In this document: positions 1 through 41,537 of the stretch, piece after piece
Position numbering within the stretch: the stretch's first letter is position 1
Layout of the letters: each line of letters begins with the position of its first letter
Source of the DNA: Accumulibacter sp.
GTDB lineage: Bacteria; Pseudomonadota; Gammaproteobacteria; Burkholderiales; Rhodocyclaceae
DNA length: 41,537 nt
NCBI RefSeq assembly: GCF_023806635.1
Contig: NZ_JAMTDQ010000003.1
Span: forward strand, 1-41,537
Reading direction: 5' to 3'
Made by a program: the position numbers and the translations under genes
Notes under the pieces: model-generated
What the model was told of the DNA's origin: nothing
The model's input: the letters and a program-made list of their open reading frames with translations, nothing else
Database searches by the model: none

Positions 1-334
1 CCGACACTGGACTTCGGATGATCTGCAGACTTGCGGGTAAAGGGCAGGGCTAGCCTACTCTAGGCTGTCGAAGCCGGAATTCAGGGGGATGCTTGGCGCT
101 GCGAAAGAGGGCGTCGGCGCGAACGTTGTCGTTGGACATTCGCACTCACCGCCAAGAGCCAGGCTCCACCACCCCGCTGGCGTCCTCCCAACCCCTCCGC
201 AGCCCTCTCACGTACCGATTGCGCTCCAAACCGCCGATCGAGTTCGTTTTTCGCTTGGGTGGCGATGCAATTTCGCAACTGGTGGTCAAAAAACCCAGTA
301 AAAACAACGACACCATCCTTGGGCTACCCGAAGC
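1..334. other. left-end stretch with no recognisable gene
   Basis: No gene is supported here. Short open frames exist on both strands (for example 89-301 plus, 93-338 plus, 81-278 minus), but they overlap one another, none shows a family motif I recognise, and none has a convincing ribosome binding site. The plus frame 93-338 ends at the TAA inside the target duplication of the adjacent mobile element, so it could be the remnant of something interrupted, but I cannot name it. Confidence 0.4.
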
Positions 335-339
335 ATAAA

Positions 340-360
340 CCTAGATTCCTCTGTTAAGCC
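340..360 (+). repeat. left terminal inverted repeat of the miniature element
   Basis: Begins CCTAGATTCCTC and matches the reverse complement of 494-515 with one substitution (T for A at base 13) and one missing G. The perfect outermost part is 12 bp. Confidence 0.75.
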
Positions 361-493
361 TTGACCGGATTTGATGAACGCCAGATTTGGCAAGGCTTTG
401 CGGCCGATTTTGGCAACTGCGCCACAGTTCCTTTTGGGTGTCCCAGAGACATTCGAAAAATCCAATCTTCATAGCAACTTAGCTGCCATTCCT

Positions 494-515
494 GGCTTCA
501 ACTGAGGAATCTAGG
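494..515 (-). repeat. right terminal inverted repeat of the miniature element
   Basis: Read on the minus strand it begins CCTAGATTCCTCAGTTGAAG and mirrors the left end at 340-360. It is followed directly by the second ATAAA copy at 516-520. Confidence 0.75.
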
Positions 516-632
516 ATAAATGGAGAAAAGAGAGGAATCGGAGCCGGTTTCGGCGCGAAAACGGGCCCGCGGCGCGGTAAGGAGCCAAAGCATCCTGGAA
601 AAAATGTCGCGAAAACATGCGCTTATGGCGAC

Positions 633-663
633 AAAAAGCCCCGACCGAGAACGGAGGGGGCTT
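633..663 (-). terminator. intrinsic terminator of tRNA-Ile
   Basis: On the minus strand AAGCCCC (663-657) pairs with GGGGCTT (642-636), followed by a run of T. It starts only 7 nt beyond the tRNA CCA end, so it is the natural end of the tRNA-Ile transcript. In the plus direction there is no T-run after the stem, so it is directional. Confidence 0.8.
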
Positions 664-669
664 CGTGTC

Positions 670-993
670 TGGTGGGCCCGCAGGGACTTGAACCCTGGAC
701 CAAAGGATTATGCTTGCCACCACGGCTTTCGCCGCCTCTTGCGAGTTCGTGGTCTGGACTATATCTTCCCTTTACGGGCTGGCCGTCTAGTCTCTACACC
801 TTCCCCGTGCTGCCGGGGCTTGGCTCGGTATCGGCTTGTCCCGGGGGAGTTAGCTTTCACCGAATTTGACCAGTTCTACCCGTCGCCAGAATGCTTCTGG
901 CGACGGGCAACCCATCGCGAACGACCGCCCCTTGCAACAAGTGCCGGCCATTCTCGCCGAGTCCTCTGCTCTAACCAACTGAGCTACAGGCCC
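670..993 (-). tRNA. tRNA-Ile(CAT), interrupted by a group I intron
   Basis: The 5' exon is 993-960 (34 bases counting the split, through U33) and the 3' exon is 712-670, including an encoded CCA. Joined, they give a complete 77-nt cloverleaf: acceptor GGGCCTG/CGGGCCC, D arm GCTC/GAGC, anticodon stem GAGGA/TCCTT, anticodon CAT in the loop CTCATAA, and T arm CAGGG-TTCAAGT-CCCTG. This is the minor isoleucine tRNA whose C34 is converted to lysidine by TilS so that it reads AUA. The 247-base insertion sits between U33 and C34, so the anticodon is encoded wholly in the 3' exon and the transcript must splice to be usable. A terminator follows at once. A standard tRNA finder may miss the gene or report two halves. 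Confidence 0.95.
713..959 (-). ncRNA. group I intron (IC3/Azoarcus type) in tRNA-Ile anticodon loop
   Basis: Minus-strand core blocks match the known Azoarcus tRNA-Ile ribozyme closely: GGTCAAATTCGGTGAAAGCT (P3-P4), ACCGAGCCAAGC (P4'/P6), AAGGTGTAGAGACTAGACGG (P7/P3') and ATAGTCCAGACC (P7'). P4 pairs 864-859 with 829-824, and P7 pairs 792-788 with 761-757. A perfect 13-bp hairpin with a 3-nt loop (879-907) is probably P2, and a GGCGAAAGCC tetraloop stem lies in P9. The last intron base is G (position 713), as omega-G requires, and the 5' exon ends in U. No homing endonuclease or other frame is present; at 247 nt it is slightly larger than the roughly 205-nt Azoarcus intron. Self-splicing is expected from the family but not shown here. 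Confidence 0.93.
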
Positions 994-1000
994 GGGCCGT

Positions 1001-1006
1001 ATTCTA
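1001..1006 (-). promoter_or_regulatory. possible -10 box of tRNA-Ile
   Basis: TAGAAT on the minus strand, 7 bases before the tRNA 5' end. No good -35 is seen at 16-18 bp. The placement would give a very short 5' leader. Confidence 0.35.
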
Positions 1007-1158
1007 CAGGCTTCCCGGGCAAGCGCGGCGAGCAAGGTCGCGCTTGTGCATCCCGGGGCGAACCGACTGCCCGACGAATACTTGCTCTCGCAGCGGTTGC
1101 CGGCGGTGCGGCGGCGACATGCACGCAACGACACCAATCCTGCCCGCGCGCCGGGTCC

Positions 1159-2379
1159 TCACCGAGTGGGACGGCTGCCGGGCGCGATCTTTGCCTCGGC
1201 AAGACAGTTCAGGACGCGATCGGTGGTCTGGGCGATGTCTGCGTCGAGACCGATGGAGAAACGGATCAGCCCGTCACTCAGACCAGCCGCCTGCCGTTCG
1301 GAAAGCGGGATCTCCGACGAGGTGCTGTGCCCGGGTGTGGTGAAGAGCGTCTTGAAGTAGCCGAGGCTGACCGCGAGGTAGCCGACCTTCTCCCGTTGCA
1401 TCAGCGTCATCAGCCGATTCGCGGCCGCATGGTTGCCGGCGTCAAAGGTCATCATCCCGCCCCAGCCGTACCCCGGGTTGATCAGCCGTGCCAGCAATTC
1501 GTGCTGCGGGTGCGTGCCGAGCCCAGGGTAGTGCACCGTATAGCCGCGGGCGGTCAGACTGGTCGCCAGGTGCAGCGCGTTGCTGCCATGCTGGCGCAGG
1601 CGGATGTGCAGGCTGTGCAGATTTTTCAGAATGCTCGCTGCGCGCGTGCTGTCGAGTACCGGACCGAGGAGCATGCTGGGTCCCGAGTTGATGTCGTTGA
1701 GCCGGCCGATGAACTCGCGCGTCGAGACGACGCAGCCCGCGACACAGTCGCTGGTGCCGTTGATGAACTTCGTCAGGCTGTGTACGACGACGTCCGCGCC
1801 ATGACGCAATGGCGACAGGATCATCGGTGTGAAGGTGTTGTCGACCACCAGCCGGGCACCGGCGGCGTGCGCGATGGTAGCGAGCCGCGGCAGATCGCTG
1901 ACCTCCAGAAGCGGGTTGCTGAGCGATTCACAATAGATGACCCGCGTGCGCGGCGTCATCGCCGCGCGCACTGCGTCTGGGTTGCAGAGATCGACGAAGC
2001 GGGTATGCACGCCGAAGCGCGGCAGCAGGTTCTTCAGCAAGGCGTAGGTGCCGCCGTAGATGCTGCGGCCGCAGACGATCTCGTCGCCGGTGCCACACAG
2101 GGTCATCAGCGTCGTGCTGATCGCGCCCATCCCGGAAGCCATGACCTGTGCCGCTTCGCCGTCTTCCATCCGCTCCAGGGCACTCGCCAGGTACTTGTTG
2201 GTCGGGTTGAAATGGCGCGAGTAGAGGAAGCAGCCCTCGATCTCGTGCTCGAACAGTTCCTCCATCCGCTCCGGGCTGAGGAAGGTGTAGGTCGACGAGT
2301 CGGTGATCGACGGGTTCACGTCGCCGAACTCGCCGAAGACCAGATAGTCCTGCACGCGTGACGCTGGATCGAAACTCAT
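1159..2379 (-). CDS. Cys/Met-metabolism PLP-dependent enzyme (trans-sulfuration family)
   Basis: A 406-residue pyridoxal-phosphate enzyme of the cystathionine gamma-synthase/methionine gamma-lyase fold. Visible marks are YSRHFNPT (Y53, R55; phosphate binding from the neighbouring subunit), SGMGAI, the cofactor aspartate in VVDNTF (D180) and the Schiff-base lysine in HSLTKF (K204). It would act in the cytoplasm on homoserine esters, cystathionine or methionine. Its N-terminus differs from typical MetZ, so I give no gene symbol: O-succinylhomoserine sulfhydrylase, cystathionine gamma-synthase or methionine gamma-lyase are all possible. The start at 2379 is chosen because GGGGAG lies 5 nt upstream; the open frame itself runs 16 codons further. 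It is in the same direction as the tRNA-Ile gene, 165 nt upstream of it. Confidence 0.85.
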   Translation of the reverse strand: MSFDPASRVQDYLVFGEFGDVNPSITDSSTYTFLSPERMEELFEHEIEGCFLYSRHFNPTNKYLASALERMEDGEAAQVMASGMGAISTTLMTLCGTGDEIVCGRSIYGGTYALLKNLLPRFGVHTRFVDLCNPDAVRAAMTPRTRVIYCESLSNPLLEVSDLPRLATIAHAAGARLVVDNTFTPMILSPLRHGADVVVHSLTKFINGTSDCVAGCVVSTREFIGRLNDINSGPSMLLGPVLDSTRAASILKNLHSLHIRLRQHGSNALHLATSLTARGYTVHYPGLGTHPQHELLARLINPGYGWGGMMTFDAGNHAAANRLMTLMQREKVGYLAVSLGYFKTLFTTPGHSTSSEIPLSERQAAGLSDGLIRFSIGLDADIAQTTDRVLNCLAEAKIAPGSRPTR

Positions 2380-2537
2380 CTCGACTCCCCAACTGCCTCT
2401 ACGGCGAAGAATCCCTGACGCTGCCAATCTTCATGCACCGGCCGCGGCAGCCTGGCGGCCACGGGTCATGGGCGCTCGCTATGCCGCCGACGGCCCTCCA
2501 GGGAGGGCACAGCCGCGGCGTCCGGCCAGCCGCCTGT

Positions 2538-3683
2538 TCAGTAGCGCCGGAGTGGCACTCGGGCAAACGTCGAACGGCGCCTCAAGCCGACCAGGAATGT
2601 CAGCGCCAACGCGATCAGGACGAGAGAACCGGGCTCGGGAACGGCGGTTGCCACGGCCAGTTGTCCAAGCAGGCGATGAACCGCTGCTGACGGATGAAGA
2701 TCGTCAGCGAAGGCCGAAACGCTGCAGTTGATGTCGACCGAGCCGGGGAAGAAGTAGACACTCGGCGCGACCGGGCCGATGCAGGGTGCTGCCACGTTGG
2801 TGATTCCATAGACGCTGCCGCCGTTGCCGATGGCATCCTGGTTGATCGCGTTGCTGAGGCCGAAGAAGTCGAGGGTCCGGATGTCAAGGTCGATACCCCA
2901 CTGCGCCAGGAAGAGGGCATCGAGTGCGGCCATGCCCCCCGCCAGCGCAGCGTTGAACTGCAGCGTCACGTCGGTCGACGCAGCCTCGTTGCCGAGTGTC
3001 GCTGCCTCCGGCGTCAGCCCGAGGTCGGGCAGGCTCGAAACCAGAAAATGGCGCGCACCCGCCTGCGCGAGCAGACCGATCGCGTTACTGATGTTCTGCG
3101 CCGTAGCCTGTGCTGCCGCCTTGCGGGCGGCGTCGTCGCCCGGCGTCGCCCCCGGGTTGGCAGTGCGCGCGTCGCGCAAGTCGTTGGCGCCGGCGAGGAC
3201 GACATACAGGGCACCCGGATTGGCGGCGCGAGTCAGGCCACCCGTTGCCGGATTCAATACACCGCCGTTCCAGGCGATCAATTGACCAGTGAGACCGGTG
3301 GTCGCCCCGGCGGACCCACCCAGTTCGGTGCGCGCACCGCCGAAGGAGAAGTTCTGCCCACCAGGGGCCCCGATCGGTATCACGCCGGCAGCAGGACCGG
3401 CGAAGAGTAGGTTGCTCGGAGCGGCGTTGCCGGCGAAGCCAAGCCCCAGTGCCAAGTGCTCGGTCCACACCGGACCGTTGGAAAAGCGCCCCAGAGCAGC
3501 CGGGAAACTGGGGAAGGGCGGCGGTGAGAACGCCGTGCTCAGCGAGAGGACGTTACCGGTGTCGGAGAGGCTGTCGCCAAAGAACACCAGGTCGCTGTAC
3601 ATGCTCGCCTGCGCGCTGCCAAGCAGTGCGCCAAAGGCGAACAGGGATGTGGCGAATCGTTGCCGTAGCGTGTGCAGCATCAT
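2538..3683 (-). CDS. secreted GDSL-family lipase/esterase with PEP-CTERM anchor
   Basis: A 381-residue exported hydrolase. Residues 1-27 form a signal peptide ending in SAQAS. The GDSL block is FFGDSLSDTGN (catalytic Ser about 38), block III is GANDLRD, and the C-terminal Asp/His pair is DDLHPSAAVH. The C-terminus is a classic PEP-CTERM sorting signal: VPEPGS at about 348, a hydrophobic helix, then an arginine-rich tail. Such proteins are handled by exosortase and are common in exopolysaccharide- and floc-forming betaproteobacteria. It should therefore be an extracellular or cell-surface carboxylester hydrolase; the substrate is unknown. The start at 3683 is set by GAGGAGGAAGAC directly upstream and by the signal peptide. 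A promoter lies at 3808-3836, so the gene appears to be transcribed alone. No exosortase gene is in the window. Confidence 0.88.
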   Translation of the reverse strand: MMLHTLRQRFATSLFAFGALLGSAQASMYSDLVFFGDSLSDTGNVLSLSTAFSPPPFPSFPAALGRFSNGPVWTEHLALGLGFAGNAAPSNLLFAGPAAGVIPIGAPGGQNFSFGGARTELGGSAGATTGLTGQLIAWNGGVLNPATGGLTRAANPGALYVVLAGANDLRDARTANPGATPGDDAARKAAAQATAQNISNAIGLLAQAGARHFLVSSLPDLGLTPEAATLGNEAASTDVTLQFNAALAGGMAALDALFLAQWGIDLDIRTLDFFGLSNAINQDAIGNGGSVYGITNVAAPCIGPVAPSVYFFPGSVDINCSVSAFADDLHPSAAVHRLLGQLAVATAVPEPGSLVLIALALTFLVGLRRRSTFARVPLRRY

Positions 3684-3807
3684 GTCTTCCTCCTCGGTGT
3701 GCGGCGCCGGCAGACGTGCAGCGCAGGCATGCGCATCATCGGTCCGGCCCGGAAAATCGTCGTGTTGTCGGACTGCACCGGAGCGAGCGCCCGGTCCAGC
3801 GCCATCG

Positions 3808-3836
3808 AGTCTAGGAAAGCCGACCTGCGCAGTCAA
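3808..3836 (-). promoter_or_regulatory. sigma70 promoter of the PEP-CTERM GDSL gene
   Basis: Minus strand TTGACT (3836-3831), 17-bp spacer, TAGACT (3813-3808). It is one of the best sigma70 matches in the window. Expected transcript start is near 3801, giving a 5' leader of about 118 nt and excluding the far-upstream ATG at 3845. Confidence 0.7.
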
Positions 3837-3865
3837 CCCAAACAATCGCGCTCTCCGCAGCAGTG

Positions 3866-6166
3866 CTAGCGGACACTGATCTCGACCCGATCGTGCTGCC
3901 CGGCGTGGTCCATGACCGTGACCTGAAACGAGCCCGGCTGCGCAAAGCTCACTGTCAATGGTTGCCCTGCCGGCACGCGGCCGATCTGGCGGCCGTTGAG
4001 CAGCCAGATCAGCTCATGCTCACCGCCGCGAGCCTCGAGCCGCAGCGTCGCCGGTGGTCCGTCGCCGGCGCGGCGTATGGTTTCGCCATCGCTCAGGCCG
4101 AAGATCCGCAGGCCGTTGCCGTTGCCACCGTCGCTCGCGCTGCAGGCGGTCGTCCATGGTGGTGGCAGCGCGCGCGTGCGCAGGCCTTGGTCGAGCCAGG
4201 GTTCGAGCGCCGCCGGCCAGCGCGCCATCTCGACTGCCTGCATGCTGCCGCTGGCGCAGCCCGGGCGCACCCGTTGCCCGGTTGCCGGGTCGCGGTAGTC
4301 GGTATGGCGGGCCGGGCCCGTTCGCAGTCTGTCTGAGAAGGTGGGCGGAGCGGTATCGTTGAGAATCCAGGCGGTTCGACGCTGATGACAGAGCGCCGTC
4401 GGGGTGCCCTCGCTGCGCGTACCCAGCGGCCAGCAGATGCCCGCGCTGCTGACCGATGGCGGTGGGATGCGGGCGGCCGGCGGCGCATCGTCGATCACGG
4501 CAAAGATATCGACCAGCAGCGGGGCAGCGATGTTGGCGCCAAAGAATCCGGGGTTCGGCGTTCCGTCTGGTCGGCCGACCCAGACGCCGGCGGTGTGGCG
4601 ATCGCTGACGCCGACCGCCCAGGCATCGCGAAAACCGAAGCTGGTACCGGTCTTCCAGGCGATCCCACGGCGGCTGCCGATGCTGCCCTCGACCACCCGC
4701 GCCACCGGCCCACCGGATTCGAGGATGTCGCGAATGATGAAGGCCGCCCCTTCGCTGAGCATGCGCGACTCGACCAGCGGCGATTCGGCAAGATAACGCG
4801 GTCGGCCGCTGACACCGGCACGCGCCAGGGCGCTGTAGGCACCGACCAGGCCCTCCAGATTCACCGCCGCGCCACCAAGGATCACGCTGAGATTGGCCGT
4901 CGCTCCCGGCGGCAGTTCCAGCCTGAGACCGCCGCGCCGCAACTGCGAGACGAAGCGCTGTGGTCCCAGTCTGTCGAGCACCTCGACGGCTGGCACGTTG
5001 AGCGATCGCTGCAGCGCCTCGCTGACGCCGACCGGGCCACTGAAGCTGGCCTGGAAGTTGCCCGGCTGGTAGCCGGCGAAGGATTGCGGCACGTCGGCCA
5101 GCAGGGATTCCGAGTGGATCAGGCCTTCATCCAGCGCCAGCCCGTAGAGGAAGGGTTTCAACGCCGAACCCGGCGAGCGCGCCGCCTGCACCATGTCGAC
5201 GTGTGCGAAGCGCTCGCTGTCGCTGAAATCCGCCGAACCGGCATAGGCGCGAACCTCGAGCGTCTCGTTGTCGATCACCAGCGCCGCCATCGATGCCCGT
5301 GGCGGCAGGATGCCCAGCCGGGTGGCGAGGATTTGCTCCACCATCTGCTGCATGGCGGCGTCGACCGTGCTCTCGATGCGCGCCGCGTGCGGCTGCAAGC
5401 GCCGCAGCCGCTCGGCCAGGAGCGGCGCCAGCAGGGGTTCGCGCACGGGCTGCGCGATCACCGGTTCCTGGCGCGCGTCAGCAATCGCGCTGGCACTCCA
5501 GCGGTCCGTCATGCGCGCCAGAACCTTGTCGCGGGCGAGCCGGGCGCGCTCGGGGTGGCGATCAGGTCGCAGCAGCGACGGCGCCTGCGGCAGCGCGGCG
5601 AGGAGGGCCGCCTCGGACTCGCTCAACCGCTGCGCCGGTTTGCCGAGGTAGGCGCGGCTTGCCGCCTCGACTCCCTCGAGGACTCCACCCATCGGCGCCA
5701 GGCGAAGATAGATTTCAAGAATCTCTCGCTTGGAGCAGCGCAGTTCGATCTGCACGGCACGCACGATCTGGCGCAGCTTGCCGGCCGGCGTCCGCGGTGT
5801 CGGTTCGAGCAGACGCGCCACCTGCATGGTCAGCGTCGAACCACCGGAGACGATGCGGCCGTTCTGCAGCCAGAGCACGCCGGCACGCAGGAGTGCCCAC
5901 GGATTGACGCCCGGGTGCCACCAGAACGCCCGGTCTTCGAAGCCGATCAGGGCTTCGATGTAGCGCGGCGAAACTTCGTCGAAGCGGACCGGATGCCGCC
6001 AGATGTGCTCGCGGTCCGGGAACGCGCGCAGCGGCGTGCCGTCGCGCGCCAGGACAACCTGCGCCTGTGGCGCCTTGTGGCCTTGCAGTGGCGGCGGGAA
6101 GAGCTGGTCGGCAAGCAGCAGCAGGGTGAGCAGAGCCGCCAGCCACCACCTCGGTCGGTGGCTCAT
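3866..6166 (-). CDS. penicillin-binding protein 1C, bifunctional peptidoglycan synthase
   Basis: A 766-residue class A PBP of the PbpC type. There is an N-terminal membrane anchor (about 8-20), then a GT51 glycosyltransferase domain with GFEDRAF (catalytic E77) and GGSTLTMQVARLL (about 108-120). The transpeptidase domain carries SALK (S334-K337), SLN (388-390) and KTGT (505-508), so both active sites look intact. The last 75 residues resemble the BiPBP_C domain that marks PbpC. It polymerises and crosslinks glycan strands on the periplasmic face of the inner membrane. Its ATG overlaps the stop codon of the upstream alpha-2-macroglobulin gene (ATGA), implying translational coupling. This pairing is a known conserved one (pbpC-yfhM in E. 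coli). Confidence 0.95.
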   Translation of the reverse strand: MSHRPRWWLAALLTLLLLADQLFPPPLQGHKAPQAQVVLARDGTPLRAFPDREHIWRHPVRFDEVSPRYIEALIGFEDRAFWWHPGVNPWALLRAGVLWLQNGRIVSGGSTLTMQVARLLEPTPRTPAGKLRQIVRAVQIELRCSKREILEIYLRLAPMGGVLEGVEAASRAYLGKPAQRLSESEAALLAALPQAPSLLRPDRHPERARLARDKVLARMTDRWSASAIADARQEPVIAQPVREPLLAPLLAERLRRLQPHAARIESTVDAAMQQMVEQILATRLGILPPRASMAALVIDNETLEVRAYAGSADFSDSERFAHVDMVQAARSPGSALKPFLYGLALDEGLIHSESLLADVPQSFAGYQPGNFQASFSGPVGVSEALQRSLNVPAVEVLDRLGPQRFVSQLRRGGLRLELPPGATANLSVILGGAAVNLEGLVGAYSALARAGVSGRPRYLAESPLVESRMLSEGAAFIIRDILESGGPVARVVEGSIGSRRGIAWKTGTSFGFRDAWAVGVSDRHTAGVWVGRPDGTPNPGFFGANIAAPLLVDIFAVIDDAPPAARIPPPSVSSAGICWPLGTRSEGTPTALCHQRRTAWILNDTAPPTFSDRLRTGPARHTDYRDPATGQRVRPGCASGSMQAVEMARWPAALEPWLDQGLRTRALPPPWTTACSASDGGNGNGLRIFGLSDGETIRRAGDGPPATLRLEARGGEHELIWLLNGRQIGRVPAGQPLTVSFAQPGSFQVTVMDHAGQHDRVEISVR

Positions 6167-9100
6167 TGTCTGCCGCTGCCGCCATCCGTCCCACTGTCGC
6201 TGGCGATCAGCAGCACCTCGTCGCCGCCGGCGAGACCATGGATCTGCGGCTGGTACATGTCTTCCGCATAGGTCGGCGGAACCACGAAACGACCCGGGGT
6301 GACGGCGCGCACGCGGTAGAAGAACTGCATCTTGCCGGCGAGCCGCGCGGCCACGACGAAGCGGTCATCGCGAAACTCGACATGCCTGATGTTGGCGTTC
6401 TGCATGACCTGCCGCGGATCGACGCCATCGATGCTGATGGCCGACTGCTCACCCTGCACCAGGTTGGCGTTCTCGATCTCGAGGCCGGCCGGCACGTGGT
6501 CGACGACCAGACCGTTGACATAGCGCCCGCTGCTGCTGACCTGCAGGCGGACGATCGCACTCTCGCCGACGCGCAGGGTCTTCTTGCCGAGCGGCTGCCC
6601 GTCGGCGGTGAACCAGTCGCGCTGCAGGTCGAAGGCATCGCGCCGTGCCGTCGGCAGTCGTGCCGGGTTGCCCGTCAGGTTGAGTTCGACGAACAGCCGC
6701 TCCTTGTGCGTGTTCCTGATGCTCACCCCACCGGCAACCTCGGCTGCCGACAGCGCCTGGAACTGCGTTCCGCGACCGCCGATCGCCTGCGCCTTGCCTG
6801 CCGAAAGAAGTTCCGCAGACCATTCACCGGCGGTGGGGCCGGTGAACCCGCGACCGAGGAGGAAGAGCGCGAGTTGCTCCTGCGTGCTGAAATGGCGCCG
6901 CTCGTCGACGGCAGCGGCGACCTGGCGCAACAGATCCTCCCGACCGTCGGCCTTGACCTGGTGGCGGTCGAGTAGGACGTAGATCAGCGCCCAGTCGCGC
7001 AGGTTGCTGCCGTAGTCGCCCCACCAGGCGCCATCCGGTCCGCCACGCGGCTTGCGGATGCCGGCATCGATGGCGCTTGCGGCACGTGCTTCGTCACCCA
7101 TCAGCCGCAAGGCAAGCCCGAGTTGCACCAACGCCAGACCCGAATGCGCGGCTGCACGCGATTCGTGCAACTGGCGCAGCGTCGTCAGCGGTGCCCTGCC
7201 ATGGCGGGCGAGCACGTAGGCGCCGTAAGCGAGAACAGCGAAACGTCCGGGGCCCGCGTAGCGATGGTCGTTCCAGATCGCGTTCTGGTTGTGGTCGACG
7301 GTTCCCGTTGGCAGGCTCGCGACACCTTCCTGCAGCCCCTTGAGGAGAAAATCCAGCGCCCGCTTCTCGACTTCGGGGGGCACGTTGAAACCCTGTTCGC
7401 GGGTATCGAGCAGAAAGTTGGCGACATAGGCCGTCAGCCAGTACTGGTACTCGGCGACGTTGCCCCACAGGCTGAAGCCGCCGTTCGGCGCCTGCATGCC
7501 GGCGAGGCGGGCGATCGCCTTGTCGAGGAGCTCGGCGCGTTGGGTCGGCGTGTAGGTCTTGAGACCGAACTGCCTCGCCGCTGCTTCGTCGACGAAGAGG
7601 TGTGGGTAGGCGCTGCTCGTCGTCTGCTCGGCGCAGCCGTAAGGGTAGCTCAGCAGCCCACGCACGGCGCTGCGCACGTCGATCGGTGCCCGGTTGGAGA
7701 TGGCCAGAGTGGCGTACACGCTCGACCGCAGCAGTCCGCCAAGCTCCGCCTCGCGGAGTTCGACCCTCTCACCGGGGGCGATCGTCATCCGCCTGACCAC
7801 CGACTGGCGCGGCGTCGGCGCCTGCACGAGGAGCGGGAACGTGCGCTCGATCCGCCGCAACGGACTGTCGACGCGCACCTTCACTTCGTTCGGACCGAGC
7901 GCGTTACCGGCCTCGATCGGGATCTGCAGGATGCGCCTCTGCCGTTCCTGGAGCGAGAACCGCTGTTCGCCGTTCCTGATCAGCAGGCCGTCGCGACTGC
8001 TCAGCGCGATCTTCACCTCCTGCTCCCTGCCGGCAAGGTTCTGGACTTCGAGAGCCAGCACCGCGCTGTCGCCGGTCGACAGAAAACGCGGCGTCGCCAG
8101 TTCGACGACGAGTGGCGCAGCAACGGTGACCTCCGCCTCCTGCATGCCGAAGCGGTCACCGGTGGCGACCACGGCCATCAGGCGCAGGCTGCCGTTGAAG
8201 TCGGGGACCGGCAGGGAGACCTCGGCTTCGCCCTTTTCGTCGAGCACCACCGGCCCACTGAAGAGATCGACCAGCCGCAGCTTCTTCGGCAGGCTGCGCG
8301 TGGCCTTCGGTGCCGCGTCACCGCCAAACTTCAGCTTGCCTTTCCGGCCGTCCATCTTTTCGATCAGGCGTCCGTAGACGTCGTAGGCGTCGGCTCCGTA
8401 GCGCAGCTTGGCAAAGAAGAAGGCGAAGGGGTCCGGGCTCGCGTAACGGGTGATGTTGAGGATGCCGACGTCCACCGCCGACAGGGTCAACAGCGCCTGC
8501 TGGGCGCCCGCCTCGGGCACCTTGACGCGGACCTTGAGGAGCTGTTCGGGTTCCATCCTGGTCGGTGCCTCGATTGCCACCGCGAGCCGGCGGTTGCTGC
8601 GCTCGAGCGGCACGTGGAGCAGCCCGAGGGCGCGCGCCGGGGTCACCTTGTCGCCGCTGCCAGGACGCAGGACCATCACCGAAACGTACAGATCATGCCG
8701 CTGCCAGTCCCTGGCGAGAGGGATGTCGATCGTCCTGCCGTCGGCACCGACCGACAGGCGCCGCACCCACAGCGCCCGGTCGCCCTCGACGGTGACCAGC
8801 GCCTGCCCGGCATGCGGCGGAACGATCGTCAGCCGTGCCGTCTCGCCAAGCGAGTAGGCGGGCTTGTCCAGCTTGAGCGCGACCCGGTCCGGGCGCACCC
8901 CTTGCGCTTCGTCGTCCTTCGCGGCCCAGCCGGCGTAGAAGCGGAAGCGCATCGTCTGGCGGGTGGCGGGATCGAGGATCTCGACACGGTAGCGGCCGTA
9001 CTTGACCGGCAGGCTGAGCTTGCCACGGCCACCGGCCGGCACGGTCACCTGTGTCGTGGCGACCAGTTCGTCGGTTTCGGTGAAGCCCGAGTTCCAGCCA

Positions 9101-11319
9101 CGCTGATCGTCGAAGCGCCAGTAGTAGTTGCGGTTCTCGCGGAACATGCGTACCGGCAGCGCCGCTCCGGCCTTCAGGTTGCCATCGGCGTCCGCCCGGA
9201 CGACCTCGAACTCGGCGGCGGATGACTCGCGCGCATAGGCCCCGACGAACAGCGGCCGCACTCCGACCAGCACCGTTGCGGGCCACCAGATACGTTCGAC
9301 ACTGCGCACCACCGGCCGCCCACCGCTTTCCAGCAGGCTCAGCGTCGTGCGCACGACGAACGGCGAGCGTCGTTTGCCAACCGCCTCCAGGTCGACGCCG
9401 AGTGCCGCCCGGCCCTGCTCGTCGAGCCGCTGTTCCGGCAGTTCACTGCGTGTCCTGACATTGTCTTCGTCGGCGTCCCCGAAGACGAAGCCCGGCAGCT
9501 TCTGCGGCAACGGGTTGCGACTGCGTTCGCTGGTGGCGACGCCGAGCAGCCGGTTGCCGGCCGCCGGGGCACCGTAGAGGTAGCGGCCGCTGACTTCGAT
9601 TCGCCACTCCTCCTCACCCGCCAGCCGCTCGCTGCCCGTCGACAGCTCGAGCCGCATCCGTTCCGGCAGGAACTCCTCGACCGCGAACGCCATGCTGGTT
9701 GCCGCCAGCCTGGCCGCCGGATCGGCACGCAGTTCCAGGAGCCATGAACCAGTGGCGGCATCGGGGGGCAACTCGACCGGCCGCCGGTAGTAACCGGCGG
9801 TGCCGTCTTCCGCCCGCCAGCTCGCGGTCCACTGCGGCTTGCCATCGGGACGGCGAAGGATCGCCTGGATCGGCTGTGCCGGTACCGGCCGGCCGTCGGC
9901 GTCACGCGCAAACACCGAAACCTCGAAGCGCTCGCCAGGCCGGTAGAGATTGCGGCCGCTGTAGGCGAACAGGCGTACCGGCGAATACGGCATGCCGGCG
10001 ACGTCGAACTCGGCGAGATCGAGAGCCGGTTCCTTGAGAGCGATCAACGACATCTGCCCGCCCTTGCGCGCCAGCAGCACACGTGCAGCGGCCGGCTTCT
10101 CGGCGAAGGCTGCGCGACCGTCACGGTCGGTTTGTGCGCTGCCGAGCGAGCGACCCTGACGGTCGATCCAGCTCACCTCGACGCCAGCCAGTGCCTGCCC
10201 ATCGCGCAGCGAACTGACGTAGGCATCGGCACCGCGATTCGGATACTGCCGCAGGTGCAGACCCAGATCGCTGACGTAGAAGTAGGTCGTCTGGTAGTCG
10301 TGGCGGAAGCGGTTCGGCTGCGACATCACCGCCACGTAGACACCCGGCTCGCGCAGCGCCGCAATGTCTTCGACCGGAATGAAGGTGACGCTGCGCCGGT
10401 TCGCCTTCTGTTCGGTCGGAAAGCGGCCGACGAAGCTGCTGCTCGTCATGCGGTGGATCTGATCCAGATCCCAGCTGCCAACGGCACCCTTGAGGCGGCT
10501 GCCGCTGTCGGGATGGCCATCGTCGGCGTCGCTCTCCTGGTCGGCAACAGCCTCGCCGGAACGGGTATCGACAGGGGCGCGGTCAGGAGCAGCGGGGCCG
10601 GCGATGACCTGTTCGAGGAATCTCGGCAGTTGATCCTCCTTGACCTTGAGGAACTGGATGTCCACCTCGGGGACATTCACCGTCGTCACCGGCAGACCGC
10701 CAGCCTGTCCCGCGGGCAGGACCATGCCCCGGCTGGCGAAGTAGAAGGCTGGGGCGACCGCCGCGGTCAGGATCGAAAAACGCACCTCGCCGTCGAGCTG
10801 GCTGCCATTGCGTGCCTTCAGACCGGGTTGCACACGTACGACGTAGCGGGTCTGGGGCTTGACGTGCGGAAAGAACAGCAGGCGCGGGTTGTCTCCGACG
10901 ACCCAGGCACCGGCCACCGGTTTGCCGTCGACGAGCGCATCGTCGTTGGCGACGCGGTGGCCTTCACCGGCAGGAGCGAGTGTCGCCGCGCCTTCCCCAT
11001 CCTCGCCGTCCGTCTCCCCATCGCGAACTGCCGCTGCCGTCGCCTCGGCCGGCATTTCGAGCACGCGCAGGAAGCGCTCGTGATCGCCCTTGGCATCGAG
11101 AGGCAGACTGAAGGAGACAGCCAGTGCCGGCGATCCGTCCAGTTCCCGGTGCGTTCCGTCGATCACCGCGAACGGCGTGTCGCCGGGATCGACCACTTCG
11201 GTTCCGTCATCCGTCAGGTGGCCGATTGCCAGCAAGCCACCCACCGCGACGACGATGCCGACGAGCAGCGCCACCGTCTGCTGCAGCCGGCGCCGCGCGA
11301 GCTGCCTTGTTGTCTGCAT
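6163..11319 (-). CDS. bacterial alpha-2-macroglobulin (YfhM-like protease trap)
   Basis: A 1718-residue periplasmic protein of the bacterial alpha-2-macroglobulin family, a little longer than E. coli YfhM. These proteins trap invading proteases by covalent capture and are thought to protect the cell when PbpC is repairing the wall. The thioester motif CAEQ is intact (C1229, Q1232, in the context YGCAEQTTSSAYPHLF), so it is the thioester-bearing class. MG-type beta domains precede it (for example YRPGERFEVSVFARD), and a helical thioester domain and receptor-binding-like end follow. The N-terminus is RRRLQQ followed by a hydrophobic helix (about 15-35) with no lipobox cysteine, so it is probably held by a signal anchor, not as a lipoprotein. 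The start is supported by GGAGAGGACC before the ATG. Confidence 0.95.
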   Translation of the reverse strand: MQTTRQLARRRLQQTVALLVGIVVAVGGLLAIGHLTDDGTEVVDPGDTPFAVIDGTHRELDGSPALAVSFSLPLDAKGDHERFLRVLEMPAEATAAAVRDGETDGEDGEGAATLAPAGEGHRVANDDALVDGKPVAGAWVVGDNPRLLFFPHVKPQTRYVVRVQPGLKARNGSQLDGEVRFSILTAAVAPAFYFASRGMVLPAGQAGGLPVTTVNVPEVDIQFLKVKEDQLPRFLEQVIAGPAAPDRAPVDTRSGEAVADQESDADDGHPDSGSRLKGAVGSWDLDQIHRMTSSSFVGRFPTEQKANRRSVTFIPVEDIAALREPGVYVAVMSQPNRFRHDYQTTYFYVSDLGLHLRQYPNRGADAYVSSLRDGQALAGVEVSWIDRQGRSLGSAQTDRDGRAAFAEKPAAARVLLARKGGQMSLIALKEPALDLAEFDVAGMPYSPVRLFAYSGRNLYRPGERFEVSVFARDADGRPVPAQPIQAILRRPDGKPQWTASWRAEDGTAGYYRRPVELPPDAATGSWLLELRADPAARLAATSMAFAVEEFLPERMRLELSTGSERLAGEEEWRIEVSGRYLYGAPAAGNRLLGVATSERSRNPLPQKLPGFVFGDADEDNVRTRSELPEQRLDEQGRAALGVDLEAVGKRRSPFVVRTTLSLLESGGRPVVRSVERIWWPATVLVGVRPLFVGAYARESSAAEFEVVRADADGNLKAGAALPVRMFRENRNYYWRFDDQRGWNSGFTETDELVATTQVTVPAGGRGKLSLPVKYGRYRVEILDPATRQTMRFRFYAGWAAKDDEAQGVRPDRVALKLDKPAYSLGETARLTIVPPHAGQALVTVEGDRALWVRRLSVGADGRTIDIPLARDWQRHDLYVSVMVLRPGSGDKVTPARALGLLHVPLERSNRRLAVAIEAPTRMEPEQLLKVRVKVPEAGAQQALLTLSAVDVGILNITRYASPDPFAFFFAKLRYGADAYDVYGRLIEKMDGRKGKLKFGGDAAPKATRSLPKKLRLVDLFSGPVVLDEKGEAEVSLPVPDFNGSLRLMAVVATGDRFGMQEAEVTVAAPLVVELATPRFLSTGDSAVLALEVQNLAGREQEVKIALSSRDGLLIRNGEQRFSLQERQRRILQIPIEAGNALGPNEVKVRVDSPLRRIERTFPLLVQAPTPRQSVVRRMTIAPGERVELREAELGGLLRSSVYATLAISNRAPIDVRSAVRGLLSYPYGCAEQTTSSAYPHLFVDEAAARQFGLKTYTPTQRAELLDKAIARLAGMQAPNGGFSLWGNVAEYQYWLTAYVANFLLDTREQGFNVPPEVEKRALDFLLKGLQEGVASLPTGTVDHNQNAIWNDHRYAGPGRFAVLAYGAYVLARHGRAPLTTLRQLHESRAAAHSGLALVQLGLALRLMGDEARAASAIDAGIRKPRGGPDGAWWGDYGSNLRDWALIYVLLDRHQVKADGREDLLRQVAAAVDERRHFSTQEQLALFLLGRGFTGPTAGEWSAELLSAGKAQAIGGRGTQFQALSAAEVAGGVSIRNTHKERLFVELNLTGNPARLPTARRDAFDLQRDWFTADGQPLGKKTLRVGESAIVRLQVSSSGRYVNGLVVDHVPAGLEIENANLVQGEQSAISIDGVDPRQVMQNANIRHVEFRDDRFVVAARLAGKMQFFYRVRAVTPGRFVVPPTYAEDMYQPQIHGLAGGDEVLLIASDSGTDGGSGRQ

Positions 11320-11346
11320 GGTCCTCTCCCCGGCAATTCGACGCGG

Positions 11347-11355
11347 ATTCTAGCA
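11347..11355 (-). promoter_or_regulatory. extended -10 box upstream of the alpha-2-macroglobulin gene
   Basis: Minus strand TGCTAGAAT, an extended -10, about 28 nt upstream of the ATG. No clear -35 hexamer, as is common with extended -10 promoters. It would drive the alpha-2-macroglobulin-pbpC pair. Confidence 0.45.
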
Positions 11356-11443
11356 GGCATGCCGGCGCGTCGGCGGCACCACGAGGGATCGGCAGCCGTT
11401 CCGGGATGCGCGAGTCAGACGGGGTTGCGGTGGCGACGCAGGA

Positions 11444-12262
11444 TCAGCCCCGGTTCTCGCCGTTCGAGCAATCGACCTGGAAGACGGCACGGTCCTCGAG
11501 GCGGACGGCGCTCAGGTGGCGACCCCAGAAACAGCCGGAATCGAGTGCCAGCAGGTTGGCGTCGATGCGCAGACCGAGCGCCGACCAGTGGCCGATGATC
11601 AGGACCGTGTCGGCGCTGCGCCGTCCTGGGATGTCGAACCATGGCAAGTGGTCCGCCGGAGCGTCCGTTGCCTCACCCTTGGTCTTCAGGTCCATCGCGC
11701 CGCTCAGCGAACAGAAGCGCATGCGGGTCATGGCGTTGACGATTACCCGCAGGCGGGACCAGCCCTGCAGCTCATCGCTCCAGGAAAGCGGCTCGCTGCC
11801 CCACAGGTTGGCCAGGAACTCGGCGCAGGATGGCCCCTGCAGTACAGCCTCGACCTCCGCCGCGAGGGCGCGCGCGGTTGCGGCCGTCCATTGTGGCAGC
11901 AGCCCGGCATGCACGAGGCAGAATTCGCCCTCGAGGTGGCACAGCTTCTGTCGTCGCAGCCAGTCGAGCAACTCGACGCGATCCGGCGCGGCAAGCACCT
12001 CGCCGAGCGTGTCGCCCTTGCCGCGCCGGTCCAGGCCGGCCGCCACCATCAGCAGGTAGAGGTCGTGGTTGCCGAGCACGGTCGTTGCGGCCGGACCGAG
12101 ATCGCGCACGAACCGCAGCGTATCGAGCGAGCGTGGGCCGCGATTGACCAGGTCGCCGACCAGCCACAGCCGGTCCCTGTCGCGGTCGAAGCGGCACCGG
12201 TCGAGCAGCAGCAGCAGCGAATCCAGGCAGCCCTGGATGTCGCCAATCGCGTAGGTCGCCAT
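11444..12262 (-). CDS. apaH: symmetrical bis(5'-nucleosyl)-tetraphosphatase
   Basis: A 272-residue metallophosphatase that hydrolyses Ap4A to two ADP in the cytoplasm, and is also credited in E. coli with removing Np4 caps from RNA. The metal-binding blocks of the calcineurin-like fold are all present: GDIQGC at residue 7, GDLVNRGP at about 37 and GNHDLYLL at about 64. The length matches the family. It starts 9 nt beyond the galE stop codon, so the two are probably cotranscribed. The last 15 residues run close to the next gene without overlapping it. Confidence 0.95.
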
Positions 12263-12271
12263 TCGGCTTCT

Positions 12272-13276
12272 TCAGCCGGCAGCGTTGCAGGTCTGCCAGC
12301 GCCACGCGTCGCGGCACATCTCGTCGATACCGCGCCTCGCCTTCCACCCGAGCAGCCTGGCGGCGAGGGCGGGGTCGGCGTAGCACGCAGCGATATCGCC
12401 AGGTCGGCGCGGGGCGATGACATGAGGAACGGGGCGACCGCTCGCCGACTCGAATGCACGGACCATCTCGAGTACGGAGTAACCACAGCCCGTGCCGAGG
12501 TTCACCGTCAGCAGCCCCTTTCTGTCGCGCAGATAATCGAGCGCGGCCACGTGCCCGTCGACCAGGTCCATCACATGGATGTAATCCCTGACCCCGGTGC
12601 CATCGGCTGTCGGGTAATCACTGCCAAACACGTTCAGGAAGGGTCTGATTCCTTGCGCAACCTGCGCCACATAAGGCATCAGGTTGTTGGGCACGCCGTT
12701 GGGTTCCTCGCCGATAAGACCGCTCGCGTGCGCGCCAACCGGATTGAAGTAGCGCAGCCGGGCAATCCGCCAGTCGGCGTCGGCAGTGCAGAGGTCGGCG
12801 AGGATGTCTTCGATCATCAGCTTGCTGGCGCCATAGGGATTGGTCGCCGAGCGCGGAAAATCCTCACTGATCGGCACGGACGCGGGATCGCCATAGACCG
12901 TGGCCGACGAGCTGAAGATCAGCGTCTTGACTCCCGCATCGGCCATGGCCTGGCAGAGGGAAATCGCCCCTCCGACATTGCAGTCGTAATAGCGCAGGGG
13001 TTGCGCGACGGACTCGCCAACCGCCTTGAGACCGGCAAAATGGAAAACCGCAGCCGTCGGGGCAGCGGCGAGGGCCCGTCGCAACAGGCACTGGTCACGC
13101 ACGTCACCCTGGAAAAAGGATGGCTTGCGACCGGCTATCGTTGCGACTCGGTCGAGAACCTCGACCCGGCTGTTCGAAAGATCGTCGACCACGGTCACCT
13201 CGTGTCCGGCGAGGATCAGTGCGACACAGGCATGCGAACCGATATAGCCGCAGCCGCCGGTGACCAGGATATTCAT
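12272..13276 (-). CDS. galE: UDP-glucose 4-epimerase
   Basis: A 334-residue extended short-chain dehydrogenase that interconverts UDP-glucose and UDP-galactose, feeding exopolysaccharide and lipopolysaccharide synthesis. The NAD-binding motif is TGGCGYIGSH (6-15), the catalytic serine lies in FSSSATVYG (about 121-129) and the YxxxK pair is Y148/K152 (NPYGASK). The start at 13276 is chosen because it begins MNILVTGG at the Rossmann strand with AGGGAG about 8 nt upstream; the open frame extends 32 codons further without homology. It lies 9 nt upstream of apaH. No other sugar genes are adjacent, so the pathway role is inferred from the enzyme alone. Confidence 0.95.
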   Translation of the reverse strand: MNILVTGGCGYIGSHACVALILAGHEVTVVDDLSNSRVEVLDRVATIAGRKPSFFQGDVRDQCLLRRALAAAPTAAVFHFAGLKAVGESVAQPLRYYDCNVGGAISLCQAMADAGVKTLIFSSSATVYGDPASVPISEDFPRSATNPYGASKLMIEDILADLCTADADWRIARLRYFNPVGAHASGLIGEEPNGVPNNLMPYVAQVAQGIRPFLNVFGSDYPTADGTGVRDYIHVMDLVDGHVAALDYLRDRKGLLTVNLGTGCGYSVLEMVRAFESASGRPVPHVIAPRRPGDIAACYADPALAARLLGWKARRGIDEMCRDAWRWQTCNAAG

Positions 13277-13485
13277 TTGCTGGCTCCCTGTCGTCAATTC
13301 GAGGTTCCGGTCTGCCATTATCGACAGACGGCAACCGATGACGACCGGTCTCTGGTAAATCGGCCCCGGCACCGACTGCCGTCAGCCCTGCAGGCGCACA
13401 CCACAGGCGTTTCTGTGCCCGCAGCCGCGGCAAACCCGCACACATGGTCGGCAGCCGCGTGGAGCTTCGAAGGCCGTGGCAGCGA

Positions 13486-13517
13486 GTGGTTGGCAGCCCG
13501 GTGGTGGTGCCAACCAC
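13486..13517 (-). repeat. 10-bp inverted repeat after the H-NS gene
   Basis: GTGGTTGGCA (13486-13495) pairs exactly with TGCCAACCAC (13508-13517) around a 12-nt loop, 17 nt beyond the stop codon of the H-NS-like gene. There is no T-run on either side, so it may be an RNA-stabilising or Rho-related stem, not an intrinsic terminator. The rest of 13277-13534 shows no gene. Confidence 0.5.
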
Positions 13518-13534
13518 GAAGCCGCGAACTGGTG

Positions 13535-13843
13535 TCAGACGAGAAACTCGCTGCGGTGTCGACCGTCGCTCTCGAGACTCGTGAGCCAGTTCGGTGCCTT
13601 GCCGCGGCCGGACCAGCTTTCTCCGCTGGGGCCACGATACTTCACGGCCACGGCCACCTTCGCCCTGGCGGCTGGCGCAGCAGCGCCAGCGACCTTGAAA
13701 CCGAGGTCGGCGGCCGTCAAACCGTGCTCGGCAATCAGTTTCCTGGCTTGTGCAATGGCGTCGGAAACTTCGGCCTGACGTGCCTCTTCAATCTGTTTTT
13801 CGAGCAGCGCCCTTTGCGCGAGCAGTTCCTTGTAGCTGGCCAT
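13535..13843 (-). CDS. H-NS family nucleoid protein
   Basis: A 102-residue short H-NS homologue of the betaproteobacterial type. Residues 1-45 form a charged coiled-coil oligomerisation segment (YKELLAQRALLEKQIEEARQ). A Pro/Ala linker follows, then the C-terminal DNA-binding block YRGPSGESWSGRGKAPNWL with the SGRG hook that inserts in the minor groove of AT-rich DNA. Such proteins silence horizontally acquired genes. The start at 13843 is set by GGAGGAGT 3 nt upstream of ATG; the frame runs 12 codons further upstream but would begin within the promoter leader. It has its own sigma70 promoter (13868-13895) and is probably a single-gene transcript. Confidence 0.9.
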   Translation of the reverse strand: MASYKELLAQRALLEKQIEEARQAEVSDAIAQARKLIAEHGLTAADLGFKVAGAAAPAARAKVAVAVKYRGPSGESWSGRGKAPNWLTSLESDGRHRSEFLV

Positions 13844-13867
13844 ATACTCCTCCTTGAGAAAGCCCCA

Positions 13868-13895
13868 TTTATACACCAAGAATCCCTGATTGCAA
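13868..13895 (-). promoter_or_regulatory. sigma70 promoter of the H-NS gene
   Basis: Minus strand TTGCAA (13895-13890), 16-bp spacer, TATAAA (13873-13868). Expected start near 13861, a 5' leader of about 18 nt before the GGAGGAGT ribosome binding site. The segment is AT-rich compared with its surroundings. Confidence 0.65.
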
Positions 13896-13980
13896 ACATT
13901 CTCCGAAAAGTGGGAGTGGGCAGACGCAGGAGGTGCGCTGCCGCGAGTCGCGCAATGCGACTTGATACCAGCAGTGGTGA

Positions 13981-14583
13981 TCAGGATGTGTCGCCCAGAA
14001 CCCGATAGCGTCCGTCGTGGAAAATCAACGGCTGCACTTGTTCGTGACGCGAAAAGCGGTCGACGCGGCCGACGAAGATGGTGTGGTCACCACCCGGATA
14101 ATGGGCCTCGCTGCTGCATTCGAAGCACGCGACGCAGCCGTCGAGCAAGGGCACGCCGCCCATTCCGGCGTTGGTGCGCACACCAGAGAAACGATCGGGA
14201 TCCCGGCTTGCAAAGCGATCCGAAACCCATGCCTGATCGGCCGCGAGGACATTCACCGCATAATGCCGGGCGCGGCGAAACGCCTCCAGGCGCGGCGAAT
14301 CGCAGGCAAGGCTCCAGAGAATCAGCGGTGGCTGCAGGGAGACGGAGTTGAAGGAACTGATCGTCACCCCGACTGGCTGCCCGTCGGGTGCCAGCGCGGT
14401 GAGGACAGTGACTCCCGTGGCAAAGCCGCCCAGCGCATCGCGAAAGGCCCGGCAGGCCAAATCGCGCGACGCCTGCGACGAACGCGGTATTCCCTCTGGA
14501 CGCAGGAGAGCAGCGACGGGATCGCCGATATCGAGGATTTCCGGGGCATCAAGCGGCGGACGCATCAAGTTTCCATGAGGCAC
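13981..14583 (-). CDS. flavin reductase domain protein (FMN-binding split barrel)
   Basis: A 200-residue protein of the flavin reductase (HpaC/ActVB-like) family. These enzymes reduce free FMN or FAD with NAD(P)H to supply flavin-dependent monooxygenases. Typical blocks are FRDALGGFATGVTVLTA (about 47-63), GVTISSFNSVSLQPPLILWSL (flavin-binding) and VNVLA..., with ending GRVDRF and HDGRYRVLGD. The first 40 residues are an N-terminal extension. The start is uncertain: neither the ATG at 14583 nor that at 14565 has a good ribosome binding site. No monooxygenase partner is adjacent, so the electron acceptor is unknown. It diverges from mutY across a 166-nt gap in which I see no further gene. Confidence 0.8.
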   Translation of the reverse strand: MPHGNLMRPPLDAPEILDIGDPVAALLRPEGIPRSSQASRDLACRAFRDALGGFATGVTVLTALAPDGQPVGVTISSFNSVSLQPPLILWSLACDSPRLEAFRRARHYAVNVLAADQAWVSDRFASRDPDRFSGVRTNAGMGGVPLLDGCVACFECSSEAHYPGGDHTIFVGRVDRFSRHEQVQPLIFHDGRYRVLGDTS

Positions 14584-14749
14584 GGCGGCGACGTGCTAAG
14601 ATCGGTCGTCGGCAAGAGATTGGGCTTTCAAGATGCTGCAAGGCAGCCGCATTGACATTGGACAAAGCTCGTCGGACCGCTGCCCGCTCTTGCCGGCTCG
14701 ACCGGAAATGCTGCAGAGGCTGCGTTGACGAGGGGGACGGACGCCCATT

Positions 14750-15976
14750 ATGGCTTTGTCGTCGGCGCCTGTCGACACGGATGAGATCAACGGAACCGCC
14801 GCAGGGCGAGTCGGTGGCGCTGTTCACTCGTCCTCTCGCACCCATCCGCTTGCCACGCCTTGTCCACTGAGCGCTGCCGACGCCGCCGGCAGCGGGTTTG
14901 CCGAACGGGTGGTGGCCTGGCAGAGGGTGAATGGGCGACACGCGCTTCCCTGGCAAGAGACGCGCGACCCTTACCACGTCTGGCTGTCCGAGATCATGCT
15001 GCAGCAGACGCAGGTGCGCTCGGTGATTCCGTACTACCAGCGTTTCCGGGCCCGCTTTCCGACTATCGAGGGTCTGGCCGCGGCGCCGCTGGCGAGTGTC
15101 CTCGAAGCCTGGTCGGGCCTTGGTTACTACGCTCGTGCGCGCAACCTCCACCGCTGCGCGCAGACGATCATCAGTCGGCATGGCGGCGAGTTTCCCTGCG
15201 ATCCGCAGATCACTGAGCGCCTGCCGGGAATCGGGCGCAGTACGGCGGCAGCGATCGGTGTCTTTGCCTTTGGTCGCCGGGCGGCGATCCTCGATGGCAA
15301 TGTCCGGCGCGTTCTGGCACGGTGCTTTGCCGTCGATGGCAGTGCTTCAGCGGCCGCCGATCGACGGCGGCTGTGGGCGCTGGCGGAATCACTGTTGCCG
15401 ACGACGGAGATCGAGGCCTATTCGCAGGGGCTGATGGATCTCGGAGCAACGCTGTGCGTGCATCGCCAGCCCGCCTGCGACCGCTGTCCACTGGCATCAC
15501 TATGCGCCGCCCGGCAGCAGGGACGGCAGGCAGCGCTGCCTGTGCCGGTGGCGAGGAAGCCGCTGCCGGAGCGCAGGGGGAGCGTCATCGTCCTCACCGA
15601 TGGCCGCCAGGTCCTGCTCGAGCGCCGCCCGGCGAGCGGCATCTGGGGTGGCCTGCTGAGTCTGCCGGAGGTCGTCGGCGGGTCGGTGGAGGCACTGGCG
15701 CAGCGCCACGGTTGTCGCCTCCTGATGGCCAGCGAGCTGCCATCGGTCAGGCACCGTTTCACCCACTTCCGCCTGACATTGGCCGTTCTGCGTGCCGACG
15801 TCGAGTTCATCGCCCGCAGCGCATGCGAGGATCGTTGGCACTGGCTGCCGCTCGAGCGGGTCGGCGAGGCGGCCCTGCCGACGCCGACCAGGCGCCTGCT
15901 GCTGTCCTTGCATCCGCTAGGCGCAGCCATCGCCCGCGCGGCGATGGCTGCGGATGACCGACCGGCTGATCACTGA
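14750..15976 (+). CDS. mutY: A/G-specific adenine DNA glycosylase
   Basis: A 408-residue base-excision repair enzyme that removes adenine mispaired with 8-oxoguanine. The catalytic glutamate is E81 (LSEIMLQQTQV), the helix-hairpin-helix is LPGIGRSTAAAI (158-169), the catalytic aspartate is D182 (ILDGNVRRVLA), and the [4Fe-4S] cluster is C236-x6-C243-x2-C246-x5-C252. The C-terminal part is the NUDIX-like 8-oxoG recognition domain (GIWGGLLSLPE). The first 45 residues are an extension before the usual start of the fold. The ATG is 13 nt after GAGGGGG, a loose spacing, so a later non-ATG start is possible. It is convergent with the GGDEF-EAL gene. Confidence 0.93.
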   Translation: MALSSAPVDTDEINGTAAGRVGGAVHSSSRTHPLATPCPLSAADAAGSGFAERVVAWQRVNGRHALPWQETRDPYHVWLSEIMLQQTQVRSVIPYYQRFRARFPTIEGLAAAPLASVLEAWSGLGYYARARNLHRCAQTIISRHGGEFPCDPQITERLPGIGRSTAAAIGVFAFGRRAAILDGNVRRVLARCFAVDGSASAAADRRRLWALAESLLPTTEIEAYSQGLMDLGATLCVHRQPACDRCPLASLCAARQQGRQAALPVPVARKPLPERRGSVIVLTDGRQVLLERRPASGIWGGLLSLPEVVGGSVEALAQRHGCRLLMASELPSVRHRFTHFRLTLAVLRADVEFIARSACEDRWHWLPLERVGEAALPTPTRRLLLSLHPLGAAIARAAMAADDRPADH

Positions 15977-16085
15977 GTCGGCGGCGGCGCCAACAGTCCG
16001 CTCTGGCCACTCCTGCCGGCAGCGCTGCCGCCGCCGTCTCGCCGCGCCGGATCCGGCGTCCCGACCTTGCCGGCCGCGCGGGTCG
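15977..16085. repeat. convergent gap with two small palindromes
   Basis: Between the converging mutY and GGDEF-EAL genes are CGGCA-GCGC-TGCCG (16017-16030) and CGCCG-GATC-CGGCG (16045-16058), each a 5-bp stem with a 4-nt loop. Neither is followed by a T-run, so termination here is a guess. Confidence 0.4.
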
Positions 16086-19000
16086 TCAGTCAGGAGCGGC
16101 CTCCAGCAACCGCGTGAACTCGTCCACGGGCACCGGTCGGCCGAACATGAAGCCCTGGTAGCCGTGGCAGCCATGACGATCGAGGAACTCGCACTGCGCG
16201 GCCGTCTCCACCCCTTCGGCGATCACCTTGAGGCCGAGACTGCGGCCCATGGTGACGATGGTCTGCGCGATGATCGCATCGCTCTGGTTGTCCGGCAAGC
16301 GGCTGACGAAAGCACGGTCGATCTTCAACTGATCGAGCGGCAGTCGCGTCAGATAGGACAGCGAGGAGTAGCCGGTGCCAAAGTCATCCATCGAGAAGCT
16401 GACGCCGAGCTGCTTGATGGCATTCATCCTGGCGATCGTGTCGGCGACGTTGTCGAGCACCAGGCTCTCGGTCAGCTCCAGCTTGAGCCGCGTCGGATCG
16501 GCGCCGCTGCGCTGCAGCAAGGCTTGCAGCTGGTCGACGAAGTCCGCCTGTCGGAACTGGCGTGCACTGACATTCACCGCTACCTGCAGCTCGCCGGCCC
16601 GCGCTTCCCCGCCCCAGGCGGCAAGCTGCGCGCAGGCGGTCGCCAGCACCCACTGCCCGATCGGTACGATCAGGCCGGTGTCCTCGGCCAGCGGGATGAA
16701 CTTCCCGGGCGGGACGAGGCCGTGCTGCGGATGTTGCCACCGCAGCAGGACCTCGGCGCCGAAGACCCGGCGGCGAAAGTCGACCTGCGGCTGGTAGTGG
16801 AGGACGAACTGTTCGTTCTGCAGGGCCAGGTGCAGATCCTCTTCGAGCTGTCGCCGGTCCCTGGCCGCCTGGTTCATGCCGGCGGTAAAGAACTGGACAT
16901 TGTTCCGTCCGGCCGACTTGGCGTGGTACATCGCCGCGTCTGCATTGCGCATCAGCACTTCGACCGTGTCGCCATCACCGGGAAAGACGGCAATGCCGAT
17001 GCTCGAGGTCGTGTGCATGCCCTGTCCGTCGATCTGGTAGGGCTGCGACAGTGCGTGCTGAATCTTCGTCGCGACTCGCTCGGCGGCAAGGGAATCGGCG
17101 CGCGAGAGGACGACGACGAACTCGTCGCCGCCAAGTCGGGCCACGATGTCACTGGCCCGCACGCTGCCGGTCAGTCTCTGCGACACCTCGAGCAGCAGCG
17201 CATCGCCGACGTGGTGGCCAAGGGTGTCGTTGATGTTCTTGAATCGATCCAGATCGAGGAACAGGATTGCCAGTGGACAACTCCCGCCCTCGCGTCGCGC
17301 CGCTGCCAATGCCTGCTCGAGACGGCCCTGCAGGTTCGAGCGGTTGGGCAGGTGGGTCAGGGTATCGTAGTGCGCCAGGTGCCGGATTCTCTCCTCGGCA
17401 GCCTTGCGCTCCGAGATATCGACGAAGCTGCCGATGTAATTCTCGACGCTGCCGTCGGCGCTGCGGATCGTCGAGATCGACAGCCATTTCGGATAGACGG
17501 TGCCATCCTTGCGACGGTCAGAGATCTCGCCCTGCCAGTGGCCGCGGTTGTCGATCGCCTGCCACATGCCGCGGTACTCGTCAGTCGACGTGCATCCCGA
17601 GGACAGGAGGCGCGGGTCACTGCCGCGAACCTCGTCGGCGCTGTAGCCGGTGAGGCGCGAGAACGCGGCGTTGACCTCGACGATGCGGTTGTCACGGTCG
17701 CTGACCATGATCGCCTCGGCGCTGTTCTCGAACACCGCCGCCAGCAGGCGCAGGCGCTGTTCGGTCAGGCGCCGCTCGCTGATGTCGCGCCAGAGGGTGT
17801 GCAGGATCACCTCGCCGCGCAGCGTGATCGGCGTCAGCGTGACTTCGACCGGTATCGCGTGACCATCGCGGTGCCGGTGGGTCCACTCGAAACGGTGATA
17901 GCCGAATTCGTTCGCAGCCGCCATCATCGCTTGCGCCTTGTCCTTCGAGGGCTGGCCATCAGGCTGGTACGGCGGCGAAATGTCGTCCGGTCCGTGGCCG
18001 AGGAACTCTTCCTTGGACGGGTATCCGAGCAGATCCAGGGTCGCGGTGTTGCAGTCGACGAACGCCCCGTTCTTGAGCAGCAGCAGTGGATCCTTGGCGT
18101 CCTCGAAGAGCCGCCGGAAGGCCTCCTCGTTCTCGCGCAACTGCTTCTCGGCCAGCAGGCGTTCGGTGACGTCCTCCTTGACCGCGAGGTAATGCGTCAC
18201 CTCGCCGTGATCACCGAAAACCGGTGCGATCGAGACGCTCTCCCAGAACAGCGTTCCGTTCTTGCGCCTGTTGTGCAGCAGCCCGGTCCACACCTTGCCG
18301 TCGAGCAGCGTCTGCCACAGGGTCTGATAGACCTCGCCGGGCACGTCGCCGGACTTGAGGATGCGCGGGTTCTGGCCGATGGCTTCAAGCCGGGAGTAGC
18401 CGGTGACGCGGGTAAAGCTCGGGTTGACATACTCGATGTCGCCGCTGCGGTTCGTGATGACGATGGTGACCGGGCTCTGTTCGACCGCCTGCAGGAGGTT
18501 GCGTGATTCCTCCTCCGCTTGCTGGCGCTCGGAGATGTCGGCAAACACCCAGATGCTGCCCTCTTGTGGCTGTCCGGGATCGATCGCGCGGCCGGTCAGC
18601 GCACCCCAGAAGAGGCTGCCGTCCTTGCGCCGGAGCGTCAACTCGGTGCTGAAATTGCGCCCCTCGCCGACGACCGAGTAAGCGCGCTCGCCAACCCGCA
18701 GGAAGACATCACGGCTGGGGTAGAAACACTCTGAAGACTCGCCGGTCAACTCGCCAGAGCGATAGCCGAAGATCTCCTCGAGGCGCCGGTTGCACGAGAC
18801 GACCCGCCGCTGCCGCAGGTGGACGATGCCGACCAGTGCGTTGCTCAGCAGGGTTTCCATCTCGGCCAGCAACTGGCGGTTGCGCTGCTCCATCCGCTGG
18901 CGCTCGCTGAGGTCGGCCACCAGGTCGGCAACGATTGCCGGCTCGCCGTCGGCCCCCTGGACGACGAAGAGCGTGTGCAGCGCCGGTACGCGACGACCCT

Positions 19001-20285
19001 GCAGCGACTGCAGTTCGAGCTCCCCGCTCCACTGACCGTCACGGATGGTTGCCGGCAGGACATGCTGCTGCAGCTGCTGTGCGTTTTCCGGGAGGCAGAA
19101 GCGGGCCAGCGAGTAGTCGCTGCAATCGGCCTCGGCCGGAACATCCAGCAACCGGCGCAAGGCCGGGTTGGCGTAGCTCAGTTCGCCAGTCGCCTGCAGC
19201 ATGGCGATTCCCTGGCTGGCGTTGTCAGCCAGCCGCTCGAATACCGCCAGTCGCTCGCCCTTGGCGCGCTGCAGTCGCTCGCTGCACACCAGGTCGGCCA
19301 GTACGGCCGCCTCGCGCGCCTCGCTGCGCCAGAGGCGAAGCAGCAGGATGGCGAACAGCGTGAGCAGCAGCAGGGCGGACATGCCGACAACCAGTGCGCG
19401 CGCGCGCCAGCCGGCGAAGATCTCGTCCCGGCTGGTGCCGATGATGAAATAGAAAGGGTAGTGCTCGAGCTGGTGGTAGCTGTAGACGCGCTGGACGCCG
19501 TCGGTCTGGGCGGCGAACTCCAGGGTGCCGCTCGTTGCTCCGCGGCTCATCTGCTGGCGGACGGGATGTTCCGACGAAAGCGTCCGGTTGACCTCGTCCG
19601 GGATGTGCGGCCAGCGGACCACCAGTCGCTGATCGTCGCTGCGCCGGAAGGAAATCGATCCACGCTGGCCGAGATCGACGGCACGAAAGATTTCCTGATA
19701 GCGGGCGAGATCGAGCACCGCGCTGGCCAGTCCGAGAAAAGTCCCGTGCTCGTCACGCAGCGCACGTGCGGCGATCAGGCTTGGCCGGCCGGTTGCCCGC
19801 GAATCGATCACTTCGGAGAAGAAGAGACCGGCCTGCGAGTCGTCGCGAAGGGTGACGAAGTAGTCGCGGTCACTCACCTCGATGTGCGGCGTCGTCGCGC
19901 GGCCGGAACTGTAGAGCAGTCTTCCGCCGGCATCGAAGACCCGCAGACCGACGATCTCGTCGAAGTTCAGCAGCCGCAGGTCGAGTTCATCCCCGACTTG
20001 CCGCGCGTGTCGCTCGGCTGCCTGCCTGTTCAGCAGCGCGGGCGGCAGGAGCCGGCCCATTCCCTGGAGTGCGGCATCGGTCCGGCGGAGGGTGGCGTCC
20101 AGGCGGGTCGCGAAGATCGCGGCATAGTTCCGTGTCTTCGTCTCGGCCTCGCGCAGCTGCTCGTGATGGCTCAGCCAGAGTTGATAACCGAGCAGCAGCA
20201 GCACCCCAAGCAGCAGAACGCCGAGCCAGAGCAGCAGCATCCTGCGCTGACGGCGGTCGATGGCGTGCGCTGTCCCCTGTCCCAT
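16086..20285 (-). CDS. membrane sensor diguanylate cyclase/phosphodiesterase with five PAS domains
   Basis: A 1399-residue cyclic-di-GMP enzyme. The N-terminus has a transmembrane segment (about 18-38), a periplasmic Cache-like sensor (RDYFVTLRDDSQAGLFFSEV region) and a second membrane segment. Five PAS units follow, the later ones with the typical GYSRLEAIGQNPRIL and GYSADEVRGSDPRLL blocks. The cyclase motif GGDEF is intact (1052-1056), with an RASD inhibitory site five residues before it. The phosphodiesterase domain has EVL in place of EAL (1178-1180) and keeps NVSARQF, ELTES, DDFGTGYS, LKIDRAF and EGVET, so it looks catalytically complete. It would tune biofilm or floc formation from an external signal plus PAS inputs. 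The start at 20285 sits just after the MFS stop; the longer frame would overlap that gene. Confidence 0.92.
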   Translation of the reverse strand: MGQGTAHAIDRRQRRMLLLWLGVLLLGVLLLLGYQLWLSHHEQLREAETKTRNYAAIFATRLDATLRRTDAALQGMGRLLPPALLNRQAAERHARQVGDELDLRLLNFDEIVGLRVFDAGGRLLYSSGRATTPHIEVSDRDYFVTLRDDSQAGLFFSEVIDSRATGRPSLIAARALRDEHGTFLGLASAVLDLARYQEIFRAVDLGQRGSISFRRSDDQRLVVRWPHIPDEVNRTLSSEHPVRQQMSRGATSGTLEFAAQTDGVQRVYSYHQLEHYPFYFIIGTSRDEIFAGWRARALVVGMSALLLLTLFAILLLRLWRSEAREAAVLADLVCSERLQRAKGERLAVFERLADNASQGIAMLQATGELSYANPALRRLLDVPAEADCSDYSLARFCLPENAQQLQQHVLPATIRDGQWSGELELQSLQGRRVPALHTLFVVQGADGEPAIVADLVADLSERQRMEQRNRQLLAEMETLLSNALVGIVHLRQRRVVSCNRRLEEIFGYRSGELTGESSECFYPSRDVFLRVGERAYSVVGEGRNFSTELTLRRKDGSLFWGALTGRAIDPGQPQEGSIWVFADISERQQAEEESRNLLQAVEQSPVTIVITNRSGDIEYVNPSFTRVTGYSRLEAIGQNPRILKSGDVPGEVYQTLWQTLLDGKVWTGLLHNRRKNGTLFWESVSIAPVFGDHGEVTHYLAVKEDVTERLLAEKQLRENEEAFRRLFEDAKDPLLLLKNGAFVDCNTATLDLLGYPSKEEFLGHGPDDISPPYQPDGQPSKDKAQAMMAAANEFGYHRFEWTHRHRDGHAIPVEVTLTPITLRGEVILHTLWRDISERRLTEQRLRLLAAVFENSAEAIMVSDRDNRIVEVNAAFSRLTGYSADEVRGSDPRLLSSGCTSTDEYRGMWQAIDNRGHWQGEISDRRKDGTVYPKWLSISTIRSADGSVENYIGSFVDISERKAAEERIRHLAHYDTLTHLPNRSNLQGRLEQALAAARREGGSCPLAILFLDLDRFKNINDTLGHHVGDALLLEVSQRLTGSVRASDIVARLGGDEFVVVLSRADSLAAERVATKIQHALSQPYQIDGQGMHTTSSIGIAVFPGDGDTVEVLMRNADAAMYHAKSAGRNNVQFFTAGMNQAARDRRQLEEDLHLALQNEQFVLHYQPQVDFRRRVFGAEVLLRWQHPQHGLVPPGKFIPLAEDTGLIVPIGQWVLATACAQLAAWGGEARAGELQVAVNVSARQFRQADFVDQLQALLQRSGADPTRLKLELTESLVLDNVADTIARMNAIKQLGVSFSMDDFGTGYSSLSYLTRLPLDQLKIDRAFVSRLPDNQSDAIIAQTIVTMGRSLGLKVIAEGVETAAQCEFLDRHGCHGYQGFMFGRPVPVDEFTRLLEAAPD

Positions 20286-20340
20286 GAGCCAATACTGCAG
20301 GACTTCATCAGTGAAGGCAAGAAAGCCGACTGGCTCGGCG

Positions 20341-21555
20341 CTAGAGCTTCGCGCTGGATGTCGTCTCCCTGTTCCTGCCGATGGCCCAGCGGCCCAGACC
20401 GACACCGAAGGCCAGGCTGGCGAAACCGGCTGCCCAGCCGGCAGGATCGACGCGACCGAAAGTGTCGAGTGCGATGCCGAAGGCCAGGGGTCCGATGCAG
20501 CCACCGGCAAAGCCGATCGCCGAGTAGAGCGCAAGAGCCGTACCACGCCGGTCGCCGGCGGTTTCGCTGACCAGTCCGGCCGTCAACGCTGCCGAATCGA
20601 GGTTCATGCTCGCTGCGTAGACCAGCAGCAGGGGCACCAGGACATGCCCCGGGCTGTCGCTCAGGCCCGCGACGACGAGCGCCAGCATGCAGGACACGGG
20701 CATCACGGTCCGCAGCCAGTGACCGCGTCCCCAGCGGTGCGCGCCCTCGTTGCCGAGGATGCTCGCTGGAACCGCGAGAAAGGTCGCCAGTGCGGCTACC
20801 ACTCCCGGCATCGCAGTCCAGGCATCGGGCGACCGGCCGTGACTCCAGACGAGGCAGGCAACGAGCCAGGCGCGAAAGCCGAACAGTTCCCAGTTGTGAC
20901 CGAAATAGGCGCCGCAGAAGGCGAGGATGCGCCGGTCGCCGAGCACCAGGCGCCAGTGGGTGGCGTGACTGCGCAGCGATGGCGCGCCAGCGGCGGGCGC
21001 CACGGCGAACCAGATCAGCAGGACCGACAGGGAAGCACAGACGGCGGCCACGGCAAACAGCACTGGCCAGGCAAGGTGGCGCTGCGCCAGTTCGATCCAG
21101 AGATACGACAGGCCGACACCGACGCCGAAGGTGGCCGTATAGAAAGCCGTGCCACGCGACTGGGCGGCCGGCGGCAGGCGGTCGGTCAACGCCTTGAGTC
21201 CGGGCATGTAGGTTCCGGCCAGGGCCAGACCGGCGAGCCACCACCAGCCGAGAGCGGCGACGAAGCCGTCAGCGAGGAGCGCGAAGCCCGTCAGCGCGAG
21301 CCCGTTGAGGGCGGCGCAGGCGAGATGGATGCGCCGCGCGTCCACCCGGTCAGTGAGGCTCACGAGCAGCGGCACGGCGAGGATGTAACCGAGAAAGTAG
21401 ACGCCTCCCAGCCATCCGGCAGCGGTTGCCGACAGCGACCAGTCCTGCGACAAACGCGGCAGCAGCGATGGCACCAGCGCGAAGCCGGCCATCGAAAGGA
21501 TCTCGGCAGCGCAGAACACCAGCACCAGCAGCGCCGACGAGCGGACTCCTGACAT
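20341..21555 (-). CDS. major facilitator superfamily transporter
   Basis: A 404-residue polytopic membrane protein with about 12 predicted helices. The MFS A-like loop SLTDRVDARRIHL lies between helices 2 and 3, and a substrate-type GTYMPGLKALTDRLP block follows. It resembles drug- or cyanate-type MFS permeases, but the substrate cannot be told from sequence. The start at 21555 (MSGVRSSALLVLVF) puts the first helix at the N-terminus; the longer frame would overlap ubiX. It begins 25 nt after ubiX and ends 55 nt before the GGDEF-EAL start, so it is likely cotranscribed with ubiX. Confidence 0.85.
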   Translation of the reverse strand: MSGVRSSALLVLVFCAAEILSMAGFALVPSLLPRLSQDWSLSATAAGWLGGVYFLGYILAVPLLVSLTDRVDARRIHLACAALNGLALTGFALLADGFVAALGWWWLAGLALAGTYMPGLKALTDRLPPAAQSRGTAFYTATFGVGVGLSYLWIELAQRHLAWPVLFAVAAVCASLSVLLIWFAVAPAAGAPSLRSHATHWRLVLGDRRILAFCGAYFGHNWELFGFRAWLVACLVWSHGRSPDAWTAMPGVVAALATFLAVPASILGNEGAHRWGRGHWLRTVMPVSCMLALVVAGLSDSPGHVLVPLLLVYAASMNLDSAALTAGLVSETAGDRRGTALALYSAIGFAGGCIGPLAFGIALDTFGRVDPAGWAAGFASLAFGVGLGRWAIGRNRETTSSAKL

Positions 21556-21580
21556 CAGATCCGGATGGCCCGAGACGAAC

Positions 21581-22198
21581 TCACCGCTCCGGCGCCGGAT
21601 CGCCCCAGCGGGGAAGCAGGGAGTGGGAGACCTGCAACTGGTCCAGGATGCGGGCGACGACGAAGTCGACCAGGTCCTCGACCCGCCGCGGTTGGTGATA
21701 CCAGCCGGGGCAGGGCGGCAGGATGACAGCACCGGCGCGGGCCAGTCGCAGCATGTTCTCGAGATGAATGGTCGACAGCGGCGTCTCGCGCGGCACGAGG
21801 ATCAGCTTGCGGCCTTCCTTGAGGACGACGTCGGCGGCCCGTTCGATCAGCTTGTTGGCCAGCCCCTGCGCGATCGCCGCCAGTGTCCCCATCGAACACG
21901 GGCAGACGACCATCGCATCCGGTGGGTTCGAGCCGCTGGCGACCGGTGCGAACCATTCCTCGCGGCCAAAGACCTCGAGTCGTCCCGGCAAGCCGTGCAG
22001 GCGTTCCTGCAACTGGCTGCGCGCTTCGCTGGCGCGGGCCGGCAGTTCGATGCCGAGTTCCTGGCGGGCGACGATCTGTGCCACCTGCGAGTAAAGCAGC
22101 TGCACCCGGCAGTTCGCCGCCAGCAGGCATTCGAGCAGCCGCAAGCCGTAGGGCATGCCGGAAGCGCCGGTCAACGCGAGACAGATGGTTTCAGGCAC
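21581..22198 (-). CDS. ubiX: flavin prenyltransferase
   Basis: A 205-residue enzyme that attaches a dimethylallyl group to FMN, making the prenyl-FMN cofactor of UbiD-type decarboxylases (ubiquinone synthesis). Family motifs are LTGASGMPYGLRLLE (9-23), CPCSMGTLAAIAQGLANKL and LVPRETPLSTIHLENMLRL, with the GAVILPPCPGWYH end block. It starts at a GTG codon with GGAG 6 nt upstream. The first 8 bases overlap the end of the Gx transporter gene, so translation is probably coupled. No ubiD is in the window. Confidence 0.93.
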   Translation of the reverse strand: MPETICLALTGASGMPYGLRLLECLLAANCRVQLLYSQVAQIVARQELGIELPARASEARSQLQERLHGLPGRLEVFGREEWFAPVASGSNPPDAMVVCPCSMGTLAAIAQGLANKLIERAADVVLKEGRKLILVPRETPLSTIHLENMLRLARAGAVILPPCPGWYHQPRRVEDLVDFVVARILDQLQVSHSLLPRWGDPAPER

Positions 22199-22739
22199 TG
22201 GGGGCTCCGTTCTGCGGAATCGCTGGTTCGCTCAGAAGGCGGGCGGCGATGAGGCCGTTGATGACGCCGAAAGCGAGCGCCGCGCAAGCAAAGACGGGCA
22301 CCAGGTAGAACAGTCCGTCATGCGGGACCAGCCACAGGCGTGCCAGCACCAACTGGCCGCTGATGTGGGCGAAGCTCGCCATGATGCTCCAGCTGACCGG
22401 CCCAAAGCTGCGCCGTGGCAGCCGATGCACCAGCGCCAGGGCGGTCAGGCTGCACGCGGCCCCGCTGACACTCATGAAGAAGCCCGGCGAAAGGAACTGC
22501 CCGAGCAACAGGCTGCCGGCAAGCACGCGCAGTCCGCTGACCCAGGCGGCGGCAGCCCAGCCGTGGCGCGCCAGGACGATCAGCGTGACGATGTTGGCGA
22601 GACCGGGCTTGACTCCCGGCAGGGGCAGCGGGATTGCCGCGTCGACCAGCGACAGGCCGATCGCCGCCGCCGCGAGTTGCGCGATCCGCTGGTCTTCGGG
22701 CGTCGCCGTCAGTCTGATCGATCGTGTGCCACCCGCCAT
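22191..22739 (-). CDS. Gx transporter family protein (HepS1-like membrane protein)
   Basis: A 182-residue hydrophobic protein with about five membrane segments. It carries LPLPGVKPGLANIVTLIVLARHGW, the signature of the Gx transporter family (often labelled heptaprenyl diphosphate synthase component I), whose fold resembles ECF transporter substrate-binding subunits. The real substrate is not established. The start at 22739 is an ATG; the frame could begin at a GTG 14 codons upstream, and neither has a strong ribosome binding site. The 3' end overlaps ubiX by 8 nt. In many bacteria Gx follows a NusG-domain-II gene; here DUF3124 precedes it. Confidence 0.82.
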   Translation of the reverse strand: MAGGTRSIRLTATPEDQRIAQLAAAAIGLSLVDAAIPLPLPGVKPGLANIVTLIVLARHGWAAAAWVSGLRVLAGSLLLGQFLSPGFFMSVSGAACSLTALALVHRLPRRSFGPVSWSIMASFAHISGQLVLARLWLVPHDGLFYLVPVFACAALAFGVINGLIAARLLSEPAIPQNGAPSA

Positions 22740-22796
22740 GGCGAGGGTCCGCGCGTCAGCCGACGCCCGGGCGCCCGGCACCGATGGCGACGGCGC

Positions 22797-23324
22797 TCAT
22801 GGCTCGGATATCGCCCGGCCGCGGGAAATGAAGGCGGCCGAGAATCCCGCCTGGAACCGCGAATGCAGGGCCTCGATCGTCGGCTGCGAGACGGGCACGG
22901 TCGCGTCCCACTTGATTGCGTAGTTGGCACCCGAGCCACCGATGTTCTCGCGCTGCTCGACGAACAGCTCGAAGGTTCCGAATGGCGGAATCACTCTTGG
23001 CGCGGGCAGCGAGTTGCGCAGAAGGACACCATCGGTGTTGTAGTAGTTGGCCGAGACGACGCGGATCGAGTTGGTCGGATCGGTATTGCGGACACTGACC
23101 AGGACCGACAACAGGGTGACGTCCGTCCTGCCGGTGGCGGCGAGATTGCCGTGCCGGATCTCGGAGTAGACCGGTACGTAGACCGTTTGTCCCCTGGTCG
23201 GTGGTTCGATGCCCTCCGCCAGAACGGGCGCGTTGCTGGCAACGATGGCCAGCGCCAGCGCGAGTTGGCCGCCCGGATGGGCGCAGCGGCGACGTGGCTG
23301 GCGGCAGATGCGGCTGAAGATCAT
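22797..23324 (-). CDS. DUF3124 family exported protein
   Basis: A 175-residue protein with an N-terminal signal segment (helix followed by ASNAPVLA). Family blocks visible are YVPVYSEIRHGN, LSVLVSVRNTDPTNSIRV, YYNTDGVLL and GGSGANYAIKWDA, which I recognise as DUF3124. No function is known for the family; the fold is probably a secreted beta-sandwich. The start at 23324 is chosen because AGGGAG lies 7 nt upstream; the ATG two codons earlier is too close to it. It sits 57 nt before the Gx gene and 54 nt after the FAH-family gene, all on one strand. Confidence 0.8.
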   Translation of the reverse strand: MIFSRICRQPRRRCAHPGGQLALALAIVASNAPVLAEGIEPPTRGQTVYVPVYSEIRHGNLAATGRTDVTLLSVLVSVRNTDPTNSIRVVSANYYNTDGVLLRNSLPAPRVIPPFGTFELFVEQRENIGGSGANYAIKWDATVPVSQPTIEALHSRFQAGFSAAFISRGRAISEP

Positions 23325-23378
23325 GAGCATTCTCCCTGATGGTGATGGTCGCGGCGGCGTCTGCAGAAGCATGTTGTT

Positions 23379-24062
23379 TCAGATCAGTCTGACCGTCAGC
23401 TCGCCGACTCCCGCCACCACGGCCTCGAGCAGGTCGCCGCGGGCTACCGTGGATACTCCGGCCGGGGTGCCGGTGAAGATCAGATCGCCCGCTTCAAGGC
23501 GGACATGGGTCGACAGATTGGCGATGACCTCGGCCACCTTCCAAGACATCTGCCCAAGGTCGCCATTCTGCCGCAGTTGACCGTTGACCCGCAGCTGGAT
23601 CGCACCCTGTGCCGGGTGGCCGCTGGCGGTCAGCGGAACGATGGCGCCGATCGGCGCACTGTGGTCGAAGCCCTTGGCCATGTCCCAGGGATGCCCCTTG
23701 TCCTTTGCCCGCTGCTGCACATCGCGGCGCGTCAGGTCGAGCCCGACGGCATAGCCGAAGACGCAGTCCAGTGCCCGCGCCACCGGGATTTGCGCACCAC
23801 CGGCAGCGAGAGCGACCACCAGTTCCACTTCGTGCTGCAGGTTGCCGGTCAGCGGCGGATAGGGCACGTCGCCGCCGCCAGCAACCAGCGCATCCGGCGG
23901 CTTGCTGAAGAAGAAGGGTGGTTCCCGGCTGTCGGCGCCCATCTCGACGGCGTGGTCGGCGTAGTTGCGCCCGACGCAATAGACACGCCGCACCGGAAAC
24001 AGGGCATCGTTGCCGATCACCGGCAGGGCGACCCGTGGCGGGGGAGGGAAGACGTAGGTCAT
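23379..24062 (-). CDS. fumarylacetoacetate hydrolase family protein
   Basis: A 227-residue FAH-fold enzyme that cleaves C-C bonds in acylpyruvate-like substrates. Typical blocks are VYCVGRNYADHAVEMG, FFFSKPPDAL, LQHEVELVVAL (metal-binding glutamates), GLDLTRRDVQ (metal-binding Asp), KGFDHSAPIG and FTGTPAGVS. The size and first motif fit fumarylpyruvate/acylpyruvate hydrolases better than true fumarylacetoacetase, and oxaloacetate decarboxylase activity is another option in this group. GAGGAACCGCC before the ATG supports the start. It begins 18 nt after the nif3-like gene. Confidence 0.87.
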   Translation of the reverse strand: MTYVFPPPPRVALPVIGNDALFPVRRVYCVGRNYADHAVEMGADSREPPFFFSKPPDALVAGGGDVPYPPLTGNLQHEVELVVALAAGGAQIPVARALDCVFGYAVGLDLTRRDVQQRAKDKGHPWDMAKGFDHSAPIGAIVPLTASGHPAQGAIQLRVNGQLRQNGDLGQMSWKVAEVIANLSTHVRLEAGDLIFTGTPAGVSTVARGDLLEAVVAGVGELTVRLI

Positions 24063-24080
24063 GGCGGTTCCTCAGCGGAT

Positions 24081-24827
24081 TCAGACTGGATTGTCGAGGT
24101 CGACGAAGCGGCAGTCGAGAGTGAAGCGTTCGGCGAGATGTGCGGCCAGTGCCATGATGCCGTAACGCTCGCTCGCATGGTGGCCGGCGGCCAGGTAGGC
24201 GACCCCCGACTCGCGCGCGAGGTGCGTGCTCGGCTCCGATGCTTCGCCAGTCAGGTAGAGATCGACGCCCAGTGCGATCGCCTGTTCGAACATCCCCTGT
24301 GCTCCGCCGGAGCACCAGGCGACGCGACGCACCAGCCGTTCGCTGTCGCCGAGCAGCAGGGGCGGCCGCTGCAGGGTGCGCGCAACGCGCTCGCCAAGCT
24401 CCCGGGCCGGCAAGGGCAGCGTCAGGTGCCCGAGCCAGCCGAGATCCTGCTCGCCGAAGCGACCGTCGGGAATCCAGTCGAGGTGTCGGGCAAGTTGCAC
24501 GTTGTTGCCCAGTTCGGGGTGGCTGTCGAGCGGCAGGTGGAAGGCATAAAGGTTGATGTCGTGGCACAGCAGCGTCTGCAGGCGGGTCTTGCGGATGCCC
24601 GTGACGCGGCCATCCTCACCGCGCCAGAACCAGCCATGATGCACCAGGATGGTGTCGGCGGCATGCTCGACGGCGGTGTCGAGCAGTTGCTGCGTGGCGC
24701 TGACACCGGCGACCACGCGACCGATCTCTGGGCGTCCTTCCACTTGCAGGCCGTTTGGGCAATAATCCCGGAAGCGTCCCGGCTCGAGCAAATCCTCCAG
24801 GTAGCGGGTCAATTCTTCGCGGTTCAT
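24081..24827 (-). CDS. Nif3-like dinuclear metal-centre protein
   Basis: A 248-residue protein of the Nif3/YbgI family (GTP cyclohydrolase I type 2 homologue), hexameric with a two-metal site. Metal ligands are visible in ILVHHGWFW, INLYAFHLPLDSHPELGNN and AGHHASERYGIMAL. The cellular role is still unclear in the family. The start is at 24827 (MNREELTRYLEDLL), the usual N-terminus; the longer frame would run into the divergent protease gene. Only 23 bp separate its ATG from that of the protease, so each promoter must lie in the other's coding sequence or be shared. Confidence 0.9.
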   Translation of the reverse strand: MNREELTRYLEDLLEPGRFRDYCPNGLQVEGRPEIGRVVAGVSATQQLLDTAVEHAADTILVHHGWFWRGEDGRVTGIRKTRLQTLLCHDINLYAFHLPLDSHPELGNNVQLARHLDWIPDGRFGEQDLGWLGHLTLPLPARELGERVARTLQRPPLLLGDSERLVRRVAWCSGGAQGMFEQAIALGVDLYLTGEASEPSTHLARESGVAYLAAGHHASERYGIMALAAHLAERFTLDCRFVDLDNPV

Positions 24828-24850
24828 CCCAAGGCTCCGGTTTTTCGCCC

Positions 24851-26023
24851 ATGCGCAGGCTCTGGCTGATTTTTGCACAAACGGTCACGGTTGGTCTTGC
24901 CGTCCTCTTCGTCGTCAGTACGCTGAAGCCCGACTGGGTTGGCCGGGGGGCACCGGTCGGGGCCAGCGTCGTCGCCCTGCGCGAAGCGGCGGCGCCCGCC
25001 GCGCCAGCCAGATACGCCTCGTATCGCGAGGCGGCCGACAAGGCGCTGCCGTCGGTCGTCCACATCTTTACTTCGCAGAAGGTCAGGGCGCGCCGCAACC
25101 CACTGCTGAATGATCCGGTCTTCAGGCATTTCTTCGGCGACGGCGGTGACGGCGAGCCGCCAAAGACCGCAGGTCTCGGTTCCGGTGTCATCGTCAGTTC
25201 GAGCGGCTATGTTCTCACGAATTTCCATGTCGTGGAGGGTGCCGATCAGATCGAGATCGCCCTCAGTGACGGGCGCAACCTGGATGCCCGTCTCGTCGGC
25301 AGCGATCCGGAGTCCGATCTGGCGGTCCTGCAGATCATCGAGCTGAAGGGCAAGGATCTGGCTCTGCCGGCGATCACCCTTGGCCGAATGGACGATATTG
25401 CCGTCGGCGATGTCGCGCTGGCGATCGGCAATCCGTTCGGTGTCGGCCAGACGGTGACGATGGGAATCATCTCGGCCCTCGGGCGCTCGCATCTTGGCAT
25501 CAACACTTTCGAGAACTTCATCCAGACCGATGCTGCGATCAATCCGGGCAACTCCGGTGGTGCGCTCGTCGACAGCCAGGGCAACCTGATCGGCATCAAC
25601 ACGGCCATCTATTCGCGCTCGGGAGGCTCTCTGGGTATCGGTTTCGCGATTCCGATCTCTCTCGCGCGCAACGTGATGGAGCAGATCATCGCCACAGGCA
25701 GTGTGACGCGCGGCTGGATCGGCGTCGAGGCGCAGGAGATCACGGTCGACCTGGCGGAATCGTTCGGGCTGCCGGATACGAGTGGCGCACTGATTGCCGG
25801 TGTTCTGCGCGGCAGTCCGGCCGACGTCGGCGGCATCAAGCCGGGCGACATCCTGCTCGCGGTCGATGGCCGCCTGGTGAAGGATCCGCAGGGCATGCTC
25901 GACCTGATCGCCAGTCAGAAGCCCGGTGAAACCGTGGCATTCAGGCTGCGCCGCCAGAATGGCGTGGTCGATGCCAGCATCCGCATCGGCAAACGCACGC
26001 CGCAGCGCCGCGAACGCGAGTAG
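24851..26023 (+). CDS. membrane-anchored HtrA-type serine protease (DegS-like, single PDZ)
   Basis: A 390-residue S1C protease. Residues 4-24 form an N-terminal membrane anchor, followed by the trypsin-like domain with triad H126 (LTNFHVV), D156 (ESDLAVL) and S235 (NPGNSGGALV). One PDZ domain lies at about 280-375 (GLPDTSGALIAGVLRGSPADVGGIKPGDILL). A single PDZ and retained anchor make it DegS-like in architecture rather than DegP/DegQ. It should act in the periplasm in envelope quality control or stress signalling. A weak sigma70-like match, TTCCAC-17-AATAAT (24738-24766), lies inside nif3. The next gene starts 9 nt after its stop. Confidence 0.9.
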   Translation: MRRLWLIFAQTVTVGLAVLFVVSTLKPDWVGRGAPVGASVVALREAAAPAAPARYASYREAADKALPSVVHIFTSQKVRARRNPLLNDPVFRHFFGDGGDGEPPKTAGLGSGVIVSSSGYVLTNFHVVEGADQIEIALSDGRNLDARLVGSDPESDLAVLQIIELKGKDLALPAITLGRMDDIAVGDVALAIGNPFGVGQTVTMGIISALGRSHLGINTFENFIQTDAAINPGNSGGALVDSQGNLIGINTAIYSRSGGSLGIGFAIPISLARNVMEQIIATGSVTRGWIGVEAQEITVDLAESFGLPDTSGALIAGVLRGSPADVGGIKPGDILLAVDGRLVKDPQGMLDLIASQKPGETVAFRLRRQNGVVDASIRIGKRTPQRRERE

Positions 26024-26032
26024 GGGCTGGCG

Positions 26033-26842
26033 ATGTGTCAGCTGCTGGCGATGAACTGCAACGTGCCGACAGACATCTGCTTCTCGTTTGCCGGTTTCCA
26101 GGCACGTGGTGGCGCCACCGACGTGCATGCCGATGGCTGGGGCATTGCCTTCTTCGAGGGGCGCGGCATGCGCTTCTTCCTCGATCCGCAGCCTTCAGCC
26201 GTGTCGCCGGTCGCCGAACTCGTACGCAGCTACCCGATCCACTCGAAGAACGTCATCGCCCACATTCGCAAGGCGACGCAGGGAATCGTCGCGCTCGAGA
26301 ACACGCATCCCTTCATGCGCGAACTCTGGGGACGTTACTGGATCTTCGCCCATAACGGCAACCTGCCCGACTTTGCCCCCACTCTCGATGGCAGCTACAC
26401 TCCCGTCGGTCAGACCGATAGTGAACGCGCCTTCTGCTGGTTGCTGCAACAACTGCGTCGGCGCTTCGGCAGATGTGCGCCTGGCCAGGCTGAGCTGTTC
26501 GATGAACTGCATCGCCTGACGCTCGATCTCGGGGCGCGGGGTGCCTGCAACTACCTTCTGTCGAATGGCGACTGCCTCTTCGCCCACTGCTCGACGCAAC
26601 TGAGTTTCATCGTTCGCCAGGCACCTTTTGCCGTCGCCCATCTTCGTGACCAGGACCTGAGCATCGACTTCAGTGCCGTCACGACTCCCGACGATCGCGT
26701 GGCGGTGATTGCCACGGTGCCGCTGACCGACAACGAGCACTGGACGACGATGCCCAGCGGCAGCCTGTGGCTGTTTGCCGAAGGCGCTCCGGTCGGCCAT
26801 CGCCAGACGATTGCCGGACCCGAGTCCCGGCTGCCTACCTGA
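26033..26842 (+). CDS. class II glutamine amidotransferase (YafJ-like)
   Basis: A 269-residue Ntn-hydrolase. After Met removal the nucleophile is Cys2 (MCQLLAM). The GATase blocks VHADGWGIAFF, NVIAHIRKATQG and FAHNGNLPDF are clear. The family hydrolyses glutamine or gamma-glutamyl amides; no synthase domain is attached, so the acceptor is unknown. It starts 9 nt after the DegS-like gene, so the two are probably cotranscribed. It converges with tatC across a 30-nt gap, in which I see no clear terminator. Confidence 0.88.
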   Translation: MCQLLAMNCNVPTDICFSFAGFQARGGATDVHADGWGIAFFEGRGMRFFLDPQPSAVSPVAELVRSYPIHSKNVIAHIRKATQGIVALENTHPFMRELWGRYWIFAHNGNLPDFAPTLDGSYTPVGQTDSERAFCWLLQQLRRRFGRCAPGQAELFDELHRLTLDLGARGACNYLLSNGDCLFAHCSTQLSFIVRQAPFAVAHLRDQDLSIDFSAVTTPDDRVAVIATVPLTDNEHWTTMPSGSLWLFAEGAPVGHRQTIAGPESRLPT

Positions 26843-26872
26843 AGCGCGGGCCCTGCCGGCAACTGCGCGGGG

Positions 26873-27736
26873 TCAGGCATCGGGCCTGCGTTCGGCTTGC
26901 TCCTGTCGGTCGTTGCCGCCGCTGACCTCGTCCATCTCGGCACTGGACGCCGGTGTCCACTCGCCGTCCCCGCGCCTGAGTGCCGTTGCCGCGGAGCCGT
27001 CGTCACCCGCCGTGGGCGCTGGCCGGCGGTGAAGGAAGCGTGCGAGCAGCAGGCCAAGTTCGAAGAGGAGGCAGAGCGGGACCGCCATCATCAACTGCGA
27101 GATGACGTCCGGCGGCGTGAAGATGGCGCCGATGACGAAGGCGCCGACGATGACGTACGGACGCCATTCCCTGAGCCTTTCGACGTCGACGATACCGGCC
27201 TGCACCAGGACGAGCACGGCTACCGGCACCTGGAAAGTCACGCCGAAGGCAATGAACGTGGTGAGGACGAAGGAGAGGTACTTTTCGATGTCGGTCATCC
27301 AGGCAACACCCTCGGGCTGCACCGAGGCCATGAAACCGAAGACCGTCGGGAATACGAGAAAGTAGGCAAAAGCCATGCCGACAAAGAAGAGCACGATGCT
27401 GGCGCCGACCAGCGGCAACGCCAGTCGCTTCTCGTGCGCATAGAGCCCGGGCGCGACGAAAGCCCACACTTGATAGAGGACGTAGGGCAGCGCGATGAGG
27501 AAGGCGACCATCAGCGCCACCTTCATCGGCACCAGAAAGACGCCGATGACATCCGTCGCGATCATCTGTCCTCCTTGCGGCAGTTTGGCCAGCAAGGGAT
27601 GTGCCAGCAGCGCGTAGAGGTCCTGCGCCCATGGGGCGAGACAGAGGAAGACGATACCGATTGCCAGCAGGGAACGGATCAGGCGGTCACGCAGTTCGAC
27701 GAGATGCGAGAGGAATGAATCTTCGGGCAGGTTCAT
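26873..27736 (-). CDS. tatC: Sec-independent translocase subunit TatC
   Basis: A 287-residue inner-membrane protein with six predicted helices, the receptor for twin-arginine signal peptides. Conserved blocks are FLSHLVELRDRLIRS at the cytoplasmic N-terminus, FLVPMKVALMVAF, LPYVLYQVWAFVAPGLYAHEKR and FGVTFQVPVAVLVLVQAGIV. The start at 27736 gives the usual MNLPEDSFLSHL beginning; the longer frame would overlap tatB. About 50 residues at the C-terminus (after HRRPAPT) form a hydrophilic tail beyond the usual core. It begins 7 nt after tatB. Confidence 0.96.
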   Translation of the reverse strand: MNLPEDSFLSHLVELRDRLIRSLLAIGIVFLCLAPWAQDLYALLAHPLLAKLPQGGQMIATDVIGVFLVPMKVALMVAFLIALPYVLYQVWAFVAPGLYAHEKRLALPLVGASIVLFFVGMAFAYFLVFPTVFGFMASVQPEGVAWMTDIEKYLSFVLTTFIAFGVTFQVPVAVLVLVQAGIVDVERLREWRPYVIVGAFVIGAIFTPPDVISQLMMAVPLCLLFELGLLLARFLHRRPAPTAGDDGSAATALRRGDGEWTPASSAEMDEVSGGNDRQEQAERRPDA

Positions 27737-27743
27737 CGTCGGA

Positions 27744-28151
27744 TCAGGCACCCGGCACGGGCTTGCCGCGATCGACCGCTGCTCCATCAGGGTCGGCCAG
27801 GAGCGGTGCCACGGCCGGCGAAGGCGCTGCCGCCACATCCGCCTGCGCTCTCTGCAGGTCGCTGCTGGCGGCCTCGGCCGTCATGGTGAGCGCCTGCTTT
27901 GCCGCCTGCATCTCGCTGCTCAGACTGTTCTCGACGTTGCGCGCCGATTCCTGGATCTCGCTCTGCAGGCGGCGCAGTTCCTCGAGTTGCATTTCGCGGC
28001 TGATGTCGGACTTGACGGTGCTGACGTAGCGCTGCAGGCGGCCGAGCAGGTGTCCGGCGGTGCGCGCGACTCGCGGCAGTCGTTCGGGCCCGATCACCAC
28101 CAGCGCGACGACGGCGACCAGCATCAGCTCGGAGAAGCCGATATCAAACAT
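27744..28151 (-). CDS. tatB: Sec-independent translocase subunit TatB
   Basis: A 135-residue TatB. One N-terminal membrane helix starts MFDIGFSELMLVAVVALVVIG, then the PERLP hinge and an amphipathic helix (RVARTAGHLLGRL), followed by a long charged helix and a Pro/Ala tail. It forms the substrate-receptor complex with TatC. The ATG at 28151 is preferred over that two codons upstream because it matches the family start and has better spacing from GGATGA. Confidence 0.94.
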   Translation of the reverse strand: MFDIGFSELMLVAVVALVVIGPERLPRVARTAGHLLGRLQRYVSTVKSDISREMQLEELRRLQSEIQESARNVENSLSSEMQAAKQALTMTAEAASSDLQRAQADVAAAPSPAVAPLLADPDGAAVDRGKPVPGA

Positions 28152-28238
28152 GTGCATTCATCCGTGTGGCCGCAGCAATACGAGAGGGCAGTGAGCGGGC
28201 GTGCGAGCGGCGTCGCCGCCGCACGATCCCGTTGCGCT

Positions 28239-28484
28239 CTAGCTGCGGGTCTTCTCCCGAACCTCGCCGTCGATCGTCTGACCGCTCGCCACCTGTGGTG
28301 GCGCTGACGCAGGGGCGGCCGGCTCGGCCGGCTTGTCCTCGGCTGCCGCGTCCTTGATCCCATCCTTGAATCCTTTCACGGCTCCACCGAGATCGGCGCC
28401 AAGATTTCTCAGTTTCTTGGTACCGAAGATCAGGAGAACGATGATCAGGACCACCAACCAGTGCCAGATGCTGAAAGAGCCCAT
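28239..28484 (-). CDS. tatA: Sec-independent translocase subunit TatA
   Basis: An 81-residue pore-forming Tat subunit. It has a helix [20 protein letters not shown], the FGTKKL hinge, and an amphipathic helix [20 protein letters not shown] typical of TatA rather than TatB, then a Pro/Ala-rich tail. It lies between the HIT gene (86 nt) and tatB (87 nt). I see no gene in these gaps. Confidence 0.95.
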
Positions 28485-28570
28485 GTCAGGCCTCCCATGA
28501 GGTGAATGTTGATGCCCCGGCGCGCAGCGCCATCCTGTGCCTGCGTGCCATCAGGCGGTCGAAGGCGCCG

Positions 28571-28921
28571 TCAGATGCGCTTGAGCATTGGCCCCACGGG
28601 ATCGGGCCCCCCTACGATGTGGGCGTGCAGATGCTGCACTTCCTGATGCCCGATGCGACCCGTGTTGATGATCACGCGAAAACCGTCCGGGCTGCCGTGC
28701 TCGGCAGCCAGCCGGTTGGCGACCGCGAGCATGCGGCCGAGGACCGGAATGTCGGCGTCGTCGACCGTCGCCAGCGAAGTGATGTGGCGCTTCGGGATCA
28801 CCAGCAGGTGCACGGGCCGCGCCGGATTGATGTCGTGGAAAGCGAGGATTTCGTCATCCTCGAAAACCTTGCGCGCCGGAATCCGGCCAGCGACGATGCG
28901 GCAGAAGAGACAGTCCTCCAT
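28571..28921 (-). CDS. HIT-family nucleotide hydrolase (HinT-like)
   Basis: A 116-residue histidine-triad protein. It has the N-terminal CLFCRI pair of cysteines, FHDINPARPVHLLVIPKRHI, and the triad QHLHAHIVGG. HinT proteins hydrolyse adenosine phosphoramidates such as AMP-lysine. It starts 3 nt after the hisE stop codon, so it is almost certainly in the his transcript. A link to histidine synthesis itself is not implied; the same placement is common in betaproteobacteria. Confidence 0.93.
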   Translation of the reverse strand: MEDCLFCRIVAGRIPARKVFEDDEILAFHDINPARPVHLLVIPKRHITSLATVDDADIPVLGRMLAVANRLAAEHGSPDGFRVIINTGRIGHQEVQHLHAHIVGGPDPVGPMLKRI

Positions 28922-28924
28922 CGC

Positions 28925-29245
28925 TCAGCCTTTCCGTGACTTCTTCTCGTCGATTCCCGAGATGCCTTCACGGCGCCGCATTTCCTGCAAGACGTCCTCG
29001 ATCGACAGGCCGTGGAAGGCAAGCAGGACCATGATGTGGTACAGCACGTCGGCCGATTCCCAAACCACATGCAGCCGGTTTCCCTCCTTGCCGGCCATGA
29101 TCAGCTCGGCACACTCCTCGCCGATCTTCTTCAGGATCGAGTCCGGACCCTTGGACATCAACTGTGCGGTATACGAGGTTTCCGGGTCTGCCCTGCGACG
29201 TTCGAGCAGCGTTTCGGAGATCCGGTGCAGCATATCCATGTTCAT
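28925..29245 (-). CDS. hisE: phosphoribosyl-ATP pyrophosphatase
   Basis: A 106-residue all-alpha NTP-pyrophosphohydrolase for the second step of histidine synthesis (PR-ATP to PR-AMP). The MazG-like metal site is [15 protein letters not shown], with [13 protein letters not shown] downstream. HisE and HisI are separate proteins here, not fused as in enterobacteria. The ATG overlaps the hisI stop by 4 nt (ATGA). Confidence 0.95.
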
Positions 29246-29646
29246 TTGCCGTATATGTCCCTGGGCGCCCTGATCACCGGGTCGACCGCGACCCAGGCGT
29301 TGCCCTGCAGTTGATAGAAGAAGCAGCTCTCGCGGCCGGTATGCCAGGCAATGCCTCCCTGCTGCTCGATCGACAGCAAGAGTACATCACCATCACAGTC
29401 GGTACGAATCGCCTGGACGCGTTGCACGTGTCCAGACTCCTCGCCCTTGCGCCATAGCCGCCGACGCGAACGCGACCAGTATACCGCGCTGCCGCTGTCA
29501 ACCGTTGCCTGCAATGACTCCCGGTTCATGAAGGCGAACATCAGCACCCGGCCGTTCGCCGCATCCTGTGCGATCACCGGCATCAGCCCCCGGGCGTCCC
29601 ACTGCAACGCATCGAGCCAGTCCTTGCCCGGGTCCAGGTCGCTCAC
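29242..29646 (-). CDS. hisI: phosphoribosyl-AMP cyclohydrolase
   Basis: A 134-residue enzyme for the third step of histidine synthesis, opening the adenine ring of PR-AMP. Blocks seen are [32 protein letters not shown] and the zinc/magnesium-site residues in DCDGD and [11 protein letters not shown]. It overlaps hisF upstream and hisE downstream by 4 nt each. Confidence 0.95.
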
Positions 29647-30404
29647 AGCCGGACCTCGATGCCGCGCCCGCGCAGGTAGTCCTTGGCCTGTCGAACCGTG
29701 TACTCGCCGAAGTGGAAGATGCTTGCGGCCAGCACGGCGTCGGCGTGTCCCTGCGTGACCCCTTCGGCCAGATGTTCGAGGTTGCCGACTCCACCGCTGG
29801 CGATTACCGGGATGTCGACGGCGTCCGCGATCGTGCGCGTCAGCGGCAGGTCGAAGCCATTGCGCGTGCCATCACGATCCATGCTGGTGAGCAGGATTTC
29901 GCCAGCGCCGAGTTCCTGCACCCGCCGCGCCCATTGTACGGCGTCGATGCCGGTATTGCGTCGGCCACCATGCGTGTAGACCTGCCAGATTCCGGGCGCC
30001 GACTGCTTCGCATCGATCGCCACGACGATGCACTGGTTGCCCACCTTGGCCGACGCCTCGGCGACCAGGTCGGGATTCTCGACCGCTGCGGTATTCATGC
30101 TCACCTTGTCCGCACCGGCATTCAGGAGGCGACGGACGTCAGCGACTGAACGTACGCCGCCGCCGACCGTCAGTGGAATGAAGACCTGTGCCGCACAATC
30201 CTCGACGACGTGCAGGATGATGTCGCGCTGATCGGACGAGGCCGTGATGTCGAGGAAGGTCACCTCGTCGGCGCCCTGCTCGTCGTAACGACGGGCGATT
30301 TCCACCGGGTCGCCGGCGTCACGCAGATCAACGAAATTGGTGCCCTTGACGACGCGGCCGGCAGTGACGTCGAGGCAGGGAATGATCCGTTTGGCCAGTG
30401 CCAA
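29643..30404 (-). CDS. hisF: imidazole glycerol phosphate synthase cyclase subunit
   Basis: A 253-residue (beta/alpha)8 barrel that, with HisH, turns PRFAR and ammonia into imidazole glycerol phosphate and AICAR. The catalytic acids are D12 (IIPCLDV) and D131 (VVAIDAK). Phosphate-binding loops VGGGVRS and ASGGVGN are present. It is 43 nt downstream of hisA. Confidence 0.96.
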
Positions 30405-30447
30405 GTTCAGTTACCGGTGGCAGCGTGCCGGGCGACGGCGGTGCGGG

Positions 30448-31191
30448 TCATGCCTTCGCACCCTGATCGGCGGTCGCCTGCGCCAGGGCAAAGTCGAGCG
30501 AACCATCGTAGATGGCGCGCCCGGCGATCGTCGCGCTGATGCCTTCTTCCTCGACGGCGCAAAGGCGCCGGATGTCGTCGAGGCTCGACAGTCCGCCACT
30601 GGCGATCACCGGGATCAGCAGGGCCTGCGCCAGCTTGACCGTCGCCTCGATATTGATTCCCGAGAGCATCCCGTCGCGCCCGATGTCGGTGTAGATGATC
30701 GCCTCGACGCCGTAGTCCTCATACTTGCGCGCCAGGTCGATGACATCGTGCCCGGTCATCTTCGACCACCCGTCGACGGCGACCTTGCCATCCCGGGCGT
30801 CCAGGCCGACGATGATGTGGCCGGGAAAGGCGCCGCAGGCGTCGTGCAGGAAGCCCGGATTCTTGACTGCAGCGGTGCCGATGATGACGTAACTAACCCC
30901 GTCATCGAGGCAGCGCTCGATCGTGTCGAGGTCGCGGATGCCGCCGCCCAACTGCACCGGGATGTCGTCGCCAACCTCCTCGACGATCTCCTTGATCGCC
31001 CGTTCATTCTTCGGTTTGCCAGCGAAGGCGCCGTCGAGATCGACCACGTGCAGGCGCCTGGCGCCGTGCGACAGCCAGTGCCGCGCCTGATCGCGAGGCG
31101 AATTGGGGAAAACGGTCACCTGGTCCATGAGGCCCTGTTTGAGTCGGACGCATTGTCCGTCCTTGAGGTCGATGGCGGGAATGATCAGCAT
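30448..31191 (-). CDS. hisA: ProFAR isomerase
   Basis: A 247-residue (beta/alpha)8 barrel that opens the ribose ring of ProFAR by an Amadori rearrangement. The catalytic aspartates are D8 (PAIDLKDG) and D131 (VGLDARDG), with phosphate loops QLGGGIRD and IASGGLSS. No Shine-Dalgarno is obvious before the ATG, so expression may depend on the upstream genes. It is 48 nt after hisH. Confidence 0.96.
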
Positions 31192-31239
31192 GGTGGAGAA
31201 GAGAGAATGAGTTGGTACAAATCAGACACGGCGGCTCGC

Positions 31240-31899
31240 TCAGGGTTTCCAGGCCAGAAAGTTCGCCAGCATGACGAGCCCGGCCGGGGAGCTCTTTTCC
31301 GGATGGCACTGCAGAGCGAAGATGTTATCCCGTGCGACGACGCTGGTAAAGTGGATACCATGATGAGTGGTGGCCGCGACACACGCGGTATCCGCGGGTT
31401 CGACGAAGTAGCTGTGCACGAAATAGAAGCGGGCGCCGTCGGCGATTCCGCTCCACAGCGGATGCCCGCCCTTCTGCCAGACTTCGTTCCACCCCATGTG
31501 CGGTACCTTGAGCCGCGTTCCCGCCTGGTCGACCATGCCGGCTGTCGGGAAGCGCCTGACGCGCCCCGCCATGATGCCGAGTCCCGGCACGTCGCCCTCG
31601 TCGCTGTGCTCGAAGAGCATCTGCTGCCCGATGCAGATACCGAGAAAGGGCTTGTTGCGGGCGGCATCGAGAACGGGCGCCCGCAAGCCACGCCGGTCGA
31701 TCTCGCGCATGCAGTCGGGCATCGCTCCCTGGCCGGGAAAAACGACGCGCTCGGCGGCCAGGACCACTTCCGGATTGGCCGAGACGAGCACCTCGCGGCC
31801 GTTGGCGACACGGACGAGAGCCTGCCACACCGAGCGCAGGTTTCCCATGCCGTAATCGACGACGACGATCGCGCCGGACTGTCTGGCGCCATTGGCCAT
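31240..31899 (-). CDS. hisH: imidazole glycerol phosphate synthase glutaminase subunit
   Basis: A 219-residue class I glutamine amidotransferase that feeds ammonia to HisF. The triad is C89 (GICIGQQML), H199 and E201 (QCHPEKS). The ATG at 31899 overlaps the hisB stop as TGATG, which implies coupled translation; a GTG one codon upstream is the alternative start. Confidence 0.96.
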   Translation of the reverse strand: MANGARQSGAIVVVDYGMGNLRSVWQALVRVANGREVLVSANPEVVLAAERVVFPGQGAMPDCMREIDRRGLRAPVLDAARNKPFLGICIGQQMLFEHSDEGDVPGLGIMAGRVRRFPTAGMVDQAGTRLKVPHMGWNEVWQKGGHPLWSGIADGARFYFVHSYFVEPADTACVAATTHHGIHFTSVVARDNIFALQCHPEKSSPAGLVMLANFLAWKP

Positions 31900-32486
31900 C
31901 ACAGTGAGCCTTTGGTCGAGGGAACGCTGCCGGCGGCACGCGGGTCTTCTTCCGCCGCCATCCGCAGAGCACGACCAAAGGCCTTGAACACTGTTTCTGC
32001 CTGATGGTGGGCGTTGGCGCCGCGCAGGTTGTCGATGTGCAGCGTCAGCGCGGCGTGGTTCACGAAGCCCTGGAAGAACTCGCGGATCAGGTCCACGTCG
32101 AAGCCGCCGATCATCGGCCGTACGAACCCGACATGGAAGGAGAGGCCGGGCCGCCCGGAGAGATCGACGACCGCGCGTGACAGCGCTTCGTCGAGCGGCA
32201 CATAGGCATGGCCATAGCGACGCAGACCGCGCTTGTCGCCCAGCGCGCGCGCCAGCGCCTGGCCCAGGGTGATGCCGATATCCTCGACCGTGTGGTGGGC
32301 ATCGATGTGCAGGTCGCCACTGGCAGCGATGTCGAGGTCGATCAGCCCGTGGCGGGAGATCTGCTCGAGCATGTGGTCAAGGAAGGGAACGCCGGTGGCG
32401 AAACTGCCGTGCCCGCTGCCGTCGAGATCCAGCCGGACATCGACCCGGGTTTCGAGCGTGTGCCTGGAGACTTCTGCTTGCCGCAT
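31899..32486 (-). CDS. hisB: imidazoleglycerol-phosphate dehydratase
   Basis: A 195-residue manganese enzyme, the monofunctional form without the phosphatase domain found in E. coli HisB. Both metal-binding repeats are intact: [10 protein letters not shown] (H64, H65, E68) and NAHHQAE (H160, H161, E164). It is the first gene of the minus-strand his-HIT-tat string and diverges from hisC across 152 nt. Confidence 0.96.
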
Positions 32487-32570
32487 CGCGATACCATTGC
32501 CTGAGGCATGTCGGGTGTTTACGAGTGCGCTCGGCCTGAGGCTTCCGGGCGCCAGCGACCATCGGCGATC

Positions 32571-32599
32571 TTCCGCTGATCGACGGGGCGCATGATAAC
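32571..32599 (+). promoter_or_regulatory. possible sigma70 promoter of hisC
   Basis: TTCCGC (32571-32576), 17-bp spacer, GATAAC (32594-32599) in the hisB-hisC divergent region. A start near 32606 would give a 5' leader of about 33 nt. The match is moderate. I could not pick a convincing promoter for hisB on the other strand. Confidence 0.4.
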
Positions 32600-32638
32600 A
32601 TCTCGCGCTTCCCGTGCACCTTGGCCGAGCAGCCTTTC

Positions 32639-33721
32639 ATGAGCAGCTACTGGAGCTCCGTCGTTCATCGCTTGACGCCCTACGTTCCCGGCGAGCAGCC
32701 GAGATTGCCGCAGCTCGTCAAGCTGAACACCAACGAGAACCCCTATCCGCCATCGCCCCACGTGGTGGCGGCGATTGCCGGGGAACTGGCCGCCGACGGT
32801 GCTTCGCTGCGGCTCTATCCCGACCCCAATGCCGAGCGGCTGCGAGCAGCGATTGCCACTCTTCACGGCAAGTTCGGCATCGGCAGCGAGCAGGTTTTCG
32901 TCGGCAATGGTTCCGACGAAGTGCTGGCGCTCGCGTTCATGGCTCTGCTCAGCCACGAGCAGCCGATCCTGTTCCCCGACATCACCTACAGCTTTTACCG
33001 CGTCTATTGTGCCTTGTACGGAATCGCCTACCTGACCGTACCGCTGCGCGAAGACTTTCGCATCCGCGTCGAGGACTATTCGGCGGCGAACGGGGGGATC
33101 ATCTTCCCGAACCCGAATGCCCCCACCGGCTGCCTGCTGCCACAGTTGGCGATCGAGCAGCTGCTGCTCGGGCATCGGCAGTCGGTGGTCGTCGTCGACG
33201 AAGCATACGTTGACTTCGGTGGCGAGTCGGCGGTGGCCCTCGTCAATCGACATCCCAATCTGCTGGTCGTGCACACGCTCTCCAAGTCGCGTTCGCTCGC
33301 CGGGCTGCGCGTCGGCTACGCGATCGGCCAGAGGCCGCTCATCGAAGCGCTCGAACGCGTCAAGAACAGCTTCAACTCCTATCCGCTCGATCGTCTGGCG
33401 ATCGTCGGCGCAGTAGCTGCGATCGCCGACGAGGACTACTTCGAGGCGACCCGGCAGGCGGTCATCCGCAGTCGCGAAGCGTTGCGCGAGGCGCTGCTGG
33501 TTCTTGGCTTCAGCGTCCTGCCGTCAGCCGCCAACTTCGTCTTCGTTCACCACCCGCAACACGATGCCGGCGAACTCGCGACGCGACTGCGGCAACGTGG
33601 CATCATCGTTCGTCATTTCCCGCTGCCGCGAATCGAACAGTACCTGCGCATCACGATAGGCAGCGATGAGCAGTGTGCCGTGCTGTTGCAGGCCTTGCGG
33701 GAATTGCTCGCGGCGAGGTGA
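32639..33721 (+). CDS. hisC: histidinol-phosphate aminotransferase
   Basis: A 360-residue fold-type I PLP enzyme that transaminates imidazole acetol phosphate. [14 protein letters not shown] is the family N-terminal block. The cofactor site shows [16 protein letters not shown] and the Schiff-base lysine in [15 protein letters not shown]. The ATG at 32639 is preferred; a TTG six codons upstream is in frame. It stands apart from the rest of the his genes, on the opposite strand. Confidence 0.94.
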
Positions 33722-33882
33722 TCACACAGCGGGTTGGCTGCAACCGGGACGCTGGCGCACCACGGCCGGAGTGCGGTGGTGGTGTCCGGTAATCAAGGTT
33801 CCGGCGCGGATCCGGAACCTGGAACCGAAATGCTGGTCCGGCTGCAGCAGCTGCAGCGGAGTGTCGCTGTGCGGCGCCGGTC
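33722..33882. other. hisC-thrS gap with hairpins
   Basis: No gene is seen. GGTTCCGG (33797-33804) pairs with CCGGAACC (33812-33819) around a 7-nt loop and may end the hisC transcript, although no T-run follows. GCTGCAGC is repeated as a near-palindrome at 33841-33857. Confidence 0.45.
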
Positions 33883-33912
33883 TTGTCGCTGCCCGAGGCG
33901 GGCGTGCTAGAA
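33883..33912 (+). promoter_or_regulatory. sigma70 promoter of the thrS-infC operon
   Basis: TTGTCG (33883-33888), 18-bp spacer, TAGAAT (33907-33912) preceded by TGC, making an extended -10. Expected start near 33919. Confidence 0.6.
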
Positions 33913-33918
33913 TCCGGG

Positions 33919-34132
33919 CGCGAGGCGGTTCCCGGAAAGTGGCGAACGCCTTGGCCGCAACTCGCGACCGGGTGGGCACCGGCGGCCGAGCGGTCGACTG
34001 CCGGCTGTTCGCCAGCTACCCTCTACCAGGGCGTCGTGGAGGCTGTTGCGAGTCTTCGGGTGCGGGCCTGTGGTGCTCTCACAAGCCAAAGCGGCGCCCC
34101 GGCTTTCCCATATTTTTCTTCTGAGGTGCAAC
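33919..34132 (+). promoter_or_regulatory. long thrS 5' leader
   Basis: If the promoter at 33883-33912 is used, thrS has a leader of about 214 nt with no convincing leader peptide. E. coli thrS is autoregulated through a tRNA-like leader; a similar operator here is possible but I could not fold one confidently by eye. The ribosome binding site is GAGGTG, 6 nt before ATG. Confidence 0.35.
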
Positions 34133-36049
34133 ATGCCGGTGGTCACACTGCCCGATGGGTCGCAACGGGATTTCGCGCAGCCGGTGACGGTTGCCGAGGT
34201 CGCGCAGGCGATTGGAGCCGGTCTGGCGCGAGCCGCCTTGGCGGGCAAGGTGGATGGCCGACTGGTAGACACTTCGTACCTGATCAGCAGTGATGTCCGG
34301 TTGGGGATCGTCACCGACAGGGATGCCGAGGGACTCGAAGTCATTCGCCATTCGACCGCGCATCTGATGGCCTATGCGGTGAAGGAGCTCTTTCCCTCGG
34401 CGCAGGTGACCATCGGCCCCGTCATCGAGAACGGCTTCTACTACGATTTCGCGTTCGAGCGTCCTTTCACGCTCGATGACCTGGCCACGATCGAGCGGCG
34501 GATGAGCGACTTGGCGCGTCGTGACCTGCCGGTTCAGAGGGAGGTCTGGCAGCGCGATCAGGCTGTCGCGTTCTTCAAGTCGATTGGCGAGAACTACAAG
34601 GCCGAACTGATCGATGCGATACCGGCGGATCAGGTTGTCTCGCTGTATCGCGAAGGGGACTTCGTCGACCTCTGCCGCGGGCCGCACGTGCCGTCGACCG
34701 GGCGGCTGAAGGTCTTCAAGCTGATGAAGCTGGCCGGCGCCTACTGGCGCGGGGATCATCGCAACGAGCAGTTGCAGCGCATCTACGGCACCGCCTGGAT
34801 CAGGAAGGAAGATCAGGACGCCTACCTGCACATGCTCGAAGAGGCCGAGAAACGCGACCATCGCAAGCTGGGGCGGCAACTGGACCTTTTCCACCTGCAG
34901 GACGAGGCGCCAGGGATGGTCTTCTGGCACCCGAAGGGTTGGACCATCTGGCAGGAAGTCGAGCAGTACATTCGGCGGGTTCTGGGTGCAAGCGGCTACT
35001 GTGAAGTGAAGACGCCGATGATCATGGATCGTTCGCTTTGGGAACGCTCGGGACACTGGCAGAACTACGCGGAGAACATGTTCACGACGGCTTCCGAGAA
35101 CCGCGACTACGCAATCAAACCGATGAACTGCCCCGGGCACATCCAGATCTTCAACCAGGGGTTGCGCAGCTACCGTGACCTGCCGATGCGACTGGCGGAG
35201 TTCGGCTCCTGCCATCGCAACGAGCCATCCGGTGCCCTGCACGGCATCATGCGCGTGCGCGCCTTCGTGCAGGATGACGCGCACATATTCTGTACGGAAC
35301 AGCAGGTGTTGCCGGAGACGGCGGCATTCATCGACCTGCTGCAGCAGATCTATGCCGATTTCGGATTCACCGAGATTCTCGTCAAGCTGTCAACACGACC
35401 GGCGAAGCGCATCGGATCCGACGAAGCATGGGACAAGGCGGAAGCCGCGCTGGCCGAGGCGCTGGCGGCGAAGGCTCTGGCCTACGACCTGCAGCCAGGA
35501 GAGGGCGCATTCTACGGGCCGAAGATCGAGTTTTCGCTGAAGGACTGCCTTGGACGGGTCTGGCAGTGTGGCACGCTGCAATTGGACTTCGCCTTGCCGC
35601 AGCGCCTTGACGCGCACTACGTTGGCGAGAACAACGAGCGCCAGATTCCGGTCATGCTGCACCGGGCCATCCTCGGATCGCTCGAGCGCTTCATCGGAAT
35701 CCTGGTCGAGCATTATGCCGGTGCGATGCCCCTCTGGCTGTCGCCGATACAGGCGGTCGTGCTGAATATTTCGGAGAAACAGGCCGACTATGCGAGGCAG
35801 GTGGCGGCGGCGTTGCGCGGTGCCGGGCTCCGCGTCGAGGCGGATTTGCGCAACGAAAAAATTACCTATAAAATACGAGAACATAGCATGAGCAAGCTGC
35901 CGTATCAGGTCGTCGTTGGCGACAAGGAGGTGGCAGCCAATCTGGTAGCCGTGCGCACGCGCGGGGGTCGGGATCTCGGGCAGATGACGCTCGAGGCTCT
36001 GACCGGGCGGCTTCTTGAGGAAGTTGCCGCGCGCAGTGGCACGGCTTGA
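34133..36049 (+). CDS. thrS: threonyl-tRNA synthetase
   Basis: A 638-residue class II synthetase. The domain order is TGS (1-60), the editing domain with HSTAHL (HxxxH) and the SAD block [19 protein letters not shown], the catalytic core with zinc ligand in MNCPGH, motif 2 [17 protein letters not shown] and motif 3 [13 protein letters not shown], then the anticodon-binding domain. The start at 34133 follows GAGGTGCAAC; the longer frame lacks homology. Its stop codon lies 26 nt before the infC start. It opens a translation operon. Confidence 0.97.
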
Positions 36050-36062
36050 ATTTTGTCGGAAG

Positions 36063-36078
36063 AAGGAGCGGAACCATC
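36063..36078 (+). promoter_or_regulatory. infC ribosome binding site and ATC start codon
   Basis: AAGGAG (36063-36068), 7-nt spacing, then ATC (36076-36078) in frame with the conserved IF3 N-terminus. The only alternative is a TTG at 36046 that overlaps the thrS stop and has no Shine-Dalgarno. Non-AUG starts on infC are the known basis of IF3 autoregulation. Confidence 0.75.
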
Positions 36079-36597
36079 GCACTGCAAAAAGCGCAACGCG
36101 TCAACGAGGAAATCAACGCGCCGGAAGTCCGGCTGATCGGTGCCGACGGCGAACAATTGGGAATCATGAGCGTCAGGGCGGCGCTGGCGCTTGCCGAGGA
36201 TGCTGGCGTGGACTTGGTCGAGATCGCGCCGATGGCACAGCCCCCGGTTTGCCGGATCGTCGATTTTGGCAAGTTCAAGTACCAGGAGCAGAAACGTCAG
36301 CATGAGCAGAAGCTCAAGCAGAAGCAGGTGCAGGTGAAGGAAGTGAAGCTGCGTCCGGGCACCGATGAAAACGACTACCAGATCAAGCTGCGCAACATGA
36401 CGCGTTTCCTCGAGGAAGAGGACAAGGTCAAGGTCACGCTGCGCTTCCGCGGCCGGGAAATGGCGCATCAGGATATCGGTATGCGGCAGATCGAGCGTAT
36501 CAGGGCTGATCTGCAGGAGCTTGCACTGGTCGAGCAGATGCCGAAGATGGAAGGGCGACAGATGGTGATGGTCCTGACGCCTAACAAGAAGCGCTAG
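36076..36597 (+). CDS. infC: translation initiation factor IF-3
   Basis: A 173-residue IF3. The N-domain begins [19 protein letters not shown], a basic linker follows ([21 protein letters not shown]), and the C-domain has the [15 protein letters not shown] and [15 protein letters not shown] blocks. It keeps ribosomal subunits apart and checks start codons. The chosen start is an ATC codon; IF3 rejects such codons, so the protein would limit its own synthesis, as documented for the AUU start in E. coli. It lies between thrS and rpmI. Confidence 0.95.
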
Positions 36598-36608
36598 ATT
36601 GCAGGAGC

Positions 36609-36639
36609 CACTGCAGGCGACACGAAGGGTCGTGCAGTG
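36609..36639 (+). promoter_or_regulatory. hairpin in the infC-rpmI gap
   Basis: CACTGCA (36609-36615) pairs with TGCAGTG (36633-36639), with an inner CGAC/GTCG step and a short GG bulge. There is no T-run, so it is not a terminator. Leaders just before rpmI carry L20 repression sites in enterobacteria; this is a candidate of that kind only by position. Confidence 0.4.
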
Positions 36640-36713
36640 TTGAGAAGTGGTGCCGGGTTCGAAGAGCTTCCGTCGGGAGCCACCTGGCAACATGTCATTA
36701 ACAGGAGCATTCA

Positions 36714-36911
36714 ATGCCCAAGATGAAAACCAAGACAGGAGCGAAGAAACGCTTCAAGATAAGCCCGAGCGGTCGCATCAAGCGCTCCTTTGCCTACAAG
36801 CGCCACATCCTGACGAAGAAGGACACCAAGACCAAGCGCCAGTTGCGCGGCATGACCGCTGTGCACGCCTCTGACAAGGCGGTGGTGCGTGCCATGATGC
36901 CTTACGCCTAA
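36714..36911 (+). CDS. rpmI: 50S ribosomal protein L35
   Basis: A 65-residue basic protein, [15 protein letters not shown]..., full length for L35, with the [20 protein letters not shown] block. AGGAG precedes the ATG by 7 nt. rplT begins 11 nt downstream. Confidence 0.97.
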
Positions 36912-36922
36912 GGAGACAGACG

Positions 36923-37282
36923 ATGCCTCGAGTCAAGCGTGGTGTAACGGCGCACGCGCGCCACAAGAAGATTCTCGCCCTTGCCAAGGGCTATCGCGGT
37001 CGTCGCAAGAACGTCTATCGTGTCGCCAAACAGGCGGTGATGAAGGCAGGCCAGTATGCTTACCGTGATCGTCGGCAGCGGAAGCGCCAGTTCCGCAGCC
37101 TCTGGATTGCGCGCATCAACGCGGCTGCCAGGGAACTCGGCATGAAATACAGTACCTTCATGAATGGCCTGAAAAAGGCACAGGTGGAGGTGGATCGCAA
37201 GGTCCTGGCTGATCTGGCCGTGTTCGACAAGCCGGCCTTTGCTGCCCTCGCTGCCGAGGCCAAGGCCCGGCTTGCCTCCTAG
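36923..37282 (+). CDS. rplT: 50S ribosomal protein L20
   Basis: A 119-residue L20 of standard length. It has the basic N-terminal extension [21 protein letters not shown], the RNA-binding block [17 protein letters not shown], and the globular end [20 protein letters not shown]. It nucleates early 50S assembly and in other bacteria represses its own operon. AAGGAG lies 7 nt before the ATG. An intrinsic terminator follows the gene. Confidence 0.97.
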
Positions 37283-37299
37283 GCCCGACGAACCTCGGG

Positions 37300-37324
37300 A
37301 AAGGAGGCGCGAGCCTCCTTTTTT
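37300..37324 (+). terminator. intrinsic terminator or attenuator between rplT and pheS
   Basis: AAAGGAGGC (37300-37308) pairs with GCCTCCTTT (37313-37321) around a GCGA (GNRA) tetraloop, followed directly by T residues to 37324. It ends 9 nt before the pheS ATG. It would end ribosomal protein transcripts or act as a partial terminator for pheST. Confidence 0.85.
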
Positions 37325-37330
37325 CGGTGA

Positions 37331-38380
<1,050 letters not shown>

Positions 38381-38408
38381 TGGCGACCGCTTCTCACCGC
38401 GACTGGGC

Positions 38409-40784
38409 ATGAAATTCTCTGAGTCCTGGCTACGCAGTTTCGTAGATCCCGCATGTCATGGACAGGAGTTCTCGCACCTGCTGACGATGGCCGGCCTCGA
38501 GGTGGAGGAGGAAGAAAGCGTCGCCCCTGCCTTCAGCCGGGTGGTGGTCGCACAGGTCGTCAGCGTCGACCTCCATCCGAACGCCGATCGGCTGCGTCTG
38601 TGCCGGGTGGATGTTGGCGCCGGCGATCTGCTGCAGGTCGTCTGCGGCGCGCCGAATGTCGTGGCGAACGGCAAGGTGCCCTGTGCTCTGGTCGGCGCCG
38701 AGCTTCCGGGCGGCCAGCAGATCAAGATCAGCAAGGTTCGCGGCGTGGAGTCCCATGGCATGCTGTGCTCGGCACGGGAACTTGGCATCAGCGACGACGC
38801 TTCGGGATTGCTGCTCCTGGACCCTGCCGCTCCCGTGGGGGAGGATCTTCGCCGCCATCTCGACCTCGATGATCGCATGCTGACGCTGAAGTTGACTCCC
38901 AACCGGGCGGACTGCCTGTCGCTCGAAGGTGTGGCACGCGAGGTTGCCGCCCTGACTGGCGCGCCCGCGAGCTACATCGATGTCGCCGAGGTGGCGGTGG
39001 GCATCACCAGTGAACGCGCAGTCGTACTCGACGCTCCAGCCGCATGTCCACGCTACTGCGGCAGGGTGATCGCCGGCGTGGACGCGGCCGCTACGACGCC
39101 GTCGTGGATGCGGCGGCGGCTCGAGCGCAGCGGTCTGCGCCCGATTTCGGCACTGGTCGATATCACCAACTACGTGATGCTCGAGGGCGGCCAGCCACTG
39201 CACGCTTTCGACAATCGGCAGCTCGCCGGTGCCATACACGTACGCATGGCGCGGGTGGGCGAGACGATCAAGCTGCTCAACGAACAGGCGGTGGAGCTGC
39301 GGGATGATGTTCTGCTGATTGCCGATGAGAGACGACCGCTGGCGATGGCCGGGATCATGGGTGGCGAGGACAGCGGCATCACGCTGGCGACAACAGAGGT
39401 CTTCCTGGAGGCCGCGTTTTTCGCCCCGAAAGCGATTGCGGGCCGCGCGCGGCGCTACGGTTTCGTCTCGGATGCCGCTCATCGTTTCGAGCGCGGCGTC
39501 GATTTCGCTGCGACACGGCGTGCCCTCGAGCGTGCGACGCGTCTGGTTGTGGACATCTGCGGTGGCGTCGCCGGTCCGGTGACGGATGCACTGGCCACCC
39601 TGCCGCAGCGGCCCCCTGTCCGTCTGCGCCCGCACCGCGTGCGCAAGATCCTGGGGCTGGATGTTTCGCCCGCGCGCATCGAGGAGCTGTTTCGTCGCCT
39701 CGCGCTTTCATTCGTCCGGGATGCAGACGATTTCATCGTCACACCCCCCAGTCATCGCTTCGACATCGAGATCGAGGAAGACCTGATCGAGGAAATCGTT
39801 CGCCTGCACGGCTACGAGAACATCCCTGGCGCCTTGCCGCGGGCAGCCCTGTCGATGCTGCCGCAGCCGGAGCAGGCGCGACCTGTGGCGCGCGTGCGGC
39901 AGTTGCTGACTGATTGTGGCTATCAGGAAGTGATCAACTTCGCCTTTGTCGAAGAGTCCTGGGAGCGAGACCTCGCCGGCAACGAGCACTTGATTCGGCT
40001 GGCCAACCCGATCGCGAGTCAGTTGAGCGTCATGCGCTCGTCGCTGCTGGGCGGGCTGCTGGCCAACGTGGCGACGAATCTCAGACGTCGACAAAGCCGG
40101 GTACGTGTCTTCGAAACGGGCCGCTGCTTCTACCGCGATCCGCTGGGTGGTCCTGTTCCTGGGTTCCGCCAGCCATGGAGGCTCGCGGCACTCGCCTACG
40201 GCTCGGTCCTGCCGGAACAGTGGGGATGTGCGACGCGCAATGTTGACTACTTCGATGTCAAGGGGGATCTGGAACTTCTGCTCGCGCCGCTTGCTGCTCG
40301 CTTCGAAGTGGCCGCACACCCGGCACTGCACCCGGGGCGAAGCGCGCGGGTTCTACTCGATGGGCAGGCGGTCGGCAGCATCGGCGAACTGCATCCGCAA
40401 TGGCAGCAGAAATTCGAGTTGCCGCTGGCACCGGTGCTGTTCGAGATCGACCTCGATCCAGTGCTGCAGGCTCGGCTGCCGCAATACGTCGAAGGCTCGC
40501 GCCAGCCCGTCGTCATCCGCGACATGGCAGTCGTTGTCGACCACGGCCTCGAGTTGCAGGAGCTGCTCGATGCCTTGAGCGCCCACCGACCGGCGATCGT
40601 CAGTGACATTCGGCTGTTCGATGTCTACGTCGGGCGGGGTGTCGAGGCCGGCAAGAAAAGCCTTGCCTTCCGCATAGTGATGCAAGATACTCGCAAGACC
40701 TTGCTTGAGGCTGAAGTGGACGCCGCCATGCAGCAGTTGGTGGCCTACCTGCAGCAGGTCTTCGCAGCGCAGCTTCGCGTCTGA
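38409..40784 (+). CDS. pheT: phenylalanyl-tRNA synthetase beta subunit
   Basis: A 791-residue beta subunit. Domain order is tRNA-binding OB fold (about 40-150, VVCGAPNVVANGKVPCALVG), B3/4 editing domain (about 210-380), B5 domain (about 405-475), a catalytic-like core, and the C-terminal ferredoxin-like anticodon domain (about 697-790, PQYVEGSRQPVVIRDMAVVV). The start at 38409 gives MKFSESWLRSFVDP, the usual N-terminus; the frame extends upstream through pheS as noise. ihfA follows 12 nt later. Confidence 0.97.
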   Translation: MKFSESWLRSFVDPACHGQEFSHLLTMAGLEVEEEESVAPAFSRVVVAQVVSVDLHPNADRLRLCRVDVGAGDLLQVVCGAPNVVANGKVPCALVGAELPGGQQIKISKVRGVESHGMLCSARELGISDDASGLLLLDPAAPVGEDLRRHLDLDDRMLTLKLTPNRADCLSLEGVAREVAALTGAPASYIDVAEVAVGITSERAVVLDAPAACPRYCGRVIAGVDAAATTPSWMRRRLERSGLRPISALVDITNYVMLEGGQPLHAFDNRQLAGAIHVRMARVGETIKLLNEQAVELRDDVLLIADERRPLAMAGIMGGEDSGITLATTEVFLEAAFFAPKAIAGRARRYGFVSDAAHRFERGVDFAATRRALERATRLVVDICGGVAGPVTDALATLPQRPPVRLRPHRVRKILGLDVSPARIEELFRRLALSFVRDADDFIVTPPSHRFDIEIEEDLIEEIVRLHGYENIPGALPRAALSMLPQPEQARPVARVRQLLTDCGYQEVINFAFVEESWERDLAGNEHLIRLANPIASQLSVMRSSLLGGLLANVATNLRRRQSRVRVFETGRCFYRDPLGGPVPGFRQPWRLAALAYGSVLPEQWGCATRNVDYFDVKGDLELLLAPLAARFEVAAHPALHPGRSARVLLDGQAVGSIGELHPQWQQKFELPLAPVLFEIDLDPVLQARLPQYVEGSRQPVVIRDMAVVVDHGLELQELLDALSAHRPAIVSDIRLFDVYVGRGVEAGKKSLAFRIVMQDTRKTLLEAEVDAAMQQLVAYLQQVFAAQLRV

Positions 40785-40796
40785 GAAGGGATGGGA

Positions 40797-41099
40797 ATGA
40801 CGCTGACCAAGGCGGAACTGGCCGACTTGTTGTTCGACAAGGTCGGTCTCAACAAGCGCGAGGCCAAGGACATGGTCGAGGCGTTTTTCGAGGAGATCCG
40901 GAACGCACTCGAACGGGGCGACGGTGTCAAGTTGTCTGGGTTTGGCAATTTCCAGCTGCGCGACAAGCCGCAGCGCCCAGGTCGAAATCCAAAAACTGGC
41001 GAAGAAATCCCCATCACCGCGCGGCGGGTGGTGACCTTTCACGCCAGTCAGAAACTGAAGGCCGAGGTGGAGCACACCTACGATGGAAGCGAGTCATAG
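40797..41099 (+). CDS. ihfA: integration host factor alpha subunit
   Basis: A 100-residue HU/IHF-family protein starting [13 protein letters not shown], as IHF-alpha does. The beta-arm block is [18 protein letters not shown], with the intercalating proline in RNPKTG, and the end is [12 protein letters not shown]. With IHF-beta it bends DNA sharply at specific sites. The ATG at 40797 has AAGGG 6 nt upstream; an ATG two codons earlier is too close. The position after pheT is the classic one. Confidence 0.96.
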
Positions 41100-41448
41100 A
41101 GATCCGGCTCCGGAGTCGTTGCCGGCCATTCCCGCCAAACGCTACTTCACGATCGGTGAGGTGAGCGAACTCTGCGGTGTCAAGCCGCATGTCCTGCGCT
41201 ACTGGGAGCAGGAGTTCGCGCAGCTACGACCGGTGAAGCGGCGTGGCAACCGCCGTTACTATCAACACCACGAAGTCCTGCTCGTTCGACGCATACGCGA
41301 GTTGCTCTACAGCCAGGGCTTCACCATCAGCGGCGCCCGAAATCGCCTGGAGGATGCCGAGGTCGAGGCGGCGGCCAAGGCCTCGGCGTTGTCGCTCGAG
41401 GAGGTGCGCGTCGAACTACTGAGCATCGCCGAAATCTTGCGACCCTGA
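41083..41448 (+). CDS. MerR-family transcriptional regulator
   Basis: A 121-residue regulator with an N-terminal winged helix: [25 protein letters not shown], then [23 protein letters not shown]. The remaining residues form a short helical segment and lack the cysteines of metal-sensing MerR proteins. The first 17 bases overlap the 3' end of ihfA, implying coupling. A MerR-type gene directly after ihfA is a conserved arrangement in proteobacteria; its targets are not known to me. Confidence 0.9.
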
Positions 41449-41464
41449 GCCTCCGGCTCGTTTT
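41447..41464 (+). terminator. short intrinsic terminator after the MerR gene
   Basis: GAGCC (41447-41451) and GGCTC (41455-41459) with a 3-nt loop, then GTTTT. The stem begins within the stop codon of the MerR gene. It is short (5 bp), so efficiency may be modest. Confidence 0.5.
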
Positions 41465-41468
41465 CGGT

Positions 41469-41474
41469 TATAAT
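41469..41474 (+). promoter_or_regulatory. -10 box of tRNA-Pro
   Basis: TATAAT, a perfect -10, ends 12 nt before the tRNA 5' end. The region 17 bp upstream (TGAGCC) is a poor -35 and overlaps the terminator stem. Confidence 0.6.
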
Positions 41475-41485
41475 CGTAGGCTTGT

Positions 41486-41537
41486 CGGGGCGTGGCGCAG
41501 CCTGGTAGCGCACTTGCATGGGGTGCAAGGGGTCCCG
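41486..41537 (+). tRNA. tRNA-Pro(GGG), 5' part; cut by the window end
   Basis: CGGGGCG acceptor strand, D arm GCGC/GCGC, anticodon stem CTTGC/GCAAG with loop ATGGGGT and anticodon GGG (41520-41522). The T arm and 3' acceptor strand lie outside the window. No intron is present in the visible part. Confidence 0.93.

Follow-up and report, generated by a model that had tools for sequence, protein, structure and literature searches.

We conclude with high confidence that, in the window (the whole 41,537-nt stretch of Accumulibacter DNA analyzed here), a ribozyme that would splice itself out interrupts an apparently single tRNA-Ile2(CAU) gene after U33, and that it belongs to a class shared with Burkholderiales and phages. 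What stands out most is the set of phage relatives: viral contigs that carry the same intron class at the same site, and an HNH ORF placed in the P1 extension, are new here. At their default settings, ARAGORN and Rfam both overlook this apparently essential tRNA gene.

Run with introns allowed, ARAGORN returns a single tRNA(CAU) that is interrupted by 247 nt after exon base 34; with one additional base in the D loop, this position corresponds to U33 (Table 1). The earlier note had read the minus strand as a 247-nt intron splitting the anticodon loop, and its coordinates proved exact; its expectation that removing the intron would restore a tRNA(CAU) with CCA was likewise confirmed when the program was run on the spliced sequence. 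At default settings, ARAGORN detected no tRNA anywhere in the window. Taken alone, the window copy would allow the junction to shift by one C; relatives whose intron starts with T, 49 of the 56 distinct introns of the U33 class, settle it as U33|C34. ARAGORN does not demand a G at the end of the intron (our later extraction rules demanded the omega-G), and it placed the junction after G in 12 of 15 intact U33 loci, window included, picking another split in the remaining three. It sometimes misplaced the anticodons of intron-bearing tRNAs (L046, L052, L055, L405 and L437), and our host tRNA counts are therefore not based on its anticodons. The source assembly comprises 4.47 Mb in 119 contigs, with the window on contig 3. 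Elsewhere in the window we observed a bacterial alpha-2-macroglobulin gene (6163-11319, minus strand), adjoined at 3866-6166 by a gene for a penicillin-binding protein with transglycosylase, transpeptidase and BiPBP_C domains.

Table 1. Features of the interrupted tRNA-Ile2 gene, in window coordinates.
Feature	Positions	Strand	Basis or remark
5' exon of tRNA-Ile2(CAU), last base U33	960..993	-	ARAGORN -i
Group I intron, 247 nt	713..959	-	ARAGORN -i; RF00028, 42.5 bits; relatives
P1 extension: helix GAAUGGCC/GGUCGUUC and apical hairpin	913..959	-	fold
Internal guide sequence GGGUU	909..913	-	invariant in 27/27 aligned rows
P2, 13 bp, 3-nt loop, no GNRA loop	879..907	-	fold
P3, 5' strand (partner 779-784)	868..873	-	6 pairs, each 132/132
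P4, 5' strand (partner 825-829)	859..863	-	
P5 and loop	834..854	-	third pair weak; 79.0% of cells paired in the helix as a whole
P4, 3' strand	825..829	-	
P6 and P6a	798..824	-	
P7, 5' strand (partner 757-761)	788..792	-	5 pairs, each 132/132; P7 presumed, by analogy, to be the guanosine site
P3, 3' strand	779..784	-	pairing across 132 introns
Truncated P8, 3 bp	768..778	-	P8 segment 17 nt in 30/30 of class
P7, 3' strand	757..761	-	pairing across 132 introns
P9.0 (749-752 with 717-720), P9a (736-745), P9b (723-734, GAAA loop)	717..752	-	
Omega-G, final intron base	713..713	-	ARAGORN -i; relatives
3' exon of tRNA-Ile2, anticodon CAU at 710-712, encoded CCA	670..712	-	
Terminator-like stem-loop and T run 3' of the tRNA	639..656	-	1 found; weak, since shuffles average 0.8 such structures

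The group I core that had been recognized from the letters alone is borne out by the Rfam model and by covariation, and the omega-G by ARAGORN and the relatives. RF00028 matches 739-923 (minus strand) with 42.5 bits and an E value of 1.9e-9, and at E 0.001 the window intron is its only match in the whole genome. The score misses the gathering score of 50, which is a threshold and not a defining trait; taken literally, the earlier note's refuting outcome of no above-threshold hit came true at the Rfam cut-off, but the E value and the covariation outweigh it. The window intron contains the P3-P7 pseudoknotted core with P4-P6, and the omega-G precedes its 3' splice site, both group I traits. Its minimum free energy lies below that of 200 out of 200 dinucleotide shuffles (z -4.11). 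Across 27 aligned introns, 90.3% of 1957 cells are paired compared to 86.8% in shuffles, a value that is high because most columns barely vary, and sliding the partners lowers pairing to 27.1-48.0%. Both-sided changes were found in 25 of 73 pairs (15.0 in shuffles), and no shuffle out of 500 equalled the real structure on four of five measures, with 2 out of 500 doing so on the fifth (pair types). Among these 27 introns P6, P7 and P9.0 are invariant and P3 is nearly so, and covariation in these four helices therefore comes only from more distant introns. Across the 132 introns of all hosts, every P3 and P7 pair is present without exception, with compensatory changes; of the four P9.0 pairs, two are found in just 95 and 83 of 128. 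From its similarity to tRNA introns, we presume the intron to be IC3-like.

The 5' part of the intron is organized around the guide sequence. GGGUU pairs with GACU of the 5' exon in P1, with a U33-G pair at the 5' splice site, a group I trait found in 27 out of 27 introns. When the last exon bases were folded together with the P1 region, U33 paired with a G of GGGUUG in all 54 introns tested (out of 61 distinct ones; two were too long and five, all viral, had no GGGTTG). In the window fold, this guide pairing gives a single long P1. In addition, C34 can pair with the first guide G to form P10, and AUG can pair with CAU in the window, its A and U varying among relatives. An alternative P1, in which GACU pairs with GGUC at 922-925, is attractive in the window alone and was rejected because GGGUU is invariant in the 27 aligned rows and pairs U33 in all 54 introns folded. 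The longer 5' region to which the earlier note pointed is present, and we reinterpret it as an extension of P1 with the guide sequence at its end. Its outer helix shows both-sided changes in relatives; its apical hairpin is not conserved (42.7% of cells paired, 27 introns). The intron does have its own P2, a hairpin of 13 bp capped by a 3-nt loop. We also considered a tertiary contact that would join a GAAA loop of P9a to a motif in the P1 extension, CCUAAG/UAUGG, which we take to be receptor-like. Among 56 distinct introns the final pattern found both in 29, neither in 13, the loop only in 12 and the receptor only in 2 (24, 15, 17 and 0 in an earlier strict table; 27, 15, 14 and 0 in a relaxed one), with the receptor pattern broadened after the sequences were inspected. 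The window copy has neither element, and the contact is a lead only, because a single independent pair was found on the tree (on starred branches; three on all branches; sign test, p-value=1).

The source genome has 36 tRNA-model matches, and ARAGORN there together with the window gives 36 distinct tRNAs. Three of them have the anticodon CAU, namely the interrupted Ile2, an initiator and an elongator-Met type; we assigned the types by sequence. Since this assembly is without some tRNAs, we also examined a single-contig relative of the same genus (G158), whose intron is 99% identical to the window copy. Here, 46 tRNA matches and 41 distinct tRNAs, the intron gene included, again contain three CAU tRNAs (Met, fMet and Ile2); no tRNA-Ile(UAU) was found, and the isoleucine tRNAs are Ile(GAU) and the interrupted CAU gene only. 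A CAU anticodon-arm pattern found no uninterrupted Ile2-type gene in any of the five genomes tried. TilS is encoded in all 28 genomes of the genus, in 27 of them above cut-off. The CAU anticodon, the separate Met and fMet genes, the presence of TilS and the lack of tRNA-Ile(UAU) identify the gene as tRNA-Ile2. It had been claimed to be the sole gene for an AUA-reading tRNA, which apparently holds, given the tRNA set of the single-contig relative and the anticodon-arm pattern. AUA is rare, with 2 of 118 isoleucine codons in five window genes. Judging from sequence, the cell very likely needs intron splicing to read this codon, a dependence that is well supported because the single-contig relative has TilS and no other AUA-reading tRNA gene.

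We matched the intron in 25 out of 28 genomes of the genus Candidatus Accumulibacter, its own included, and in 22 of 23 good assemblies; the three genomes without a match are all less complete (83-90%). A literature search returned no paper for Accumulibacter. In two genomes of the genus (G125 and G246), tRNA-Leu(UAA) is interrupted as well, by a further group I intron (L209 and L210). The window intron has matches in 37 of 297 genomes of the family, and the loci fetched hold introns after U33 of tRNA-Ile2, after U34 of tRNA-Thr(UGU) and tRNA-Leu(UAA), and after U36 of tRNA-Ile2. The introns in tRNA-Thr(UGU), to our knowledge not known as a bacterial group I intron host, occur in two family relatives and a Thiobacillus MAG (L056, L057 and L098). 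A scan of named genomes, a set shaped by the search pattern, gave at least 119 stretches, with many tRNA-Leu introns among the matches listed and, likewise among those listed, U33-site copies in Burkholderia, Paraburkholderia, Aquitalea, Vogesella, Silvimonas and Rhodoferax. No intron was parsed in 20 of 152 loci, some off-target and some cut, and these were left out. Three loci from Lewinella (Saprospiraceae; L088, L129 and L160) have introns after U33 of tRNA-Leu(UAA), in which the GGGTTG of the Ile class precedes the core and the stretch ahead of it is very long; they possibly bridge the Leu and Ile hosts.

In the order, 32 of 399 genomes match the U33-intron pattern. Reading the matched letters left true U33 introns in 17 genomes from 11 families, the other 15 matches being tRNA-Lys-like or intact tRNA-Ile sequences. 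Sixteen carriers were traced to the 3' exon, and the seventeenth (G587) has no locus. Intact tRNA-Ile2 was found in 315 of the 399 genomes, with 68 matching neither form, and is missing in 16 of the 17 carriers; the exception (G438) has intact and interrupted tRNA-Ile2 together. Synteny is partial, since the upstream Cys/Met PLP enzyme gene lies near the tRNA in some loci only (19 of those examined, many of which are short).

The core pattern matched at least 119 stretches of viral contigs; with one further locus (L071) added, 101 of 121 matches, among those listed, lie inside an ARAGORN tRNA model. A CAU-specific viral scan gave 26 stretches, of which 18 parse as interrupted CAU tRNAs. Twelve of these 18, representing six distinct introns, have the GGGUUG guide and the short P8, and these viral copies are inserted at the same U33 site as the window intron. 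One (L405) has as neighbors a DNA polymerase (PHROGs, 1040 bits), a UvsX-like recombinase and eight other tRNAs; a sibling (L437), in agreement with it in 94% of 195 columns, has a clamp-loader gene and twelve further tRNAs nearby. By our reading of the replication genes, both contigs appear to be T4-type. The introns of L431 and L432 are one and the same, with a GC content of 0.64-0.65; none of three proteins tested on the L432 contig has a PHROGs match, and these two contigs are probably bacterial, so that five of the six distinct viral-contig introns are likely from phages. In a tree with a midpoint root only, the five form one group (support 98/99) inside the side that holds the Rhodocyclaceae introns (98/98). 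An annotated phage collection gave no match to the window intron and only partial matches to the L405 intron, none covering 80%. The upstream protein has no homologs in the viral contigs.

Some of the viral introns encode endonucleases. The L437 intron contains an antisense 122-aa HNH ORF at intron positions 14-382, upstream of the guide and in the P1 extension, and the same placement is seen in L440, on a viral contig where four tested proteins matched no hallmark family. HNH ORFs also occur in introns without the GGGUUG guide (L071 and L439). PHROGs assigned all four ORFs to HNH endonuclease (E 5.9e-18 to 1.5e-33), and Pfam found HNH in only two of the four, below cut-off. In the window copy, the P1 extension forms a hairpin where L437 and L440 hold the ORF. 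Two candidates of the first viral scan, which gave three contigs, were not introns on inspection (L070 and L072). The third, on a 79-kb IMG/VR contig (L071, 5401-7261), has three tRNA genes with group I introns, in Arg(UCU), CAU and Leu(UAA) according to ARAGORN, all slightly above the Rfam gathering score; its CAU intron carries the antisense HNH ORF. Further viral loci (L311-L429) have many intron-bearing tRNAs, mostly Leu(UAA) and also Arg, Lys, Asn and Thr (unverified ARAGORN calls), with some introns of about 690-720 nt that could hold ORFs.

We propose that, in the precursor, GACU of the 5' exon would pair with GGUU of the guide sequence, guanosine attack after U33 would free the 5' exon, and the freed exon would attack after the omega-G, aided by P10 between C34 and the first guide G. 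The joined exons would give tRNA-Ile2, from which TilS would then make the AUA reader. This order of splicing steps is established group I chemistry. The bacterial copies may descend from, or have exchanged with, mobile phage-type introns with an HNH ORF; splicing itself, homing and the direction of transfer are what we infer from the sequences.

It is very improbable that the window holds a decayed, inactive intron inside a tRNA pseudogene: the sub-gathering Rfam score would suit such decay, but exons and core are intact, the intron recurs in nearly all genomes of the genus, and the single-contig relative offers no other gene for reading AUA. The window copy has no encoded endonuclease, the mark of a homing intron, and no recognizable protein gene. 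At 247 nt it is too short for phage-type ORFs (at least 122 aa) and hence without an HNH ORF, and we see no HNH relic, because neither Pfam nor PHROGs has a match for the plus-strand frame at 520-2361, which runs antisense across the intron. We infer a mobile, phage-shared intron lineage that was domesticated in Accumulibacter. Specifically, we see an even chance that a homing lineage shared by phages, some of them T4-type, and Betaproteobacteria, aimed at the tRNA-Ile2 anticodon loop after U33, with HNH in the P1 extension and the tertiary clamp between P2 and P8 lost, went on to lose its enzyme in Accumulibacter, retained only the P1 hairpin and became nearly fixed there in an essential tRNA gene. 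That the intron is an old, vertically inherited bacterial one, acquired from bacteria by phages in which the HNH gene came later, is a serious possibility to which we lean less; it agrees with the near fixation in the genus and with the nesting of the five phage introns within the Rhodocyclaceae-holding side of the unrooted tree, and sits poorly with the patchy occurrence in the order, which fits repeated transfer or repeated loss. The phage relatives offer a possible vehicle for the spread of small ORF-less tRNA introns, an old question.

The earlier note had likened the core to the Azoarcus tRNA-Ile ribozyme, yet the two are no close relatives, differing in site, guide, P2, P8 and tree position. 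The Azoarcus BH72 intron shares with the window the tRNA-Ile host, the general core and the P9 GAAA loop. Azoarcus-type introns, however, are inserted after U36 and not after U33, and have a P2 GAAA and a long P8, neither of which is found in the 247-nt window intron; the Azoarcus intron itself is about 205 nt long. A 205-nt U36 intron in our set (L066) is presumably, by length and sequence, the Azoarcus intron or nearly so. In Azoarcus, the P2 GAAA loop docks in P8, and we take the long P8 to be its receptor; the U33 class would therefore have lost this clamp. Among 129 distinct introns, the P8 segment measures 17 nt in every one of the 30 from the U33 Ile class; the 99 others all have segments of 28-66 nt. 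A GAAA string occurs in the P2 segment of none of the 30 compared to all 99, the segment being taken from the guide in the U33 class and, for the others, as the 38 nt directly upstream of P3. In 90 of the 99, GAAA forms a hairpin loop on at least 2 bp. It is absent in 15 of 16 order-wide introns (12 of them new to the set); in the sixteenth (L297) we read it as located within a stem. The Azoarcus guide binds CAU (PMC6274277).

A kinship with the Azoarcus-type introns within one Ile clade nevertheless has some points in its favor, namely the same host tRNA, the same bacterial family and an AU test that does not reject a single clade of all Ile introns (p-value=0.235). We consider it unlikely, as insertion site and guide differ, the P2 GAAA and long P8 are missing from the window class, and the Azoarcus-type rows form a separate group (support 100/99). 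None of the intron trees is rooted, many of their branches are open, and one of them splits the U33 class into clades of 21 and 11 rows. Two independent origins of this class were considered and set aside; a single clade is allowed by the AU test (p-value=0.304 with 32 rows, 0.433 with 52), and a single origin is favored because guide and short P8 are shared.

The tRNA-Leu(UAA) introns of Proteobacteria share the core and many helices with the window intron and are inserted one base off, after U34; they differ in host and guide and in having a P2 GAAA and a long P8. Group I introns in tRNA-Leu(UAA) occur in Cyanobacteria as well. The claim of a new natural relative does not stand as to kind, since the tRNAscan-SE 2.0 paper already describes group I introns from Burkholderia and Acidovorax in tRNA-Ile2, in a text that gives neither their site nor their structure in the part available (PMC8450103); the window intron is a distinct variant of this known kind by site and architecture. 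In site, GGGUUG guide and 17-nt P8 segment, the U33 copies that we found in Burkholderia and Paraburkholderia match the window copy, which belongs to the Rhodocyclaceae group and differs from the Burkholderia type by both-sided changes in P3, P4, P5, P6, P7 and P8. For phages, a 2014 review, in the passages available, placed all introns then known in protein genes, and passages from further papers do not speak of group I introns in phage tRNA genes; among the titles that our literature searches on phage tRNAs and introns returned, none concerns such introns in tRNAs of T4-like phages. The Lak megaphages have introns in phage tRNA genes, as do the viral contigs here, and the paper describing them terms them enigmatic, its authors knowing of no earlier report (PMC6784885). 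Going by that description, the phage introns here differ in being recognizable group I introns, four CAU ones with HNH ORFs, which raises the possibility that the enigmatic phage tRNA introns may be group I introns. Overall, this tRNA hosts two insertion types, of which the well-known Azoarcus tRNA-Ile intron represents one; the second, at U33, spans many families of the order and is built without the P2 GAAA and long P8, and thereby offers a natural test of what the P2-P8 contact and the P1 extension contribute to splicing.
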